From Shinella sp. CPCC 101442 (GTDB lineage Bacteria > Pseudomonadota > Alphaproteobacteria > Rhizobiales > Rhizobiaceae), in assembly GCF_024704725.1 (NCBI RefSeq), contig NZ_JALIQS010000001.1:1-64000 (forward strand): a DNA stretch of 64,000 nt, in the 5' to 3' direction. The position numbers were made by a program, and so were the translations under genes. Within the stretch, counting starts at the first letter, position 1; the number at the start of each line of letters is the position of its first letter. This document shows positions 1-64,000 of the stretch, one piece after another. The notes under the pieces are model-generated. The model saw only the letters and a list, made by a program, of their open reading frames with translations. It made no database searches and was not told where the DNA came from.

Positions 1-822
1 TTCCACCGCCGCATCGAGATCGGCATCGTCGAACACGATGAAGGGCGCATTGCCGCCAAGCTCAAGGCCGAGCTTCTTGATGGTCGGGGCGCACTGCTTG
101 TAGAGTTCCGCACCGATCTCCGTCGAGCCGGTGAAGGTCAGCTTGCGCACCGTCGGGTTCGCCGTCATCTCCGCACCGATCTCGCGGGCGGAGCCGGTGA
201 TGACCGAGAACAGGCCGGCGGGCAGGCCGGCACGCTCTGCCAGCACGGCAATCGCGATGGCGGAAAACGGCGTCTGCGAGGCGGGCTTCAGCACCATGGC
301 GCAGCCGGCGGCAAAGGCCGGGCCGGCCTTGCGGGTGATCATGGCATTCGGAAAGTTCCAGGGCGTGATGGCCGCCACCACACCGATCGGCTGCTTCATC
401 ACCAGGATACGCTTGTCTTTCTGGTGGCCGGGCACGATATCGCCATAGAGGCGGCGGGCTTCCTCGGCGAACCATTCGACGAAGCTTGCGCCATAGACGA
501 TCTCGCCGGTGGCTTCGGCCAGGGGCTTGCCCTGTTCCATGGTGAGGATGCGGCCGAGATCGTCCTTGTTGTCGATCATCAGCTCGAACCACTTGCGCAG
601 GATGCCCGAGCGTTCCTTGGCCGTGCGCGCCGCCCAGCCCTTCTGGGCGACGGCGGCCGCGTCGATGGCTTCCTTGGTTTCCGCAGCACCGAGCTTCGGC
701 ACATAGCCGACAAGCTCCCCCGTCGCCGGGTTCTTCACCGCGATGCCGCTGCCGTCGGCTTCGATCCAGCGCGTGCCAACCAGTGCTGCCTGACGCAGCA
801 GGCTCGGGTCTTTCAAGGTCAT
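1..822 (-). CDS. gabD: NAD(P)-dependent succinate-semialdehyde dehydrogenase-like aldehyde dehydrogenase, 3' part missing
   Basis: The first 274 codons of an ALDH-superfamily protein, running off the left edge; the family is about 480-490 residues, so the catalytic Cys lies outside the window. It begins MTLKDPSLLRQAALVGTRW at an ATG at 822. It shows the cofactor-domain motif 'ITPWNFP', then 'FTGSTEIG', and the catalytic Glu in 'ELGGNAPF' at residue 254, the position of the active Glu in E. coli GabD. The family oxidises an aldehyde (succinate semialdehyde in GabD) to the acid in the cytosol. It diverges from the transporter operon that starts at 986, with AT-rich palindromes between, so the two are probably co-regulated. 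Its substrate here may be an aldehyde from that operon rather than GABA-derived semialdehyde. Confidence 0.88.
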   Translation of the reverse strand, partial: MTLKDPSLLRQAALVGTRWIEADGSGIAVKNPATGELVGYVPKLGAAETKEAIDAAAVAQKGWAARTAKERSGILRKWFELMIDNKDDLGRILTMEQGKPLAEATGEIVYGASFVEWFAEEARRLYGDIVPGHQKDKRILVMKQPIGVVAAITPWNFPNAMITRKAGPAFAAGCAMVLKPASQTPFSAIAIAVLAERAGLPAGLFSVITGSAREIGAEMTANPTVRKLTFTGSTEIGAELYKQCAPTIKKLGLELGGNAPFIVFDDADLDAAVE

Positions 823-849
823 CGGAGTTCTCCCATTTCGCTCCATACC

Positions 850-929
850 ATTATATATCATATATTTTATTTGCAAGCCGCCAGACGCAACAAACACCTT
901 GCAAATCCTACATGATATATAATATATCA
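850..929. promoter_or_regulatory. AT-rich operator pair between divergent genes
   Basis: Two elements face each other in otherwise GC-rich DNA. A 12-base word ATTATATATCAT at 850-861 recurs inverted at 912-923. The right element is itself a palindrome, TGATATAT-A-ATATATCA (913-929), and the left contains ATATAT-C-ATATAT (853-865). The arrangement between gabD-like (minus) and the transporter operon (plus) fits binding sites for a dimeric repressor, for example a GntR-family protein. That family is a guess, because no such regulator gene is in the window. Confidence 0.55.
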
Positions 930-985
930 CCATTACACAGGGACTGAGGAGAGGACCTGCTATCGCATTCAATCGGGAGGACATC

Positions 986-2110
986 ATGAAATTGACCAAA
1001 TGGCTGGCAATTGCCGGCGTGATCACGCTTGCAGCCGTTCCGGCCGCGAGCGAGGACCTACCATTCCTGAAAAATGCCGCTGGACATGAGAAGCCATTTA
1101 CCATCGGCGTGTCCAACGGCTTCATCGGCAACGCTTGGCGCGCCCAGTTCGTAGCCGATATCGAGGCCGTCGCCGCCGAATTAAAGGCTGACGGCGACGT
1201 CAAGGACGTCATCGTGGTCAACTCCACCAGCGGCGCGAACGGACAGATCACCCAGATCAATTCGCTTCTGTCGCGCGGCATCGACGCGCTGGTGATCAAC
1301 CCGGTTTCCGGCGAAGCCCTCAAGCCAGTCGTCGCCCGTGCCGTCGCAGCAGGCGTGCTGGTCGTCGTCGTCGACAATCCGCTCGACATGCCGGACGTTC
1401 TCAATGTCCCGCTCGATCACACCCAATATTGGGGCATCGAGACGCAATGGCTGGTCGAGACGTTGAATGGCAAGGGCAACATCGTCGCAATCGAAGGACT
1501 TGCAGGCAACACCGCCAACGACTGGCGCGTGCGCGCCCGTGACGAGGTGCTGGCGAAAAACTCGGACGTGAAACTGCTGGCCTCCGTTCCGGGACAATGG
1601 GATCAGGCAACCGCCCGCGAAGCCATGACCGGCCTGCTCGCCGCCCACGACAATATCGACGGCGTACTGATCCAGGAGGTCATGCCGGAAGGGGCAATCC
1701 GCGCATTTACCGCCGCTGGCGTGCCGCTCAAGCCGATGACCGGCGACTATGTGCATTCCTATCTCAAATACTGGAAGGACACGCCGGAACTGTTGAGCGT
1801 GGTCGTCGCCAATCCGCCCGGCGTTGGCGCGGACGCCTTGCGTATCGCCACGGAACTCCTGCGCGGCAACACGCTGAATACCGAGGCACTCGTCGCCAAC
1901 CCGATTAACCCCTCCTACAAGAACACGATCGTCGTTCCCGAGCCCTACGTTATCGAGCGGGAAGCGAACACCGGGCGGAACTGGTGCACGGAAACGACGA
2001 AATGCATCTCGCTCGACGAGGCGCTGAAACTGCTCGACGGCAAGCCGGACAACTATTCGATCGACAGTTTCATGTCCGCCGACGGCATCCGCAAGCACTA
2101 CTTCAAGTGA
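986..2110 (+). CDS. CUT2-type sugar ABC transporter substrate-binding protein
   Basis: A 374-residue periplasmic binding protein of the type-1 (RbsB/Peripla_BP_4) fold. The N-terminus MKLTKWLAIAGVITLAAVPA is a Sec signal peptide with likely cleavage after 'AAS'. The mature part has family hallmarks such as 'TIGVSNGFIGNAWR', 'INSLLSRGIDALVINPVS' and 'VVVVDNPL'. A good ribosome-binding site (GGGAGG) precedes the ATG. It delivers a small sugar-like ligand to the membrane complex encoded at 2184-5661. There are two Cys near the C-terminus ('NWCTETTKC'), possibly a disulfide. The ligand cannot be read from sequence; the downstream enzymes suggest a lactone, glycoside or oxidised sugar derivative (inference). 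Confidence 0.9.
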   Translation: MKLTKWLAIAGVITLAAVPAASEDLPFLKNAAGHEKPFTIGVSNGFIGNAWRAQFVADIEAVAAELKADGDVKDVIVVNSTSGANGQITQINSLLSRGIDALVINPVSGEALKPVVARAVAAGVLVVVVDNPLDMPDVLNVPLDHTQYWGIETQWLVETLNGKGNIVAIEGLAGNTANDWRVRARDEVLAKNSDVKLLASVPGQWDQATAREAMTGLLAAHDNIDGVLIQEVMPEGAIRAFTAAGVPLKPMTGDYVHSYLKYWKDTPELLSVVVANPPGVGADALRIATELLRGNTLNTEALVANPINPSYKNTIVVPEPYVIEREANTGRNWCTETTKCISLDEALKLLDGKPDNYSIDSFMSADGIRKHYFK

Positions 2111-2125
2111 CGTTTCTCCCGAGAC

Positions 2126-2159
2126 GGAGCCGGGCCATGCAACAGACGGGCCCGGTTCC
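2126..2159 (+). other. stem-loop between SBP and ATPase genes
   Basis: GGAGCCGGGCC (2126-2136) pairs with GGCCCGGTTCC (2149-2159), with one G-T wobble. There is no T-tract, so it is more likely an mRNA-stabilising or attenuating hairpin after the binding-protein gene than a full terminator. Confidence 0.5.
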
Positions 2160-2183
2160 GACCGTCACGGAGAGGAGAAGACA

Positions 2184-3668
2184 ATGGCGCTGCGCCTTCA
2201 AAATATATCCAAAATTTATGGCCCGGTGCGTGCACTGGATGATGTTTCGCTGACGGTCGAGCCTGGCGAATGCCGTGCGCTCTATGGCGGCAATGGGTCT
2301 GGCAAGAGCACAACGGCGCGCATCGTCAGCGGCGCGGTCGCGCCCTCCGGCGGACAAGTCAAGATCGACGGCCAGTTCCTCGGCACCGCCCTTCCCCGAC
2401 GCGCGCGAATGTTGGGTATCGGCATCACCTTCCAGGAACTTAGCCTGCTTTCCGATCTCAGCGTCGCTGAAAATGTTGTCATCGGCGACGCACCGCGCCA
2501 TTTCGGCCTTTTCACCGATCGACGGCGTCTCTACGCCGATGCTCGTCGGCATCTCGCCGAGATCGGCCTCGAGCATTTCTGCGGCGTCAAGGCGAACGCG
2601 CTCCAGACGGGTGAGAAGTATCTCGTGGAGCTGGCGAAGGCGCTCTATCTCAAGCCGCGCTACATCGTTATCGACGAATTGACGACGACACTGCACGCCT
2701 CCGAAGTCGATATCTTCGCCCAACTGCTGGACAGGCATCTTGCTGACGGAGGTGGCGCGCTCTTCGTCAGCCACCGCCTGAACGAACTTCGCCGGTTCTG
2801 CTCGACAATCACCGTCCTTCACAACGGCCGACGCGTGGCGGATGAACGGTTGGAGGCGGTCAGCGACGCCGACCTGGTCGGTTGGGCGGGCGGGCGTTCT
2901 TCCGCCTCTGTCGCAACTGCGAACCGATCGGCGGCGACAGATCGGCCCACCGCCGTGAAGATCGACAATCTTCGTCTCGGCCGGCGCGAGGCCTCACTTC
3001 AGCTTTCCTTCGCCGCGGGCGAAATCGCCGGTCTTGGCGGACTTCCCGACCAGGGTCAGAAGGTGCTGCTTCGTATCCTCGCGGGCCTCACCCGGCCTGC
3101 CACCGAACCTGACATTTCCGTTGCCGGGAAGCGCCCCATCTTAGGCGCAGCGACCGACGCGGCAGGTGCGGGAATCGTCTTCGTCAGCGGAGACCGCGAC
3201 GAAACCGTATTTGCGGCGCGCAGCATCCGCGAGAACATGCTCGCCCCCTTTGTCGCCCGAGGCGCCGACCGGCCGAACGACGCATCACTTGCCGCTGCGC
3301 TCTCACTGCTCTCGACGCGCTACGCCGGCCTGGACATGCCGATGAGTTCGCTGTCGGGCGGCAACCAGCAAAAGGTTCTCATCGCCCGATGCATTCTCGC
3401 TGATCCAGCGCTGCTGGTGGCGGAAGACCCGACGAAGGGCATCGATGTCGCTGCGCGTGCGGACGTGCACCGGCTCTTTCGTGATCTTGCCGCAAAGGGC
3501 ACGACAATCCTCGTGACGTCCTCGGACGATCTGGAACTCGCGGATCTTTGCGACCGGGTGCTCGTCATGGATGATGGCGCGGTTGTCGCCGATCTCGACC
3601 GGGCCACAGGCGGCCTTTCGGCCCAAGCAATCGTCTCCGCCTACATGAAACAGGAGAAAGCGGCATGA
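2184..3668 (+). CDS. CUT2-type sugar ABC transporter ATPase (RbsA-like, two nucleotide-binding domains)
   Basis: A 494-residue tandem ATPase. Domain 1 has a Walker A 'GGNGSGKST' (35-43), but its signature is eroded ('LQTGEKYLVELAKAL' instead of LS-G-Q) and its Walker B region reads 'YIVIDELTTTLH'. Domain 2 has no intact Walker A ('GLGGLPDQGQKVLL'), as is usual in this family, but keeps 'LSGGNQQKVLIAR' and 'LLVAEDPTKGIDV'. It energises uptake with the permeases at 3665 and 4672. The 3' end overlaps the next gene by four bases (ATGA), indicating translational coupling. The weak signature in domain 1 is notable because domain 1 is normally the intact half. Confidence 0.9.
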   Translation: MALRLQNISKIYGPVRALDDVSLTVEPGECRALYGGNGSGKSTTARIVSGAVAPSGGQVKIDGQFLGTALPRRARMLGIGITFQELSLLSDLSVAENVVIGDAPRHFGLFTDRRRLYADARRHLAEIGLEHFCGVKANALQTGEKYLVELAKALYLKPRYIVIDELTTTLHASEVDIFAQLLDRHLADGGGALFVSHRLNELRRFCSTITVLHNGRRVADERLEAVSDADLVGWAGGRSSASVATANRSAATDRPTAVKIDNLRLGRREASLQLSFAAGEIAGLGGLPDQGQKVLLRILAGLTRPATEPDISVAGKRPILGAATDAAGAGIVFVSGDRDETVFAARSIRENMLAPFVARGADRPNDASLAAALSLLSTRYAGLDMPMSSLSGGNQQKVLIARCILADPALLVAEDPTKGIDVAARADVHRLFRDLAAKGTTILVTSSDDLELADLCDRVLVMDDGAVVADLDRATGGLSAQAIVSAYMKQEKAA

Positions 3669-4675
3669 GCGCGCTCCCCTCCGCCGCGCCGCGCCTGCGC
3701 AGCCATTCCGCCATCCCGGCGCTCGCCCTCGCCAGCCTTGGTCTCGGCCTGGCGGCGATCATCAATCCCGGCCTTGTCTCACCAGCGGGTCTGATCGGCT
3801 GGTCGACCTCGCAGCTCGGCCTCTGGGCGGCCGTGCTCGCTCAGACCGTTGTCCTCGTCGGCCGTGGCATCGACCTGTCGACGGGCGCGGCCGTCAGTCT
3901 CGTCAACGTGGTGGCGATCGCCCTCTTCGGTCTCGGCTGGCCGCTCTGGCTTGTTCTGCCCACAGCGCTTCTGACGGGGACCGTGATCGGCCTCGCCAAT
4001 GGCCTGTTGATCGCCGTCCTCAAGATAAACGCCTTGCTCGCTACTTTCGCCATGTCCTTCGTGCTGCTCGGCCTTAGCCTGCAGATTCAGCCTGCACCGG
4101 GTGGAATGGCGCCAATCGGCGCGGTGACGATGATGAACGGATCGAGCCTCGGTGTGCCGAACGCCCTCGTAGCTCTTCTTGCGCTTGTTGCACTCTGGCA
4201 GGTCCTCGCGCGTACCCGCTTCATGCTGCTTCTGCGCGGCACTGGAAGTGATCCGCAACGGGCCTTCAATTCCGGCGTGCCGGTGCTGCGAACGCGGCTT
4301 TGTGCCTACATCCTTGCCGGACTTTTCTGCGGGCTCTCGGGCATCTTCGTGACCTTGACCATCGGCGCAGGCGATCCGCTGATCGGTCAGCCCTACACGC
4401 TGCTGACCATAGCCGGCGCGGTCATCGGCGGCGTCGCGCTGATGGGCGGCTCTGGAAGTGGTATCGGCGCGATCCTTGGCTCGATGTTCATTGGCATCAC
4501 CGGCGAACTCGCGCTCGGGATCGGCCTCTCGCCCTTCTACCAGCAATTCATCGTCGGCACTGTGCTGCTGTGCGGTCTGGCGGGCGTCGTCCTGCTTCGC
4601 CGCTCGATCGACCGCACCGAGGATGCGCGCATCGCCCTCACCCTCAGCACCATCAGAAGAGGAGAAGCCGCATGA
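3665..4675 (+). CDS. CUT2-type sugar ABC transporter permease 1 (RbsC-like)
   Basis: A 336-residue hydrophobic protein of the BPD_transp_2 family with about 8-10 membrane segments. It contains the RbsC-like motifs 'LVGRGIDLSTGAAVSLVN' in the first third and 'AGAVIGGVALMGGSGSG' near the end. It pairs with the second permease (4672-5661) as a heterodimeric channel served by the ATPase at 2184. Four-base overlaps on both sides show a tightly coupled operon. Confidence 0.9.
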   Translation: MSALPSAAPRLRSHSAIPALALASLGLGLAAIINPGLVSPAGLIGWSTSQLGLWAAVLAQTVVLVGRGIDLSTGAAVSLVNVVAIALFGLGWPLWLVLPTALLTGTVIGLANGLLIAVLKINALLATFAMSFVLLGLSLQIQPAPGGMAPIGAVTMMNGSSLGVPNALVALLALVALWQVLARTRFMLLLRGTGSDPQRAFNSGVPVLRTRLCAYILAGLFCGLSGIFVTLTIGAGDPLIGQPYTLLTIAGAVIGGVALMGGSGSGIGAILGSMFIGITGELALGIGLSPFYQQFIVGTVLLCGLAGVVLLRRSIDRTEDARIALTLSTIRRGEAA

Positions 4676-5661
4676 ACGAGGCAAAGACCTCCGGTCCTAT
4701 CCCCTCCGAGGGGCAAGCCGGTACCTTCCGGACACTTCTGCTATTTCCCCATGCGGGCAGCTTCACCATCATCGCCGGCCTGGCGCTCACGGGCTTCGTC
4801 ATAAACCCCGCTTTTCTCTCGGCCACCAACCTGTGGAGCGTATTGTCCATCGCGGCTATGCTCTCTATCGCCAGCGCCGGCCAGACGCTCGTCATCCTGT
4901 CTGGCAACCAGGGCATCGACCTGTCGGTCGGCACGATCATGACCTGCGCGGCGCTGCTGGTTTCCGGCATCGGCGGCACGTCCGACGGCGCGCTCGCGCC
5001 GGCAGTGGCCGCCGCCTTGATCCTTGGCGCGGCAATCGGCCTCCTCAACGGGCTCGGTGTGCAAGTCCTGAGGCTCTACCCGCTGATCATGACGCTCGGC
5101 GTGTCCTTCGCCGTCGAAGGTCTCGGATTGGTCTATGCCCAGGCGCGCGCTCCCTCCATGCCGGGCCGTTTCATCGAGACGCTCGGTGTCGGCCGCTTTT
5201 GGGGCGTTCCATGGATCGTCATAGTCGCCGCAGGGCTCGCCATCGCCCTCACGCTGCTCTTGAGGTACAGCCGCTACGGCCGAATGCTCTATTTCGTCGG
5301 GTCCAATATACGCGCCGCGCGGGCGGCCGGCGTACCAACGGCCCGCGTCGTCATCGGGGCATATATGGCGAGCGGCATCCTTTCAGCACTCGCCGGTGTC
5401 GTGCTCTTTGGCTTTGCCGGGAGCGTCAACCTATCGCTCGGCGCGCCCTACACGATGATGTCGGTAGCCGCAGCCGTTATCGGCGGCGCGTCACTCAGTG
5501 GTGGACAGGGCAGCTTCGCAGGAACGGTACTCGGCGCGATCATCTTCACGCTCCTGACCAACCTGCTCATCACCCTCGGCTTCAGCCCGGCCCTTCGCTA
5601 CATCGCAAGCGGTCTCGTGCTGTTTGCCGTTCTGCTCGCAACGTCGCGCGAAACATCCTGA
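4672..5661 (+). CDS. CUT2-type sugar ABC transporter permease 2 (RbsC-like)
   Basis: A 329-residue inner-membrane permease starting MNEAKTSGPIPSEG. The same frame is open far upstream to 4300, but the ATG at 4672 overlaps the previous stop as ATGA, and the upstream extension is only an antisense-like reading of permease 1. It has the motifs 'LSGNQGIDLSVGTIM' and 'AAAVIGGASLSGGQGSFAG', parallel to permease 1. It forms the channel with permease 1. Confidence 0.9.
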   Translation: MNEAKTSGPIPSEGQAGTFRTLLLFPHAGSFTIIAGLALTGFVINPAFLSATNLWSVLSIAAMLSIASAGQTLVILSGNQGIDLSVGTIMTCAALLVSGIGGTSDGALAPAVAAALILGAAIGLLNGLGVQVLRLYPLIMTLGVSFAVEGLGLVYAQARAPSMPGRFIETLGVGRFWGVPWIVIVAAGLAIALTLLLRYSRYGRMLYFVGSNIRAARAAGVPTARVVIGAYMASGILSALAGVVLFGFAGSVNLSLGAPYTMMSVAAAVIGGASLSGGQGSFAGTVLGAIIFTLLTNLLITLGFSPALRYIASGLVLFAVLLATSRETS

Positions 5662-5681
5662 ATGGGGAAGGAAATACCTTC

Positions 5682-6659
5682 ATGTGCAATGCCGATATCG
5701 ATGCGAAAGCCGTGCCACATATGCGCGAACTCATGGCCGGCCTGCCGACGAACTGGGGAAAATGGGGCACCGAAGACGAGGTTGGCGCTCTCAACTACCT
5801 GACGCCGGCCGAGGTGCTACGGGGCGTTGCCTCCGTTCGCTCAGGCAAGACCTTCACGCTGCAGGTCCGTATGGGCGACCCGAGAGGCGATCCCGTCTGG
5901 CCGGGCCGCCGCGGAGCGCAACGTTTCAACCTTATGGACAAGGGCGACTTCATCTGCGGTCACGGACCGGACATCCCCGGATGCCACGAATTCGCCGACG
6001 ACCTGATGATCATGTATTTGCAGGGTTCCACCCAGTACGACGCACTTGGCCATGTCTGGTACGACGATCATATCTACAATGGCTTCGACGCGAAAACGAC
6101 GGCCGGCGGCATGCGCAAGGCCAGTGTCCTGCCGCTCGCGGAGCGCGGTATTGTCGGGCGCGGCATCCTGATCGACATGGCTCGCCATCGCGGCAAGGAT
6201 GTCCTCGGCAAAGGTGAGACCTTCGACCATGGCGACCTGATGGCCGCTGCCGAGGCGCAAGGCGTCCGCATCGAAAGGCACGACGTCCTGCTCGTGCGCA
6301 CCGGCTGGATCGGCTCTTTCTACCGTCGTGACCCGAACGAGTTCTACGCCGACTTCATCGAACCGGGTCTCACCTTCAGTCCGGCGCTGGTCGAATGGTT
6401 CCGGGATATGGAGATCCCAAACCTTGTGACCGATACCATCGCCAACGAGGTGACGCTGGAGCCGGAAACCGGCGTGATGATCCCGCTCCATTGCGCGCTG
6501 ATGCGCAATCTCGGCGTCGCCTTCACCGAAATCGCCGCCCTCGACGATCTGGCCGCGGACTGCGTCCAGGATGGGCAATGGACCTTCCTCTATACAGCCG
6601 CACCGCTGAAGGTCGTCAACGGCTCGGGCGCGCCGGTAAACCCTGTGGTCATCAAATAG
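5682..6659 (+). CDS. cyclase-family (kynurenine formamidase-like) metal hydrolase
   Basis: A 325-residue member of the cyclase/kynurenine formamidase superfamily (PF04199). The start is the ATG at 5682, twenty bases after the permease stop; a very long in-frame upstream opening (from 4458) runs through the permease and is spurious. The family metal motif HxGTHxDxPxH appears in the variant 'GSTQYDALGHVWYDD' (residues 115-129, Asp120 and His124), a form seen in longer 'cyclase family' proteins. Known relatives hydrolyse N-formylkynurenine, isatin or cyclic amides/lactones. Its place right behind a sugar-type transporter suggests it opens a ring or ester in the imported compound (inference). Confidence 0.82.
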   Translation: MCNADIDAKAVPHMRELMAGLPTNWGKWGTEDEVGALNYLTPAEVLRGVASVRSGKTFTLQVRMGDPRGDPVWPGRRGAQRFNLMDKGDFICGHGPDIPGCHEFADDLMIMYLQGSTQYDALGHVWYDDHIYNGFDAKTTAGGMRKASVLPLAERGIVGRGILIDMARHRGKDVLGKGETFDHGDLMAAAEAQGVRIERHDVLLVRTGWIGSFYRRDPNEFYADFIEPGLTFSPALVEWFRDMEIPNLVTDTIANEVTLEPETGVMIPLHCALMRNLGVAFTEIAALDDLAADCVQDGQWTFLYTAAPLKVVNGSGAPVNPVVIK

Positions 6660-6681
6660 CAACAACATGCAGGAGGATAAC

Positions 6682-7473
6682 ATGGCGAATACGGGACGCC
6701 TTCTTGGACATCACGCGCTTCTGACCGGAACCGGTGGCGGGATCGGGCTGGCCGTACTCGCCGCCTATCTCGCGGAAGGTGCCATATGCACGGCGATCGA
6801 TCTTGCAGACACCCCCGGCGAAGCCATCGAAGCACTATTGAAAGCTCACCGGTCGCAGCTCGACTATGTTGCAGCTGATGTCGCCGATGCGGCATGCGTT
6901 CGCGCCGTGATCGCCAAAGCCACGGAAAAGCGCGGGCCGATCAGCCGGTTGTTCAACAACGCAGCGATCTTCGATCTGGCGCCGGTGACGGAGGCGAGCG
7001 TCGAAAGCTTCGACCGGGTGTTCGGTGTGAACGTCAAGGGCATGTTCTTCACCATGCAGGCGGTACTGCGCCAGATGATCGAGCACGACGTCAAAGGGGC
7101 GATCGTCAATGTCGCCTCGCAGGCGGGACGGCGCGGCGAGCCGCTCGTAGCCCACTACTGCGCCTCAAAGGCAGCTGTCATCAGCTATACCCAGAGCGCA
7201 GGCCTTGCGATGGCCCCGCATGGCATCCGAGTCAACGCGATCGCGCCGGGCATCACCGATACCCCTATGTGGAGGACTGTAGATCAGCTTTACGCGCAAA
7301 GCATGGGCTTGCCGGTCGGCGAGCCGACGCAACGCTTCATCGGTGCGGTTCCCATGGGGCGGATGGGCCAGCCGCATGATCTGGCGGGCGCCGCCGTCTT
7401 CCTTGCAAGCGACGACGCCGCTTTCATCACCTGCCAGACGCTGAATGTCGACGGTGGGACTGTCATGTCCTGA
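6682..7473 (+). CDS. short-chain dehydrogenase/reductase
   Basis: A 263-residue classical SDR. The start is the ATG at 6682: the AGGAGG ribosome-binding site (6671-6676) lies between it and an upstream in-frame ATG at 6667, so the upstream start is unlikely. Cofactor motif 'TGTGGGIG' (15-22), 'NNAAIF' (92-97), catalytic Ser146, Tyr159 and Lys163 ('YCASK'), and the C-terminal 'NVDGGTVMS'. The Asp at the end of beta-2 ('AIDLAD') predicts NAD rather than NADP. It probably oxidises a hydroxyl group on the pathway intermediate. Confidence 0.88.
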   Translation: MANTGRLLGHHALLTGTGGGIGLAVLAAYLAEGAICTAIDLADTPGEAIEALLKAHRSQLDYVAADVADAACVRAVIAKATEKRGPISRLFNNAAIFDLAPVTEASVESFDRVFGVNVKGMFFTMQAVLRQMIEHDVKGAIVNVASQAGRRGEPLVAHYCASKAAVISYTQSAGLAMAPHGIRVNAIAPGITDTPMWRTVDQLYAQSMGLPVGEPTQRFIGAVPMGRMGQPHDLAGAAVFLASDDAAFITCQTLNVDGGTVMS

Positions 7474-7523
7474 CGCATCGCCGATAGATCCCTTCCCATT
7501 TTTGCAATCGAACAGGAAATCCC

Positions 7524-8339
7524 ATGACACCCTCCCTCATCGCCGTGAACGGCACCAACCTCTATGTCGAGGACAGCGGCGAGCCCGATTTGCCCGTCAT
7601 ACTCTGCCTGCATTCGCTGTTCCTCGATTCCCGGATGTTTGATGGCCTCGTCGCCTATTTTTCAGAGGAATACCGGATCGTCCGTCCCGAGTTTCGCGGA
7701 CAGGGCCGCAGTGACCTTTCCGGCGCTCCGATCATATCCATGGACGATTGCGCCGAAGACATGTTGGCGCTGATCGAACATCTCCGACTTCGCGATATCC
7801 GCCTCATCGTGCAATCGATGGGTGGCGACGTCGCTGCGCGCATGGTCGCGGCTCGGCCAGAGCTTTTCTCAATGCTCATTATGCTCGGTTCCTCCGTGCA
7901 AGAAGAAGATCGAGCGAAAATCGAGCGGCTGCGCGCCTGGGTAGGGCGTGCCGGCGAGATGGGTTTCATCAACAAGGCGCTCGACGAAACCATGGAAATC
8001 ATGCTCGGCGCAACGACCCGTAGCGACCCGGCCAAAGCAGCGCTGGTCACGCTATGGGAGGATCGCATCAGTGCCGTACCGCGCAGGCTGCTTCCGGCGA
8101 TGAAAGGCGTGATTGAGCGGGAGGACGCATTGCATCTCCTCGACAAGATCAACATTCCCGTTCTTTTGGTGAATGGTGAGGAAGATTTCCAGCGTCCGCC
8201 CGAATGGGCGCAGGAATGCGCGTCACACCTCAAGGACGCTACAGTCGTAGTCGTCCCGAAAGTGGGGCACAGCCCGACCCTCGAAGCGCCTGAGTTTGTC
8301 CTGCCGAAGGTGCGTGAGTTCCTGGAGACAGGCAAGTGA
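7524..8339 (+). CDS. alpha/beta hydrolase
   Basis: A 271-residue alpha/beta-hydrolase-fold protein resembling the 3-oxoadipate enol-lactonase/haloperoxidase type. The nucleophile elbow is 'VQSMGG' with Ser98, where the usual first Gly (GxSxG) is Val. The acid is probably in 'NGEEDF' and the base is His249 in 'VGHSPTLEAPEF'. The oxyanion-region motif HG is 'HS' (residues 30-31). It is likely an esterase or lactonase acting in the same pathway as the cyclase-family protein. The stop overlaps the GTG start of the GMC gene. Confidence 0.85.
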   Translation: MTPSLIAVNGTNLYVEDSGEPDLPVILCLHSLFLDSRMFDGLVAYFSEEYRIVRPEFRGQGRSDLSGAPIISMDDCAEDMLALIEHLRLRDIRLIVQSMGGDVAARMVAARPELFSMLIMLGSSVQEEDRAKIERLRAWVGRAGEMGFINKALDETMEIMLGATTRSDPAKAALVTLWEDRISAVPRRLLPAMKGVIEREDALHLLDKINIPVLLVNGEEDFQRPPEWAQECASHLKDATVVVVPKVGHSPTLEAPEFVLPKVREFLETGK

Positions 8340-9916
8340 CGGACTATATCATCGTCGGTGGAGGCTCAGCCGGAGGGACGCTCGCGGGTCGGCTCGCACA
8401 GGCCGGGGCAAAAGTCCTGGTCCTGGAATCGGGGCCGTCGGATTGGCACCCCTTGATCCACATCCCGGCGGGCTTCGTGAAGCTTCTGGATGGGAAACTG
8501 CTCCACCACTATCAGACCGAACCTCAACCTTCGCTCGACGGGCGCGCACCGATCCTACCGCAGGGGCATGTTCTGGGCGGCGGCGGTTCGGTTAACGCTA
8601 CCGTCTACATTCGCGGGCAGTGCGCCGACTACGACGGATGGGCCGAAGGCGGCGCGGAAGGGTGGTCGTATCGCGATGTCCTACCGTATTTCATTCGGGC
8701 GGAAGACAATGACAGGCTGATCGATGCCTATCATGGCAGCGGAGGCCCGCTCGGCGTTTCGGATCTGCGTCACGTCAGTGACCTGACGCGCGCATTCGTA
8801 CGCAGTGCGCAGGAAGCGGGGATCCCCTATACGTCGGATTTCAACGGCGCGCGGCAGCGCGGTGTCGGTTTGGTCCAGACGACAACACGGAATGGAAGGC
8901 GGTGCAGCGCGGCCGCCGCCTATCTGCGACCGGCCCACAAGACCGGGAACCTCGACGTCAAGACCGGTTGCCTGGTCACGCGGGTCCTTTTCGAGGGAGA
9001 TCGGGCGACCGGCGTCGAATATCTCCAACGCGGTCGCCTCACGCAGGTTCATGCCGGCTTGGAAGTCATCCTCTCCGGCGGAGCGATACAAACCCCGAAA
9101 CTGTTGATGCTTTCTGGCATCGGACCAGAGGAAGAACTAAAACGCCACGGAATAACGATCAGGGAACGCCGCGAAGAGATTGGCCAGAACCTCCAGGACC
9201 ACATGGAGTTTCCCGCGATACGGTTCTGCACCGGCCGACACGGCTATCATGGCGAGGACTCGCCACTTCGGGCGATCAAGAACGGATTGGAGTATCTGCT
9301 TTTCCGCACCGGGCCTGCCATGTCCAATGTGACCGAAGCCTGCGCCTTCATGAATGTCGACGACGAAGACGCCGAACCCAACATCCAGATGCATTTCGCT
9401 CCGATCGTCTTCATCGATGGCTACCTGAACCAGAAGATCCGGCGCGCCGGCGCAACGATCAACCCCTGTGTCCTGCGACCCAAGAGTCGGGGGGAAATTC
9501 GCCTGCGTTCGAGCGACGCGAAAGCCCACCCCGTCGTGGACCCGCGCTATCTGTCAGATTCGGACGATATGCGCCTCTCCCTGAAAGGACTTGAGGTCGC
9601 CCGCAGCATCCTCGCGCAACCGGCTTTCGCACCATTCGTCGAGAAGACGGAAGCCTATCCTGGAAAGGACCTGGGCGACGGCGCAGCACTTTCAGCCTAT
9701 ATTCGCGGGCGCGGAAAGACAGTCTTTCATCCAGTCGGAACCTGCCGGATGGGTAACGACGAATGTGCGGTTGTCGACCCGCAATTGCGCGTGAAGGGAA
9801 TGCGCAGCCTGCGCGTGGTCGACAATTCCATCATGCCAAGCCTTGTCTCAGGAAACACCAACGCAGCCGCGATCATGATCGGAGAGAAGGCGTCCGATAT
9901 CATGCTCGGTCGCTAG
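8336..9916 (+). CDS. GMC-family FAD-dependent oxidoreductase (choline dehydrogenase-like)
   Basis: A 526-residue glucose-methanol-choline oxidoreductase with a GTG start at 8336 overlapping the previous stop. FAD motif 'VGGGSAGG' (7-14), the GMC signature 'LPQGHVLGGGGSVNATVYIRG', and catalytic His465 ('FHPVGTCRMG') with Asn509 ('SGNTNAAA'). No signal peptide, so it is cytosolic or membrane-associated. Family members oxidise primary alcohols or polyols; here it would act on the transported compound or a product of the hydrolases. It is the last gene of the 986-9916 operon. Confidence 0.9.
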   Translation: MTDYIIVGGGSAGGTLAGRLAQAGAKVLVLESGPSDWHPLIHIPAGFVKLLDGKLLHHYQTEPQPSLDGRAPILPQGHVLGGGGSVNATVYIRGQCADYDGWAEGGAEGWSYRDVLPYFIRAEDNDRLIDAYHGSGGPLGVSDLRHVSDLTRAFVRSAQEAGIPYTSDFNGARQRGVGLVQTTTRNGRRCSAAAAYLRPAHKTGNLDVKTGCLVTRVLFEGDRATGVEYLQRGRLTQVHAGLEVILSGGAIQTPKLLMLSGIGPEEELKRHGITIRERREEIGQNLQDHMEFPAIRFCTGRHGYHGEDSPLRAIKNGLEYLLFRTGPAMSNVTEACAFMNVDDEDAEPNIQMHFAPIVFIDGYLNQKIRRAGATINPCVLRPKSRGEIRLRSSDAKAHPVVDPRYLSDSDDMRLSLKGLEVARSILAQPAFAPFVEKTEAYPGKDLGDGAALSAYIRGRGKTVFHPVGTCRMGNDECAVVDPQLRVKGMRSLRVVDNSIMPSLVSGNTNAAAIMIGEKASDIMLGR

Positions 9917-10114
9917 AAACCGTGACCGTCCCGGTGGAGAAGCGGCTGAGGGGAGCACGGCTGTAACTTGCATTGGGATCACAGCATAGACATCGAACGA
10001 TCGGAATACGGGCAGCAACATCGCCTGATTTTGCAACGCACCACCATTGCGCGTGCAGAAAAACGGCAGACGCTAAAAATTGTAACGAGGCTGCAATCAA
10101 CACCAGGACCTAGC

Positions 10115-10575
10115 TCATCGTGTATGCGGCACATCGGCCACCAGACGGCAATCGGTACTCAGCGCCGATGCCGCCTTTTGCGCGATCAGGCTGTGATTGA
10201 GCGATGCCCAGGCAATACATTGGTCATGCAGGCCGAGCCAATGGAGGCTGGCCGGAGACGCGACATCGAGCCCGACATCAGGTCCGGTTCGAGCGGCAGG
10301 GTGTCGGAAAAGACACGCGCTCCGAAGCCCCGGGAACCGGAATGAACCAGCAGGTACAGGCTCTGGCGGTCGATCCCGGATGCCGGTGAGGAGACGTTTT
10401 CAACCGCCTGTAGTTCGCAGAAGTGGTTGCCACAGCCGGCGTCATTGCCGACGAGGATACGTGGATTGTCCCGTTTGACGTTCACACCCGGGAGAGCCTT
10501 TAGTGATTGAGAAAGCATCCCGCAGCCCTTCAATGTCTTGAAGCTGCCGCTGCCGATAGCGAAGGCACCTAACAT
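10115..10575 (-). pseudogene. rtcB: decayed RtcB-family RNA ligase gene
   Basis: The minus strand retains RtcB signatures in pieces: 'LVGNDAGCGNHFCELQAVE', then 'LLVHSGSRGFGARVFSDTLP'. After one frameshift near 10285 the adjacent frame continues with 'CIAWASLNHSLIAQKA' and 'VADVPHTR' before a stop at 10115. In intact RtcB (about 380-480 residues) 'GNDIGCG' and 'GGNHF' are separated by a long stretch, so their direct join here implies an internal deletion. The N-terminal part is unrecognisable and there is an in-frame stop just upstream. RtcB seals 2',3'-cyclic phosphate RNA ends; this copy cannot be functional. That it is a relic rather than a very diverged short protein is my inference. Confidence 0.72.
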
Positions 10576-10756
10576 TTTCGTTTCAGGCTGGCTTTAACGC
10601 CTCTGACAAGAGAAGCCCTTGCTTCGACAAAAAGCCCCAAGGCATCTGGCCATCATCACTGGTGCAGCGAGGCTTCGGCCATTTCGACGCTTTGCGTCCT
10701 TCGCATTCCCGCGCGGAAAATGCAGCTCTCGACATTACTTGTGCAAGCGGCGCTGC

Positions 10757-11269
10757 TTATTGAAAGCCAAGTTGAGCGATAATCTGGTCGGCAATCACCT
10801 CCGGCGCCGCATCGATGTGGACAGTTGTAGCGGCTTCGTCTGCCATTGGCGGTTCGAGCGCTGCGAACTGGCTTTCGATGAGGCTTGTCGGCATGAAGTG
10901 GCCCGATCGAGCGCCCATGCGGGTCGCGATCAGCGTTTTGCTGCCGGAAAGGTGGACGAAAGCGACCGGCGCGCCTGCCTCCAGACGAATATGGTCGCGG
11001 TAGCGGCGCTTGAGCGCCGAGCAGCCGAGAACAAGAATGCTTTCGGGCTCCGCGAGTGTTCGGCCGACGCGCGTCAGCCACGGCCAGCGGTCGTCGTCCG
11101 TCAAAGGTTCGCCACGGCTCATCTTGGCGATATTGTCAGGCGGATGCAGATCGTCGCCGTCGATATAGGTCGCGCCGAGACGAGCGGCGAGGGCCGCGCC
11201 GACGGCCGATTTGCCGCAGCCAGCGACGCCCATCAGGACGATGCGTCTTGGATTGGAAAGATCGGCCAT
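10757..11269 (-). CDS. gntK: gluconokinase
   Basis: A 170-residue GntK/IdnK-type gluconate kinase. P-loop 'GVAGCGKS' (14-21), followed by 'YIDGDDLHPPDNIAKMSRG' and 'ALKRRYRDHIR', all family hallmarks. The start is the ATG at 11269, one base after the idnO stop; a longer in-frame opening to 11311 would overlap idnO. It phosphorylates D-gluconate to 6-phosphogluconate for the Entner-Doudoroff or pentose-phosphate route. It is last in the order 2-hydroxyacid dehydrogenase-idnD-idnO-gntK, closing the idonate route. Confidence 0.93.
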   Translation of the reverse strand: MADLSNPRRIVLMGVAGCGKSAVGAALAARLGATYIDGDDLHPPDNIAKMSRGEPLTDDDRWPWLTRVGRTLAEPESILVLGCSALKRRYRDHIRLEAGAPVAFVHLSGSKTLIATRMGARSGHFMPTSLIESQFAALEPPMADEAATTVHIDAAPEVIADQIIAQLGFQ

Positions 11270-11270
11270 A

Positions 11271-12026
11271 TCAAAGGGAAGCCGTGATGCCGCCATCGAC
11301 ATAGAGCACATGTCCGTTCACGAAGGAGGAAGCATCGGAGGAGAGGAAGATGCAGGCGCCGACAAGCTCTTCCACCTTGCCCCAGCGGCCAGCCGGCGTG
11401 CGCTTTTCCAGCCATGCCGAAAAGTCGGTGTCAGCGACGAGCGCGGCATTCAGCGGCGTGTCGAAATAGCCTGGTGCGATGGCATTGCACTGCAAACCGT
11501 ATTTTGCCCAGTCCGTCGCCATGCCCTTGGTTAGATTGCCGACGGCGCCTTTGGTGGCGGTGTAGGGCGCGATGCCCGGGCGGGCGAGCAACGTCTGCAC
11601 GCTGGCGATATTGATGATCTTGCCCGCGCCGCGCGTGATCATGTGGCGCGCAACAGCTTGGCCGACATTGAACACCGTCGAGATATTCGTCTTCAGGAGC
11701 CGCTCGAAGGCATCGGCGGGAAAGTCCTCCAACGGCGTGCGGTGCTGCATGCCGGCATTGTTGACGAGGATGTCGATGGCGCCGACCTCTGCCTCAAAGG
11801 CATCGACCGCCTTGCGCACCGCTTCGTGGTCGGTGGCGTCGAATGCGAGCGTGTGTTTTGCACCGCGTTCCTTTGCGGCGGCTGAAAGCTTGGTTTCGTC
11901 GCGACCGTTGAGGACAATTTCGGCGCCGGCTGCGGCAAGGCCTTTCGCCAGCGCTAAGCCGATACCCTGCGAGGAGCCGGTGACGAGGGCGCGCTTGCCC
12001 GTCAGGTTGAAAAGGTGCGTGCTCAT
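11271..12026 (-). CDS. idnO: gluconate 5-dehydrogenase (5-ketogluconate reductase)
   Basis: A 251-residue classical SDR closely resembling IdnO/Ga5DH. 'VTGSSQGIG' (15-23), 'VNNAGMQHRTPLEDF', catalytic Ser142, Tyr155 and Lys159. The 'LNGRDETKL' region after beta-2 suits NADPH. It interconverts 5-keto-D-gluconate and D-gluconate. It lies 11 bases downstream of idnD and one base from gntK, an arrangement that matches the L-idonate pathway. Confidence 0.92.
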   Translation of the reverse strand: MSTHLFNLTGKRALVTGSSQGIGLALAKGLAAAGAEIVLNGRDETKLSAAAKERGAKHTLAFDATDHEAVRKAVDAFEAEVGAIDILVNNAGMQHRTPLEDFPADAFERLLKTNISTVFNVGQAVARHMITRGAGKIINIASVQTLLARPGIAPYTATKGAVGNLTKGMATDWAKYGLQCNAIAPGYFDTPLNAALVADTDFSAWLEKRTPAGRWGKVEELVGACIFLSSDASSFVNGHVLYVDGGITASL

Positions 12027-12037
12027 GGGTTTCTTCC

Positions 12038-13069
12038 TCAGGAGAATGCGATCTGCGTCTTCATCGAATGGCCCTTGTCCGAGGCGATCTCGAACGCCTT
12101 GAGCGCATCCGCAATCGGCAGCGTATGGGTGATCAGCGGCTTCACGTCGATGAGACCACCCTGCATCAGCTTTACCGCGACCGCAAATTCCTCATGAAAG
12201 CGGAAAGAGCCGCGCAGGTCCAGTTCCTTGGCTGTTATCGCCATCATCGGCAGGGTCATTTCGCCGCCAAGACCGAGCTGCACGACAACGCCGCGCGGGC
12301 ACAATGCATGGATGCCGGCGACGAGGGCGGACTGTGCGCCCGAGCACTCATAGAGCACGTCGAATGTGCCTTTGTTCTCGCTGAACGGAACAAGACCCTC
12401 GCGGTCTTCCGACAGATTGATCACGCGGTCCGCGCCCACCGCGCGCGCAAAATCGAGCGCCCGTTCGGAAAGATCGGCGGCGACGATCTCGGCAGCACCA
12501 GCGCGGCGGGCGGCGAGGATCGAGAGCGTACCGATCGGACCGCAACCGGTGACAAGCACACGCTTACCCAGCATCTCGCCGGCTCGGCGTGTGGCATGCA
12601 GGGTCACGGACAGCGGTTCGGCCATCGCGGCCTCGCCGGCGGAAAGGCCTTCAGCTTTCACGCATTGACTGGCGCTGGCGACCAGCCGTTCCCGAAAGGC
12701 GCCCTGAATGTGCGGGAAGGGCATGGCCGAGCCATAGAAGCGCATGTTGAAGCAATGGTTCGCCAAACCTTTCAGGCAATAGTCGCAAGCGCCGCACGGC
12801 CTAGAAGGCGAGACGGCAACGAGATCGCCGACGGCCAGATCCGAAACGCCCTCGCCTAGGGCCGCGACGTGGCCCGCGACCTCATGCCCGAGGATCATCG
12901 GCTCCTTCAAGCGCACCGTGCCGAAGCCACCGTGATTGTAGTAATGCAGGTCCGAACCGCAAATGCCGCCGACAGCGAGGCGAATTTCCACCTCGCCGGG
13001 GCCGGGTGCTCCCGGCTCCCGTTCCTCGATGCGCAGGTCTTTGGCCGCATGGATGACGATCGCTTTCAT
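12038..13069 (-). CDS. idnD: L-idonate 5-dehydrogenase
   Basis: A 343-residue zinc-dependent medium-chain alcohol dehydrogenase. Catalytic zinc ligands Cys37 ('GGICGSDLHYYNHGG') and His62/Glu63 ('LGHEVAG'); structural zinc Cys92, Cys95, Cys98 and Cys106; nucleotide motif 'VTGCGPIG'. The 'SDLHYYNHGGFG' string is typical of IdnD. It oxidises L-idonate to 5-keto-D-gluconate with NAD(P). The start at 13069 lies just past the stop of the 2-hydroxyacid dehydrogenase (13077); a longer in-frame opening to 13303 would run inside that gene and is rejected. Confidence 0.92.
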   Translation of the reverse strand: MKAIVIHAAKDLRIEEREPGAPGPGEVEIRLAVGGICGSDLHYYNHGGFGTVRLKEPMILGHEVAGHVAALGEGVSDLAVGDLVAVSPSRPCGACDYCLKGLANHCFNMRFYGSAMPFPHIQGAFRERLVASASQCVKAEGLSAGEAAMAEPLSVTLHATRRAGEMLGKRVLVTGCGPIGTLSILAARRAGAAEIVAADLSERALDFARAVGADRVINLSEDREGLVPFSENKGTFDVLYECSGAQSALVAGIHALCPRGVVVQLGLGGEMTLPMMAITAKELDLRGSFRFHEEFAVAVKLMQGGLIDVKPLITHTLPIADALKAFEIASDKGHSMKTQIAFS

Positions 13070-13076
13070 CGCGCCC

Positions 13077-14024
13077 TCACAGAACCGGTGTGAGGAGCGG
13101 ACGGCCGTCGAAATGGGCCGAGAGGTTGTCGAAGACGAGCTTTCCCATCGCTTTTCGGGTCTCCACCGTGCCAGAAGCCATGTGTGGCTGGAGCAGCACG
13201 TTGTCGAGCGAAAGAAAACGTGGATTGAGTTTCGGCTCGCCCTCGAAGACATCGAGCGCCGCGGATCCGAGCGCCTTTGTCTCCAGCGCGTCGAGGAGCG
13301 CATCCTCGTCGATATTGGAGGCGCGAGATATGTTGATCAGCATGCCCTCAGGGCCAAGCGCCTCAATGACCTTGCGGTCAACGATGTGACGCGTCGCGGC
13401 GGAGGCGGACAGTGTGACGAAGAGAAAGTCCGAGCGTTCGGCGAGTGCGACGGGATCAGCGATGTAGGTCCAGTTCCCCGCAATATCCTTCGGCGTGCGG
13501 CTGCTATAGGCGATGTCCATGTCGAAACCGGCAAGCCGCTTGGCGACTTCGAAGCCGATACGGCCGAGGCCGAGAATGCCGGCGCGCTTTCCATGCGCCT
13601 GAGATTTGAGCGGATAGAGGCCCTTGCCGGCCCAGTCGCCGCTGCGAACCCAACGATCCGCGCCGATCATGCCGCGCGCCTGCGCGAGCATCATCGCGAC
13701 ACCGAGATCGGCGACATCCTTCGTGAGCACATCGGGCGTGTTGGTAACGCGAATGCCACGCTCACGGACGGCTGCCAAGTCCACGGCGTCATAGCCGACG
13801 CCATAGACGGAAATGACCTCCAGCTTCGGCAGCGCCTCGATCATTGCCCTACCGGCGCCAAGCTCGCCGCGCGTCGCGACACCGCGAATGTCTGCGCCGC
13901 GTTCGGCAAGAAACGCCATCTTGTCTGCCGCTTCGAAATAGCGGTGCATATTGAAGGTCGCGTTCAGCCGCTCCTCGTCCCACGAGGGATAAGGGCCAAC
14001 CTGAAGAATTTCGATTGAGCTCAT
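13077..14024 (-). CDS. D-isomer-specific 2-hydroxyacid dehydrogenase (2-ketogulonate/glyoxylate reductase-like)
   Basis: A 315-residue member of the GhrB/TkrA/hydroxypyruvate reductase group, starting MSSIEILQVGPYPSWDEERL. It has 'GLGRIGFEVAKRL' (NAD(P) binding), the catalytic Arg in 'NISRASNIDEDAL', the Glu in 'DVFEGEP' and the His in 'LQPHMASGTVETR'. Relatives reduce glyoxylate, hydroxypyruvate, 2-ketogluconate and 2-keto-L-gulonate. Only 7 bases separate it from idnD, so reduction of 2-keto-L-gulonate to L-idonate is the neatest role. Glyoxylate reduction would fit the aldolases upstream. Neither can be settled from sequence. Confidence 0.88.
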   Translation of the reverse strand: MSSIEILQVGPYPSWDEERLNATFNMHRYFEAADKMAFLAERGADIRGVATRGELGAGRAMIEALPKLEVISVYGVGYDAVDLAAVRERGIRVTNTPDVLTKDVADLGVAMMLAQARGMIGADRWVRSGDWAGKGLYPLKSQAHGKRAGILGLGRIGFEVAKRLAGFDMDIAYSSRTPKDIAGNWTYIADPVALAERSDFLFVTLSASAATRHIVDRKVIEALGPEGMLINISRASNIDEDALLDALETKALGSAALDVFEGEPKLNPRFLSLDNVLLQPHMASGTVETRKAMGKLVFDNLSAHFDGRPLLTPVL

Positions 14025-14103
14025 GAAAGGATCTCCGGCGACGTGCGGCTCCTCCCTTATGGATAGCGCGGCACGTACAGCTTTGTTGTCAGACGAAATG
14101 CAC

Positions 14104-14811
14104 TCAGGCGGAGCCGGCAAGCGCGCTCTTAACGGCAGTCAGCCCGAGCCGCAGGAACGGATCGGAATGCACATAGAAGAACTGCACACCTTTGGCGCGC
14201 CAGTGTGGAATTTCCTCGAGGGTGGCAAGTGTACCGGCGACTTTTCCGGCGGTGCGAATCTTGTCGACGGCCTCGGCGACCTTGGTGAGCACCTCGGCAG
14301 GACGGGGCTCGCCAAACGGCGGCGCCGGCGCAAAACCCATGTCTTGGGAAAGATCACCGGGACCAATGAAAAAGACGTCTACGCCGTCCACGCAAAGCAT
14401 GTCTTCCAGGTTGTCGATCGCAGCCGTCGTTTCGACCATCGCAACGACGAGGCGCTTCGCGTGGTCCGACGGCAAGGCATAGCGCACAGCCTCAACGACA
14501 GCGCGAGCCTGCTCGCCAGTTTCAACCATTGGCACCATGATACCGTCTGCGCCGGCATTCAGGTAGCGAATGATGACAGGCCGCTCATGAGAATGCGGCC
14601 GTACGATCGCCGAACCGCCAACCGAGCGTGCGATCTGCCCCGTGGCGCGGACATCATCGAAACCCCAGGTGCCGTGTTCACAATCGAGGAAAACGGAATC
14701 CGCTCCGAGCTCGATGAGACGGGCCGCCAGACCGCTTGAAACGTGATGGGGATTGAACATCGTCACGTTCGCACCGCTCGCCAGCTTCCTACGCAATACG
14801 TCACCACTCAT
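14104..14811 (-). CDS. HpcH/HpaI-family aldolase
   Basis: A 235-residue class II (divalent-metal) pyruvate-dependent aldolase. The start is the ATG at 14811, with AGGAG eight bases upstream; an in-frame TTG at 14835 has no such site. Seen: 'VFLDCEHGTW', 'IVRPHS' (substrate Arg), 'IMVPMVET', the metal ligand Glu in 'VAMVETTAAI' and Asp in 'FIGPGDLSQDMG'. The family cleaves 4-hydroxy-2-oxo acids (2-keto-3-deoxyglucarate, 4-hydroxy-2-oxoheptanedioate and similar) to pyruvate plus an aldehyde. The neighbouring aminotransferase and the RraA-type aldolase suggest a substrate made by transamination of a hydroxylated amino acid. Confidence 0.88.
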   Translation of the reverse strand: MSGDVLRRKLASGANVTMFNPHHVSSGLAARLIELGADSVFLDCEHGTWGFDDVRATGQIARSVGGSAIVRPHSHERPVIIRYLNAGADGIMVPMVETGEQARAVVEAVRYALPSDHAKRLVVAMVETTAAIDNLEDMLCVDGVDVFFIGPGDLSQDMGFAPAPPFGEPRPAEVLTKVAEAVDKIRTAGKVAGTLATLEEIPHWRAKGVQFFYVHSDPFLRLGLTAVKSALAGSA

Positions 14812-14855
14812 TTGCGTGGCTCCTATTCTTCTCAATCATTTCTCTTGAATCGACG

Positions 14856-16064
14856 TTATCTCAGCCCCGTCACCGCAGCCGCGATACGGCGGCACCCCTC
14901 CCGGATCGTTTCCTCGGAGGTGGCGATTGAGAGTCGGAAATATCCCGGCATCCCGTATGCACTGCCGTGCAAGGCAGCAACGCCGACGCTTTCGAGCATA
15001 TAGAGGATGAAATCGAGGTCGCTCTCGATCCGCTTGCCGTCCGGCGTCATCCTACCAAGAACGCCGGCGCAGTTCGGGAATACGTAGAAAGCACCGTTCG
15101 GGGACGGGCATCGCAGACCGGGCACGGCATTCAGGAGCCCGACGGCAAGGTCGCGCCGCGCCCGATAGACACTCGTGGCCTCGACGATGAAGCTCTGGTC
15201 GCCATTCAACGCCTCCACGGCGGCTGCCTGACTGATTGACGATGGGCAGGAAGACATCTGCGACTGCAGCTTGTTGATCGCCGCTACGAGCCGAGCGTTA
15301 CCAACACCGTATCCGATGCGCCAGCCCGTCATGGCATAGGTCTTTGAAACACCATTGACGATGAACAGCCGCTCCTTCAACTGCGGCTCGACAATCGCCA
15401 GGTTGATGTCCGCCTCCGTATCGAACAGCACCTCATTGTAGATTTCATCGGCAAGCACCCAGACGTGCGGATGCTTGAGCAGCACAGCCGCAAGAGCGGT
15501 CAGCTCTTCCCGCATGTAGACGGAACCGGAAGGATTGCACGGCGAATTCAGGATCAACCAGCGTGTGTTCGGTGTGATGGCGGCTTCGAGCGCTTCGGCC
15601 GTGAGCTTGAAACCATTGCCTTCGGTGCAGTCCACGATAACGGGCTTGCCGTTGTTGGCCAGGACCATGTCCGGATAGGACACCCAATACGGAGTGGGAA
15701 TGATGACTTCGGCACCGCTCTCCACGCTGGCCATCAGCGCAAGGAAGATGATCTGCTTGGCTCCGCCGCCGACGCATATCTGTTCATGCGTGTAGGTAAG
15801 GCCAAGAGAGCGCTCGAATTTCGCCAGGATCGCCTTTCGAAGGGCCACCGTTCCATTGACCGCAGTGTATTTCGTATCACCGGCCTGAATGGCCGCGATA
15901 CCCGCTGCCTTGATATTCTCAGGCGTGTCGAAATCCGGTTCTCCGACCGTGAGATCGACAATGTCACGCCCTTCAGCCTTCAGGTCGCGCGCCCGCGCTG
16001 ACGCCAGTGAGCTCGGCGAAGGCTTGATGCGGTTCACCCTGGAGGCGGCTTGAAACTCAGTCAC
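14856..16064 (-). CDS. PLP-dependent class I aminotransferase (aspartate aminotransferase-like)
   Basis: A 402-residue fold-type I aminotransferase of the AatA/AspC-1gamma group. It has 'DLTVGEPDFDTPENIKAAG', 'GGAKQIIFLALMA', 'NSPCNPSGSVY', the PLP lysine in 'VSKTYAMTGWRIGYG' and a C-terminal Arg in 'PGYFRLSIATS' that binds the alpha-carboxylate. It converts an amino acid to its 2-oxo acid with 2-oxoglutarate or a similar acceptor. It sits between an amino-acid ABC transporter and an HpcH aldolase, so it probably serves catabolism of the imported amino acid rather than housekeeping aspartate metabolism (inference). Confidence 0.9.
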   Translation of the reverse strand: MTEFQAASRVNRIKPSPSSLASARARDLKAEGRDIVDLTVGEPDFDTPENIKAAGIAAIQAGDTKYTAVNGTVALRKAILAKFERSLGLTYTHEQICVGGGAKQIIFLALMASVESGAEVIIPTPYWVSYPDMVLANNGKPVIVDCTEGNGFKLTAEALEAAITPNTRWLILNSPCNPSGSVYMREELTALAAVLLKHPHVWVLADEIYNEVLFDTEADINLAIVEPQLKERLFIVNGVSKTYAMTGWRIGYGVGNARLVAAINKLQSQMSSCPSSISQAAAVEALNGDQSFIVEATSVYRARRDLAVGLLNAVPGLRCPSPNGAFYVFPNCAGVLGRMTPDGKRIESDLDFILYMLESVGVAALHGSAYGMPGYFRLSIATSEETIREGCRRIAAAVTGLR

Positions 16065-16095
16065 GATAATGTCCTTCTGGTTTAAGATTGGCGCA

Positions 16096-16139
16096 GGGCA
16101 CCGTTCATGTCCGTCCTGATCCAGGACTTTGCGGTGCCC
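16096..16139 (-). other. nested stem-loop between transporter ATPase and aminotransferase genes
   Basis: GGGCACCG (16096-16103) pairs with CGGTGCCC (16132-16139), enclosing a second stem GTCCTG (16113-16118) with CAGGAC (16122-16127). It lies in the 88-base gap between two co-directional genes. There is no T-tract, so it is probably a processing or attenuation element. Confidence 0.45.
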
Positions 16140-16152
16140 GGGATCACGCGCC

Positions 16153-16875
16153 CTAGAGAATCTCGGATAAGAACTTTCTTGCGCGCTCGCTCTGCGGATT
16201 TGCGAAGAAGTCCTCAGGCGTCGCAGTCTCGATCAGACGCCCCTCATCCATGAACCAGACGCGGTCAGCGACCTCGCGTGCAAACCCCATTTCGTGCGTG
16301 ACGCACACCATCGTCATGCCGTCGCTGGCAAGCGCCTTCATGACCTGAAGCACCTCCCCCACCATTTCCGGGTCGAGCGAGCTTGTCGGTTCGTCGAAAA
16401 GCATAACCGGCGGCCGCATGACTAGAGCTCGCGCAATCGCCACGCGCTGCTGCTGACCACCGGAAAGCTGCAACGGGTAGGCGTTCGCCTTATGCGCCAG
16501 GCCGACACGGGTCAGCAATTCGATCGCCCGTTCCTGAGCTTCCGCTTTTTTCGTCTTCTTCAGTTCGAGCGGCGCCAGCGTCAGGTTCTCCAGAACGCTG
16601 AGATGCGGGAAGAGATTGAATTGCTGGAACACAAAACCGATATGCGTGCGCAGCTCGTCGATGTTTGTGGACCGCGCATTTACATTCACGCCATCCACAT
16701 GAATATCGCCCGATTGGATCGCCTCGAGGCGATTGATCGTCCTGATCAGCGTGGATTTCCCGGAACCGGACGGCCCGCAAACGACAACCACCTCCCCGCG
16801 ATTGACGGTAGCGCTGATGCCATCCAGCGCCTTGTACTGGCCATACCATTTGCAAACATTGGAAAACGTGATCAT
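16153..16875 (-). CDS. polar amino-acid ABC transporter ATPase (GlnQ-like)
   Basis: A 240-residue single-domain ABC ATPase. Walker A 'GPSGSGKST' (about 35-43), Q-loop '[18 protein letters not shown]', signature '[15 protein letters not shown]', Walker B '[20 protein letters not shown]' and the switch His in '[19 protein letters not shown]', all diagnostic of the GlnQ/HisP group. It drives the two permeases at 16872-18316, overlapping the upstream permease stop by four bases. Confidence 0.94.
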
Positions 16876-17594
16876 GCCGCTACACTCTCGACTGTCGATG
16901 AGGCGCCGGAACGCTTGTCGTTGATTTTATTCTCGGCGAACTTCGCGATGGAGGTGAGAGCGAAGTTCAGCGCGAAGTAGGTCAGCGCCAGAAGCCCAAA
17001 CACCTCGAACGGCTTGGTCAACAGGACGTTGTTTATCTGGTCCGCCGCGAAGGTGAGTTCCTGCGTGGCAATGATGTAAGCCAGCGATGTCTCCTTCACC
17101 GTGGAAACCAACTGGTTCAGCATGCTCGGGAGCATGTTGAAGAGAGCCTGGGGAAGGATGATCACGCGCATCACCTTGAGATATGGCAGGCCAAGAGTGC
17201 GTCCCGCCTCATACTGGCCGGCGGGCAGTGCCTGAATGCCGGCGCGGATGATCTCCGCCAAGTAGGCGCTTTCATAGAACGCAAGCGTGATGACCATGAT
17301 CACATATCCGGGCACCGGCGTGCCGGTGGCCAGAGGAATGAGGAAGTAGGCCCAAAAGATGAACATCAGCAGCGGCACACCGCGCACCACATAGACTACA
17401 GCGGTCGCAGGCAAGCGGACTACGGCAAACGGGCTGATACGACCGAGGGCGAGAAGGATGCTCAGGGGCAATGCCAGCAATATGCTGGTCACTGCCATTC
17501 CTAGTGTCGCGACGAGCCCGCCTACTGGACCGTGCGGATACGACCCGACGAGAAGCAGAAGCCAGTTGTTCTGGATAATCTCGATCATCCTCAA
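16872..17594 (-). CDS. polar amino-acid ABC transporter permease 1 (HisM/GlnP-like)
   Basis: A 240-residue inner-membrane permease with about five membrane segments and the EAA-loop pattern '[20 protein letters not shown]' followed by '[16 protein letters not shown]'. It pairs with the permease at 17591-18316 to form the channel for the amino acid bound by the protein at 18428. Four-base overlaps with both neighbours show translational coupling. Confidence 0.92.
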
Positions 17595-18316
17595 CCTGCC
17601 TTCACCGGCGCGACATAGTCACGCACAACTGCCGCATATCGGCTTGCCAGGACTCCGCCGCCCCACATGATGAACAACGAGAACACGAGATAGAAAGCGG
17701 TGATCACCACGTAAATCTCGAATGTCTTAAAAGTATAGTTCTCGATTTCACGTCCGGCTGCGGTGAGTTCGAGTACGCCGATCGCCATCGCCAGACTGGT
17801 GTTCTTGAACATCAGTACCGTCTGGTTCACCAAAGGTGGAATGGCGATGCGAAACGCTTGCGGCAAAATGATCCTGCGCAGCGTGCGCACGTAGTTCAGT
17901 CCGAGCGCCCGTGCGGCCTCTGTCTGACCTGCAGGAATGGAGCGAACCGCGCTGCGCAAATCCTCCGATATATAGGCCGACCCCACCAAGCCGATCGCAA
18001 TCATCGCCATCAGAAATTCGGCATTGTGGCTGTAGAGCCAGTCGGTCATGGTCGCAGGCAGCAACGCTGCGACGCCGAAATACCAAAACAGAATATGCAC
18101 GACCATCGGGACATTGCGATGGAATGCCACATAGAGGGCGACGAACACGTCGGCACTCCGGCAGCCCGTCAACCGGAGTCCCGTAAGCAGGCTGCCGACA
18201 AGAAACGCAAGCAACAGCGAAGTCAGTGTCAGCATGATCGTCGTGGAAAAACCCGAAACGAGGAGGCTGAAATATTGCTCTTGGAAGATGACGCCAAGAT
18301 CGAAATTGTATTGCAT
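17591..18316 (-). CDS. polar amino-acid ABC transporter permease 2 (HisQ/GlnP-like)
   Basis: A 241-residue permease with about five membrane segments. It carries the EAA loop 'EDLRSAVRSIPAGQTEAARA' and 'LPQAFRIAIPPLVNQTVLMF'. It is the first of the three membrane-complex genes after the binding-protein gene, separated from it by a strong hairpin (18389-18414). Confidence 0.92.
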   Translation of the reverse strand: MQYNFDLGVIFQEQYFSLLVSGFSTTIMLTLTSLLLAFLVGSLLTGLRLTGCRSADVFVALYVAFHRNVPMVVHILFWYFGVAALLPATMTDWLYSHNAEFLMAMIAIGLVGSAYISEDLRSAVRSIPAGQTEAARALGLNYVRTLRRIILPQAFRIAIPPLVNQTVLMFKNTSLAMAIGVLELTAAGREIENYTFKTFEIYVVITAFYLVFSLFIMWGGGVLASRYAAVVRDYVAPVKAG

Positions 18317-18388
18317 GGCCTCATCTCACTTCGTTTTGGCCTTCCCGCTACGGACGCGAGTTCAAAGCCGCGACGGAAACGTACTGGA

Positions 18389-18414
18389 GAAGCAGCCCGC
18401 GAGCGGGCTGCTTC
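18389..18414 (-). other. stem-loop after amino-acid SBP gene
   Basis: A perfect 10-base stem GAAGCAGCCC/GGGCTGCTTC with a 6-base loop, 13 bases beyond the binding-protein stop on the minus strand and before the permease genes. It probably protects the SBP transcript from 3' decay and lowers expression of the downstream permeases. Confidence 0.6.
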
Positions 18415-18427
18415 CGGAGCAACGATT

Positions 18428-19264
18428 TTACTCCGTGATTTCCTCGATCTTGAACGCCCGTTTCAGGCCGCCGAACGACGTTTCCACGCCGAACCACTTA
18501 TCGAAGATCTGGTCGAACTTGCCGGAGGTTTCGAGATCCGCCAGAACCTTGTTCACATGCGCCTTGAACGCATCTTCGCCCTTGCGAAGGCCAAGGCCCC
18601 ATGGCTCTGCGAACAATGCCGGCTCAAGGATCATCACCTCGACGCCGCCGTCCTTCTTGGCAGCATCGCGAAGCTTGATATGCGCCATCTCCGAGGAGAC
18701 CATGCCGCTTACCTTCCCCTGCTGAACGGCAAGAAACGCGCTTCCGCCGTCCTTGAAGGTCAGGACATTCACATCCTTGATGTGCTCGCGTGCACCACGC
18801 TCCGAACTGGAGCCACGAACGGCACTAACGCGCTTTCCCGCCAATTCGTCGGAAGACTTCAGGCCGGCATCGGCGCGGACGAGTACTTTCTGCATGCTTA
18901 CGAAATGCTGATTGGAGTAATCGATCTGCTGCGCACGCTCAGGATTCCAACCCAAGTTGGCCGCGACGAGATCCACGCGACCGGCAACCAGCTCCGGGAT
19001 GCGCGCCTCGACCGAGATCAGCTTCAGCTCAAGCGGAACGCCAAGGCTATCAGCGATCGCCTGGCACAAATCGATCTCATATCCGACCACGGCGCGCGTC
19101 GTGGCGTCCTGGAAGCTGAACGGCTCGGATGTGCCGAGAGTACCGCATATGAAATTGCCGCGGTCCTTGATGTCCTTCAACACATCGGCGCTGACTGGCG
19201 TCGCGCAAGCCATGCCTGCTGCAATGATGCCGCCTGCCAGAACGAGTGATTTGAGATCGGTCAT
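18428..19264 (-). CDS. polar amino-acid ABC transporter substrate-binding protein (family 3)
   Basis: A 278-residue periplasmic protein. The start is the ATG at 19264, after AGGGGA; an in-frame opening to 19321 lacks a ribosome site. The N-terminus MTDLKSLVLAGGIIAAGMAC is a signal peptide, probably cleaved after 'PVSA'. Family 3 motifs: 'VVGYEIDLCQAIADSLGV', the ligand Arg in 'EARIPELVAGRVDLV', and 'GKRVSAVRGSSSERG'. Such proteins bind polar or acidic amino acids. The neighbouring aminotransferase and aldolases point to a hydroxylated or acidic amino acid (inference). Confidence 0.9.
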   Translation of the reverse strand: MTDLKSLVLAGGIIAAGMACATPVSADVLKDIKDRGNFICGTLGTSEPFSFQDATTRAVVGYEIDLCQAIADSLGVPLELKLISVEARIPELVAGRVDLVAANLGWNPERAQQIDYSNQHFVSMQKVLVRADAGLKSSDELAGKRVSAVRGSSSERGAREHIKDVNVLTFKDGGSAFLAVQQGKVSGMVSSEMAHIKLRDAAKKDGGVEVMILEPALFAEPWGLGLRKGEDAFKAHVNKVLADLETSGKFDQIFDKWFGVETSFGGLKRAFKIEEITE

Positions 19265-19330
19265 GTCATTCCCCTTTTGTTGAACTTCCGCGGTGAAATC
19301 TCTTGGGCCACGGCGCTCCAAACGCCTTGA

Positions 19331-20005
19331 TCAGGCGCCAATCACGAAGCCCTTTTCACGGAGCTTCTCCTCCAGATTGCTAACCTCGATGACGGACTTT
19401 CCGGCCTTGTATGCGGCTATGTAGCCGGCCTCGTTTTCCTCACGTGTACGCGACAGCTCCACGACATCCGCGACTTCCTGTCTCCTGACGACGACAACGC
19501 CATCCGCGTCCCCCACGACGACATCACCCGGATTGATGGTTTCTCCCCCGATGACGATGGGCTGATTGATCGCCCCCAGGGTTTCCTTGACAGTGCCCTT
19601 GATGCACACGCTGAGCGAAAAGACCGGGAAGCCGAGTTGGCGCAATTGCAGCGTGTCGCGGACACCCGTGTCGGTAACAAGTCCGCCGATTTTGGCAGCC
19701 AGGCACGCGTTGGCCAGAACGTCGCCGAATGAACCCGCCTCCTCATACTCGCCTGCCGACACCACAATGATATCCCCCGGCGACGCATAGGAGATCGCGA
19801 CCTGAAGCATGATGTTGTCGCGCGGCGCGCAGACAACGGTAAAGGCAGGCCCGCACAGCTTCATGTCCGGATTGACCGGCTTGATACGTGACGACAACGC
19901 TCCGCGCCGTCCCTGCGCTTCGTGAATCGTTGCCGGTGAATAGGCGCCAAGAGCCTTCACGAGACCGGGAGCGGGACGTTCGATTGTCCTGTGAAGATGG
20001 ATCAT
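19331..20005 (-). CDS. RraA-like 4-hydroxy-4-methyl-2-oxoglutarate (HMG) aldolase
   Basis: A 224-residue RraA/LigK-family protein. The start is the ATG at 20005, with GGAGGA three bases upstream; an in-frame opening to 20077 is ignored. Conserved region 'GGLVTDTGVRDTLQLRQLGF' contains the Arg-Asp pair used for substrate and metal binding by LigK/HMG aldolases. True RraA inhibitors of RNase E lack the full set of metal residues, and this enzymatic subgroup usually annotates as HMG/CHA aldolase. The reaction splits 4-hydroxy-4-methyl- or 4-carboxy-4-hydroxy-2-oxoacids to pyruvate plus a 2-oxo acid. It heads the minus-strand cluster and diverges from the LysR gene. Confidence 0.85.
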   Translation of the reverse strand: MIHLHRTIERPAPGLVKALGAYSPATIHEAQGRRGALSSRIKPVNPDMKLCGPAFTVVCAPRDNIMLQVAISYASPGDIIVVSAGEYEEAGSFGDVLANACLAAKIGGLVTDTGVRDTLQLRQLGFPVFSLSVCIKGTVKETLGAINQPIVIGGETINPGDVVVGDADGVVVVRRQEVADVVELSRTREENEAGYIAAYKAGKSVIEVSNLEEKLREKGFVIGA

Positions 20006-20167
20006 TGCTCCTCCAAGAAAGCCATTTTCTGCGCGTTGCAGTCGTTGGAGGAGGGGTATATTGCGCATTGAAATCAATCAAATATATAATGCTAATGCCT
20101 GCGATAGATTTTTTTTATACTTCAGGCAATCCGATCCATTTCGTTGCGTTTTCTGAGGGAGCTCGCA
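20006..20167. promoter_or_regulatory. divergent promoter region between rraA-like and lysR-like genes
   Basis: A 162-base AT-richer gap between divergent genes. It contains an imperfect palindrome ATTGA-AA-TCAAT (20067-20078) with a T-N11-A spacing typical of LysR sites, next to an AT tract (20079-20118) that could hold -10 elements. Autoregulation with control of the aldolase/transporter cluster is the expected LysR arrangement. Confidence 0.4.
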
Positions 20168-21112
20168 TTGATCCTGACTGTCATTCGAATGCGGTACTTT
20201 GTCAGCATTGCCGAACACGGCTCGCTCACAAAGGCATCGGCGGAACTCGGAATCGCGCAGCCTGCCCTCAGCCACCATATCCGTCTTCTCGAAGACGAAA
20301 TGAACGTAAAGCTGATGACGCGCACCGCACGCGGAATGGAGCTGACCGAAGCCGGAGATACGCTGCTCGTTCACTGTCAGAGCATTCTGCATGCGATACA
20401 GCGCGCGGAGCATGCGACGCGGGAAAAATCCGCGGTTCCTTCCGGGGACGTCATCCTGGGTCTCGTCAGCTCGATAGCGCCTATTCTGTCGGCTCGCCTC
20501 ATCAAGACTTGCCGGGAGAAATTCCCGCGCCTCCGCCTCATCCTACGGGAAGGCGACAGTCAGACGTTACGGGCAGGCCTGGAGGCTGGCAGCTATGACA
20601 TCGCGCTCAATCTGTCGGACATTGCGGGGAACAACGCTCCATTCGGCTTCAGGGAAAGCCTCTATGTTCTTGGCCCTCAAGGTTACTTCAAGGGACGAAA
20701 ACCGAAAATTGCACTTCAACAGCTGGCGCGGATGCCGCTCATTCTTCCCTCTCGAAAGCATGCGATCCGGATACTCATGGAGCGCGAGGCCGAGAGAGCC
20801 GGTTTCCAGCTGAATGTCGACATTGAGATCGAAGGCGCTGGCAGTATCAAAGCCGCCGTTCGCGAAGGCCTGGGCATGACCGTCATGGGATGGAGCCTGA
20901 CGGCGTCCGAGGGCGGCCCTCGCGGTTTCTCAAGCGCACTGATTTCAAGCCCTGCCCTCTACAGGAAGTTTGTTCTATCCACCGCGCCAAGAAGCCAGAC
21001 CAGCAACGCTGTTTTGGCTGTTCAAAATCAACTGGCCGAGCTGGTCACGGAGATCTCCGCTCATGGGCACTGGATTTTGGACGAGGAGATTAGAACCGTG
21101 ACGATTGGCTGA
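20168..21112 (+). CDS. LysR-family transcriptional regulator
   Basis: A 314-residue LysR regulator of the Nac/Cbl-like type. The best start is TTG 20168, since GAGGGA (20155-20160) sits seven bases upstream; an ATG at 20189 would cut the first helix. HTH region 'MRYFVSIAEHGSLTKASAEL' then 'IAQPALSHHIRLLEDEM' near the N-terminus, and a periplasmic-binding-like effector domain after about residue 90. It is divergent from the RraA-aldolase gene, the usual geometry for control of the 20005-14104 (perhaps to 10757) gene set by a pathway intermediate. Confidence 0.9.
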   Translation: MILTVIRMRYFVSIAEHGSLTKASAELGIAQPALSHHIRLLEDEMNVKLMTRTARGMELTEAGDTLLVHCQSILHAIQRAEHATREKSAVPSGDVILGLVSSIAPILSARLIKTCREKFPRLRLILREGDSQTLRAGLEAGSYDIALNLSDIAGNNAPFGFRESLYVLGPQGYFKGRKPKIALQQLARMPLILPSRKHAIRILMEREAERAGFQLNVDIEIEGAGSIKAAVREGLGMTVMGWSLTASEGGPRGFSSALISSPALYRKFVLSTAPRSQTSNAVLAVQNQLAELVTEISAHGHWILDEEIRTVTIG

Positions 21113-21317
21113 CCTTCGCCACGACGATCGCTAGCATCCCCATGCCCATGGAGCTCGACCTGCCGATCCCCTCATGGGGCGCAATCATTCTGTCAGCTAA
21201 CATTCTGTTTTCGGGTTGACCGGCGATCCCGGCGCCACTGCCGCCCTGATCGCGCAAACGTGTAAATGAACATCCGAAGCGATTGGTCTTTGACGGTCGT
21301 GCGCTCGACGTTCGAAC

Positions 21318-23051
21318 CTAGACAAATTGCGGCCTTCGGTTCGGTAGCGCCGAGACTTCCACTCTATGGATTTTGCGGTACCGTTCTATCAACCGCGCAA
21401 GTTCCACCGCCCGATGCACATCATCCCAGCCGCGGACGGAGCCGATTGCGTTGACCAACTCGCTCAGTGCCGCGTGGTCAAGCGGGCGCTCCAGGAAAAC
21501 AGAGGTGCGACCAAAGAGGAAGTCTTCAGCGTGCAGGACCAGTTCCGTTTCACAGATGAAAGCGATCTCCTCCTCTGAGAATTCGGGCAAGGATGCGAGG
21601 AACGTTTCACCTGCGGCCAGCGCTGGCGCCAGGAGTTTTGCACGCGTGCCATAGCGGTTGACGATTTGGTGCGCTCTTTGCCGGGCAAGTCCGTGATCCT
21701 TCGTGATGGTCGAAAGCAGTTTTTCCGTGGGAGCCGTTGCCTGGGAAAGACCCGCACCGCCGCCGATCGGGACATCCACCGTGGACGACGACCGACGCTT
21801 GCCCAGGCGCCCGAGGATTTCATCGGTTGCCTCAGCGGAGAATGCGCGGAAAGTCGTCCATTTTCCTCCGACCAGCGAAAGGATGGGGAACTTTCGTTCC
21901 CCGTCCGGAGGAAGTTCGGGCATGGAATGATCACGGCTGACCGCGCCGGGGTCGCTCGCGTCATTGGCCGGCAGCGGGCGAACGCCAGCATAGCTGAAAA
22001 AGATGTTCGACCGGTCGACGGGCACCTGTGGGAAGAGCCGACGGAACGCCCCCAGAAGATAATTCACCTCGTCATCGTCGCAAATCACGCCATCGGGATC
22101 ATCGACCGGTATGTCAGTGGAACCGAGCAGGACATGTCCCATGAAGTTCGACAGGATGCAGATGCGTCCGCCATCGGCCTCGAAATAGATCATTCGGCCA
22201 TGCAGGGTTTTCGCCAGTGCGGGCAGGTCGAGCATCAGATGGCTGCCCTTCGTGCCGCCGATCATCTTGCGCGATTGAGATGCGCAGGCATTCACCCGGT
22301 CGATCCATGCACCGGCAGCATTGACCAGCACATCGCAGGTCAGGGAAAAGGTCTCGCCGCTGTCGACGTCCTGCAGTTCGACCCGATCGCCTTTCACCCC
22401 GCTGAAACGCAGATGGTTGAGAGCAATATTGCCGGGTTTGGCAGCCATTCCGTCCAGTGCCAGTTCCAGGACGAGCCGCTCGGGCGATGTGATCCAGGCG
22501 TCGTAGTAGGAGGCAGCGATCTTCAGCGAGGGGTCGAGATCCGGGATTTCGCGCAGGATATCCTGACGCGCAATCATGCGATGGCGCGGCATGACGCGGT
22601 TCAGCGCGCCATAGAGATCATAAAGCCAAAGCCCGAACTTGATGACGAATGCACCGCGCTGGGTGATCTTCGCCGGCATGCGCAGAAACTTGCGCAACGC
22701 CGGCACCACCCCGCCGAACCATGAATGGATCGGGATGATCATTTCCAGCGGACTGACATAGTGCGCGGCATTGAGCAGCAGTCTGTTGCGTTCGGCTGCG
22801 GATTCCCGGACGAGACGGAATTCGCCCGTCTCAAGATATTTCAGCCCGCCATGGATCATGCGCGACGGCGCGCGACTGGCGCCCGAGCAGAAATCGCCCT
22901 GCTCGACAAGAAGGCAATCGACACCCTGAAGACTAAGATCGCGGAATGTTCCCATGCCGTTGACGCCACCGCCGACGATCAGGACAGGAACGTGCCCGGT
23001 GCGGCGCAAGGCAGCCAGATGCGCCTCGCGCGTGGGTTCATTTGCAGTCAT
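21318..23051 (-). CDS. GlpD-like FAD-dependent glycerol-3-phosphate (polyol-phosphate) dehydrogenase
   Basis: A 577-residue respiratory-type dehydrogenase. FAD motif 'LIVGGGVNGMGT' (24-35), 'GDFCSGASRAPSRMIHGGL', 'VNAAGAWIDRV', 'GTKGSHLMLDLP' and the C-terminal 'GGKWTTFRAFSAEATDEIL' are all GlpD hallmarks; the C-terminal DAO_C domain is complete. It overlaps the kinase stop by four bases (ATGA). GlpD oxidises glycerol-3-P to DHAP at the membrane; paralogues such as EryB oxidise phosphorylated tetritols. Coupling to an FGGY kinase suggests oxidation of the phosphorylated polyol made by that kinase (inference). Confidence 0.88.
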   Translation of the reverse strand: MTANEPTREAHLAALRRTGHVPVLIVGGGVNGMGTFRDLSLQGVDCLLVEQGDFCSGASRAPSRMIHGGLKYLETGEFRLVRESAAERNRLLLNAAHYVSPLEMIIPIHSWFGGVVPALRKFLRMPAKITQRGAFVIKFGLWLYDLYGALNRVMPRHRMIARQDILREIPDLDPSLKIAASYYDAWITSPERLVLELALDGMAAKPGNIALNHLRFSGVKGDRVELQDVDSGETFSLTCDVLVNAAGAWIDRVNACASQSRKMIGGTKGSHLMLDLPALAKTLHGRMIYFEADGGRICILSNFMGHVLLGSTDIPVDDPDGVICDDDEVNYLLGAFRRLFPQVPVDRSNIFFSYAGVRPLPANDASDPGAVSRDHSMPELPPDGERKFPILSLVGGKWTTFRAFSAEATDEILGRLGKRRSSSTVDVPIGGGAGLSQATAPTEKLLSTITKDHGLARQRAHQIVNRYGTRAKLLAPALAAGETFLASLPEFSEEEIAFICETELVLHAEDFLFGRTSVFLERPLDHAALSELVNAIGSVRGWDDVHRAVELARLIERYRKIHRVEVSALPNRRPQFV

Positions 23052-24547
23052 GGGGTCTTCTCTTCGTGCCGCTTCATGATGGTGCCGACGGCTTCGCGAT
23101 AGCGGCCGTAACCGGCCTCAAGCCGCACCACGGCCTCTCCAGGGTGGTAGGTGCGCAATTGCGGTGTGGTGCGCAGGCTTGCGTCCTCCCACCCGCCATA
23201 GACGCCAGCGGCGATGCCGGCCGCGATGGCCGCACCGAGGGCGCCGGCTTCAGGCATTTCCGGCACTTCGATGCAGCGGTCCAGCGCATCGGCAAAGAGC
23301 TGGCCGAAATAGGGGTTGCGACTGCTTCCCCCGGTCAGGCGTACGCGACCGACCTCCCTTTCGGGGTCGATCAGATCGATGTGGTGGCGATGATTGAAGA
23401 CAATTCCTTCCGCCACAGCGCGCAGCATGTGGCCACGCCCATGCCAGCCCCGCAGGCCGAGGAAAGCGGCGGGCACGTCTTCGGCATGGGGCGATCCGTA
23501 GAGATACGGCAGGTAAACGATGTCGGAAGGGTCATCGGCAACGGCGTCCAGTTCGGCCTGAAGTGTGGCGAAAGGATTTCCACCCGCCAGCGCATCACGT
23601 GCGGCCGTGGCCAGGAACCAGTCGAGGTTAGCACTGGAGGCCGGCGAAACCGACATGTTCATCCATTGGCCCGGCCGAAGTCCGTTGCGTGCATTCCAGC
23701 CGACCGAGATTTTCGGCGCATCGACCAGCATTTCGTTGATCGAGTAGGTACCGGCGATCACCGCGATCGTGCCGGCTTTGGTGACGCCAGATCCGACCGC
23801 ACAAGCGGTGACGTCGTGCAGCCCCGTCGCAACGGGCGTCCCGATGGCGAGACCCGTGGCGGCCGCAGCCTGCTGGGTCACGTGTCCCGCAACCGCGCAT
23901 GGCATACGAACATCAGGCAGGGCGTCGACAATGGCACCGAGCCCGAAGAGTTCGAGCGCGGCGTTGCTGTAGAGCTGGGTCCGGATGTCGGTGAAGGCGA
24001 CGCTGGCCTCGGTGAAATCGGTGGCCACCTCGCCGGTCAGGCAATAGCGCAGCCAGTCCTTGCAGGACAGGATGGCGCCGATGCGCGCATACCGCTCCGG
24101 CTCCTCGTCCCGCAGATAGGCAAGCAAGGGTGCCGGCGATGACGGAAAGGGCCGCTGCCCGGTCAGTTCCAGGGCGCGCGCCGATACGCCAATGTCGTCC
24201 CAGCGCTGCAGCAGCATTTGCGCCCGGCTGTCGAGCGACGTTGCGGCAAGGCCGAGTGGTGCTCCGGCGCGGTCGAGCAGATAGAGGCCGTCGCCATGCC
24301 CGGCCACCGAAACGGCGGCGGGACGAACCTCGGCACCGACGATCGCGCTTGCACGTTCCAGCGCTTCGCGAATGGCCCCGGCGGAGGCGTGCCAGTGGTC
24401 CGTCATGTCCCGCTCGACATGGCGGGGCACTGTCTTGATCTGCGCGATCTCGCGCCGGGCAAGGGCGACGACCTTGCCGTCCTCCCGGAAGACCACGGCC
24501 TTGGTGACTGTCAGGCCGCTGTCGAGCCCGAGAAGATAAGCCGTCAT
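23048..24547 (-). CDS. FGGY-family carbohydrate kinase
   Basis: A 499-residue sugar/polyol kinase starting MTAYLLGLDSGLTVTKAVVF, which is the phosphate-1 motif. It continues with 'VAGHGDGLYLLDRAG', the catalytic-Asp motif 'GLHDVTACAVGSG', the adenosine-region 'RLTGGSSRNPYFGQLFADAL' and 'EAGALGAAIAAGIAAGVY'. The start at 24547 is one base after the permease stop; the longer opening to 24658 is inside the permease. Closest in style to EryA/L-xylulose kinase-type proteins, not to LsrK. It would phosphorylate the imported polyol or ketose before the GlpD-like step. Confidence 0.9.
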   Translation of the reverse strand: MTAYLLGLDSGLTVTKAVVFREDGKVVALARREIAQIKTVPRHVERDMTDHWHASAGAIREALERASAIVGAEVRPAAVSVAGHGDGLYLLDRAGAPLGLAATSLDSRAQMLLQRWDDIGVSARALELTGQRPFPSSPAPLLAYLRDEEPERYARIGAILSCKDWLRYCLTGEVATDFTEASVAFTDIRTQLYSNAALELFGLGAIVDALPDVRMPCAVAGHVTQQAAAATGLAIGTPVATGLHDVTACAVGSGVTKAGTIAVIAGTYSINEMLVDAPKISVGWNARNGLRPGQWMNMSVSPASSANLDWFLATAARDALAGGNPFATLQAELDAVADDPSDIVYLPYLYGSPHAEDVPAAFLGLRGWHGRGHMLRAVAEGIVFNHRHHIDLIDPEREVGRVRLTGGSSRNPYFGQLFADALDRCIEVPEMPEAGALGAAIAAGIAAGVYGGWEDASLRTTPQLRTYHPGEAVVRLEAGYGRYREAVGTIMKRHEEKTP

Positions 24548-24548
24548 G

Positions 24549-25523
24549 TCAGGATTCCAGCCGGGCGTGGCGCAGTCTTTCCTGCAGGCTCGCCAGATAG
24601 ATCGCCACCAGAAGCACGGCGCCGAAGACGACCTGCCGGATCGAGGGCGGTACACCATGCAGGTTCATGAGGTTCTCGATGATGGCAATCACCAGCACCG
24701 CGGCAAAGACACCGCCGACATTGCCCTTGCCGCCGGTCATTGCCGTGCCGCCAAGGATGGTGCCTGCGAAGACCATCATGATGTCGCCCTGCCCCATGTC
24801 GGCCACGACGGATTCCAGGCGACCGACCTCGAGAAGGCCACCGAGCGACGCGAGGAAGCCTGCAATGGCGAAGCAGATGATCTTCGTCCGCTCGATGTTC
24901 ACGCCGGCGACAAAGGCGGCATGTTCGTTGTTGCCGAGCGCGAGAATATCCTTGCCGAGGCGGTGGCGATCGATCAGCAGCCAGGCGACGAGGAAGATCG
25001 CGATCCACACCAGCACGGCCACCGGCATGATGCCGAACAGCTTTGCCGAACCGAGATAGACGTAGCCCTCGGGCAGATAATAGATCCCTTCCGGGATCAG
25101 GTAGACCACGATGCCGCGCATTAACAGCATCGTACCGAGGCTGACGAGGAAGGAACTGACCCTGAGCTTGACGGAGAAGATGCCGTTCACCAGCCCTGCC
25201 AGCGCACCGAACAACAGCGTGCCGAGCACGGCGAGAATGGGGTAGCTGTCCAGGGAGAGGCTCTGGAAGAACAGAACGATGGCCAGCGCCGGCGCCAAGG
25301 CGAAAGTCGATTCAAGCGACAGGTCCACATTCGCGGTCAGAAGGACGAAGAACAGTCCGAGCACCATGCAGCCGAGCGGAGCTGCCGCCCACATCACGTT
25401 GAGAATGTTGCGCGCCGACAGAAAGCCCGGAACCGCCAACCCGGCCAGACACAACAGCGCGAGCAGGGCCCAGATCAGATGCTTTTCCAGAACGAGAAAA
25501 ATGAATTTATTCACCGAAGTCAT
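24549..25523 (-). CDS. CUT2-type sugar ABC transporter permease
   Basis: A 324-residue RbsC-like inner-membrane permease. Motif 'LLTANVDLSLESTFALAPAL' in place of the common 'DLSVG' form, and 'AGTILGGTAMTGGKGNVGG' near the C-terminus. It is the only permease in this operon, so it probably forms a homodimer. It overlaps the upstream ATPase stop by four bases. Confidence 0.9.
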   Translation of the reverse strand: MTSVNKFIFLVLEKHLIWALLALLCLAGLAVPGFLSARNILNVMWAAAPLGCMVLGLFFVLLTANVDLSLESTFALAPALAIVLFFQSLSLDSYPILAVLGTLLFGALAGLVNGIFSVKLRVSSFLVSLGTMLLMRGIVVYLIPEGIYYLPEGYVYLGSAKLFGIMPVAVLVWIAIFLVAWLLIDRHRLGKDILALGNNEHAAFVAGVNIERTKIICFAIAGFLASLGGLLEVGRLESVVADMGQGDIMMVFAGTILGGTAMTGGKGNVGGVFAAVLVIAIIENLMNLHGVPPSIRQVVFGAVLLVAIYLASLQERLRHARLES

Positions 25524-27058
25524 GCCGGCACCTCAACACCCTGTATCGCCTTGTAGATCGTCTCGACATCGAAACCCGGTTTGCCGCGCTTCAACTCCCG
25601 GACCACCCGTCCCTGATAGAAGATCAGGATCCTGTCGCAGATCTCGGCCAGCTCTTCCTCGCTTTCCGAGATCATGATGACGCCCGCATCGCGCGACAGG
25701 TCCTCCCGGATCATCTTGAGGATGTCCGGTTTGGCGGAAATATCCACGCCGCGCGTCGGTTCGTTCAGAAGCACCAGTCGCGGCGCCGTCAGCGACAGGC
25801 GCCCGAGCAGGATCTTCTGCTTGTTGCCACCCGACAGCCCGTCGATGGGCACGTCGAGACCCGGCGTCTTGACCTTGAGGCGCGTGACGATGGAGCGGGC
25901 AACGGCTTCGCATTCCGCACGGCGCACGAAGCCCAGCCGGTTCGTGAGCACGGGAAGCCCGGCGATGATCGCGTTTTCCAGCACCGACCGGTTCTGGATC
26001 ACCGCCTGCTCCTCGCGGTGCTTGGGCAGGAAGGAAACGCCGGCCGTCTGCGCCGCCTTGGGGCTTTTCATCTGCACGTCGGCACCGTCCATCGCGATTG
26101 ATCCACCATAGTTCGGGACCAATCCGTAGAGCGCTTCGATGGCCGCGTCCTTGCCGGAGCCTTCCAGGCCGGCGAAGCCCAAAACTTCACCGCGGTGAAG
26201 CTCGAAATCCAGATGTATGAGGGAACGCCCAGCCTTCAGCGCCTGAACCTTCACAACCGGTTTGGCCGAAAATTCGGGCTGGTCGGTATAGTTGATCTCG
26301 GTGCGGGCAACATCGCCGACGATCCAGTCGGCCAGTTCCCTGCCGGTCGTTTTCGCCGTCTCCAGCGTCGCGACGCGCTCGCCGTCGCGCATCACCGATA
26401 CGCGGTCGGTAAACCCCATGACTTCGCTGACATGGTGCGAGATCAGGGTGAAAGACAGGTCGGGCTGGTCGTTGATCAACCGGCGCAGGAGACGCAGGAG
26501 GCTTTCCTTGCGCTCGCTGGTCAGGGAGGCCGTGATCTCGTCCAGCAGGATGGTACGCGCCTTTTCGATAAAGACGGCACGGCCGAAGGCAAGAAGCTGC
26601 TGGGTTTCAAGCGGCAGGTCGCCCATGCGGTCTTCGGGCCGAGCACGCAGGCCAAGTTGCCCGATCACATCGGCCGACTGCTGGCGTGTTATGCCGGGCG
26701 ATAGGAAATTCAGTCGACCGCCCGGATGCCGGCCCATGAAGAGATTGTCCGCAACCGAGAGGTCTGCGGCAAAGGCCGGTTCCTGGGTGACGAGTGCGAT
26801 GCCGAGCTTTTTGGCCCGAGACGGCCCGGATTGTGACGGCGTCAGGGCACCCCGGTCAGTGACGATCTGTCCCTGGCTCGGTGCGAGCAATCCGGCCACC
26901 AGGGAAACGAGCACCGACTTGCCCGCGCCATTCTTGCCGATCAGGCCGTGTATCTCGCCCTTGCGGACGTCAAGATCAACGGAATCGACCGCCAGAACGC
27001 CCGGAAACCGGCGTGTCACGCCTTGCACGGCAAAGCTCAGCGAAGGGTCCAGTGTCAT
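25520..27058 (-). CDS. CUT2-type sugar ABC transporter ATPase (two nucleotide-binding domains)
   Basis: A 512-residue RbsA-like tandem ATPase. Domain 1: Walker A 'GKNGAGKSV', a signature reduced to 'LPLETQQLLAFGRAV', Walker B 'TILLDEITASLT'. Domain 2: no full Walker A ('GLEGSGKDA' is close), signature 'LSGGNKQKILLGRL', and Walker B 'LVLLNEPTRGVDI' with Asn where Asp is standard. It energises the permease at 24549 with the binding protein at 27117. Confidence 0.9.
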   Translation of the reverse strand: MTLDPSLSFAVQGVTRRFPGVLAVDSVDLDVRKGEIHGLIGKNGAGKSVLVSLVAGLLAPSQGQIVTDRGALTPSQSGPSRAKKLGIALVTQEPAFAADLSVADNLFMGRHPGGRLNFLSPGITRQQSADVIGQLGLRARPEDRMGDLPLETQQLLAFGRAVFIEKARTILLDEITASLTSERKESLLRLLRRLINDQPDLSFTLISHHVSEVMGFTDRVSVMRDGERVATLETAKTTGRELADWIVGDVARTEINYTDQPEFSAKPVVKVQALKAGRSLIHLDFELHRGEVLGFAGLEGSGKDAAIEALYGLVPNYGGSIAMDGADVQMKSPKAAQTAGVSFLPKHREEQAVIQNRSVLENAIIAGLPVLTNRLGFVRRAECEAVARSIVTRLKVKTPGLDVPIDGLSGGNKQKILLGRLSLTAPRLVLLNEPTRGVDISAKPDILKMIREDLSRDAGVIMISESEEELAEICDRILIFYQGRVVRELKRGKPGFDVETIYKAIQGVEVPA

Positions 27059-27079
27059 GGAAACTCCTGTTGCGAGAAT

Positions 27080-27107
27080 GACTGCGAGCGCCTGCGCGCT
27101 CGCAGTC
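27080..27107 (-). other. stem-loop after sugar SBP gene
   Basis: A perfect 12-base stem, GACTGCGAGCGC (27080-27091) with GCGCTCGCAGTC (27096-27107), and a 4-base loop. It lies 10 bases past the binding-protein stop and upstream of the ATPase gene on the minus strand. No T-tract follows directly. Likely an RNA-stability element. Confidence 0.65.
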
Positions 27108-27116
27108 TTGACGCGG

Positions 27117-28244
27117 TTACTTGCCGAAGTCGGGCATCTTGCCTGTCTGCTCGACCGTCATTTCATTCGCCCAGTTGCGCGGGTCGTCATAGTTCGCATC
27201 ACCCGGCACGCTGTAAGCCTGCGTCTGGTACCAGGAACCTTCGATCGCCTCGGGCGTGAGCACCTTGACAGGTGCCCAGACCGGTTCCTCGCCCTTGAGC
27301 AGCACATTGGCCTCGTCCGGCAATGCCTTGCCCGACATCAGCGTGTAAAGCATGCGCATCGAAATGATGCCTTCGCCGGTCGCAGGCTGAACGGAGATAT
27401 GGTCGATCTCACCGCGCGCCATCGACTGGAATTCCGGCACCGTGCCATCGATCGTCGCGACGGGAATATGCTTGGGATCGTCGATCGGGAAAAGCAGTTC
27501 CTGCGCCTTGAAGGCCGGAACCGCACCGCCGATACCCATCGTACCGTCGATGCTGGCAATGCCGAGAATCTTGTCGGCGCCTTCGCGCGAGATCACGTCG
27601 TCAACGATCTTGCGTGCCTTGCCGCCGTCGCAGCCTGCCTCCTGCTCGACGATCTTCACGCCGGGATATTTGGCCGCGATCGGATCGAGCGCAGAGCGAT
27701 AGCCTGTGTGGCGGGCAATATCGAAGGAGGCGGTGATGATGCAGCGCAGTTCGATGAAGACACCACCCTTTTCGGCCCACCCCTCACCGCGTAGCGTGTC
27801 GAGGCGCTTGATCAGAGCCTCGCCGCCAAGGCGACCGGCCGTTTCATTGTCGAACGCGACGAAGGTCTGCTTCACGCCGGGAACCCAGGCATTGGTCGTC
27901 ACGACGGGAATGTTGGCTTCCTGCAGTTGCTTGACGATGCTGCGCATCGCTTCACCACGCCAGGAGGTGAGAAGCACGCCATCGACGCCGCTGTCGAACT
28001 GCGCCTGAAGCGCCTTCAGCTGCTGGCCGGCATCGTTCGCGCCGAAGACGTTGAACGTGATCGTGTCGCCGCTTTCGGTCTGGATGCGCTTGGCTTCCTG
28101 CTGCTGGCCGAGCGCGACGCCGTTGAAATAGATGTCGTTCGGTTCCCACCGGATAACGGCAACCTTGTAGTCCTTGGCCGCGGCTGCACCTGCCATCAGG
28201 CAGAGCGCCGATACCGCTGTCAGTCCCTTCAAAAAGCCTCGCAT
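27117..28244 (-). CDS. CUT2-type sugar ABC transporter substrate-binding protein
   Basis: A 375-residue type-1 periplasmic binding protein. Of two adjacent ATGs after AGGAGG, the second (28244) has the usual five-base spacing. Signal peptide MRGFLKGLTAVSALCLMAGA with likely cleavage after 'AAA'. 'VIRWEPNDIYFNGVALGQQQ', 'GVDGVLLTSWRGEAM', 'IPVVTTNAWVPG'. Two Cys ('LRCIIT' and 'EAGCDGG') may form a disulfide. It is not LsrB by sequence style, which argues against AI-2 as the ligand despite the lsrF gene in this operon. Confidence 0.9.
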   Translation of the reverse strand: MRGFLKGLTAVSALCLMAGAAAAKDYKVAVIRWEPNDIYFNGVALGQQQEAKRIQTESGDTITFNVFGANDAGQQLKALQAQFDSGVDGVLLTSWRGEAMRSIVKQLQEANIPVVTTNAWVPGVKQTFVAFDNETAGRLGGEALIKRLDTLRGEGWAEKGGVFIELRCIITASFDIARHTGYRSALDPIAAKYPGVKIVEQEAGCDGGKARKIVDDVISREGADKILGIASIDGTMGIGGAVPAFKAQELLFPIDDPKHIPVATIDGTVPEFQSMARGEIDHISVQPATGEGIISMRMLYTLMSGKALPDEANVLLKGEEPVWAPVKVLTPEAIEGSWYQTQAYSVPGDANYDDPRNWANEMTVEQTGKMPDFGK

Positions 28245-28355
28245 CATATCCTCCTTTAGTGCTGGTACTTGCTTCACAACCGGATCATCCTGCTGTTGCT
28301 CCTCAATGGCTGGTTTCACGCAGCCATCCTTTTCTGGTGTTGTGCTCCTCCCGGC

Positions 28356-30311
28356 TCAAATGACCCGGTCATTGCCGCCGTCCACCGGAATCTGCGCCCC
28401 CGTGGTTCGGGAAAACGTACTGTCGGCAAGAGCTGCCACGGCGCGGGCGACATCCTTAGACGTCACCTCCGTCCGCATCAGGTTGCGCGCCTTGTATTGC
28501 TCCACCGTCAAACCGTAGCGCCGCGCCGAAGTGGCCAGCGCCTCCGGTGTCCAGAGGTCGGTGTCGAAGACGCCGTCGGGGTGAATGACGTTGACCCGGA
28601 TCCCTTCGGGAGCGAGTTCAAGGGCTGCCACGCGCATCAACTGCGTCAGTCCCGCTTTCGATACGGAATAGGCTGCAGCGCCGGCACCAGGCGCCGGCAC
28701 GTTGCGGGAGCCGATGAGAATGACGCTCGGCTCGACGCCGTGACGCAGGAACGGGATCGACTGCTTCAGGAGCTTGCGGTGCGATGTCAGATTGACGGCC
28801 AGCGATGCATCCCAGGCCGCGTCCTCCAGCACTTCAATATTGGCGCCAGCGCGGAAGATACCCACGTTGGAAACAAGAATGTCGAGGCCGCCGTAGTCGT
28901 TGACCACCTGCCGGAGAGCGGCGCTTACCTTCGCCTCGTCGGTCAGTTCGACGATTATGCTGTCATAGCCGGGACGGTTCATGTGGTCCTTCACGGCGGG
29001 ATTGATATCCAGCCCTATCACCACCGCGCCGCGGTCGCGCAATGCCTCGGCTGTCGCGCGGCCAATACCCGTTGCACAACCACCCACAACTGCGATCTTG
29101 CCTGCCAGGGGGGGCAGGGCGCCCTGGGCGCGGAGCTTGGCTTGCTCCAGCTCCCAATATTCTAGGGCGCGCAGGTCACCGTCTTCCAATCCCTGCCAGC
29201 CGCCAAGGCGGGCGGCGAGCCGCAGGGCGCGCAAATTAGCCGCCGCCACGTCCGCCGAGACGCGCGCGCGTGCCAGCGTCGGCCCGAAACTGCGCACGGC
29301 GCCGTCGGCAAGAAGCGCCCAATGGGGATGCGGCGGCAGCGGCATCAGACCCGCATCGTCACCGCGAGCAACATAGGCCTGGTATTCGGCTGCAAAATCC
29401 TCGAGCGCCTTTTCCGGCTCATCGTGGACGACCGCTGGAAAGGGCTTGTTGTGAATGACATGTTCCGGTGTCAGCGTGCCGTGGCGCGAAAGCCGGGCGA
29501 CATCAGCGATTTCCGCGACGGGCAGGGCCGCCGCTGGACGCGAAATCTGGGCCCGACCGGCAAGGCGGCTTGCTGCGCCGCGCAGCCGGGCGATGACGAC
29601 CGGATCGGTTTCGGTCTGCGGGGCGGCCGGCAGGGACGGAATGTGGCTGGCAAGCCAATCCTCGGCGCGTGCGCAAATCGCCACCATGCGGTCATAACTC
29701 TGGCGGGCCGTATCGCCCCAGGTAAAGACGCCGTGATGTTCGAGGATGATGGCATCGGCCTCAGCGAATTCCGGCGAAAGGATCACCATACGCATCTGTC
29801 GGGCCAGATCGAACCCCGGCTTGACATAAGGCAGGATCATGACGCGCGGACCATAGATCTCCCTGAGCAGCGCCGTGCCGTTCAGGCTGTTGGAGACGGT
29901 GAGCACGCCGTCCGCATGGGAATGGTCGACATAGGCGGCAGGAAACAGCGCATGGACAATGGCTTCGATGGACGCCGCCGCCGCCTGCGGATCGAGGCGC
30001 GCCCGCTTGACCTCGGCAACCATGTCGCTGTCGGACAGTGTTTCAAGTTCAGCCAGGGCGAGTACGGCGGGAAGGTCGAGCGCGGTAAAGCCCTCCACCC
30101 CCATCGTGCCCAGATCAAAACCGCTGGCCTTGACCCAGATCACCTGCTGTTCAGCTCCGAAACGGTCGGTGGCGAGACCCTTGTAGGACGTATTGCCGCC
30201 ACCATGCAGCACCATGGCGGGATCACGCCCGATGAGCCGCGACGAGTAGGCCCGCAAATCCAGGCCGGTTGCGGCCTCGCCGGCCTCGGCCTCGTTCCAG
30301 AGATTTTCCAT
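28356..30311 (-). CDS. bifunctional class II aldolase / short-chain dehydrogenase (RhaD-type fusion)
   Basis: A 651-residue fusion starting MENLWNEAEAGEAATGLDLR at 30311 (an upstream in-frame start at 30365 has no ribosome site). Residues about 1-400 are a class II (zinc) aldolase: 'LHGGGNTSYK', the zinc His pair in 'YVDHSHADGVLTVSN' and the third His region 'ILEHHGVFTWGDTARQSYDR'. Residues about 410-651 are an SDR: 'VVGGCATGIGRATA', 'SNVGIF', 'GSRNVP', 'YSVSK'. Rhamnulose-1-P aldolase/lactaldehyde dehydrogenase fusions (about 690-700 residues) have this layout. It would cleave a ketose phosphate and redox-process the aldehyde product, or act on the free sugar first. Confidence 0.88.
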   Translation of the reverse strand: MENLWNEAEAGEAATGLDLRAYSSRLIGRDPAMVLHGGGNTSYKGLATDRFGAEQQVIWVKASGFDLGTMGVEGFTALDLPAVLALAELETLSDSDMVAEVKRARLDPQAAAASIEAIVHALFPAAYVDHSHADGVLTVSNSLNGTALLREIYGPRVMILPYVKPGFDLARQMRMVILSPEFAEADAIILEHHGVFTWGDTARQSYDRMVAICARAEDWLASHIPSLPAAPQTETDPVVIARLRGAASRLAGRAQISRPAAALPVAEIADVARLSRHGTLTPEHVIHNKPFPAVVHDEPEKALEDFAAEYQAYVARGDDAGLMPLPPHPHWALLADGAVRSFGPTLARARVSADVAAANLRALRLAARLGGWQGLEDGDLRALEYWELEQAKLRAQGALPPLAGKIAVVGGCATGIGRATAEALRDRGAVVIGLDINPAVKDHMNRPGYDSIIVELTDEAKVSAALRQVVNDYGGLDILVSNVGIFRAGANIEVLEDAAWDASLAVNLTSHRKLLKQSIPFLRHGVEPSVILIGSRNVPAPGAGAAAYSVSKAGLTQLMRVAALELAPEGIRVNVIHPDGVFDTDLWTPEALATSARRYGLTVEQYKARNLMRTEVTSKDVARAVAALADSTFSRTTGAQIPVDGGNDRVI

Positions 30312-30379
30312 GCGATGATCCTTGATTTCTGTTGCCGGGCCGCGCGGGCCCGGCTCCCCGCTCATTTACGGTGACGGCG

Positions 30380-31267
30380 TCACGCCGCCGCCTTACCGTG
30401 CAGGTCCTGGAAGAGCTCATAGCCTTGCGCGCCAGTGCGCCCCTCGTGGACGACTGCCGCCAGCGCGGTCAGCATTGCCACCGGATCGGTCGACTGAAAG
30501 ACGTTACGTCCCATATCCACGCCGGCCGCACCTTGGTCGATGGCGCGATAGGCCATTTCCAGAGCCTCGCGTTCCGGCAGTTTCTTGCCACCGGCAATGA
30601 CGATCGGAACCGGGCAGCCGAGGGTGATACGCTCGAAGCCTTCGTCGACATAGTAGGACTTGACGAACTGCGCTCCGATTTCGGCCGCGATGCGCGTGGC
30701 CAGACCGAAGTAGCGGGCATCGCGCGCCATGGCCTTGCCGACGCCGGTGACGGCCATGGTCGGGATGCCATAACGCGTGCCGGCATCGATGAGCTTCACG
30801 ACGTTGGCGATGGATTTGTGCTCATATTCCGCGCCGATATAGACCTGCGCGGCCATGGCCGAAGCGCCAAGGCGAATGGCATCGTCTATATCCACGCTCA
30901 CAAGCTCGTTGGAAAGCTCCGTCAGGATCGAATTGCCTGCCGAGCAGCGCAGCACAACGGGCTTGAGCGCGTCCGGCGGGATGGAACTGCGCAGGCCGCC
31001 GCGGGTGCACATCAGCACGTCGGCATGTGCGGCGAGCGGAGCGATCGTCAGGTCGAGACGCTCCAGACCGGTGGTCGGGCCCTGGAAATAGCCGTGGTCG
31101 AAAGCCAGCATGACCGTGCGTCCGGTATCGGGGCGGAAGACTTGCGAAAGCCGCGCCTTCATGCCCCAGTCATGGTGGGCGTTGCCCTTCAGGAAGAAGC
31201 GCGACGTATCGGCCGGCCGGTCGCGGCCCCAATCCTTGCCATCCTTGATATCGTCCAGATCTGCCAT
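30380..31267 (-). CDS. lsrF: LsrF-type 3-hydroxy-5-phosphonooxypentane-2,4-dione thiolase / class I aldolase-fold enzyme
   Basis: A 295-residue protein starting [13 protein letters not shown] at 31267, after AGAGGA. It matches E. coli LsrF in long blocks I can recall: the N-terminal '[12 protein letters not shown]', '[20 protein letters not shown]', 'AAQVYIG-EYEHKSI', '[10 protein letters not shown]', '[17 protein letters not shown]' and 'GVDMGRN-FQS'. LsrF moves an acetyl unit from phosphorylated AI-2 to CoA, giving acetyl-CoA and DHAP. Here it heads an operon with a kinase and a GlpD-like enzyme but without lsrB, lsrG, lsrR or an LsrK-like kinase, so the substrate may be a related phosphorylated dioxo compound. 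The family assignment is sure; the substrate is not. Confidence 0.9.
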
Positions 31268-31476
31268 GTCATCCTCTCTTGTGCCGCCTTGCGCGGCCGT
31301 CTGCTGACGCGCGTTTCCAACGCCACGAACCGATAGGCTCGCGAGCTGGAAACATGTTTTTTCGCCTGTAGGCGAAGATTTAGATTTTGCCGGTGGCCTT
31401 CCCACCCCGATGCTCAATTCCTAGCAGGCCCGGTGAGAGATATCAATTATTTTGTTATCTATATCGAAATTTATGT

Positions 31477-31509
31477 TGCAATGCGACATTTTTGAAATCT
31501 GCAATGTGA
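31477..31509. promoter_or_regulatory. direct repeats in the divergent lsrF-operon/deoR-type control region
   Basis: The 400-base gap 31268-31667 between divergent genes is clearly AT-rich and holds no gene. A ten-base word occurs twice in direct orientation, TGCAATGCGA (31477-31486) and TGCAATGTGA (31500-31509), 23 bases apart, about two helix turns. This fits operator half-sites for the adjacent DeoR-type regulator. AT tracts on both sides (31441-31470 and 31560-31620) could hold the two promoters. Confidence 0.45.
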
Positions 31510-31667
31510 AAAGAAACATTCGCACCATAAATGCCGATCCAGAAAGCCTCAGCGCAACAAGTTGTAAATATTGACTTTTATCCGTGTATTTCTCAAATTT
31601 CAGAAACTAATAGACAAGACATCGAAATTGCTTGATACAGAAAATGTTAAATTCAGCAGGGCGCGCG

Positions 31668-32471
31668 ATGACAGATCATAACAATTTCGATGTCGACACC
31701 GACGCCGCATCCTCAAAGGCGGAACGGCGGCGCACGAAAATCATCCAGGTTCTGATGAGCGGGTCGTCGACCTTGATCCGCGATCTGGCCGAAATGCTGG
31801 ATGTCAGCCTCATGACCATTCACCGCGACCTGTCCGTGCTGGAAAAGGAAGGTCTCGTCCGACGGTTGCGCGGTTCGGTTTCGGCGGAAAAATCCCTGCT
31901 GTTCGAGAGCAGCTATAACTATCGCGGCCGCAAGAACGTGGAGGACAAGAAGCGGCTGGCACGCGCGGCACTTGCGCATCTAGAGCCCGGCAATGCCGTG
32001 ATGATCGACGACAGCACCACCACCTACCATCTCAGCGAATTTCTGCCGGAGGTTGCGCCGTTGACGGTCGTCACCAATGCGGCGCCGATCCTGGAAAGGC
32101 TTCGCCACCTACCCGAGATCGATCTGGTATCAACCGGCGGACGCTATCATCCGGGTTATAACGGCTATTTTGGCGCCAATTGCGAAAAGGCCATACGCTC
32201 CTATCACGTCGACGTCGCGATCCTGTCCACAACCACGATCCAGGGCCTTTCGCTCTATACCCCGGACGAGATCGTGGTTCGCGCCAAGCAGGCGATGATG
32301 CACGTTGCAAGACGGCGCATTTTGCTTGCCGATGCCACAAAATTCCAATTCAGCGCATTGAACTATGTCGCCGAGATCACGGATTTTGACCTGGTCATCC
32401 TCACGGGCGATATACCGCCGGACAAACTGGACCTTATTCGCGCTTCCAAAGTGCATGTCGAGATCGTCTGA
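31668..32471 (+). CDS. DeoR-family transcriptional regulator
   Basis: A 267-residue DeoR-type repressor. The ATG at 31668 is preferred (GCAGGG upstream); ATG 31644 and TTG 31632 are in frame without ribosome sites. N-terminal HTH with 'ERRRTKIIQVLMSGSSTLIR', 'LAEMLDVSLMTIHRDLSVLE' and 'EGLVRRLRGSVSAE', then a sugar-phosphate-sensing domain with 'DDSTTTYHLSEFL', 'VVTNAAPILERL', 'STGGRYHPGYNGYFG' and 'ADATKFQFSAL'. Family members bind a phosphorylated sugar. Divergent position predicts repression of the 31267-21318 operon and induction by a sugar phosphate made by the FGGY kinase (inference). Confidence 0.92.
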   Translation: MTDHNNFDVDTDAASSKAERRRTKIIQVLMSGSSTLIRDLAEMLDVSLMTIHRDLSVLEKEGLVRRLRGSVSAEKSLLFESSYNYRGRKNVEDKKRLARAALAHLEPGNAVMIDDSTTTYHLSEFLPEVAPLTVVTNAAPILERLRHLPEIDLVSTGGRYHPGYNGYFGANCEKAIRSYHVDVAILSTTTIQGLSLYTPDEIVVRAKQAMMHVARRRILLADATKFQFSALNYVAEITDFDLVILTGDIPPDKLDLIRASKVHVEIV

Positions 32472-32474
32472 TTG

Positions 32475-32823
32475 AATAGCCCCTAGTTTCGTAGACATCC
32501 TCGCGTTACGTTTTCTGCTGCTCTTCGAACACGTCCTGCCTGGCGTCGTCTCTTGCACGATAGACCTTTCGGCCTATCCGCTCCCGCTTCAGCAGATTGA
32601 AGACGCTCTCAGCCACGGCATTGTCATGATAGTTGCCACATCGGCTCACCGAATGAACCAGATTGTGGTGCTTCAAGAACGATGCCCGGTCCATACCGAC
32701 AAGACCGTGCCGAAGGTGGTCGATGGCATGATCGTTGAAGCGCATGGCCTCGGCGACGGCCTGACGGCGATGATGCAACTCGAGCTGATCCGGAAGGCCT
32801 GATAGCGCGGCCCTGTTGGGCAC
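32475..32823 (-). mobile_element. IS3-family transposase remnant (3' end)
   Basis: The minus strand encodes the end of an IS3-type OrfB integrase: 'SVSRCGNYHDNAVAESVFN' with the third catalytic acidic residue in 'AVAES', then 'LLKRERIGRKVYRARDDARQ'. After 'DVF' the sequence jumps to 'EEQQKT' and a stop. Intact members have about 20-30 residues (YIE...NP...SPVEF) in between, so an internal deletion is likely. Past the stop the minus strand reads GTCTACGAAACTAGGGGCTA (32478-32497), which looks like the IS end. The N-terminal catalytic half is absent and no partner terminus was found, so it is immobile. Confidence 0.75.
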
Positions 32824-32840
32824 GCTTGATCGAGAGAACT

Positions 32841-32870
32841 GAGGCTCGCGCAGTCCCCGGCGCGAGCCTC
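32841..32870. terminator. strong inverted repeat upstream of ada
   Basis: A perfect 11-base stem, GAGGCTCGCGC (32841-32851) with GCGCGAGCCTC (32860-32870), and an 8-base loop. It is followed by only a weak T-rich stretch. It may terminate transcription from the deoR-type gene or IS remnant before the ada control region. Confidence 0.45.
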
Positions 32871-32939
32871 ATCTGCTTTGCGCCTCGCAGCCGGCCCGAC
32901 GCTCTGTCGAGAGGCTGCGCAAGAACCGGGTGGTTTTTG

Positions 32940-32964
32940 TTCGATTCGAGAGCAAGGATCGGAG
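32940..32964 (+). promoter_or_regulatory. Ada-box-like element 1 (upstream of ada)
   Basis: A 25-base element with core GAGAGCAAGGATCGGAG, one of five related copies in this island. It contains GAT-N6-GCAA, matching the A-box/B-box layout (AAT-N6-GCAA) known for E. coli Ada sites. It ends 57 bases before the ada start codon. Confidence 0.75.
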
Positions 32965-33021
32965 TGTGATCAGCGAAGACGGAAAGCAGGATCGCGCCAG
33001 GACAGATTCGAGTGGAAGACC

Positions 33022-34119
33022 ATGGACATGAACATTCGCCCCGCATCACCCCTTCGCGTCCAGCACCCTGCCGTAGCGGATGATCCCCGCTGGGCGCTGA
33101 TCGTCGCGCGTGACAAATCCGCCGATGGCCGGCTCTGGTATTCCGTCTCGACAACCGGCGTCTATTGCCGCCCCTCATGTCCGTCACGCACGGCGAATCC
33201 GAAGAACATCACGCTGCACGATACGATCGAAAGCGCGCGGGCGACCGGCTTCCGCCCCTGCCGGCGCTGCAACCCTGATGGTCCTTCGCTCGAATGCGAG
33301 AATGCTTCGCTCGTCGCCAAGGCCTGCCGCCTTATCGAGGAGAGCGAGGACGAACCGTCGCTGGAGGACCTGGCCGCGGCTGTCGAGCGCAGCCCGAGCT
33401 ATTTCCATCGCATCTTCAAGGCATCGACCGGACTGACCCCGAAGGCCTATGCCGCCGGCCATCGTGCGAAAAAGGTGCGTGAGGGTCTCGAAACCGGCAC
33501 GAGCGTCACCGAGGCGATGTATGACGCCGGCTTCAATTCCAGCGGCCGCTTCTATGAGAAGTCAAACGGCATGCTCGGCATGACGCCGACGCAGTATCGC
33601 GAGGGCGGCGTCAATGAGGATATCAAGTTTGCGGTCGGCCAATCCTGCCTCGGCGCGATCCTCGTCGCCTCCAGCGCGAAGGGCGTCGCCTCGATCCTGC
33701 TCGGCGACGACCCGGATGCGCTGGTTCGCGATCTTCAGAATCGCTTTCCCAAGGCGCGCCTGATCGGCATGGACCGCGACTACGAGGCGTTGATCGCCAA
33801 GGTCTGCGGCTTCGTCGAGAATCCGGGCGTCGGCCTCGATCTGCCGCTCGACGTTCGCGGCACGGCCTTCCAGCGGCGGGTATGGCAGGCTCTGCAGGAG
33901 ATCCCCGTCGGCGGGCGCGTATCCTATTCAGACGTTGCCCGCCGCATCGGCTTGCCGAACGCCACGCGGGCCGTCGCCGGCGCGTGCGCGGCAAACAATA
34001 TCGCGGTCGCCATTCCCTGTCATCGTGTGGTGCGCAACGACGGTGCGCTTTCCGGCTACGCATGGGGCGTCGATCGCAAGCGCGTTCTACTCGATCGGGA
34101 AGTGCTCCAGAGCGCATGA
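33022..34119 (+). CDS. ada: bifunctional Ada: alkylation-response activator / O6-alkylguanine-DNA methyltransferase
   Basis: A 365-residue full-length Ada starting MDMNIRPASPLRV at 33022 (frame open to 32878, but that stretch holds the Ada box). N-terminal zinc/phosphotriester domain with Cys49, Cys53, Cys80 and Cys83 ('GVYCRPSC' and 'GFRPCRRC'), where the first Cys accepts methyl from phosphotriesters. Then an AraC-type HTH pair (about 95-195, 'SPSYFHRIFKASTGLTPKAY') and the C-terminal methyltransferase with Cys333 in 'AIPCHRVVRNDGALSGY'. When methylated on the N-terminal Cys, Ada activates its own regulon. An Ada-box lies just upstream and alkA follows 19 bases downstream. Confidence 0.95.
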   Translation: MDMNIRPASPLRVQHPAVADDPRWALIVARDKSADGRLWYSVSTTGVYCRPSCPSRTANPKNITLHDTIESARATGFRPCRRCNPDGPSLECENASLVAKACRLIEESEDEPSLEDLAAAVERSPSYFHRIFKASTGLTPKAYAAGHRAKKVREGLETGTSVTEAMYDAGFNSSGRFYEKSNGMLGMTPTQYREGGVNEDIKFAVGQSCLGAILVASSAKGVASILLGDDPDALVRDLQNRFPKARLIGMDRDYEALIAKVCGFVENPGVGLDLPLDVRGTAFQRRVWQALQEIPVGGRVSYSDVARRIGLPNATRAVAGACAANNIAVAIPCHRVVRNDGALSGYAWGVDRKRVLLDREVLQSA

Positions 34120-34138
34120 CGTCACCGGAAAGAGACAT

Positions 34139-34780
34139 ATGAGCCCCTTTTCACGCTACGACGACTCCGTTGCCTTTCTCTCCAGCCATGACGACGACTG
34201 GGCCAGATTGATCGAACTGGTCGGCCCCTGCCGGCACGATCCCAAAGCAGCCCGGGAGCCCTACGAAGCGCTCGTCCGGGCGATCGCCTACCAGCAACTG
34301 ACGGCAAAGGCCGGCGATGCGATCATCGGCCGGCTCAAGGGATTGTTCGACGGCCGCGATTTTCCAACCCCGGAAGATCTCAGTGCGGCGGAATTCGACC
34401 CGCTTCGCGCCTGTGGCTTCTCGGGCAGCAAGATCGCCACCATCAAAGCGATCGCGCAAGGGACGATTGACGGCCTCATCCCCACCCGCGACGTCGCCGT
34501 CACAATGGACGACGAGGCGCTGATCGAGCGCATGGTTGTCATCAAGGGCATCGGCCGCTGGACCGTCGAGATGCTGCTGATGTATTCGCTGGAGCGGAGG
34601 GACGTCCTGCCCGCCGACGATTTCGGCGTTCGCGAAGGCTACCGTGTGCTGAAATCGCTACCCGAACAGCCGAAGCCCAAGGCGCTGCGCGAACTCTCCA
34701 GGATCTGGTCGCCTCATCGTACGGTCGCGGCCTGGTATCTCTGGCGCATCCCGCGCGAGCGCGGCAACGTGTTGACGTAG
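34139..34780 (+). CDS. alkA: DNA-3-methyladenine glycosylase II
   Basis: A 213-residue HhH-GPD glycosylase starting MSPFSRYDDSVAFL at 34139 (frame open to 33935 inside ada; rejected). Helix-hairpin-helix 'VVIKGIGRWTVEM' (133-145) and the catalytic Asp in 'LPADDFGVREGY' (160/161). 'IAYQQLTAKAGDAI' is the typical N-terminal helix. It lacks the extra N-terminal domain of E. coli AlkA, as is common in alphaproteobacteria. It removes 3-methyladenine and related lesions. It is second gene of the ada operon. Confidence 0.93.
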   Translation: MSPFSRYDDSVAFLSSHDDDWARLIELVGPCRHDPKAAREPYEALVRAIAYQQLTAKAGDAIIGRLKGLFDGRDFPTPEDLSAAEFDPLRACGFSGSKIATIKAIAQGTIDGLIPTRDVAVTMDDEALIERMVVIKGIGRWTVEMLLMYSLERRDVLPADDFGVREGYRVLKSLPEQPKPKALRELSRIWSPHRTVAAWYLWRIPRERGNVLT

Positions 34781-34802
34781 ATACGGCTCCGGGAAGAACG
34801 CC

Positions 34803-35453
34803 ATGCCGCGTCAAAATCGCGTTACGCCCTACGGTAGCATCGTCGCCATTTCTCAGCGCGGCCTTTTCACAGGCAATCGCGGCATCATTCACGACCCTGT
34901 GACGCAGACGTTGTTGCGGAGGCACTGGACGACGCGAGCCTGGCTCGTCTGCACCTGCGATTTCAAGGGGCGCCGACGGAATGTGATGGCCGGCCGGAGC
35001 TGGACCGAGTTGTTTTTCCTCGACGAGGCCGTGGCGCTGGCTGCCGGTCACCGCCCCTGCTTCCTCTGCCGGCGCGAAGCTGCGGAACGGTTCCGGACGT
35101 GCTGGGCATCGGCCAGAGCCGAGCCGCCGCCCTCCGCCAAACAGATGGATGCCGTATTGCATGCCGAGCGCCTCGAGCATGGCCGCAAGCGCCTGCATCC
35201 GTTGAAGCTGCTGCTGTCCGATCTGCCTGACGGTGCAGTCGTTGCCCTGGATGGCTATGCCTACACGCTTTGCGCCGGTCTGGCCTATCGCTGGACCGAC
35301 AACGGATATGGCCGTGCCCGGGTTCTTCACGATGCGGACTGGCTGCTGACGCCGCCGTCCACCGTCATGGCGTTCTTCGCGGGCTACAGACCCATTCTTC
35401 ACCCTTCGATCAACCCGTCACCTGACAGGCCCGACGATGCCCGACCTTTTTGA
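34803..35453 (+). CDS. conserved uncharacterised protein with Ada-like CxC...RPCxxC motif
   Basis: A 216-residue protein I recognise only as a conserved hypothetical family. It carries 'LVCTCDFKGRRRNVM' (Cys50, Cys52) and 'ALAAGHRPCFLCRREAAERF' (Cys86, Cys89). The block 'ELFFLDEAVALAAGHRPC' followed by 'FLCRR' closely mimics the zinc half of Ada's phosphotriester domain ('FF..A..A..AGFRPC..C'). No membrane segment or signal. It sits between alkA and alkB, overlapping alkB by 17 bases, so it belongs to the alkylation operon. A zinc-bound alkyl acceptor, sensor or nucleic-acid-binding protein is possible. The function is unknown and the Ada link is inference from motif and context. Confidence 0.8.
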   Translation: MPRQNRVTPYGSIVAISQRGLFTGNRGIIHDPVTQTLLRRHWTTRAWLVCTCDFKGRRRNVMAGRSWTELFFLDEAVALAAGHRPCFLCRREAAERFRTCWASARAEPPPSAKQMDAVLHAERLEHGRKRLHPLKLLLSDLPDGAVVALDGYAYTLCAGLAYRWTDNGYGRARVLHDADWLLTPPSTVMAFFAGYRPILHPSINPSPDRPDDARPF

Positions 35454-36087
35454 CACGCTCGTACCAACCTCGCCCGAAACCGAGGTCATGGCGGACGGCG
35501 CGCTGTTGCTGCGCGCAGTGGCCCTGCCCTACGAAAAGGATCTGCTGGCCGCGCTCGGCGACATTGTCGCCCACTCACCCTTCCGGCACATGGTCACACC
35601 CGGCGGCTTCACCATGTCCGTCGCGATGACGAATTGCGGGGCGGCCGGCTGGGTTACGGACCGCACCGGCTATCGCTACGACCGCAATGATCCCGCAAGC
35701 GGACGACCGTGGCCTTCCATGCCGAAATGCTTCTTCGACCTGGCGGTCGATGCGGCGACACGGGCCGGCTATCCCGATTTTCGCCCGGACGCCTGCCTGA
35801 TCAACCGTTACGAGCCCGGCGCCCGCCTTTCGCTGCACCAGGACAAGAACGAGCGCGACTTCGCCAATCCGATCGTGTCGGTATCGCTCGGCCTGCCGGC
35901 GACATTCCAGTTCGGAGGCCTGAAGCGGAACGATCCCGTGAGGAAATATGCGCTGCGGCACGGCGATGTAGCCGTCTGGGGCGGCCCGTCGCGGCTCTTC
36001 CATCACGGCGTTCCCGAATTGAGGGACGGCATCCATGAGACCGTCGGGCGGATGCGCATCAACCTCACCTTTCGAGGCGCTCTATAG
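35437..36087 (+). CDS. alkB: AlkB 2-oxoglutarate/Fe(II)-dependent alkylated-DNA dioxygenase
   Basis: A 216-residue AlkB of normal length. Iron facial triad His134/Asp136 ('LSLHQDKNERDF') and His190 ('FHHGV'); 2-oxoglutarate Arg207 and Arg213 ('RINLTFR'); 'GYRYDRNDP' is the nucleotide-recognition lid region. It oxidatively demethylates 1-methyladenine and 3-methylcytosine. The start overlaps the preceding Cys-rich protein gene by 17 bases, giving operon order ada-alkA-unknown-alkB. Confidence 0.95.
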   Translation: MPDLFDTLVPTSPETEVMADGALLLRAVALPYEKDLLAALGDIVAHSPFRHMVTPGGFTMSVAMTNCGAAGWVTDRTGYRYDRNDPASGRPWPSMPKCFFDLAVDAATRAGYPDFRPDACLINRYEPGARLSLHQDKNERDFANPIVSVSLGLPATFQFGGLKRNDPVRKYALRHGDVAVWGGPSRLFHHGVPELRDGIHETVGRMRINLTFRGAL

Positions 36088-36101
36088 CACCCCGATCTTC
36101 T

Positions 36102-36126
36102 TTCAGTTTGGCGACAACAATCGGAG
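36102..36126 (+). promoter_or_regulatory. Ada-box-like element 5 (degenerate)
   Basis: A 25-base match to the other boxes: starts TTCAGTTTGG and ends ACAACAATCGGAG. The A-box is changed (AGT-N6-ACAA). It lies 15 bases after alkB and 113 bases before the small gene at 36240, so its activity is less certain than that of boxes 1-4. Confidence 0.5.
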
Positions 36127-36239
36127 TGCCGCCGGAGCCGCCTTATGGCCAGGTATGTCGTTCATCGGGGGGCGACAGGCGATCGTCGGATTTCGAAAAT
36201 CTGCTCGCCGCAACGACCGAAGCAAGGAAGCCGACGCTC

Positions 36240-36488
36240 ATGTTTTCGCGAGGCGGATTCAGCGCCAGGGCGGGCCGGTGCAGACGGTCCGAAACCAGCG
36301 CCATCGACATGCTCGTTGCAGGTGCCCGGGGCAACCCGGACAAGACATTCGTGACGACCTATATCGGCCAGCTCGTGGTCGCCGGCTATGCCGAACTGCA
36401 AATGCTCGACAATGGAGAGTTCGAAATCCGCTTCGCCTCCGGCGAGACCTATCTTCTCGCAGAAACGGCGATCCTCAGGCTCGCTTGA
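36240..36488 (+). CDS. small hypothetical protein in the Ada island
   Basis: An 82-residue product starting MFSRGGFSARAGRCRRSETS, with AAGGAAG nine bases upstream of the ATG. The frame is open further upstream (to 36108) without a convincing start. The C-terminal 50 residues ('TYIGQLVVAGYAELQML..GEFEIRF') look like a compact beta-rich domain. No family recognised. A degenerate Ada-box precedes it and an Ada-box-controlled methyltransferase follows, so it may be part of the alkylation response. Confidence 0.55.
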   Translation: MFSRGGFSARAGRCRRSETSAIDMLVAGARGNPDKTFVTTYIGQLVVAGYAELQMLDNGEFEIRFASGETYLLAETAILRLA

Positions 36489-36595
36489 TGCGGCAACCAG
36501 CCGGAACGCCGCGCGTGAGCGGGTGGTGTGGCTCGAAACTCTATTCGTAGGTCGAGCGCAGCAGCGCGGCATTTTTTCCGCGCCTCAGAACAAAC

Positions 36596-36620
36596 TTCAA
36601 TTTGAAAACAAGGATCGGAG
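36596..36620 (+). promoter_or_regulatory. Ada-box-like element 2 (upstream of second methyltransferase)
   Basis: Starts TTCAATTTGAAAACAAGG and ends ATCGGAG. It contains AAT-N6-ACAA, differing from the E. coli AAT-N6-GCAA box only at the first B-box base. It ends 60 bases before the ATG at 36681, the same distance as boxes 1, 3 and 4 to their genes. Confidence 0.75.
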
Positions 36621-36680
36621 TTCGGGGGATCGGCGAAGGACATAGGTTCGACCGTGAAGACGAAACAAGGAGATACGGTG

Positions 36681-37247
36681 ATGAATTGCATGATCGGAAC
36701 CGACACGCTGCGGCCGGATCCACTGGCCAACGTCACGCCAACGGCGGCCGACGTTCTTTCCTACGCGATCGCCGACTGCGAACTCGGAAAGGTGCTGATC
36801 GCGCGAAGCACGAAGGGTGTCTGCGCGATCCTGCTGGGCATCGACGCCGGGGAACTGGCGGCGGATCTTGCCGCTCGCTTCCCGCAGTCAACGCTCGTTG
36901 CGAGCGAGGCTATGGCAAAGGACGATGTAGCAAGGGTTCTGCGCTATATCGCAAAGCCCGCCAACGGCCTGCAGCTGACGCTCGACACGCGCGGCACGCC
37001 GTTCCAGCGCCGCGTCTGGGAAAAGCTGCAGACCATCGCCGTCGGCCGCAGGGTGACCTATACGGAACTCGCCCATTGGCTGAGCCCCTTCTCGCATCCA
37101 CGCGCCGTCGCGGCCGCCTGTGCCGCCAATCCGATCGCGCTTGCCATTCCGTGCCATCGCGTGGTGCGCAGCAACGGCGCGCTCTCCGGCTATCGCTGGG
37201 GGCTCGAGCGCAAGCGCATCCTCATCGAGAAGGAAACCTCGGCATGA
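36681..37247 (+). CDS. methylated-DNA--[protein]-cysteine S-methyltransferase, Ada C-domain-like
   Basis: A 188-residue methyltransferase. The ATG at 36681 is eight bases after AAGGAG; GTG 36678 is a close alternative. Active-site Cys158 in 'AIPCHRVVRSNGALSGYRWG'. The N-terminal part 'LSYAIADCELGKVLIARSTK' resembles the region just before the methyltransferase domain of the ada gene here ('IKFAVGQSCLGAILVASSAK'), so it looks like a stand-alone copy of the Ada C-terminal half. It removes methyl groups from O6-methylguanine. It overlaps the following dioxygenase gene by four bases. Confidence 0.92.
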   Translation: MNCMIGTDTLRPDPLANVTPTAADVLSYAIADCELGKVLIARSTKGVCAILLGIDAGELAADLAARFPQSTLVASEAMAKDDVARVLRYIAKPANGLQLTLDTRGTPFQRRVWEKLQTIAVGRRVTYTELAHWLSPFSHPRAVAAACAANPIALAIPCHRVVRSNGALSGYRWGLERKRILIEKETSA

Positions 37248-37993
37248 ACACGTCTGCGATCGATAGGGTTCCAGCCTCCGCGAATGCATCCCCGGAGGCA
37301 CGGATTGCCGCCTATGACTGGAAGGCGCTCGACGGCGAGCTCGACGGCTTCGGCTGCGCCGTTCTTCCCCGTCTTCTCACATCGGAGGAATGCAGCAGCG
37401 TTGCGTCGCTCTATCCAGACCAAAGCCATTTCCGCAGCCATGTCATCATGGCGCGACATGGTTTCGGAAAGGGCGAATATCGCTATTTCAAATATCCGTT
37501 GCCCGATCTCATCGACGGCATGCGCACGGCGCTCTACCCACGCCTTGCCGAAGTCGCCAATGCCTGGAACGAGCGGATGGGACTGGAACAACGTTTCCCC
37601 GGCGAGCACGCCGCATTCCTGCGGCAATGCCACAACGCAGGCCAGACCCGACCGACGCCGCTCCTGCTGCAATATGTCCCCGGGGACTTCAACTGCCTTC
37701 ACCAGGACCTTTACGGCGACCTTGCCTTTCCGATCCAGGTGGCGATCCTGCTGTCCGAGCCGGGCCGCGACTTCAGCGGCGGCGAATTCGCGCTGACCGA
37801 ACAGCGGCCGCGCATGCAGAGCCGCGTCGAGGTGGTACCGCTTCGTCAGGGCGACGCCGTCGCCTTCGCCGTTCATAACCGTCCGGTCCAGGGGACGAAG
37901 GGAAACTACCGCGTGAACCTGCGCCACGGGGTGAGCCGCATCCGCTCCGGCATGCGCCATACCGTCGGGATCATTTTTCACGACGCACGATGA
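37244..37993 (+). CDS. 2OG-Fe(II) oxygenase of the alkylation island
   Basis: A 249-residue protein translationally coupled to the methyltransferase (ATGA). The long in-frame opening from 36602 lies over the methyltransferase and is spurious. Jelly-roll oxygenase signature: His153-x-Asp155 in 'FNCLHQDLYGDLAFP', a distal His candidate at 211 ('FAVHNRPV') or 228 ('LRHGVSRIRSG'), and a 2-oxoglutarate Arg in the C-terminal part. 'LEQRFPGEHAAFLRQCHNAG' precedes the core. It is not AlkB-like in the lid region. Its association with an Ada-box suggests a repair or adaptive-response role, perhaps on an alkylated substrate other than ordinary AlkB lesions (inference). Confidence 0.85.
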   Translation: MNTSAIDRVPASANASPEARIAAYDWKALDGELDGFGCAVLPRLLTSEECSSVASLYPDQSHFRSHVIMARHGFGKGEYRYFKYPLPDLIDGMRTALYPRLAEVANAWNERMGLEQRFPGEHAAFLRQCHNAGQTRPTPLLLQYVPGDFNCLHQDLYGDLAFPIQVAILLSEPGRDFSGGEFALTEQRPRMQSRVEVVPLRQGDAVAFAVHNRPVQGTKGNYRVNLRHGVSRIRSGMRHTVGIIFHDAR

Positions 37994-38015
37994 CAGTGCA
38001 AAGCCGGCGTCGTGA

Positions 38016-38192
38016 TCACCGCGGCGCCGGGCGCCTTTGCAAAGTACGACGAATGTTCTGATCGCTGCCGGCCAGTGCAGACCATCGTCGCTGCCAGCCG
38101 GGATCAAGCGCATAGAGCCGGGCCCAATCCTCGAATGTGCCGCCAGCGCGCATACAGGCAATCGCCTCGGCTGCGTGCCAGGTGCATGGCAC
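38016..38192 (-). CDS. small uncharacterised ORF or gene remnant downstream of the third methyltransferase
   Basis: The 250-base space between the oxygenase and the minus-strand methyltransferase has one coding-like frame on the minus strand, open from 38213 to a stop at 38016-38018. It contains 'AAEAIACMRAGGTFEDWARL' and 'YALDPGWQRRWSAL', with high GC at third positions. A GTG at 38192 is the only plausible early start (58 residues) and no ribosome site is clear. It could be the C-terminal end of a lost gene. No family recognised. Confidence 0.35.
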   Translation of the reverse strand: MPCTWHAAEAIACMRAGGTFEDWARLYALDPGWQRRWSALAGSDQNIRRTLQRRPAPR

Positions 38193-38243
38193 GTGCCGCA
38201 GCCAGACACGGACTCAATCGACAGCCGGATGACCTGCAGCGGT

Positions 38244-38777
38244 TCAGCCGTGGGAACATCCGGCATCTCGCTCCCCCGTGGCGTGCTGCTCGCGCACCAG
38301 AAGCGCCCGCTTACGCCGGACACCCCATCGATAGCCGGAAATCGAGCCGTCCTTCTTGATGACCCGATGGCACGGCACGATCACGGCGATCGGGTTGCTG
38401 GCGATCGCAGCCGTCACGTCCCGCGGATCGCGCGAGCCGAGCTTGGCCGCGAGCGTCCCATAATTCGTGGTCTGGCCGGCGGGAATTTCCTGCAACAGGC
38501 GCCAGACCTGCACCTCATACGGTGTCCCGCGCAGATCGAGCGAGAGATCGCACGCCCGCGCCGGGTCGTCGATCACGCCGCCAACGATGTCGATCACGCT
38601 GGCGAGTTCCTGCTGGCCGGGTTCGAGTGCGGCTTCCGGAAAACGGGTGCGCAGCGCGTCTTCCATCGCGATGCGGGTCGCGCTGAATTCGAGCGCCACG
38701 ATCCCCTTGTCCGACACGGCGGCGACAAAGTCTCCAAGGGAGCTATCTCCCCATGCAAATCGAATAGTTTCACGCAT
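38244..38777 (-). CDS. ogt: methylated-DNA--[protein]-cysteine S-methyltransferase (Ogt-like)
   Basis: A 177-residue third O6-alkylguanine methyltransferase of the window. The start is the ATG at 38777, preceded by AGGAGG at eight bases; the opening to 38990 has no site and covers the Ada box. 'RGTPYEVQVWRLLQEIPAGQ' and the active-site Cys136 in 'VIVPCHRVIKKDGSISGYRW'. It is divergent from the plus-strand gene at 38983, with one Ada-box on each side of the shared control region. Confidence 0.93.
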   Translation of the reverse strand: MRETIRFAWGDSSLGDFVAAVSDKGIVALEFSATRIAMEDALRTRFPEAALEPGQQELASVIDIVGGVIDDPARACDLSLDLRGTPYEVQVWRLLQEIPAGQTTNYGTLAAKLGSRDPRDVTAAIASNPIAVIVPCHRVIKKDGSISGYRWGVRRKRALLVREQHATGERDAGCSHG

Positions 38778-38836
38778 CGTCCTGACCTCCTTCGTTCGCT
38801 GTGAAACGAGCTTAGAAGGCGATGTGCTGCCTGACG

Positions 38837-38861
38837 CTCCGATCCTTGCTTCCAAATCAAA
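38837..38861 (-). promoter_or_regulatory. Ada-box-like element 3 (minus strand, for ogt)
   Basis: Read on the minus strand it starts TTTGATTTGGAAGCAAGG and ends ATCGGAG. It contains GAT-N6-GCAA, one base from the E. coli consensus. It ends 59 bases before the ogt start codon. Confidence 0.75.
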
Positions 38862-38900
38862 TATCGGTCGGTGGCATCTCTTTCGGTGCGGACACCAATT

Positions 38901-38925
38901 TTCGATTTGAAAGCAATATTCGGAG
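38901..38925 (+). promoter_or_regulatory. Ada-box-like element 4 (plus strand)
   Basis: Starts TTCGATTTGAAAGCAATA and ends TTCGGAG, with GAT-N6-GCAA. It ends 57 bases before the ATG at 38983. It diverges from box 3, with 39 bases between the two elements. Confidence 0.7.
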
Positions 38926-38982
38926 CGCATTTGCCCGAACAGCAACCGTATCGTCGGTGACAGAAGCGCGATGGAGCAGCAA

Positions 38983-39372
38983 ATGAACATCCCAGATATC
39001 TACGATCCGCAAGAGCTTGGCCTCCGACAGCAGATGGCGGCAGCACGCCGCCAGCGCGAGAGCGCGCGCTTGGCATTGCTCGCAAACCTCGTTGATGCAC
39101 AACGGCGCGCGGACGGATTGCAGCGCTGGATCAGCGCCTATGCCCGTCCGGTGGACGACAGTTCGCATCCCGAATTGGGGCGGATGGTCGAATGGGTGGC
39201 CGCCCAGATCAACGATCTCGAACACGTCCTCGGCCCGGATCGGATCTCCGAGACGTTGCGGGCGCGGGCGCTCTTTCCGGACGTTGATCCGCTCGATGAC
39301 CCCAAGGGCGAGCCGCCCCGGCATCGTATCTGGGGGCACTCCGCAGCACTCAGATACGTCAATGCGGTGTGA
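38983..39372 (+). CDS. hypothetical helical protein with upstream Ada-box
   Basis: A 129-residue product from the ATG at 38983 (GGAG six bases upstream; ATG 38971 is an alternative adding four residues). Residues about 8-45 ('LGLRQQMAAARRQRESARLA') are strongly helical and perhaps coiled. The rest is charged and ends 'HRIWGHSAALRYVNAV'. No Cys, no signal, no recognised family. Control by an Ada-box facing ogt suggests it is induced by alkylation damage. Confidence 0.65.
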   Translation: MNIPDIYDPQELGLRQQMAAARRQRESARLALLANLVDAQRRADGLQRWISAYARPVDDSSHPELGRMVEWVAAQINDLEHVLGPDRISETLRARALFPDVDPLDDPKGEPPRHRIWGHSAALRYVNAV

Positions 39373-39409
39373 CGGCCGCACCGTCGTCGATCAATGAAGG
39401 AGGGAAGCC

Positions 39410-39640
39410 ATGATGACCATGCTGTCGGGTTTAAATGCCATTGCCGCTCAGCGAGGGGACGGCTTGCGTCCCGAATTGCTCAAGACGATCACGCCACCGC
39501 CCATAGGCGTGGACATCGAGATGATGATGCGCGCTACGCCCGAAGCTCATCAAACGCTCGAGGTAGGAGAGAGCAAAACCCGGTCCGCTGCGGACACAAT
39601 GGATCGGAGCGTCGCAGGAGCTGTACGTCAGCAAAAATGA
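39410..39640 (+). CDS. small hypothetical protein
   Basis: A 76-residue ORF with a strong AGGAGG site six bases upstream of the ATG at 39410, 37 bases after the previous gene. The sequence MMTMLSGLNAIAAQRGDGLR is followed by a polar C-terminus. No family recognised. The good ribosome site is the main support; a frame starting at 39394 overlaps it and has no such site. Confidence 0.45.
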   Translation: MMTMLSGLNAIAAQRGDGLRPELLKTITPPPIGVDIEMMMRATPEAHQTLEVGESKTRSAADTMDRSVAGAVRQQK

Positions 39641-39651
39641 GTCGGAGCAGT

Positions 39652-39677
39652 ATGTCGCGCAAGAGTTTGCGCGACAT
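39652..39677. terminator. hairpin between convergent transcription units
   Basis: A perfect 11-base stem ATGTCGCGCAA/TTGCGCGACAT with a 4-base loop, located between the plus-strand small gene ending at 39640 and the minus-strand sfnB-like gene ending at 39731. Position and symmetry fit a bidirectional terminator, although no T-tract is present. Confidence 0.45.
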
Positions 39678-39730
39678 GCCTGAAGACAAAGTCCTGGAAT
39701 CCGTGACCTTCGGAGCGATCGCAATATGCC

Positions 39731-40978
39731 TTAGCTCCAGGCATGAAGCGGCGGCTTTTCGTCGTTGAGGAAATACTTGCCGAGGATGGCGTATTTCCAG
39801 CGCACGGGATCATGCAGCGTGTGGGTTCGGGCGTTGCGCCAGTGGCGGTCGAGGTGATGCTCGGCGAGCGTCGAGCGTGTGCCGGCCAGCTCGAACAGCT
39901 TGTTGGTCGCGGCAATCGCGATTTCCGTCGACAGGATTTTGGCCTCGGCGGTGACGATCTGGGCCTCGGCGACCGTCTCGGCATTGGGGTTCTCGATCGC
40001 GCGGTCGATGGCATGGCCGGCCTTTTCCAGCAGCGCCTGCGCTGCATGGAGCCTCAGCGTCAGGTCGCCGACGGCATGGATCGTGTAGGGATCGTCGGAG
40101 GCGCGCTCCAGGCCGCTGTCCACCCAGGCGCGGCTCTTGGTGCGCACGAATGAGACGGTCTCGTCGATTGCCGCCTGCGCGATGCCGGTATCCACCGCCA
40201 CCTGGATGATCTGGAAGATCGCGCCGTCGGCCGTCGGCACCGCATAGCCCTTGTAGCCGGGCACGAGATGGGTTTTCGGCACTTTCACATTGTTGAGGAT
40301 GACCGTGCCCGACAGCGTGGTGCGCTGGCCGAAGGAAGACCAGTCGTCGATGACGGTGAGGCCGGGCGCATCGCGCTCGGCAATCGCATACCAGGCACGC
40401 CCCTCCTCATCGAGCGCGACGACCGGCACGAGATGGGCAAGCAGCGCGCCCGAGGAATAGAACTTCTGGCCGGTGACGACGACATGGTCGCCGGCGTCGA
40501 TGAATTTCGTCTCGAAATCCGCCGCGCGCTTGGAGCCGAATTCGGAGAAGGCGTTGCCGAAGCGCGTGCCGCGCAGCACCTCGGCGAAGAGCAGCGTCTG
40601 CTGTGCCTCGTCGGAAACCGTGCGGATGGCCGCGACGACGCCGAGATGGTTCTGCGCGATCTGGCCGATGGACGAATCCGCCGCCGAGACGATCTCGATC
40701 ACCTTGGCAAGCGTCGCATAGGAGACGTCCGGACCACCGAACTTTTTCGGCACGTTGATCGACCACAGGCCGCTCTGCGAGAAGGCATCGAGTTCCTTGA
40801 CCGGCCAGATGCGGTCGCGGTCGCGGATCGCCGCTCCCGGTGCAATCTCGGCTGCAATCTTTTTCGCGACCGCGATCGCCTCGGCATCGCTCCTGATAAT
40901 ATGGGCCGGCTCGCTCGGTCGCGGCACGGCCGGAACGCCCTCGACGGCATCCTTCGTGTTGACGTTGGAAATGGTCAT
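39731..40978 (-). CDS. sfnB: SfnB-family acyl-CoA dehydrogenase-like sulfur-acquisition oxidoreductase
   Basis: A 415-residue acyl-CoA-dehydrogenase-fold flavoprotein of the SfnB/DszC group, starting MTISNVNTKDAVEGVPAVPR at 40978 (the longer opening to 41143 lies over the ATPase gene). 'SAADSSIGQIAQNHLGVVAA', 'FGNAFSEFGSKRAADFETKF', 'VTGQKFYSSGALLAH' and 'DDWSSFGQRTTLSGTVILNN' fit this group. These are FMNH2- or FADH2-using monooxygenases for organosulfur compounds. It is the last gene of the msuE-sfnG-transporter operon, indicating use of sulfones or sulfonates as a sulfur source. Confidence 0.85.
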   Translation of the reverse strand: MTISNVNTKDAVEGVPAVPRPSEPAHIIRSDAEAIAVAKKIAAEIAPGAAIRDRDRIWPVKELDAFSQSGLWSINVPKKFGGPDVSYATLAKVIEIVSAADSSIGQIAQNHLGVVAAIRTVSDEAQQTLLFAEVLRGTRFGNAFSEFGSKRAADFETKFIDAGDHVVVTGQKFYSSGALLAHLVPVVALDEEGRAWYAIAERDAPGLTVIDDWSSFGQRTTLSGTVILNNVKVPKTHLVPGYKGYAVPTADGAIFQIIQVAVDTGIAQAAIDETVSFVRTKSRAWVDSGLERASDDPYTIHAVGDLTLRLHAAQALLEKAGHAIDRAIENPNAETVAEAQIVTAEAKILSTEIAIAATNKLFELAGTRSTLAEHHLDRHWRNARTHTLHDPVRWKYAILGKYFLNDEKPPLHAWS

Positions 40979-41003
40979 CGCAAGTCTCCTCTTCGGGTTG
41001 GGT

Positions 41004-41783
41004 TCAATGGGCAAGAGCGGACGCGGCCGCGACGGGTTTGTGGCCGAGATAGAAGGCCTTGACGTCATCGCGAGCCTTGAGTTCGGCGGCGCTGCCCGAG
41101 AGCACGCTGACGCCGTTTTCGAGAATGACCGCCCTGTCGGCATAGGTGAGCGCGACCGCCGAATTCTGCTCGGCCACGAGGATCGACAGGCCCTCGTCGC
41201 GGTTGAGGCGTTTCAGCGTGCGGAAAATGTCCTGCACGACGAGGGGCGCAAGCCCCATCGAGGGCTCGTCGAGCACCAGCAGGCTGGGGCGCGACATGAG
41301 CGCCCGACCAATCGCCGTCATCTGCTGCTCGCCGCCGGATGTGAGGCCGGAAAGCACCCGGCGTTTTTCCCTGAGCCGCGGAAAATGCGTATAGACCTTC
41401 TCGAGGTCGGTGGCGATTTCGGCGCGGGAGGCGCTGCGGCCGAGGCCGCCGGAAACGAGGTTTTCCTCCACCGTCAGCGACTTGAAGCAGTGCCGCCCCT
41501 CCAGCACCTGCACGAGGCCGCGCCGCACCAGGCTTGCCGGCGCCTCGCGCGCCACATCGCGCCCCTCGAACAGGATGCGACCGGCCAGGATTTGTCCGCG
41601 TTCGGCCGGCAGCAGGTTCGAGACCGCCTTCAGCGTCGTCGTCTTGCCGGCACCGTTCGCTCCGAGAATGGCCAGGATTTCACCGCGCGCCAGCGAAAGC
41701 GTCACGCCGTGCAGGGCAGTGATAGAATGGTTGTAGGTCGCATGGACGTCCTCCACGGCGAGCAGCCGGTTTTCCTCAGTCAT
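41004..41783 (-). CDS. branched-chain-amino-acid-type ABC transporter ATPase (LivF-like)
   Basis: A 259-residue ABC ATPase. Walker A 'GANGAGKTT', Walker B 'LLVLDEPSMGLAPLVVQDIF', the LivF-like 'RGLVQVLEGRHCFKSLTVEE' and the switch in 'LVAEQNSAVALTYADRAVIL'. The signature region is 'TSGGEQQMTAIGRALM', with Thr replacing the usual Leu. It works with the LivG-like ATPase (45261) and the permeases at 43323 and 44365. It is separated from the transporter permeases by the SBP gene and a hairpin. Confidence 0.9.
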   Translation of the reverse strand: MTEENRLLAVEDVHATYNHSITALHGVTLSLARGEILAILGANGAGKTTTLKAVSNLLPAERGQILAGRILFEGRDVAREAPASLVRRGLVQVLEGRHCFKSLTVEENLVSGGLGRSASRAEIATDLEKVYTHFPRLREKRRVLSGLTSGGEQQMTAIGRALMSRPSLLVLDEPSMGLAPLVVQDIFRTLKRLNRDEGLSILVAEQNSAVALTYADRAVILENGVSVLSGSAAELKARDDVKAFYLGHKPVAAASALAH

Positions 41784-41815
41784 GTCGAACGCCTCTATTG
41801 GGTTTCGGGGGATTT

Positions 41816-41859
41816 GCGGCCGGGCACGGCGAGGAGAGAGCCTCCCGATGCCCGGCCGC
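41816..41859 (-). other. stem-loop after the sulfur-operon SBP gene
   Basis: A perfect 11-base stem, GCGGCCGGGCA (41816-41826) with TGCCCGGCCGC (41849-41859), and a 22-base loop. It lies 32 bases past the binding-protein stop, before the LivF-like ATPase gene on the minus strand. A second GC-rich repeat (41859-41884) follows. Confidence 0.6.
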
Positions 41860-41891
41860 GGGCCGCGCGGTAGGGCGCGCGGCCAGAGGCA

Positions 41892-43226
41892 TCAGTTCGT
41901 CGCGGCACCCGCATCTTCGGCCGTGCGAAGCGTGATGCCCTTTTCGGCGGCATAGGCTTCAGAGGACTTCTCGATGATCGGCCGCAGCAGAGCCCAGTCC
42001 GGCGCGATCCAGTCCGAAACGACGTTCCACTTCTTGCCGTCCCACTGCTGGAAGGTCACGTAACCATTGCCCTCGTGATTGTCCCAGGTGACGTTGATCG
42101 AGTGGAACAGGTCCTTGGCACCCAGCGCTTCGACGCGGGCGGGGTCGAGCTGGAGGTGCTCGAAGCCCCAGCGGACTTCGTCACCGGTCAGCGTGCGCTT
42201 GCCGAATTTTTCCTGCGCGATGCGGACCGCCTCGACATTGAGGATGCCGTTGACGATGCCGAGATTGTGGTAGACGGAGCCGATGCGGCCCTTGTCCTCG
42301 AGGTTACCCTTGCCGGCGTCGTAGACCGTCTTCACGATCTCCTTGACGACCGGATATTCGGCGCCCGAAGCCTGCGTGGTGATCGCCGTGTAGCCCTTGG
42401 CCGCATCGCCGGCCGGAATGACGTCCTCTTCCGAGTTCGACCAGACATTGCCGATGATATGATCGACCGGGAAGCCGGTCTTTGCCGCCGTCTTCAGGGC
42501 CACCGGGTTCATCACGCCCCAGCCGCGCAGCACGACATAATCAGGCTTGGCGCGGCGGATCGTCAGCCATTGCGACTGCTGCTCGTTGCCCGGATGCGGC
42601 ACCTCGATCTGCTGCAGCTCGAAGCCGTATTTCTCGGCGAGCAGTTCATAGATCGGGATGGTTTCCTTGCCATAGGGCGAGCCGTGATAGAGCACGACGA
42701 TCTTCTTGCCCTTCAGGCTCTCAAGGCCGCCTTCCTTGGAGGCGATGTAGTTCACGATGCCCGAGGTCTCGCTGTAGGGATTGAGCAGCAGCGGGAAGAC
42801 ATAGGGGAAGACGCGGCCGTCGGTGCTGTCGGTCCGGCCATGATTGATGGTGATCAGCGGCACCTTGTCCTGCGTGATCCGGTCGATCATGGCATAGGCG
42901 ATACCGACCGACAGCGGGTTCCAGGCGGCGATGCCCTGATTGCTCTTCAGGCGTTCATAGGCCTCGACACCGCGTTCCACCTCATACTGGGTTTCGGCCT
43001 CCGACCAGGTGAGATTCACGCCGTTGACGCCGCCGTCCCTGATGTTGATGAGGTTGAGATAATCGATGAAGCCGCCGAAGAAGCCGGTGCCGCCGGCCGC
43101 ATAGGGGCCGACGCGGTAGCTCTGCAGAGGGAAATGCTGCTCGTCGGCTTGAGCCGGGAAGGCGATGGCGGCAAGGCCGATGCCGGCGGCGAAGGCGGCG
43201 GCTCTGATCTTGGTGTAAAGGGTCAT
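41892..43226 (-). CDS. ABC transporter substrate-binding protein (Leu/urea-amide type) for an organosulfur compound
   Basis: A 444-residue periplasmic protein. The ATG at 43226 is preferred over an in-frame GTG at 43235. Signal peptide MTLYTKIRAAAFAAGIGLAA with cleavage likely after 'AQA'. Peripla_BP_6-like features: 'LTWSEAETQYEVERGVEAYE', 'VLYHGSPYGKETIPIYELLA', 'VLRGWGVMNPVALKTAAKTG' and 'TAITTQASGAEYPVVKEIV'. Such proteins usually bind branched amino acids, amides or aromatics. Context (sfnG, msuE, sfnB) suggests a sulfone or sulfonate ligand here, which is inference. Confidence 0.85.
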   Translation of the reverse strand: MTLYTKIRAAAFAAGIGLAAIAFPAQADEQHFPLQSYRVGPYAAGGTGFFGGFIDYLNLINIRDGGVNGVNLTWSEAETQYEVERGVEAYERLKSNQGIAAWNPLSVGIAYAMIDRITQDKVPLITINHGRTDSTDGRVFPYVFPLLLNPYSETSGIVNYIASKEGGLESLKGKKIVVLYHGSPYGKETIPIYELLAEKYGFELQQIEVPHPGNEQQSQWLTIRRAKPDYVVLRGWGVMNPVALKTAAKTGFPVDHIIGNVWSNSEEDVIPAGDAAKGYTAITTQASGAEYPVVKEIVKTVYDAGKGNLEDKGRIGSVYHNLGIVNGILNVEAVRIAQEKFGKRTLTGDEVRWGFEHLQLDPARVEALGAKDLFHSINVTWDNHEGNGYVTFQQWDGKKWNVVSDWIAPDWALLRPIIEKSSEAYAAEKGITLRTAEDAGAATN

Positions 43227-43322
43227 GTTGGACACACTCCGTCTGTCGGCTGGCGCTCGGCCGTCCGTGTTGATTTCGAGGGTTCAAAGGCTTTTGTTGT
43301 TGGAAGCCGAAGGCTTCGGATC

Positions 43323-44363
43323 TCACGCCCGCCGGAAGGCGGCCGTTATGCGTGATTTCAGGCGATCCCAGAGCGCGACGAGACCATCGGGCTCAAGGAT
43401 CAGAAAGAGGATGATCAAGGCGCCGATGACGATGCGCTGCGTCATGTCGAGCACGCCGGAATCGAACACGTCGCCCAGCAGGAAAGACCCAAGCCGGGAA
43501 AGCACCAGCGGGAAGACCACGATCAGCGCCGCGCCGAAGAAGGCACCGCGGATCGAGGCGAGGCCGCCGATGATGACGATGAAGAGGATCTGGAACGACC
43601 GGTCGAGATTGAAGCCGGCCGGTTCGACCGTGCGCAGATAGGCGAAGGCCCAGAGCACGCCGGCGACCCCGATGATGAAGGACGAGATGGCGAAGGCGAG
43701 CAGTTTCGTGCGCAGCACCGGCACGCCAATGATGCGCGCGGCGGTCTCGTTGTCGCGCACCGCGATGAAGTTGCGGCCGGTCTGCGAGGAGACGAGGCGA
43801 TAGGCAAGGAAGGTAAGGCCGGCCACCACCGTCAGCGCGAAGAGGTAGCGTCCCACGGGGCCTTCGAAGGAGAGGCCGGCAAGCGACAGCGGCGGCGCAT
43901 CGATGACGCCGGAGGCCGAATTGTTGGAGAACCAGCTGAATTTCGTCAGCGCCCATTGCACGAAGAACTGCGCGGCTAGCGTCGAGACGGCGAGGTAGAA
44001 CCCCCGCAGTCGAAGGCTCGGCAGGCCGAACACAAGCCCGACCGCCGCCGCAGACAGGCCGGCGAGCACGATGGAGGCGACCAGCGGCAGCCCCTCGACC
44101 CGCAGGTTGAAATTGTAGGCGGCAAAGGCGCCGACGGCCATAAAGGCGGCCGAGCCGAGCGAGACCTGGCCGGCATAACCCGTCAGGATGTTGAGCCCGA
44201 CGCCAGCGAGGCTGAGCGCCAGGAACGGCAGCAGGATCGCCTCGAAGAGATAGCTCGATCCGATGAAGGGCACGACGAGATAGGCGACGGCGAGCACGCC
44301 AAGCGTTCCCGCATGGCGCGGCAGCGAAAAGGGAGGGGCCAGATCGGCGGTGACGGCGGACAT
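43323..44363 (-). CDS. branched-chain-type ABC transporter permease (LivM-like)
   Basis: A 346-residue inner-membrane permease starting MSAVTADLAPPFSLPRHAG at 44363, with about 8-10 membrane segments. LivM signatures 'LNILTGYAGQVSLGSAAFMA', 'RDNETAARIIGVPVLRTKL', 'IVIIGGLASIRGAFFGAAL'. It is one base away from the LivH-like gene. Partner of 44365-45261. Confidence 0.9.
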   Translation of the reverse strand: MSAVTADLAPPFSLPRHAGTLGVLAVAYLVVPFIGSSYLFEAILLPFLALSLAGVGLNILTGYAGQVSLGSAAFMAVGAFAAYNFNLRVEGLPLVASIVLAGLSAAAVGLVFGLPSLRLRGFYLAVSTLAAQFFVQWALTKFSWFSNNSASGVIDAPPLSLAGLSFEGPVGRYLFALTVVAGLTFLAYRLVSSQTGRNFIAVRDNETAARIIGVPVLRTKLLAFAISSFIIGVAGVLWAFAYLRTVEPAGFNLDRSFQILFIVIIGGLASIRGAFFGAALIVVFPLVLSRLGSFLLGDVFDSGVLDMTQRIVIGALIILFLILEPDGLVALWDRLKSRITAAFRRA

Positions 44364-44364
44364 G

Positions 44365-45261
44365 TCAGACCCTTTCCACGAGCTTCTGGCCGAACAGGCC
44401 GGATGGGCGGACGAGCAGGAAGGCGAGCGCCACGACATAGGCGAACCAGCCCTCGATGCCACCGCCGAAGTAATCGCCGATATAGACCTCGGCGAGCTTT
44501 TCGGATGCGCCGACCAGCAGGCCGCCGATGATGGCGCCGAGAATGGAATCGAAGCCGCCGAGAACGAGCACCGGCAGTGCCTTCAGCACCACCAGAGACA
44601 ACGAGAACTGCACGCCGAGGCGAGCGCCCCAGAGCAGGCCGGCGACCAGCGCGACGAGGCCGGCGGCCGCCCAGACGCTTGCCCAGATCCAGGGCAGCTT
44701 CAAGCCCACGGCAAGGGCGGCGAACTGGTCATCCGCCACCGCCCGGAAGCCGAGACCGATGCGGGTGTAGCGGAAGAAGGCCGAGAGCGCCGCCACCATG
44801 CCAGCGGCGACAATCGCGGCGAAGATGTCGAACTGGCTGATGAACACGCCACCGACATCGAAGGGAATGTCCTCGATACCGAGATCGAGACCATGCACCT
44901 GCGTGCCCCAGATGAGCTGTGCGGCACCTTCTATGATGTAGGACAGCCCGAGGGTGGCCATGAAGAGCGTGATCGGCGGCTTGTTGGTAAGCGGGCGCAG
45001 CACCGTGCGCTCGATAGCGATGCCGATGGCCACCATTGCCGCGAAGGTGATGGCGAAAGCGGCGGGGAAAGGCACGCCCCGCTCGGTGAGACTGACGAAG
45101 GTCAGTGCGGCGAACAGAAGAAGTGCGCCCTGCGAGAAATTGAGCACGCCCGAGGTCTTGTAGATCAGTACGAAGCCGATCGCGACGAGGGAGTACATGA
45201 CGCCGGAGAGAAGCCCGCCGATCAGCACCTCGGTGAAGAAAAGCCAGTCGAATTCGGCCAT
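44365..45261 (-). CDS. branched-chain-type ABC transporter permease (LivH-like)
   Basis: A 298-residue permease starting MAEFDWLFFTEVLIGGLLSG. LivH signatures 'SLVAIGFVLIYKTSGVLNFS', 'VLRPLTNKPPITLFMATLGL' and 'VLGGFDSILGAIIGGLLVG'. Its start overlaps the LivG-like stop by one base (TGATG). It forms the membrane channel with the LivM-like protein. Confidence 0.9.
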   Translation of the reverse strand: MAEFDWLFFTEVLIGGLLSGVMYSLVAIGFVLIYKTSGVLNFSQGALLLFAALTFVSLTERGVPFPAAFAITFAAMVAIGIAIERTVLRPLTNKPPITLFMATLGLSYIIEGAAQLIWGTQVHGLDLGIEDIPFDVGGVFISQFDIFAAIVAAGMVAALSAFFRYTRIGLGFRAVADDQFAALAVGLKLPWIWASVWAAAGLVALVAGLLWGARLGVQFSLSLVVLKALPVLVLGGFDSILGAIIGGLLVGASEKLAEVYIGDYFGGGIEGWFAYVVALAFLLVRPSGLFGQKLVERV

Positions 45262-46172
45262 CAGATGCCCTCCCCGCCTTCGTTTTCAGGCGGAACGCCG
45301 AGATAGGCGTCGATGACGCGCTGGTCGCTGGCGATCTCCTGCGGCGTGCCGTCGGCGATCTTGCGGCCGTAGTCGAGCACGGCGATGCGGTCGGACAAGC
45401 CCATGACCACGCCGACATCGTGCTCGATCAGCACGACGGTGATGGCGTATTCGTCTCGGGCGAGGCGAACATAGTCGGCCAGCTCGTTCTTCTCCGTTGC
45501 CGTCATGCCGGCCATGGGCTCATCGAGCAGCAGGATGCGCGGTTCGGCGGCAAGCGCCCTTGCCAGCTCGACCCGCTTCTGCAGACCATAGGGCAGCGTG
45601 CCTGCAAGCCGGTCGAGATAAGGCGTCAGGTGCAGAAAATCGATGATGCTGCGAGCCCGCTCGCGGGCATCCGTCTGTTCGCGGCGGGCGCCCGGCAGGC
45701 CGATGATCTGGCTCAGGAAGTTCGCGCGTCCGGCATAGGCACGGCCAGCCGCCACATTGTCGAGCACGCTCAACCCCTTGAACAGAGCTAGGTTCTGGAA
45801 GGTGCGGGCGACGCCAAGCTTGGCCAGCTTCTGCGTGGGGACCGGCCGGTAAGCCGTACCGTCGATCGCGACATGGCCGCGGTCCGGCCGATAGACACCG
45901 GAAATCACGTTGATGAGCGAGCTCTTGCCGGCGCCGTTCGGGCCTATGATCGCCCGGATCTCACCGTGACGCACGGCCAGATCCACATCCTTGAGGGCGA
46001 CGACGCCACCGAAAGAAAGATCGATCCCGCTCAGTTCAAGCGCGAGAGCTTGGTCTGCCCGCGCCGTTTGCGGCTCGGCGCGCGCACTGCGCAGCGCAAG
46101 ATGCTCCGCGATATCGGGCGGGATCGCCACCTCGCTGCCGAGGCCCACGAGCAGAAAATTCGATGCCGACAT
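45261..46172 (-). CDS. branched-chain-type ABC transporter ATPase (LivG-like)
   Basis: A 303-residue ATPase starting MSASNFLLVGLGSEVAIPPD at 46172; an in-frame GTG at 46202 has no ribosome site. About 45 residues precede the ABC core, longer than typical LivG. Walker A 'GPNGAGKSS', Q-loop 'VARTFQNLALFKGLSVLDNV', signature replaced by 'LPYGLQKRVELARAL' (as in LivG), Walker B 'ILLLDEPMAGMTATEKNELA', switch 'LIEHDVGVVMGLSDRIAVLD'. It follows sfnG in the sulfur operon. Confidence 0.9.
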   Translation of the reverse strand: MSASNFLLVGLGSEVAIPPDIAEHLALRSARAEPQTARADQALALELSGIDLSFGGVVALKDVDLAVRHGEIRAIIGPNGAGKSSLINVISGVYRPDRGHVAIDGTAYRPVPTQKLAKLGVARTFQNLALFKGLSVLDNVAAGRAYAGRANFLSQIIGLPGARREQTDARERARSIIDFLHLTPYLDRLAGTLPYGLQKRVELARALAAEPRILLLDEPMAGMTATEKNELADYVRLARDEYAITVVLIEHDVGVVMGLSDRIAVLDYGRKIADGTPQEIASDQRVIDAYLGVPPENEGGEGI

Positions 46173-46281
46173 GGTTCGTTCCGTCCATCGCCCAGCGGGC
46201 ACAGGTTTTCCTTCGCGGACACGCTCGTGCTCGCGTTGCAGTCAGCGGCGGCCGGGCCGCCGCTGCGTTTGTGCTCTTGCC

Positions 46282-47385
46282 TTATTCGGCCGCGATCGCG
46301 GCGTTTTCCTCGGCCTCTTCCAGCGCACGCACCAGCGGGATGACGTGCTTGCCGAAATACTCGACCTCTTCCTGGAAATGCAGGAAACCGAGAAGGATGA
46401 GATCGGCGCCGGCGCGCTTCAGGCGCACGATGCGCTCGGCCACCTGCTTGGGTGTGCCGATGAGGTTGGAGCGGAAGCCGTCATTGTACTGGACGAGATC
46501 CTCGAAGCTCGATTTCGCCCAGTTGCCCTCGCCTTCCGGCGAGGCTTTTCCGGCATTCTTCACCTCGTGGCCGAAGGCGTTGACCGCCTCGGGATTGGCC
46601 TTCTCGATGATCTCGGCGAGCACCGCCTTCGCCTCCTCCTCGGTCTCGCGCACGATGGCGAAGGCGTTGACGCCGACCTTGACCGAGTGGTTGTTCTCCC
46701 GCGCCTTCGCCCTGAGGTCATTGACCTGCTTGGCGATTTCCTCCGGCGTGTTGCCGTTGGTGAAGTACCAGTCGGACACGCGCGAGGCCATGTCGCGTGC
46801 TGCACGCGACGAGCCGCCCTGGAAGATTTCCGGCTGCGGATCGATCGGCTTCGGCTTCAGGGAATAGTTGTTGAAGCGATAGAAATCGCCGCGGAAGGTA
46901 AAGCTTTCTTCGGTCCAGATACCGCGCAGCGCGCGGATGAACTCTTCAGAGCGACGATAGCGCTCGTCATGGTCGAGCCATGGCTCGCCTATCGCATGGA
47001 ACTCGCCACGGAACCAGCCGCTGACGACATTGACGGCGACGCGGCCGTTCGTGAGATGATTGATCGTGGCGATCTGCTTGGCGGCGAGTGCGGGGTTCCA
47101 CGGGCCGGGCAGGATTGCGGCGATGACCTTCAGCGTCTTCGTCGCCTCAAGCAGCGAGTGGCTGAAGGCCACGGATTCGTGCTGGAATTCCGCACCGTAG
47201 CCCGCGGTGAAACGGATCTGGCTCAGCGCATAGTCGAAGCCGCTCGCTTCGGCGATCTGGGCGAGCTTGCGGTTGTAATCGATCGTCCAACTGGTGCGCT
47301 GCTCGATGTTGGAAATGACGAGGCCACCGGAGACATTCGGCACCCAGTATGCGAATTTCACGGCGTCCCTGTTCTGTTCAGTCAT
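46282..47385 (-). CDS. sfnG: FMNH2-dependent dimethylsulfone monooxygenase (SfnG-like luciferase-family enzyme)
   Basis: A 367-residue luciferase-like monooxygenase starting MTEQNRDAVKFAYWVPNVSG at 47385 (AGAGGAG upstream). 'FDYALSQIRFTAGYGAEFQH', 'VIAAILPGPWNPALAAKQIA', 'VAVNVVSGWFRGEFHAIGEP' and 'HDERYRRSEEFIRALRGIWT' match SfnG strongly. SfnG oxidises dimethylsulfone to methanesulfinate using FMNH2 and O2; the reduced flavin would come from the adjacent msuE-type reductase (47408). It is the second gene of the operon. Confidence 0.92.
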   Translation of the reverse strand: MTEQNRDAVKFAYWVPNVSGGLVISNIEQRTSWTIDYNRKLAQIAEASGFDYALSQIRFTAGYGAEFQHESVAFSHSLLEATKTLKVIAAILPGPWNPALAAKQIATINHLTNGRVAVNVVSGWFRGEFHAIGEPWLDHDERYRRSEEFIRALRGIWTEESFTFRGDFYRFNNYSLKPKPIDPQPEIFQGGSSRAARDMASRVSDWYFTNGNTPEEIAKQVNDLRAKARENNHSVKVGVNAFAIVRETEEEAKAVLAEIIEKANPEAVNAFGHEVKNAGKASPEGEGNWAKSSFEDLVQYNDGFRSNLIGTPKQVAERIVRLKRAGADLILLGFLHFQEEVEYFGKHVIPLVRALEEAEENAAIAAE

Positions 47386-47407
47386 GGGATACTCCTCTTT
47401 CCTGATG

Positions 47408-47998
47408 TCAGTTGGCGACCGTTTCGCGCGCAACGACGCGAAGGGTCGGGTGGGTTTCGCCGGCGGCAAGGGCCGTGGCGGGCAGAAGGTCGAAGAGATC
47501 GGCGACGGCGCGTGCGATGCGCGCCTCGACCGCCGGGTTCGAAAGTGTGTATTCCGTAAAATCGGCCTCGACGGCGTAGACCGTCGTCGGCACGGTGACG
47601 GCGCCGAAGAAACCGAAAAGCGGGCGAAACTGGTGCTCGAGCATCAGACCGTGCAGCGGCGTGCCGCCCGTTGCGGCAAGGATCACACGCCGGCCTTGCA
47701 ACGCGCGGAAATCGACAAGATCGAAGAGATGCTTGAGTGCGCCCGTATAGGAGGCCCGATAGACCGGCGAGCCGACGACGAGTACATCGGCAGCCTCGAC
47801 CGCATCGATGATCGCACGTCCGGCCTCGTCGAGCTGATCGGCACGCAGTGCCCGAAACAGCACCGGCGCGGCATCGGCGAGATCGATGAGATCGGCTTCG
47901 ACGTCCGCCGTCTGTCCGATTGCGGCAACAATGCGCTCCACGATATGAAGCGTGCGCGATGGCCGCTTGACGCTGCCGGAAATACCCAGGATTTTCAC
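47408..47998 (-). CDS. msuE: NAD(P)H-dependent FMN reductase (MsuE/SsuE-like)
   Basis: A 196-residue flavodoxin-like FMN reductase. 'ILGISGSVKRPSRT' (phosphate-binding loop), 'DVLVVGSPVYRASYTGALKH', 'LAATGGTPLHGLMLEHQFRP' and 'FGFFGAVTVPTTVYAV' are typical of MsuE/SsuE. It supplies FMNH2 to the SfnG- and SfnB-like monooxygenases. First gene of the operon, 22 bases ahead of sfnG, with a candidate promoter at 48025-48053. Confidence 0.92.
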   Translation of the reverse strand: MKILGISGSVKRPSRTLHIVERIVAAIGQTADVEADLIDLADAAPVLFRALRADQLDEAGRAIIDAVEAADVLVVGSPVYRASYTGALKHLFDLVDFRALQGRRVILAATGGTPLHGLMLEHQFRPLFGFFGAVTVPTTVYAVEADFTEYTLSNPAVEARIARAVADLFDLLPATALAAGETHPTLRVVARETVAN

Positions 47999-48024
47999 GC
48001 TCGTCCCTCGCTATTCGTTGTATT

Positions 48025-48053
48025 TATATTCTATGTTTTTAGTAGATTATCAA
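48025..48053 (-). promoter_or_regulatory. candidate promoter of the sulfone operon
   Basis: On the minus strand, TTGATA (48053-48048) and AATATA (48030-48025) are separated by 17 bases in an AT-rich stretch just upstream of the msuE-like start at 47998. This is a plausible vegetative-sigma promoter. I did not find a sigma-54 -24/-12 pattern, although sfn genes of pseudomonads use sigma-54. Confidence 0.45.
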
Positions 48054-48059
48054 AGACAC

Positions 48060-48460
48060 ACATTCCAAACTCAGCATATTTTGTGAAAAGCATTGGCGCT
48101 GAGGGACCCGAATGCAGGCCAAATCAAACGCAGCCATATGGGGAGCGGAGAACGGCCTGACTCCTGAAAAATCCCCCTCCCTGAAGCATGGCAGGGCGCT
48201 TTCTGAAGCGTTTATGCTTGGTGGTCCGGCAGAAGCGTTCGCCTCCGGCCGTGATTGGACCAGGGCGGCCCATCGAAATCACGGCACCAGCCAGCAGGTT
48301 CCGTCGGCGACAAACAGCCGAGGACCGCGCGAGGGCGCACTCGTTGTAGTCTCGGCCATTGCCTTGCGTAGTGCCAGCCCATCTTTGCGCCGTGCCCGAG
48401 GACTTTCCCGGCGCGCCGCTTGCAGGGACGTCACGCTCCAGCCTGCATGACCCATGGGGC
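48060..48460. other. gap without a convincing gene
   Basis: About 400 bases between the sulfone operon promoter and the AraC gene. A 112-residue frame on the plus strand (48112-48450) starts at an ATG but has no ribosome site, an Arg/Ser-rich C-terminal half and no recognisable domain, so I do not call it. No strong inverted repeat was noticed. Confidence 0.4.
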
Positions 48461-49525
48461 TTACCGCATCGGGGAAAGCGATAACCCTAGAGTATTGTAG
48501 ATCAGCAGGTTGCTGAGGACACATTCCCGGCCGCCCGGCCACTCGACGTTCAGCCAGGACGAGTGTTTGACGCCCTTCCAGCCAAGATCGCGCGCCTCGC
48601 TCGGGGACATGCCAAACTCTTTCTTGAACATCCGGCTGTAAGCCGAGGCTTCGGTAAAGCCCCACCCCTCGGCAATGCTGGCGATCGTTCTGCGATCCGA
48701 CTGATCTGCGAGGATGTCGCGTGTTCTGAGCAACCGCTTGCGACGGATGTAGCTGGACACCCCGCCTGCCGGTTCGAAGATCCGATAGAGACAGGAACGC
48801 GAGACGCCGGCTGCCCGGCAGAGCCTATCCGGCGTCAGGTCGCGGTCGGCCAGTCTTTGCGCGATGACCCTGGTGATCCGTGCTGCAGCAATGGCATCCA
48901 ACGCCCCATGCGCCGCTGCGGGAGGATCATCGCAGGACATGAGAACCGCAGAAAGAAGGCTGGCCGTCGCGGTAACGATATGGGGCAAGTCTCCCTCTCT
49001 CAAATGGGAAAGAGAGCGGTGCAACAGAACTGTGTACTGAGCCAGGAAATTCAACGCGGCGCTGTCCACCTGAATACTTGAAGGATGCGCCGCCGACCAT
49101 GTTCGCGGCAGAAACAGCGTGATGAGCAGATCGTCGTTAGTCACCTTCTCATCGGGCGCTGCCAGGCATGTTATGCCGGGGCTTCCCGGAACCATGCCGC
49201 CGTCAGGAGTTTGCGAGAATGGTATGTCGAGCATCCAATGGTCCAGAAGAGGTCGCTTCCGATGGGTCCATCGAAGGCCGCAGCCAGGAAGCCGCGTGGC
49301 GCTCAAGATCAGGTCTCCCAGCTGCCATACCTGCTGGCGGGCTGGGAATGAGAGGCCGTCGGCCCGGAGAAGCTGGACATTGGCAAATCCGGCATACCAG
49401 GTCTGGAAAAAACCGAACTGGTCGGCAGGCGGATGCGACGAGGTGTCCGTGTCGATAGTGCAACGGAGGGGCTCATTGGCGAAAGGATCGATCGGAACGC
49501 CGGCCGAATGCAGTCTTGCGTCCAT
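48461..49525 (-). CDS. AraC-family transcriptional regulator (paralogue A)
   Basis: A 354-residue AraC regulator with the two-part layout of an N-terminal AraC_binding_2-type domain (about 1-220) and a C-terminal HTH (about 225-330). 'GVSRSCLYRIFEPAGGVSSY', 'RLLRTRDILADQSDRRTIAS', 'GWGFTEASAYSRMFKKEFGM'. It is clearly paralogous to the gene at 58930 in both domains. It faces away from the sulfone operon with no obvious target next to it. Its effector is unknown. Confidence 0.88.
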   Translation of the reverse strand: MDARLHSAGVPIDPFANEPLRCTIDTDTSSHPPADQFGFFQTWYAGFANVQLLRADGLSFPARQQVWQLGDLILSATRLPGCGLRWTHRKRPLLDHWMLDIPFSQTPDGGMVPGSPGITCLAAPDEKVTNDDLLITLFLPRTWSAAHPSSIQVDSAALNFLAQYTVLLHRSLSHLREGDLPHIVTATASLLSAVLMSCDDPPAAAHGALDAIAAARITRVIAQRLADRDLTPDRLCRAAGVSRSCLYRIFEPAGGVSSYIRRKRLLRTRDILADQSDRRTIASIAEGWGFTEASAYSRMFKKEFGMSPSEARDLGWKGVKHSSWLNVEWPGGRECVLSNLLIYNTLGLSLSPMR

Positions 49526-50004
49526 GGCAGATCCTATCCCGCCAACGCCGTGCAGGCCCCGGCAGAGGGCTTTGTGCCCTGGGCCTTTCTTCCGACGGGT
49601 TCGAGAGTTGGGGTGATGTCGGAATTTCCGCGCCTGGATGCGTGCGGATGGGCACGGTGGCCGTGTGTGGGAGGATGGTCGAACATCAGTCTGCCCTCTG
49701 TCATTCGCGACGATGCCGATCTCATGGACGGCCCGAGAGTTGAGTTCGTTCTGGAACCAGTCGATGCGACGAGATCGCGTCCTCAGAGTTTCCCGAATGC
49801 AAGGGAAACTCTATCCACTTTCCGACAGGCAGGGTGACCGGAGAGCGGTTCTGCACCAGCGTGGAGCGGTGCGGACAGGATAGGGTTAACCGTCGGTAAA
49901 CGTACCGAACCATCGCCAGAAGTAAGACAGAGATATCGCCCGTCAGAGAAATCCACTTGCCGATGATTGCCCAATCGGCGGAACCGTCGGTTGCCCGGCA
50001 CCCT
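49526..50004. other. gap without a convincing gene
   Basis: A 479-base stretch between two minus-strand AraC genes. Several overlapping frames (for example 49433-49837 plus, 49722-50099 minus) are open, but none has a ribosome site with a recognisable product. An AT-richer part near 49830-49990 could be the control region or tail of the flanking AraC genes. I see no coding signal. Confidence 0.4.
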
Positions 50005-50988
50005 TCATGGGTCTTGCGGTCTGCTCTCCCAAATGCGCCTCCGCGTCTCGCTGGGTGAGCACCCGAAGAGCGCGGCATAAGCTCCGGCAAAGCGGCCAAG
50101 ATGCCAGAAGCTGAAGCTCATGGCGATATCCGTGATCGACAGACGGTCTCCCTCCGCAAGGATAAGGCCGTGAACGCCACGCAGGCGCCGTTCCCGCTCA
50201 TAGGCACGGAGGCTGACCCCGAGGCATTCCTGAAAGGCACGCTCCAGCGTGCGCTCCCCGACGTTCAGAACCTCGCAGACAGCTCCAACCGAAACAGGAC
50301 TGGACGGGTTCGCTTCCAGGATGGCGAGAGTGGCATCGACCATATCGCGCCGCTCACGGGAACTGAGGCTTGGGGCAGGTGGCCACTGCGCATGCGTGAG
50401 AACCTGCGCGAGCGCGGTTCCCGCCTCGCTGGCAGCAACCGCCAGGGCAGCGCGAAGGTCGTGGCCGCGTTGCGCGGCCGCCTCGGCGAATCCGGCGGTC
50501 CGCAGCAGCTTCTGCTGGAGCTCCACTTCCGTTCCCGGCGCCAGGCGCGGCTGGTGCACTCCCGGCATCAGGCGGTGCTGACGATCCGAGTGAGATGCCG
50601 ATGCCATGCGCAATGAAGCAAGCGCCTCGCCGCGCAGCCCGATCCGCATGAGGCGATAACGACCCGGCATCTCCAGACTGAATTCCGTTCCCGGCCCGAT
50701 GATCCGCAGTTGTGGTATCTCGCTCTTCTCCCCGTTGAAGGTCGTGCCCTCCCCCCAGAGAAACACTGCCGTCAACGCCTGGTCATGAATCGCTCCTGAC
50801 ATTGCGATGCCGCCCTTATCCTGCAGGTCGAGGACGAACGCGTCGCCATAGTCGATGGTTGCCAAGCGCGAGGCATGGTTCTGCGCGCCGATCTGCCGGA
50901 TATGAAACTCCGCATCGGGGTCGGTCTCACGGGTTCGGGCCACGACGGAGTTGTATCTGCGGGCGTACCATGTGGGCGCTTCTGACAT
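50005..50988 (-). CDS. AraC-family transcriptional regulator (paralogue-unrelated type)
   Basis: A 327-residue regulator. Two ATGs (50991 and 50988) follow GGAG; the second has better spacing. The C-terminal HTH contains 'VSVGAVCEVLNVGERTLERA', 'FQECLGVSLRAYERERRLRG', 'SFWHLGRFAGAYAALFGCSP'. The N-terminal domain is not close to those of 48461 or 58930. It diverges from the exported P450 gene across a 293-base gap (50989-51281), so it is the obvious candidate regulator for that gene (inference). Confidence 0.88.
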   Translation of the reverse strand: MSEAPTWYARRYNSVVARTRETDPDAEFHIRQIGAQNHASRLATIDYGDAFVLDLQDKGGIAMSGAIHDQALTAVFLWGEGTTFNGEKSEIPQLRIIGPGTEFSLEMPGRYRLMRIGLRGEALASLRMASASHSDRQHRLMPGVHQPRLAPGTEVELQQKLLRTAGFAEAAAQRGHDLRAALAVAASEAGTALAQVLTHAQWPPAPSLSSRERRDMVDATLAILEANPSSPVSVGAVCEVLNVGERTLERAFQECLGVSLRAYERERRLRGVHGLILAEGDRLSITDIAMSFSFWHLGRFAGAYAALFGCSPSETRRRIWESRPQDP

Positions 50989-51281
50989 CATGGTCTCCAA
51001 GACTGCGTCATCCGGTGAGCACGATGCCGGGTGTGACCGTTTTATGCGATTCGCCCGTCCGGATTGACCCATATCGATGCCGGCAGAAGAGATGCATCTG
51101 GCCGCCGACTCCTTGGCCGCGGTCAGGCTCTCATGATCGCGGCAGCATATGCAGTTTATCCTGCCTTTGTGCGACGCATCCCTTTTTGGCTTTGCTGCGG
51201 TAAAATCCCGGCCTGATCAGTTTTTTTTCGCCCATCGCGAGGACTATACCTTCCCTGTCCATTAACACGAGGGAGCCTGAT

Positions 51282-52832
51282 ATGAAGAGACGTACGTTTC
51301 TGACCGGAAGCGCAACGGCCGCAGCCGGCCTGTCCGCTCAGTCTGCCTTCTCCCAATCATCCGACGGCGCGCGTCAGCCTCTCGCCATCTCGGAGCTTGA
51401 AAATGCGGCGGCGGAATTGCGCGCCCGTTTCTCCCAGGATTTCGACCAGCAATACGTCGACAATGCGATCCTGCCGTTCTTCCTTGTCAGCGTGTATCAG
51501 GGCGAGCGCGCGATGCTGCCGATGATCGACGAGACGTTGTCGAAAGAAAATGCGCTCCCGACATATCTGTGGGGCCTGATAAGCAAAAGCTGGAGACCTG
51601 CTCCCGAGAAGGGCGTGACCGTTTTCCTGCAGGGGCTCGACAAGCGCGGCCCCGACAACCGCCGCAAGCGCATCTACATGAGCGCCGTCACGCCCGACCT
51701 CTACCAGGACGCCTACAGCCCGAAGGTGACGGCATTCTTCGAAGGGCTTTTCTCGAAGAACAATGCGGGCAAGCCGCTGATGCGGCTCTATCTCGACACC
51801 TTCTGGGACATGTATTGGGACCTGCATCTGGGCGTCAAGGGCAATGCGCTCCCACTGCAGGTCCGCCGGATCGGCATGAGTTTCAACACGGTGCTGGCCT
51901 ATCTCGACCCCACGCAACGCGTCGTCTACGAGAACTACATGTCCGTACGCGACGACCTCGACTTTCTGAAGACGTGGATCGAGGAGCGCTTGGCCGATAT
52001 CGAGACCGGCAAGACGCCCGATGCGGAAAAGACATTCGCATGGTACTGGCTCAAGAACGGCGAAGGGGATGAGAATTTCGCGCACAAGGATGTTGTGTTC
52101 GAATGCTTCCACAACTTCGTGGCTTTCAGCCAGTGGGGTAACTCCCTTTACAACGTCATGTTGAGGCTCGGCGCCGAGACCGGCGATACCGATACGCGCG
52201 ACGCTTTCAGGAAAACGATGGAGGGTTCCTTCGATCAGGCCAGCGAAGCCACCTCCTTTACGCCGCTCGAGCGCTACGTCATGGAACTCTTCCGTGTCAT
52301 TTCGCCGAACGGCGGAAGCATCTCCTCCTTGCAGGAGACCACGCCGCCGGCATTTGAGCGTTCGGGCTACATCATCAGTCCCCATACATCGACAAGCCAC
52401 GATCCCGTTCACTGGAAGGAGCCCGCGGCATTCGATCCGGCCCGGTATGAAACGGTACCGACCAGCGCCCAGGCGGACGAAAATCACGTCAAGCGTATCG
52501 GCATGGCGCGCTGTCCGTTCGAAAATGCGAGCTTTCCCGTAAAAGACGGGCGGAAGGTCTCGCTCGACAACAGCGCTTTCGGAACCGTGTTCGGTGTGGC
52601 GGACGGCAAAGCGTTGCCGGTTTGCGACCATGCCGGTTTTGCGCCCTTCGGTTTCGGGTATCGGCGCTGTCCCGGCGAGCAGTTGACTATCAATGCGTTC
52701 GAGGATTTCTTGAAAACGGTGTGGAAGTACAAGATAAACTTCGAGAAGCTGGATATCGCAGATGCCGAAGTGCTGCCGATCGGTCCCGGCACGGTCATCC
52801 GTGACGACCTCGGCTTTACCCGGCCCGGCTGA
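51282..52832 (+). CDS. cytochrome P450 with a twin-arginine (Tat) export signal
   Basis: A 516-residue protein. The N-terminus MKRRTFLTGSATAAAGLSAQ is a classic Tat signal (RR-x-F-L, then a weakly hydrophobic stretch), probably cleaved after 'SAFS'. P450 features are C-terminal: the K-helix ExxR as 'MELFRV', the meander 'HDPVHWKEPAAFDPARY' and the haem-Cys loop 'FGFGYRRCPG' with Cys463. I do not see a clear I-helix A-G-x-x-T motif. Bacterial P450s are normally cytosolic, so export of a folded haem protein is unusual. It could be a peroxygenase-type enzyme rather than one needing cytosolic redox partners. The ATG follows GAGGGAG. No redox-partner gene is nearby. Confidence 0.82.
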   Translation: MKRRTFLTGSATAAAGLSAQSAFSQSSDGARQPLAISELENAAAELRARFSQDFDQQYVDNAILPFFLVSVYQGERAMLPMIDETLSKENALPTYLWGLISKSWRPAPEKGVTVFLQGLDKRGPDNRRKRIYMSAVTPDLYQDAYSPKVTAFFEGLFSKNNAGKPLMRLYLDTFWDMYWDLHLGVKGNALPLQVRRIGMSFNTVLAYLDPTQRVVYENYMSVRDDLDFLKTWIEERLADIETGKTPDAEKTFAWYWLKNGEGDENFAHKDVVFECFHNFVAFSQWGNSLYNVMLRLGAETGDTDTRDAFRKTMEGSFDQASEATSFTPLERYVMELFRVISPNGGSISSLQETTPPAFERSGYIISPHTSTSHDPVHWKEPAAFDPARYETVPTSAQADENHVKRIGMARCPFENASFPVKDGRKVSLDNSAFGTVFGVADGKALPVCDHAGFAPFGFGYRRCPGEQLTINAFEDFLKTVWKYKINFEKLDIADAEVLPIGPGTVIRDDLGFTRPG

Positions 52833-52919
52833 CGAAGAGAAACCGGCACCGGCTGCAAGGCGGTTCGCGGGAGCAATTCGTCGATTAGGGCCAATCGAAA
52901 CGGTCAGACCAGGACGCGC

Positions 52920-53528
52920 ATGGCACATTTGTTAGACAGGCGATCGATGCTCGGGGGGATGTTGTCCCTTCTCGCCCTCTCCGGTTCGGGACAGGCTTCC
53001 CAGCGGGATTGGTATATCGGCAGGATTCCTGAGCAGCCATTCGACATTCCCCTGGTCGACAAGTCGCTTCTTCCGGCCCGCTTCCATCGCCAGGTGGTTG
53101 CATATTCGGGGCGTGAGGCTCCCGGGACGATCCTCATCAGCAAGCAGGAACGGTTCCTTTATTACATAGAAGACACCGGCCGCGCACTTCGATTCGGCAT
53201 CTCGGTCGGCCGGGACGGGCAGAGATGGACCGGCGAAGCTGTTGTCGGACGAAGGGCCCGGTGGCCAAGCTGGACTCCCACGGCCAACATGCGCCGCCGC
53301 AACCCGAACCTGCCGGTGCGCGTCGCTGGCGGCCCGCAAAATCCTCTCGGGGCACGGGCCTTGTATTTGTATCGAAACGGCCAGGATACGCTTTACCGCA
53401 TCCATGGCACCAACGAGCCATGGAGTATCGGGCAGGCCGCGTCCTCCGGGTGTATCCGAATGTTGAACGAGCATATCCTGGAGCTCTTCGCCACCGTTCG
53501 CAACGGGGCCCGGGTTATCGTGCTGTAG
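52920..53528 (+). CDS. L,D-transpeptidase (YkuD family), exported
   Basis: A 202-residue protein. N-terminus 'DRRSMLGGMLSLLALSG' is a signal peptide with twin arginines. YkuD domain (about 68-202) with catalytic His162 ('RIHGTNEPWSIG') and Cys178 ('SSGCIRML'). These enzymes form 3-3 peptidoglycan cross-links or attach proteins to peptidoglycan. It follows the P450 gene by 87 bases on the same strand. The pairing of an exported P450 and a cell-wall enzyme is unexplained. Confidence 0.93.
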   Translation: MAHLLDRRSMLGGMLSLLALSGSGQASQRDWYIGRIPEQPFDIPLVDKSLLPARFHRQVVAYSGREAPGTILISKQERFLYYIEDTGRALRFGISVGRDGQRWTGEAVVGRRARWPSWTPTANMRRRNPNLPVRVAGGPQNPLGARALYLYRNGQDTLYRIHGTNEPWSIGQAASSGCIRMLNEHILELFATVRNGARVIVL

Positions 53529-53734
53529 CCCAATGAAACGACAGGGCAAATCAGCCCGTCTAAGAACCGGACGTCACGCTGCTCCATAAACGACGTCAGG
53601 CGGGCTCACAGGTCGTGACGCATTACCAATGTTTCACCCTTCCTCCATGCGGACGTAACCTGGACTCGTACATACCTTTCTCATTCGCCGAACCGATCCC
53701 GGTACGAGCCAGCTTGAAAGGAAAGTTCGTCCCC

Positions 53735-55309
53735 ATGCGCATTCCCACTCGCCCCTCACTGAAAACCACGTTGCAAACCGCCTCCGTGGCCGGTCTTGCG
53801 GCGGTCATGTTTGCCACCGGAATTCCGGCACAGGTCGCTCAGTCCTTCGCTGCTCCCGTCAGCGTCACCCCATCGCAGGCACCGAGCTTCGCCGATGTCG
53901 TCTCCTCGGTTTCGCCCGCCGTGGTCTCCATACGCGTCAAGTCCGATGTGCAGCGCGTATCCAGCGATGCCGGCGACTTTTCCGGCAATTTCGGCGGCGG
54001 GAATTTCGATCAGCTCCCCGAAGATCATCCGCTGAAGCGCTTTTTTCATGAGTTCGGCGATAAAAGATCCGGCCAGCAGCATGAGGGAGCCGAAAAGCGG
54101 GCTGATCGCGATAGTGGCGACCCGAAGCAGAACGGCGGCCGCCCCCGCCATCTTCGCCCGACCAGCCAGGGATCCGGCTTCTTCATCTCGGAAGACGGCT
54201 ATGTCGTCACCAACAATCACGTCGTCGCCGACGGTTCGGCCTATACGGTCGTGCTGAACGACGGCACCGAGCTGGATGCCAGGCTGATCGGCAAGGACAG
54301 CCGCACCGACCTCGCCGTGCTGAAGGTCGATGACAAGCGCAAATTCAGCTATGTCCAGTTCGCGGACGACTCCAAGGTCCGCGTCGGTGACTGGGTCGTT
54401 GCGGTCGGCAACCCGTTCGGCCTTGGCGGCACCGTCACCGCCGGTATCGTCTCTGCCCGCGGCCGCGACATCGGCTCGGGTCCCTATGACGACTACATCC
54501 AGGTGGACGCGGCCGTAAACCGGGGCAACTCGGGCGGCCCGACCTTCGACCTCGCCGGCAACGTCGTCGGCATCAACACCGCGATCTTCTCGCCATCGGG
54601 GGGCAATGTCGGCATCGCCTTCGCAATCCCCGCTTCCACGGCCAAGGGCGTCGTCGCCAGCCTGATCAAGGACGGCAAGATCGACCGCGGATGGCTCGGC
54701 GTGCAGATTCAGCCCGTCGACAAGGATATCGCAGACTCCCTCGGCCTGAAGGACGCAGCCGGCGCACTCGTCGTCGCTCCCCAGGAAGATTCACCCGGCC
54801 AGAAAGCCGGCATCAGGCAAGGTGACGTGATCACGGCCGTCAATGGCCAACCGGTCAAGGACGCCCGCGACCTGTCGCGCCGCATTGCGGCCCTCGGCCC
54901 GCAGGTCAAGGCGGAGGTTGCCTTGGTTCGCGACGGCAAGGCCCAGACCGTAACGGTCACGCTGGGCGAGACGGCAAGCGACGACGTCGCCGCGAACGCT
55001 GACCAGGGCGGCGACCAGCAGGTGCCCTCCGAAAAGACCGAAATGACGGAGCTTGGCCTTACCGTCACGCCGGCCGACGATCAATCCGGTCTCGTCGTGA
55101 CGGATGTCGACCCCGACAGCAGCGCGGCCGACCAGGGCTTCAAGAGTGGAGAAAAGATCGTCTCGATCAACAACCGGAAAGTCGTCAGCGCCGCGGATGC
55201 GGGGAAAGTCCTCGATGAGGCCCGCAAAGGCGGTCGCAAGCACGCTCTCTTCCAGCTGGAAGCAGACGGCAGCACCCGGTTCGTAACCCTGCCGGTCGAT
55301 CAGGCCTGA
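53735..55309 (+). CDS. degP: DegP/MucD-type periplasmic serine protease
   Basis: A 524-residue HtrA protease from the ATG at 53735 (AAAGGAAAG upstream; frame open to 53615). Signal/anchor region 'VAGLAAVMFATGIPAQVAQS'. Protease triad His162 ('TNNHVVADG'), Asp192 ('RTDLAVLK') and Ser266 ('GNSGGPTFD'). Two PDZ domains follow, the first with 'GWLGVQIQPVDKDIADSLGL', the second from about residue 440 ('MTELGLTVTPADDQSGLVV'). A charged insert 'DKRSGQQHEGAEKRADRDSG' follows 'FFHEFG', as in rhizobial DegP. It degrades or refolds misfolded envelope proteins. A strong terminator follows. Confidence 0.95.
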   Translation: MRIPTRPSLKTTLQTASVAGLAAVMFATGIPAQVAQSFAAPVSVTPSQAPSFADVVSSVSPAVVSIRVKSDVQRVSSDAGDFSGNFGGGNFDQLPEDHPLKRFFHEFGDKRSGQQHEGAEKRADRDSGDPKQNGGRPRHLRPTSQGSGFFISEDGYVVTNNHVVADGSAYTVVLNDGTELDARLIGKDSRTDLAVLKVDDKRKFSYVQFADDSKVRVGDWVVAVGNPFGLGGTVTAGIVSARGRDIGSGPYDDYIQVDAAVNRGNSGGPTFDLAGNVVGINTAIFSPSGGNVGIAFAIPASTAKGVVASLIKDGKIDRGWLGVQIQPVDKDIADSLGLKDAAGALVVAPQEDSPGQKAGIRQGDVITAVNGQPVKDARDLSRRIAALGPQVKAEVALVRDGKAQTVTVTLGETASDDVAANADQGGDQQVPSEKTEMTELGLTVTPADDQSGLVVTDVDPDSSAADQGFKSGEKIVSINNRKVVSAADAGKVLDEARKGGRKHALFQLEADGSTRFVTLPVDQA

Positions 55310-55332
55310 CAGGTGAACAATCAGTGAGATAG

Positions 55333-55358
55333 AGGCGCCGGGCAACTGGCGCCTTTTT
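55333..55358 (+). terminator. Rho-independent terminator after degP
   Basis: Stem AGGCGCC (55333-55339) with GGCGCCT (55348-55354), an 8-base loop and a run of five Ts. It is the clearest intrinsic terminator in the window. Confidence 0.88.
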
Positions 55359-55455
55359 GTATCGTTACGTCTTTGTCCGGCAACCGCGCCTTGATGAATT
55401 CATTCCTAAAAATAGGCATCGCGTCCCGAAAACGGGGATGCCAGAAAACCACGCC

Positions 55456-55485
55456 TTGACAAGGCGCCGGAAGCGAAACCTATCA
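55456..55485 (+). promoter_or_regulatory. candidate vegetative promoter
   Basis: TTGACA (55456-55461), 18 bases, then CTATCA (55480-55485), close to the alphaproteobacterial consensus. It lies 31 bases upstream of the start of the small secreted-protein gene at 55517. Confidence 0.55.
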
Positions 55486-55516
55486 TCGCGAAGCTTTTCA
55501 TCGATGGAGAAAGAAG

Positions 55517-55825
55517 ATGCGCAAAAACACATGGTCGGCATTTGCTCTCGCGTTCAGCCTGATTTTGCCAGTGTCGCTGCCTGCCCCGGCCTATGCCCTA
55601 GAGGTGAGCATCCACGTCGGCTCCAACCTTAATTTCGGCCGCGCGATTACCTGCAGGCAGGGCCAGCAGCTCATTCGCAACCGCGGCTTCCGCGATGTCC
55701 GCCGTATCGACTGCAGGGGCCGCACGTACATCTATCACGCAAGGCGCGGCAACAGCACCTTCGAGATCGCGCTCAGCTCCCGTACAGGCCGCGTCATCGA
55801 CGTCCATCGGCTTCGCCGCCGATAG
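55517..55825 (+). CDS. small secreted hypothetical protein
   Basis: A 102-residue protein with a signal peptide (MRKNTWSAFALAFSLILPVS, cleavage probably after 'AYA'). The mature part has two Cys ('AITCRQGQQLIRNRGFRD', 'DCRGRTYIYHARRG') and is strongly basic. I recognise this as a conserved rhizobial periplasmic family without assigned function. GGAG lies upstream of the ATG and a good promoter precedes it. Confidence 0.78.
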   Translation: MRKNTWSAFALAFSLILPVSLPAPAYALEVSIHVGSNLNFGRAITCRQGQQLIRNRGFRDVRRIDCRGRTYIYHARRGNSTFEIALSSRTGRVIDVHRLRRR

Positions 55826-55859
55826 GCTCCTCACCAAGGCTCGCTGAAGGGACCGGGTG

Positions 55860-56048
55860 ATGATGCGCCGATCCACCGCAGAGCAACCCCGTTCCTCGCG
55901 CGGGATCAACGCAGCCATCGGCATCGCCCTTGCCCTTGCCGGTGCCTTCGTCCTCGCCGACGGTGCCCTCGCCACGATCGTCAGGATCGCCGTGCTCGCG
56001 ATCGCTGCCATCTGCGCGGGGTCGCGGAGATCGGCCTTCCAGTTCTGA
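55860..56048 (+). CDS. small one- to two-span membrane protein
   Basis: A 62-residue ORF starting at adjacent ATGs (55860/55863). A basic N-terminus is followed by two hydrophobic stretches ('INAAIGIALALAGAFVLADG', 'IVRIAVLAIAAICAGS'). A GAAGGG stretch lies eight bases upstream. No family recognised. The 34-base gap to the preceding secreted protein suggests co-transcription. Confidence 0.45.
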   Translation: MMRRSTAEQPRSSRGINAAIGIALALAGAFVLADGALATIVRIAVLAIAAICAGSRRSAFQF

Positions 56049-56438
56049 CGAGACATCCATCGACCAGCAGTTGGGTGATCGGCGCATTCCTAGGAATCGA
56101 TCTGATCGCGCATGGCGTCGGTTGGATTAACGCTGATCGCGGAGCCTGGCCCGTGGCGGTGACGGCAATCGAAGGAACGCCACTGCCGTCCTTGTATGCT
56201 TTGTGAAGAGGCCGGCACTGGTCGGCGCCGCCCTGTGGCTCCTGCGATCTCTGTCGCCGGCTCGAATGGGTGTACGCGCTGCGCGGCCCGGACGCGTCTG
56301 CGGTGGCTTCCCATCACGAGCGGGGTGCAGCTTGCCATCGACATGGCCAACACCACGCCCATGGGGTCGGCCACGTTTTCGCGCAAGCGCACCATCTCGA
56401 GCCTGCCCGGCGGCAACCAATCCACAAGCCGGAACGGA
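56049..56438. other. gap with only weak coding signal
   Basis: A 390-base stretch between a plus-strand small ORF and the minus-strand AI-2E gene. On the minus strand a frame (56090-56395, starting MVRLRENVADPMGVVLAMSM) has GC-rich third positions and would follow the AI-2E gene directly, but it has no ribosome site or known family. I note it without calling it a gene. Confidence 0.3.
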
Positions 56439-57479
56439 CTAGCCCGACTGCTCGTTTTCCGCGGCAGCGGGCGCCCCGAAAATCTCGGCGATCCATCGCG
56501 TCGAAGGGAACTGCGCGCAGAAGGTCAGGATCATGATGGTGATCGGCACGCCGATGAACGCGCCGAACAGGCCCCAGATGAACGACCAGAAGAAGACCGA
56601 GAAGAGAACCAGGAAGGGCGACATCGCGAGCGCGTAACCCGCCACTCTCGGCTCGATATAGCTTCCGATGACGAACTGGATGACGTTGAGACCGGCAAAG
56701 ATCAGGATGGCCGCTTCCGGCGAGCCGAACTGCGCAAGAGCGTAGACGCTTGGCAGGAGTGTCGCCACGAATGGCCCCATGAAGGGGATGTAGTTGAGCG
56801 TAAAGGCGATGACACCCCATTCGGCAGCGAACCGAAGCCCGAATGCGGCGGAAAGAGCCCAGACGAGCGTGCCGGTGGCAACGCTCATGACCGTCCTGAC
56901 AAGCATGTAGCGCCGCAGCTTGGATGCCGTGAGCACGCCACCACCGATCACGGCATCGGCGGTTTCGGCGGAGAGGGCCCTGCGGATATTCCGGGCGATG
57001 GCCTCCGTATCGAGCAGTCCGAGCAGGACATAGACGACAACGACGATCCAGAACGAGATCGTCGTGTTCAGCCGCGCGGTCACACCTTGCAGCATGCGCA
57101 GCAACCAACCGACGTTGAAATGCTCGACCCACATACCGGCAATGGCAATACCATGACCGTCGAGCCAGTCGGCGAGCTGGCTGTAAAGCACCTGGAACCG
57201 TGCGCTGTCTGCAATCACGGATCGGCCGATGCGCCCAAATCCCCAGGCGGCGATCGACGTGAGCACGACGAAGACCAGGACGATGGTCGCGACCACCAGC
57301 GCCAGAGCCAGCAGTTTCGGTAGAAAACGCTGCAGGTTCTTCTGGAACGGCCAGACGAGCGCGATGATGAAGAGCGCCCCGGCCACGGGAGCAAACACGG
57401 CGGCCGCAATCTTGAAGGCGGATATAAGCGCAACGATCGCGATAATGAAGAGGGGGGTAAGCAATGCTCGGCTGTTCAT
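56439..57479 (-). CDS. AI-2E family (PerM/TqsA-like) membrane protein
   Basis: A 346-residue inner-membrane protein starting MNSRALLTPLFIIAIVALIS at 57479 (GGGAA upstream). About 7-8 membrane segments. 'IAFTLNYIPFMGPFVATLLP' is the family signature; a conserved last segment is 'FWSFIWGLFGAFIGVPITIM'. The family name comes from TqsA, but most members are Na+/H+ antiporters or of unknown function, so no AI-2 export is implied. Not linked to the lsrF operon 25 kb away. Confidence 0.9.
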   Translation of the reverse strand: MNSRALLTPLFIIAIVALISAFKIAAAVFAPVAGALFIIALVWPFQKNLQRFLPKLLALALVVATIVLVFVVLTSIAAWGFGRIGRSVIADSARFQVLYSQLADWLDGHGIAIAGMWVEHFNVGWLLRMLQGVTARLNTTISFWIVVVVYVLLGLLDTEAIARNIRRALSAETADAVIGGGVLTASKLRRYMLVRTVMSVATGTLVWALSAAFGLRFAAEWGVIAFTLNYIPFMGPFVATLLPSVYALAQFGSPEAAILIFAGLNVIQFVIGSYIEPRVAGYALAMSPFLVLFSVFFWSFIWGLFGAFIGVPITIMILTFCAQFPSTRWIAEIFGAPAAAENEQSG

Positions 57480-57598
57480 GATGTCGATGTTCCCTGGGCG
57501 CGCCAACCACAAACCGTGGCGGCCAAGGACAATGCTATTCCAATGTGCGATTGCCCTCCATACCTCACAACCGATGATTTTGTTTTATCATGCCTTGC

Positions 57599-57627
57599 CG
57601 TCGGCGGCGCGAATGCTGCCGCCGACG
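57599..57627. terminator. perfect inverted repeat
   Basis: CGTCGGCGGC (57599-57608) and GCCGCCGACG (57618-57627) with a 9-base loop. It lies downstream of the minus-strand lipoprotein gene (ends at 57689) and could end that transcript. The surrounding 57480-57688 holds no gene. Confidence 0.5.
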
Positions 57628-57688
57628 CGATTCTGAAGGGCTTCGCTCGCAAAAGGCTAGACGTTATGCGCTATCGGTCGGCGGTACA

Positions 57689-57946
57689 TCAGCAACGAAC
57701 GCGGACGCGATGACCCCACCGGTCCCGTGCCCAGCACTCGCGAGGATTGGTGGCCACGCCGACCATTGCGCCCGTAGCACCACCGATTGCGGTGCCGACC
57801 AAAGCGCCACGGCGTCCATTGGCAATGCCGCCGATAACGGCGCCGGTCGCGGCACCGGCGACGGTCGTTCCCGCCACGCGCTGTTCGTTCGAGGTACAGC
57901 TTGCGACAAGCATGGCGCAGACCACAGCAACAGCGACTTTTTTCAT
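57689..57946 (-). CDS. small glycine-zipper lipoprotein
   Basis: An 85-residue protein starting MKKVAVAVVCAMLVASCTSN at 57946 (frame open to 58042). Lipobox 'VASC' with Cys17, then a glycine-zipper stretch 'GAATGAVIGGIANGRRGALV' and 'GGATGAMVGV', ending 'ECWARDRWGHRVRVRC' with two Cys. It is of the Omp16/17-kDa-antigen-like or YMGG type, probably outer-membrane anchored. Function unknown. Confidence 0.82.
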   Translation of the reverse strand: MKKVAVAVVCAMLVASCTSNEQRVAGTTVAGAATGAVIGGIANGRRGALVGTAIGGATGAMVGVATNPRECWARDRWGHRVRVRC

Positions 57947-58160
57947 TTTCTTTCTCCGAAACAAACTCTTTCCCCCTTGCGGGATCGCAGCATTGCGACG
58001 AAGCATTTTTGCAAATATCGTTCGGAGTACAATCAGTCGCATGTCCCAAACCCATGCGCTGCGTCTCTAATCCGACGTTGCAGCCAGAGCCCCACCCCAA
58101 AAATCAACGATATTTCCAAAGTTTGCGCATGGCCGGCGAGTAGTCACGCGCCCGAGCGGC

Positions 58161-58622
58161 TTGTGCGCGAGGCAGCATGAAATAAGCCCGGGAAACAGAA
58201 GTTGGGAGGCCTTGCTCCCCTCCCCGCTATCGTTACTTCCATGCGGTGCAGATTATTTGATCCTCCTTCAATGCAATGTCACTCAGATGAGACAACGCAA
58301 TCTCTCCAGTTTCCTCATCGCCGCAACACTCTCCCTTTGCAGCGAAAAGCTGGAAGAGGCGCAGCATCCGATCGATGCAAGGCTCGCGCCCCGGTAGTGA
58401 TACCGGCAAAACCTCGGCATTTCCCGTTTGCGCCTCTATCGGATTTTTGAGCCCGCTGGAGGGGCTCAAACTAAATTTGCCGCGAACGCCAGCTCAAAAC
58501 GCGTGATGCGCTCACCGGCAGTGCGGATGAACGCTCCGTCTCGCATAGTGCTGAAAGCACGGGGGTTGCCAATCCGTCGGCCAATAGCCGCCTGTTCAAG
58601 CAGCAAGAGGATGCAGCACCCA
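58161..58622 (+). pseudogene. decayed AraC-family regulator gene
   Basis: Pieces align in order with the intact AraC genes at 48461 and 58930. 'ADYLILLQCNVT' and 'SSFLIAATLSLCSEKLEEAQ' match 'SDYVQLLYRSL' and 'IATINLIAACIVP'. After a stop and a small deletion near 58398, 'GISRLRLYRIFEPAGG' matches 'NVSRSRLYRIFEPSGG'. A further frame change leads to 'ERQLKTRDALTGSADERS' and 'NSRLFKQQ', which match 'RQRLLRTRDILADETDRRT' and 'YSRTFRRE'. At least two frameshifts or deletions and the missing N-terminal half make it nonfunctional. Alignment was by eye. Confidence 0.72.
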
Positions 58623-58929
58623 TAATTGGGACCGGCTGCATATGTTCAAATCCCATGGTGAGATTAGACTCACAGCGATCATTCGATACAGGTGTTCCAG
58701 TTTCACACCATTTGTTCTTGGCTTGAATGCATTTTACCCAGAGGTGGAAAGGTTGGCTTCAATGACGTCTGGCCGGTTCCATAGCGGTGACAGAGGGCGC
58801 TTTTAGCGCGGCGCCACGGGATCAGGAGTTGATCATGAACGCGGGAATAGACAGGACACTCCGCCTCATCGATCCCCATCTTCTGATCAGCAATTTCCTC
58901 GGCCAATCGCCAGAGGCCACACGATAGGG
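58623..58929. other. gap between AraC pseudogene and AraC gene
   Basis: 307 bases with no convincing gene. It presumably holds the promoter of the AraC gene at 58930. An AT-richer stretch at 58660-58740 is the most promoter-like part. Confidence 0.4.
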
Positions 58930-59988
58930 ATGGCCATGCAGCAAGAAACTCAAACCGCCGCGGGCAACGCCGAACAGATCCCTCTAAAGTGCGCCATCGA
59001 CCTCGACACGTCCTTGGCGCCACCGGCTGAACAGTTCGATTTTTACCGAACCTGGAACGCCGGTGTTGTGGACATTACGCTCCTGCGGAACAAATTCAAA
59101 ACTTTTGCCGCCCGCCAGCGGATCTGGCAGCTCGGCAATTTAACGCTGCTATCGCTGGATTGTCGCGGCAACGGCTATCGACGGCGCTGGAGCAGCAAGA
59201 AGAACCCCGTTTTCGACCACTGGGTGCTGAGCGTCCCGTTCAGGCTTGCCTCGGACGGAGGATCCTTGCAGGCCAAAAAACTACGCTGGCAGTGCCTTGG
59301 CGCGCCGCATGAAGACCAGGCCGAGGACGATGGCGTCCTTTCGCTTTTCCTTCCACGGGATTTTGCATTCTCGCAGCCTTTCGATCTCACCATCCGCCCG
59401 GAGATGGCGACCTTCATTTCCGACTACGTCCAGCTCCTCTATCGCTCGCTTCCCGATCGAACGGAGCGCGATGCCGAGTATATCGCCATTGCGACGATCA
59501 ATCTGATTGCCGCATGCATAGTCCCGTCCCGCAATCACATTTTCGAAGCGGAAGGGCCGATCAATGCCGTGATCATGGCGCGCGCCAACAAGCTCATCGC
59601 CACACAACTCGCCGATCACGATCTCTCGCCGGAAAAACTATGCCGAGACCTGAACGTCTCGCGATCCAGGCTCTACCGGATTTTCGAGCCCTCGGGCGGC
59701 ATCTCCAACACCATCCGGCGTCAACGTCTGCTGCGCACCAGAGACATCCTCGCCGACGAGACGGACAGGCGCACCATCTCGGCGATCGCCGAGGAGTGGG
59801 GTTTCCTCGACGCATCGACATACAGCCGGACGTTCCGGCGCGAATTCGGCATGACCCCGAAGGAGGCTCGAGAGGCTGGCTGGCTGGGGATCAGACGACC
59901 CCGAATTCGGCCGGAGGGTGTGCACGGCAACACCTCCCCCTCCCTGCACTCTCTTTTGACGAACAGCTATCTCTCGGGACAATCGTAG
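58930..59988 (+). CDS. AraC-family transcriptional regulator (paralogue B)
   Basis: A 352-residue regulator from ATG 58930 (ATG 58936 is an equally possible start). N-terminal sensor domain with 'LKCAIDLDTSLAPPAEQFDF' and 'YRTWNAGVVDITLLRNKFKT', C-terminal HTH 'LNVSRSRLYRIFEPSGGISN', 'RLLRTRDILADETDRRTISA', 'WGFLDASTYSRTFRREFGMT'. It is paralogous over its length to 48461-49525 and to the pseudogene just upstream, suggesting local duplication. No adjacent target operon is evident. Confidence 0.88.
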   Translation: MAMQQETQTAAGNAEQIPLKCAIDLDTSLAPPAEQFDFYRTWNAGVVDITLLRNKFKTFAARQRIWQLGNLTLLSLDCRGNGYRRRWSSKKNPVFDHWVLSVPFRLASDGGSLQAKKLRWQCLGAPHEDQAEDDGVLSLFLPRDFAFSQPFDLTIRPEMATFISDYVQLLYRSLPDRTERDAEYIAIATINLIAACIVPSRNHIFEAEGPINAVIMARANKLIATQLADHDLSPEKLCRDLNVSRSRLYRIFEPSGGISNTIRRQRLLRTRDILADETDRRTISAIAEEWGFLDASTYSRTFRREFGMTPKEAREAGWLGIRRPRIRPEGVHGNTSPSLHSLLTNSYLSGQS

Positions 59989-60124
59989 GATTGCAACAGG
60001 AGCGGCCTGAAACAGTCCCCCCTGCTCGCCGACAGCGCCATCCGGCATTCTGCCGGGCTGAAGCGTATCCCGGCGCTCGTAGTGCAGGGGTGGACGCCAG
60101 GCGACCACCCCTGCATGCTACGGC

Positions 60125-60760
60125 CTATCCGGTCTCGATGCCACATGCCGCCGATATCAGGGCCTCGCACTCCGGCAACCCCTCGACCGCGAAGCGCACC
60201 ACGCAGCCATCCGATGCCGGCCGCCGCAAGGCATCCTTGCGCTCAGGATGAAAGCCGACCTTTCCGGCGGCTTCAAGCGCCTGAAGACGGGAACGGGAGA
60301 TTGCGAGTTCGTTCGCCAGCAACCGATCGAGCCGGAGTTGGCTCGGCATGGGCACCGAGAAAACGATCTCCAAACTGTTTCCACCCGCATTCCCCCCAAG
60401 CACGGCCTTATGCACCGTGCTGTCTGGAAAGGTCTCGATGTGCGACACCTTCCGCCGCAGGGCATCGAGATCGAAGGCGTGCCGGCGCGCCCATTGCGCG
60501 TCGTTGGATTGCAGAGCCTGCAATGTCGCCGGGTCGATCTCCCGGATGTTGCGGCGCTCGAAGAGCGTGCGGTTCCAGGTCTTGTCGCACTGGGTGCATT
60601 TGTAGATCAGCCAGGCGTCGAGCTTCTTGCCATTTGCATTGAGCCGAAGCCGGTCGCTCGACCTGAAGGGTCTTGGACCACCGCAGGTGCTGCACGGGAG
60701 AATGGGCTGCGGCGCCCGGGAGGGAACGATGGTCCAGCGGACCATGAGGAAATGATGCAT
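60125..60760 (-). CDS. DUF1062-family protein
   Basis: A 211-residue protein. The ATG at 60760 has CGGAAG upstream; GTG 60793 would add 11 residues. An N-terminal zinc-ribbon-like pair of CxxC motifs (Cys23/26 'LPCSTCGGPR', Cys55/58 'YKCTQCDKTWNRTLFERRN') and a C-terminal 'QLRLDRLLANELAISRSRLQ' segment that resembles an S4-type RNA-binding stretch. This matches the DUF1062 architecture; function unknown. It stands alone on the minus strand. Confidence 0.8.
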   Translation of the reverse strand: MHHFLMVRWTIVPSRAPQPILPCSTCGGPRPFRSSDRLRLNANGKKLDAWLIYKCTQCDKTWNRTLFERRNIREIDPATLQALQSNDAQWARRHAFDLDALRRKVSHIETFPDSTVHKAVLGGNAGGNSLEIVFSVPMPSQLRLDRLLANELAISRSRLQALEAAGKVGFHPERKDALRRPASDGCVVRFAVEGLPECEALISAACGIETG

Positions 60761-61230
60761 GTCGTCTTGGTCTTCCGAAAGGAAGTTCACCAAGAGACGG
60801 TCGTGAGAGCCCGTTGCGGGCGCGGTGTGGCGATGTTTCGAGGGCGGAAGAGCTGAGACAGCCGTAAACGGCTGCGCATGGCACAGGTCGACAATGCCAG
60901 ACCGGTCTCAGACCATCACCCGATGGACAAGGCACGGACCAGCATGGCAAGCGCCATCCTGCTCCATGGGGCGAAAGGGGTGAGACCGGTGTTTACGACG
61001 GCAAAACGGAACCTCTGGGTGCCAAAGCTCTTCGCGCCCAGCTTTAGCAAACGCTCGCGCGCATGAACAGGGGATCAAATCCTGCCGGCGAAACCAACGC
61101 GCGGCACGAACGCCACTTTTGGAAAAAATTGGTTGGATTCGTCCTGTCCGGCCAGTGATCGGCCGCGACAGGCGCCATTCTTCGCGCTATGTTCAACTAG
61201 AGGAAGAACAGACGACACCGGGCCACACTC
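60761..61230. other. gap without a convincing gene
   Basis: 470 bases between the divergent DUF1062 and response-regulator genes. A 62-residue frame (60878-61066) starts at an ATG without a ribosome site and has no recognisable domain. A slightly AT-richer stretch at 61110-61210 may hold the response-regulator promoter. Confidence 0.4.
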
Positions 61231-61971
61231 TTGAACGAACATGCCGTTTTACCCCACGTCATCGTCACCGATGACGACGAGGACCTGCGGGAGATGGTCT
61301 CGGACTATCTTGCCGGTCAGGGATTTTCCGTGCGCGGCGTCGCAAGCGGCGCGGCTCTCGATGCCGCCCTCTGCGAGCGGCCGGCCGATCTCCTGATCAT
61401 CGATCTGAACCTGCCGGCCGAGGACGGGTTTTCCATTGCCCGGCGTATCCGGGCCGGGTCCGCCGTTCCCATCATCATGCTCACCGGCGCCTCCGATGTG
61501 GTGGACCGGGTCGTGGGGCTGGAAATGGGCGCGGACGACTACGTGACCAAACCCTTCGACCTGCGCGAACTCAAGGCGCGCATCCGCGCCGTGCTGCGCC
61601 GCGGGGCGACCCAACCGGCCGAGCCAGCCGCCCCGCCCGCCCCCGTGGCGGGCAAAGGCCTCGTTGCCTTCGGCCGGGCGCATCTCGACCTTGAAGGCCA
61701 CTGCCTCATCCTCGAGGGTGGAACGCGCGAGACGCTGACGGCCATGGAGTTCGACCTGCTGCGCGTGTTGGCCCAACACCCCAACCGCGTGCTGAGCCGC
61801 GACCGACTGCTCGATCTTGCCCACAACCGCGACAACGAGCCCTTCGACCGCTCGATCGATGTCCGCATCACGCGCCTGCGCAAGAAAATCGAAGCCGACC
61901 CCGCCAAGCCGGCGACCATCAAGACCATCCGCGGCGTCGGCTACATGTTCGTCACCAATCGCGGCACCTAG
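61231..61971 (+). CDS. OmpR/PhoB-family response regulator
   Basis: A 246-residue regulator. The only early in-frame start is TTG 61231 (MNEHAVLPHVIVTDDDEDLR). Receiver with the acidic pocket 'TDDDEDL', phospho-acceptor Asp58 ('LIIDLNLPAEDG'), Thr in 'IIMLTGASD' and Lys in 'YVTKPFDL'. Winged-helix effector with 'LTAMEFDLLRVLAQHPNRVL' and 'RSIDVRITRLRKKIEADPAK'. The nearest kinase is the hybrid at 62537-64000 on the opposite strand, with a globin gene between. Pairing is possible but unproven. Confidence 0.92.
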   Translation: MNEHAVLPHVIVTDDDEDLREMVSDYLAGQGFSVRGVASGAALDAALCERPADLLIIDLNLPAEDGFSIARRIRAGSAVPIIMLTGASDVVDRVVGLEMGADDYVTKPFDLRELKARIRAVLRRGATQPAEPAAPPAPVAGKGLVAFGRAHLDLEGHCLILEGGTRETLTAMEFDLLRVLAQHPNRVLSRDRLLDLAHNRDNEPFDRSIDVRITRLRKKIEADPAKPATIKTIRGVGYMFVTNRGT

Positions 61972-62025
61972 AGCGTTTGCCGGCCATTCCGAACACGGCC
62001 GCTGCACACGTTCGCCGGAACAGCT

Positions 62026-62454
62026 TCAAGCCGGCACCGCCTCGGGCTCATAGGCCGCGCGCATCATCACGCCGGCGACGAGCTGGTACGTGTCGGTCCA
62101 GGCGTTGCGGACCTCGGCGGTGAACCGCTCCCCGAAGGAAAGCGACAGGGTCTCGATCAGCGCCTTGCCCACCGTCTCATAGTGGCCGCGCTCGACGCCA
62201 TAAGTGACGTGTTTCACCGCAAGGCCTTCCAGCACGGGCACGAGCGCATCGAGCTTGCGCAGCGAATTGACAGCGAGTGCCAGCGCCGCCATCAGCTTGC
62301 GGCCCTGCGCGGACATGTCGGACGCCGTGAAAAGCCGGCGCAACGACGGGTCGTTGACGAAGAGCCGTTCGTAAAACAGCGCGGCGGCGGCATCCTGAGA
62401 GGCCCTCACCTCGGCGAATGTGGTTTCAAGCAATGCGATCTTGCGGTCATCCAT
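62026..62454 (-). CDS. single-domain bacterial haemoglobin (VHb-like)
   Basis: A 142-residue globin. Proximal His82 in 'LAVKHVTYGVERGHYETVGK', a helix-B/C region 'FYERLFVNDPSLRRLFTASD' and 'RNAWTDTYQLVAGVMMRAAY' fit the Vitreoscilla-type single-domain haemoglobins and the globin part of flavohaemoglobin. No reductase domain. It binds O2 or NO and may aid NO detoxification or oxygen delivery. It lies between the response regulator and hybrid kinase. Confidence 0.9.
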   Translation of the reverse strand: MDDRKIALLETTFAEVRASQDAAAALFYERLFVNDPSLRRLFTASDMSAQGRKLMAALALAVNSLRKLDALVPVLEGLAVKHVTYGVERGHYETVGKALIETLSLSFGERFTAEVRNAWTDTYQLVAGVMMRAAYEPEAVPA

Positions 62455-62536
62455 GACACGGGCTCCAGCGGTTGTTCGATGGTGCCACGCTAGACGATGG
62501 CCGTTTCCCGCCTCGATCCGGCATGTTTCAACTGTT

Positions 62537-64000
62537 TCAGCACGGTGTCGTCAGATCCTCGAGGAAAGCTTCGATATCGCCGGGCGTAAACGGTTTCTCG
62601 ATCATCGGGCAGCCGGACCGGGCAAGGAAGCGACCGGCGAGCGGCCCGAGCGTGTCCCCCGTCACGAAGCCGATCCGTCCGGCCAGCGCCGGATAGCTCT
62701 CCTGAAGCCAGTCGTAGAGACCGGGGCCATCGCCGGCGGGCATACGGATATCGCAAAGGATCGCATCGAACTTGCCGCCTCGCGCGTCAATTCTGCCCCG
62801 CGCCTCGTTCCCGCCATGCGTGACGGTGACGGCATAGCCGAGGCGCCCGGCGATCTCCGCCAGGAGTTCGGCGATCGCCGCGTCGTCATCGACCACCAGC
62901 AGGTGCCGGTCGGGGGTCGGTCGATCCACCTTCGCTGTCGGCCGGGCGCTCTCCGCCTCGCTCGGCTGTACCGCTTCACAGGGGAGCCGGATGATGAAGC
63001 GCGCACCTCCGCCCGGCGCATCGGCGAGCGTCAGGCTGCCGCCATGGGCTTCGACGAGGCCTTTCGACACTGCAAGGCCAATGCCGGTGCCAGCCCCTTG
63101 CGGCTTGGTGGTGAAGAAGGGATCGAAGATGCGGCTGCGGATCGCCTCCGGCACGCCGGGGCCGTTGTCATCGACGGTGAGCGAAACCGCACCCGCCGCC
63201 CGATCGACGGCAATACCGACGGTGATCTTTCGCTCCGCACCGCCCGCCTGCTCCAGCGCCTGCTGGGCATTGACGAGCAGGTTCAGCACGACCTGATGGA
63301 TCTGGCTGGAATCGAGGGCAAGCATCGGCAGGTCCTCCGCCCAGCGGCGCTCGACGGTGATGCCGGCCGCGCCCATCGTATAGCCAAGAAGTTCGACAGC
63401 CTCGTTCACCACCGTCTCCAGCCGCGTCGGCGTGCGCTCCGCCTCGCGCTGCCGCGCCATGTCTAGGAAGCTGCGCACGATGCGCGCGCAGCGATCCGCC
63501 GCCGTCGAGATGCGGTCGCAGCGCCGAACGAGACCGTTCCAGTCGGCAACGGCCCGCTCCTCCATCGCCTCGCGCATCATCAACGCCTGCCCGGTGATGA
63601 TCGACAGCGGATTGTTGAGCTCATGGGCTACGCCTGCGAGAAGCGATCCGAGTGCCGCCAGCTTTTCCTTCTGGTGGAGCGCGTTGCGCTGCTCGCGGAT
63701 TTCCGCTTCGGCACGTCGTGCCGCCCGCAGGTCGCGGATATGGGCCGCAAACAGCCGCCGGCCACCGAGCGTGACGTCCGTGATGGCAAGCTCGATAGGG
63801 ATCAGTTCGCCCGTCGAAAGCATGGCCGGCAATTCCAGCCGCTTGCCGAGCATGCGGCTCGTCCCCGTCGCGAGATAGGTGGCAAGACCATTGTCATGCG
63901 CGGAGCGGTGTTCAGGCGGAATGATCAGGTCGGCGATGGGCGCGCCGATGACCGCATTCCTCTCATAGCCGAAGATTGCTTCCGCCGCCGGGTTGAAATC
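62537..64000 (-). CDS. PAS-containing hybrid histidine kinase, N-terminus outside the window
   Basis: At least 487 residues, continuing past the right edge. Reading from the edge: a PAS domain ('DFNPAAEAIFGYERNAVIGA' to about 'IELAITDV'), a short linker helix ('LRAARRAEAEIREQRNALHQ'), a HisKA box with the phospho-His in 'GVAHELNNPLSIITGQ', the HATPase motifs 'QVVLNLLVNAQQAL', 'DDNGPGVP' and 'GTGIGLAVSKG', and a C-terminal receiver with Asp in 'AILCDIRMPAGDG' and Lys in 'IEKPFTPGDIEAFL'. No membrane segment is seen in the visible part. The tail receiver suggests a FixL-like or phosphorelay role. Its closeness to a haemoglobin gene hints at O2 or NO sensing (inference). Confidence 0.92.
   Translation of the reverse strand, partial: DFNPAAEAIFGYERNAVIGAPIADLIIPPEHRSAHDNGLATYLATGTSRMLGKRLELPAMLSTGELIPIELAITDVTLGGRRLFAAHIRDLRAARRAEAEIREQRNALHQKEKLAALGSLLAGVAHELNNPLSIITGQALMMREAMEERAVADWNGLVRRCDRISTAADRCARIVRSFLDMARQREAERTPTRLETVVNEAVELLGYTMGAAGITVERRWAEDLPMLALDSSQIHQVVLNLLVNAQQALEQAGGAERKITVGIAVDRAAGAVSLTVDDNGPGVPEAIRSRIFDPFFTTKPQGAGTGIGLAVSKGLVEAHGGSLTLADAPGGGARFIIRLPCEAVQPSEAESARPTAKVDRPTPDRHLLVVDDDAAIAELLAEIAGRLGYAVTVTHGGNEARGRIDARGGKFDAILCDIRMPAGDGPGLYDWLQESYPALAGRIGFVTGDTLGPLAGRFLARSGCPMIEKPFTPGDIEAFLEDLTTPC

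Follow-up and report, generated by a model that had tools for sequence, protein, structure and literature searches.

The analysed stretch of Shinella sp. CPCC 101442 DNA (the window, 64 kb in full) contains an island opened by ada (33022..34119, + strand; NF011964, 421 bits, cut-off 345). The Ada product joins a zinc domain (PF02805, E 7.4e-28), with Cys49, Cys53, Cys80 and Cys83 all in place, to an AraC-type double HTH (PF12833) bearing Arg176 in its second HTH and to an MGMT domain (PF01035) carrying PCHR. Downstream of ada lies the gene of an alkA-like HhH-GPD glycosylase (34139..34780, +), whose product reaches 47 bits against NCBIfam NF007641, far under the cut-off of 229. It is followed by orf216 (34803..35453, +), encoding a 216-aa protein that matches nothing in Pfam or NCBIfam and has matches in 72 of 199 genomes of the order, the Shinella genome itself included, and by the alkB dioxygenase gene (35437..36087, +; NF011930, 344 bits, cut-off 267). 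MT2, a second O6-methylguanine methyltransferase resembling the C-terminal half of Ada (36681..37247, +), is overlapped at its end by a PF09859 2OG-Fe(II) oxygenase gene (37244..37993, +; E 2.3e-85). Beyond these are an ogt-type methyltransferase gene (38244..38777, - strand) and the gene of a 129-aa protein, family not assigned (38983..39372, +). The latter protein is rare, with matches in 7 of 199 order genomes including that of Shinella, and three of the matches contain a stop.

Ada of the window type is patchy: it occurs in 15 of 101 family genomes, the Shinella genome counted, and is absent from the only other member of the genus in the sample (G075). The Shinella genome also encodes a zinc-less, Cada2-like Ada with an RLHD motif (G000:C4:121392-122186). 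At the RLHD place in its second HTH, the Ada of the window reads RFYE, Arg alone being common to both. By eye, the segment at 32506-32823 upstream of ada gives the impression of a possible transposase remnant; it has no Pfam match.

Boxes in the island

A first-pass annotation had placed five 25-mers in this island as copies of an Ada box, and all five are located there. Four are strong. Candidate operator 1, before ada (32943..32964, +), contains GAT, GCAA and CGG, with CAGGAT as -10 at 32987-32992, and scores 38.8 bits. Candidate operator 2, before MT2 (36599..36620, +), contains AAT, ACAA and CGG, with TAGGTT at 36643-36648 (34.6 bits), and candidate operator 3, before ogt (38837..38858, -), GAT, GCAA and CGG, with TAAGCT (35.0 bits). 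Divergent from the third, candidate operator 4 precedes the gene of the 129-aa protein (38904..38925, +; GAT, GCAA, CGG; 21.8 bits). In three of these boxes the consensus -10 place is thus occupied by xAnnnT, while the possible -10 of the fourth, TATCGT, stands one base further, its spacer being one base longer. All four start with RATT. Scores were computed with a matrix built from 118 other promoters, operator 1 being scored with its own sequence left out; simulated 64-kb sequences held a mean of 0.30 sites above 8 bits, and the best score over 60 simulations was 16.6. The pattern RATN6RCAAN4CGGAG matches four times in the window against 0.10 expected, and RCAAN3TCGGAG five times against 0.37; none of 100 shuffles reached four of the former or five of the latter. 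As claimed at first, the boxes end 57-60 bp before start codons: 57 bp before that of ada (33022), 60 before MT2 (36681), 59 before ogt (38777, -) and 57 before the gene of the 129-aa protein (38983), the ATGs being the analyst's choice and the distances counted from the sequence.

The fifth element (36105..36126, +, within the 25-mer from 36102) is a weak look-alike reading AGT..ACAA..CGGAG. It precedes none of the four genes and, with 7.9 bits and no -10 at the usual place, was rejected as a working operator; it may be a chance match or a decayed site. Its AGT also departs from the proposed common layout, (A/G)AT-N6-(G/A)CAA, so that both the layout and the count of Ada boxes hold for four elements rather than five. 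Outside the island, the genome contains two exact sites (G000:C4:456166 and C4:469360), the first of which was taken as chance, lying antisense within a 401-codon ORF with no -10 at the usual place. Allowing one mismatch yields 52 matches genome-wide against 49 for a reversed control, so the loose pattern has no signal outside the island.

Because CGG is fixed 4 nt after GCAA, the downstream block GGATCGGAG can be divided into a spacer and an X box running into the -35, which, given a 17-bp spacer, would begin 2 bases past CGG. The block had been suggested to be a promoter element. This fits AGTG, which runs into the inferred -35, but not CGG, the counterpart of the X box in Caulobacter Cada2.

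Conservation of the putative operator anatomy

Promoters of Ada proteins with Arg in the second HTH were aligned on the A box and B box alone, blind to CGG. On the resulting scale CGG occupies idx 17-19, the inferred -35 idx 21-26, and the -10 starts at idx 44. Among 96 Zn+/Arg+ promoters, 48 had no A+B box above threshold; of the 48 boxes located, 43 have CGG exactly 4 nt after GCAA and none has it at offsets 3 or 5-10. Seventeen of 80 named loci likewise had none, and in the 63 boxes located CGG stands at exactly 4 nt in 58 and at offsets 0-3 or 5-10 in none. These two sets overlap by at least two loci (L288/G086 and L292/G664), and for several named loci, which come from metagenome assemblies, the label may be incorrect. 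Ten of the 17 named loci without a located box do carry CGG at +4, in a box whose A or B is weaker, and a search extended to 2.5 kb upstream of nine loci without a located box found one in five and none in four.

In 119 promoters located by AAT/GAT plus GCAA, C, G and G at idx 17-19 are each conserved at 97%; a box of the E. coli type, with A and B only and nothing conserved beside B, does not describe this set. G is the first A-box letter in 26% of them, and the GAT of operator 1 is one letter off AAT. In the -10 region, 93% have A at idx 45 and 84% have T at idx 49, and a TAnnnT-like -10 lies at one distance in 57 of the 63 named boxes, with 3 and 2 at neighbouring offsets. Upstream of ada, the motif turned up again at each sampling level (family, class and phylum) as well as in the named set. 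CGG at +4 is the usual state among the Alpha-, Beta- and Gammaproteobacteria sampled, and it is also found in two Acidobacteria assemblies and one Myxococcota assembly. These samples do not support the earlier suggestion that the downstream block could be a lineage-specific extension; it is E. coli that lacks CGG at +4. Assignment of the boxes to an Ada regulon fares better: their first part fits AAT-N6-GCAA, the motif recurs before ada in other genomes, and a search before orthologous repair genes, where lack of conservation was to count against the idea, found it conserved. Many bacteria with an Ada that combines the zinc domain and the second-HTH Arg share the anatomy in front of ada. Loss of the zinc domain was expected to go with loss of the A box, but with degenerate zinc domains (C-S-S-A) 9 of 12 promoters keep a clear A+B box, and 8 of those 9 keep X.

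The island is repeated in relatives, one of which (L253) has seven boxes in 12.2 kb. In some, the motif precedes MT2 (L254-L257), ogt and the PF09859 gene (L263). Between islands, spacers vary and A, B and X stay constant in the boxes picked by score, and A is found at idx 45 in 20 of 24 non-ada boxes, eight of them from one genus (24 remain from 32 after removal of the ada boxes, 36105, L264 and L259). The motif offers a sharper means of finding Ada regulons, and the relatives point to possible members that were not expected, namely short-chain dehydrogenase, SnoaL-like, ChaC-like and DUF1203 proteins.

The second-HTH Arg accompanies X in raw counts: X is present and absent in 152 and 11 cases with Arg, and in 1 and 10 without. 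On a FastTree phylogeny with the HTH2 columns kept in, Arg changes only three times, giving 2-3 independent pairs and no significance. Because of these few changes the association is not independent evidence, and the statistics do not support Arg176 as the proven determinant of X. The tree covers neither zinc-less proteins nor type-b Adas (Gly types; Ala types with <38% identity) nor the unaligned L304, and two duplicates were dropped from the residue comparison. Exceptions run in both directions, with Arg but no CGG in L112 and CGG but no Arg in L164; the 11 cases with Arg and no X are mostly one letter off CGG, L112 not among them. A search for more Arg-less Adas in the order of G521 (Enterobacteria by ada type) found matches in no more than 6 of the 148 genomes.

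A model for operator recognition

The four strong boxes are, probably, operators of the Ada encoded in the same island. Upon methylating damage, Ada would take a methyl group on Cys49, at the place of E. coli Cys38. The zinc domain would read A, HTH1 would read B, and HTH2 would read X via Arg176, located at the beginning of the recognition helix. With HTH2 on X, Ada would sit beside the -35 and recruit sigma-70 RNA polymerase to a promoter whose -35 is poor, switching on the units ada-alkA-orf216-alkB, MT2-oxygenase, ogt and the gene of the 129-aa protein. We infer the HTH2-X contact from its position in a predicted Ada model and from the published Cada2 mutants; the model has a pTM of 0.49 and a mean pLDDT of 63 over residues 171-180, and the N-Ada/DNA structure 1u8b aligns to its residues 18-150, without HTH2.

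Alternatively, CGGAGTG could be a promoter element read by sigma alone, Ada contacting only A and B as in E. coli. AGTG does overlap the inferred -35 (idx 21-26), and E. coli-type promoters keep xAnnnT at an equal index without CGG at +4 (9 of 9 with Ser or Asn in place of the Arg and a located box). Nevertheless, CGG (idx 17-19) comes before the -35 hexamer, GCAA-N4-CGG also precedes zinc-less ada genes, and the AraC-type domain contains another reading head besides the first. In the Caulobacter experiments of PMC10957082, moreover, neither a scrambled B+X site nor A+B in place of B+X gave induction. This makes a purely sigma-read element unlikely.

The boxes might instead serve the zinc-less, Cada2-like Ada encoded elsewhere in the Shinella genome, which would read B and X only, the A box being incidental. 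GCAA-N4-CGG does stand upstream in 10 of 32 zinc-less ada promoters of the family sample, mostly followed by GTGG, and seven of these 10 have T at the equivalent of idx 49, although L174 and L188 look spurious. With B-X geometry equal in such promoters, cross-binding is plausible. However, all 20 genomes chosen as lacking window-type Ada have an Ada match without the zinc part, and the site pattern occurs in only 1 of them, versus 17 of the 20 with window-type Ada, where the matches in G085 and G092 are not ada boxes (reversed control, 0 and 1). Zinc-less promoters also lack the A box and mostly have CGGGTGG rather than the CGGAGTG of the island, whose strong boxes all have RATT, and GCAA-N4-CGG is absent from the 420 bp upstream of Shinella's own zinc-less ada (L039). 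Use of the boxes by this second Ada is accordingly quite unlikely.

That the island is decayed or acquired, its boxes kept by recent descent and its inducible regulon lost, is very unlikely despite the patchiness of window-type Ada and the weak box at 36105, since uninterrupted reading frames encode Ada, AlkB, the methyltransferases and the oxygenase, each matching its own family, xAnnnT sits where the consensus puts it in three boxes, and across islands spacers differ while A, B and X stay.

Relation to known Ada systems

Ada is the textbook methylation-damage switch, and the E. coli operator serves as its reference; in E. coli it acts through the Cys38 switch, an AAT A box and a GCAA B box. 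The Shinella protein belongs to the same family, with the zinc and MGMT domains and with A and B boxes separated by 6 nt, and the E. coli -10, CAGACT, places xAnnnT at the same index as the Shinella boxes. The resemblance to the E. coli box recognized at first is sound for the A and B parts, and incomplete in that CGG at +4 is conserved too. CGG is absent from both +4 and +5 in E. coli (GCAAGATTGTTGG), where Ser occupies the Arg176 place, whereas Shinella has a third element adjoining the inferred -35, and further boxes in front of MT2-oxygenase, ogt and the gene of the 129-aa protein. E. coli-type promoters show CGG at +5 in 6 of 8 boxes scored and at +6 in one, and X may be shifted rather than missing in this group, E. 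coli itself having CGG at neither +4 nor +5. A -10 displaced one helical turn downstream in these promoters is contradicted by xAnnnT at idx 44 in 9 of 9 located boxes (L023, with no box, is outside this count).

Caulobacter Cada2, as described in PMC10957082, uses a GCAA B box and a CGG X box with an RLHD helix, lacks both zinc domain and A box, and owes its activation to the C-terminal Cys267. The Shinella system has the same X triplet, Arg at the aligned HTH2 place, a box before its own gene and PF01035; an X box downstream of GCAA, a Cada2 trait, is found in all four strong boxes, one of them with ACAA. It differs in having the zinc domain and A box along with X, and RFYE in place of RLHD. 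The B-X spacer, 3 bp in print for Cada2 (PMC10957082), is 4 in the window and in the zinc-less promoters of the family.

For P. putida, excerpts of PMC3788762 report an alkA-ada promoter with ATT-N6-GCAA and an approximately 60-fold MMS induction; the account they give is of A and B boxes only, and motif exchange with E. coli ada failed. In P. putida W15Oct28 (L346), a pattern that includes CGG located a box before an ORF that lies upstream of ada; it reads ATT-N6-GCAA-N4-CGG and is followed by TAAGCT at idx 44. CGG at +4 and Arg at the 176 place in this strain are as in Shinella, while the operon order is alkA-ada in P. putida and ada comes first in Shinella. In Brucella abortus, the ada genes are not induced by MMS according to the part of PMC6813329 excerpted, so the presence of ada is by itself no proof of a functioning response.

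A 2024 paper distinguishes Ada regulators that read A+B from those that read B+X, and no paper with A, B and X together was found among the listed titles and abstracts of open-licence PMC papers. In the present comparison the three occur together before most Ada genes with a locatable box, and their distance from the -10 is fixed. It is somewhat probable that the usual Pseudomonadota Ada operator is three-part, A-B-X beside the -35, with the E. coli A-B box as a derived exception to it. If so, EcAda and Cada2 would be one system with a common B-X-(-35)-(-10) core read by the double HTH, differing mainly in whether an A-reading zinc domain is attached and not by exchanged boxes. This would offer a reason for the failed swap of Ada motifs between E. 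coli and P. putida and give the second HTH, missing from 1u8b, a testable role. Judged by sequence, the Shinella boxes would be Ada operators with a third element: X is already known from Cada2, and its combination with A and B would be the variant.

Probable operators of the island

The first unit of the island is ordered ada, alkA-like glycosylase, 216-aa protein and alkB, and its ada product comprises a zinc domain, a double HTH and a methyltransferase. The second unit joins another O6-methylguanine methyltransferase, MT2, to a PF09859 oxygenase, and is followed by the divergent ogt and a 129-aa unknown gene. The 216-aa protein downstream of ada (34803-35453) falls in no Pfam or NCBIfam family and has matches in 72 of 199 genomes of the order; in three of these genomes (G613, G073, G492) it lies far from ada. 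Just upstream of ada, the ORF at 32506-32823 (-) resembles by eye an IS3-type transposase tail, with no Pfam hit.

Judged from its sequence, this island is very probably an Ada regulon with three-part operators. Four operators follow the layout RAT-N6-RCAA-N4-CGGAG (A box RAT, B box RCAA, X box CGG) and lie at 32943-32964 (+; 38.8 bits), 36599-36620 (+; 34.6 bits), 38837-38858 (-; 35.0 bits) and 38904-38925 (+; 21.8 bits). The window is expected to hold 0.10 such matches, and four or more arose in 0 of 100 shuffles. The scoring matrix derives from 118 other promoters, the window's own ada excluded, and its top score over 60 window-sized simulated sequences was 16.6 bits. All five elements of the first-pass annotation were found where it placed them, as was the near-constant distance from box end to start codon in the four operators (57, 60, 59 and 57 bp). 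The fifth element (36105-36126, +) scores 7.9 bits, and simulated sequences average 0.30 sites above 8 bits. Divergent operator pairs between two outward-facing genes occur at 38837-38925 and in two relatives' loci (L260:5411-5495; L253:11934-12121).

Ownership of the sites and the X box

Of the 101 genomes sampled in the family, 15 encode window-type Ada; matches at E <= 1e-70 occur in 61 of 289 genomes of the class and 84 of 397 of the phylum, own genome included in each. A stricter operator pattern matches 17 of 20 genomes with window-type Ada versus 1 of 20 without it, a comparison that is not fully independent because ada promoters of the former 20 helped to define the pattern; boxes before genes other than ada are independent of that source. 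The reversed pattern gave 0 and 1 matches, respectively. In two of the 17 genomes (G085, G092) the match lies away from ada and could be due to chance. Less probably, the sites could belong to a protein like Cada2, the zinc-less Caulobacter Ada that reads B and X; such a Cada2-like protein is encoded in the same genome (G000:C4:121392). However, all 20 genomes lacking window-type Ada have an Ada match without the zinc part, and only one has a site, which argues against Cada2 as owner and leaves window-type Ada as the preferred one.

Boxes were placed by their A and B letters alone and the downstream letters inspected afterwards. A clear A+B box is present in 48 of the 96 promoters whose Adas have all four zinc cysteines and Arg in the second HTH (Arg176 place); CGG lies exactly 4 nt past GCAA in 43 of these 48, and at offsets 3 and 5-10 in none. 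Zinc-less promoters yielded one box among 32 and Gly/Ala promoters (mostly type b) two among 21, in both cases with no CGG at +4. A partly overlapping set of 80 loci from GTDB species genomes, spanning Alpha-, Beta- and Gammaproteobacteria, two Acidobacteria assemblies and one Myxococcota assembly, gave 63 boxes, 58 with CGG at +4 and none with it at offsets 0-3 or 5-10. Among the 17 remaining loci, 10 show a weaker box with CGG at +4. A Syntrophobacter assembly has CGG and a weak A box. Across the 119 distinct promoters of the combined sets, C, G and G at positions 17-19 (the first A-box base being position 0) each reach 97%, and G at position 23 reaches 96%.

Arg and CGG could both be scored in 174 of 211 proteins: 152 with Arg have CGG and 11 do not, while without Arg the counts are 1 and 10. 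Since the tree (FastTree, with HTH2 columns kept in) has only three changes of Arg, a sign test cannot speak to this link. Promoters of E. coli-type Adas, with Ser or Asn at the Arg place, retain A, B and xAnnnT at position 44 in 9 of 9 located boxes; CGG stands one base further on in 6 of 8 scored boxes and may be a shifted X.

Promoter placement and the wider regulon

A -10 element lies at one distance in the 119 promoters (T at position 44, 64%; A at 45, 93%; T at 49, 84%), and in the 80-locus set xAnnnT starts at position 44 in 57 of 63 boxes, at 43 in three and at 45 in two. Assuming a 17-bp spacer, the -35 hexamer would occupy positions 21-26, and therefore CGGAGTG would combine the X box with the -35 start. 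The earlier suggestion that the downstream block is a promoter element would thus hold for the latter portion and probably not for CGG. The 24 boxes before genes other than ada (3 from the window, 21 from relatives) have A at position 45 in 20, TA at 44-45 in 15 and both A45 and T49 in 10; elsewhere from 26 to 69, TA counts stay below 4 at every place.

One relative of the same order (L253) carries seven boxes within 12.2 kb, preceding ada, ogt, SnoaL-like, glyoxalase-like, ChaC-like (then MT2) and two unknown genes. In four genomes of one genus (L254-L257), boxes precede MT2-oxygenase and a SnoaL-like gene. Other loci have them before a short-chain dehydrogenase (L258, L260, L272), a PF09859 oxygenase (L263) and a DUF1203 protein (L265; the L266 product is assigned by first-residue likeness). 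The operator-bearing short-chain dehydrogenase, SnoaL-like, ChaC-like and DUF1203 genes may belong to branches of the response to methylation that are not yet known.

Variant and published Ada systems

The second zinc-type Ada of the window's genome (G000:C1:1030195) is of type b, a group about 30-35% identical to window Ada. By eye, type b promoters (L025, L028, L029, L036, L040, L048, L049) have another upstream element in common, close to AATAGACGCCCGATTTTCG, and lack GCAA-N4-CGG; this element may be a third type of Ada operator. In one group of Adas (L096-L104, L107 and several named Pseudomonas loci), many members keep only the first zinc-domain Cys, the other three being Ser, Ala or the like. 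Of the 9 boxes located for these, 8 retain the A-B-X operator, and Pfam still calls the zinc domain in one protein (L098). Where the second HTH of Ada contains TRALYE (L158, L160, L161, L165, L168, L169, L171-L173), the operator looks changed by eye and reads about TTTGAAAGTCAGATGCGGATTGGCAG throughout the group, with the B box altered and CGG mostly retained.

Brucella abortus ada genes are reported to lack MMS induction (PMC6813329), which counts against an easy reading. For P. putida alkA-ada, a published account describes about 60-fold MMS induction, a box given as ATT-N6-GCAA, and a failed motif exchange between P. putida and E. coli ada that surprised its authors (PMC3788762). The same stretch in another strain, W15Oct28, reads ATT-N6-GCAA-N4-CGG with TAAGCT at position 44, and the residue at the 176 place of that strain's Ada is Arg. 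This makes the X box a candidate explanation for the failed exchange. Such a kind of system is already known, and the combination of A, B and X boxes described here is new within reach of the literature search.
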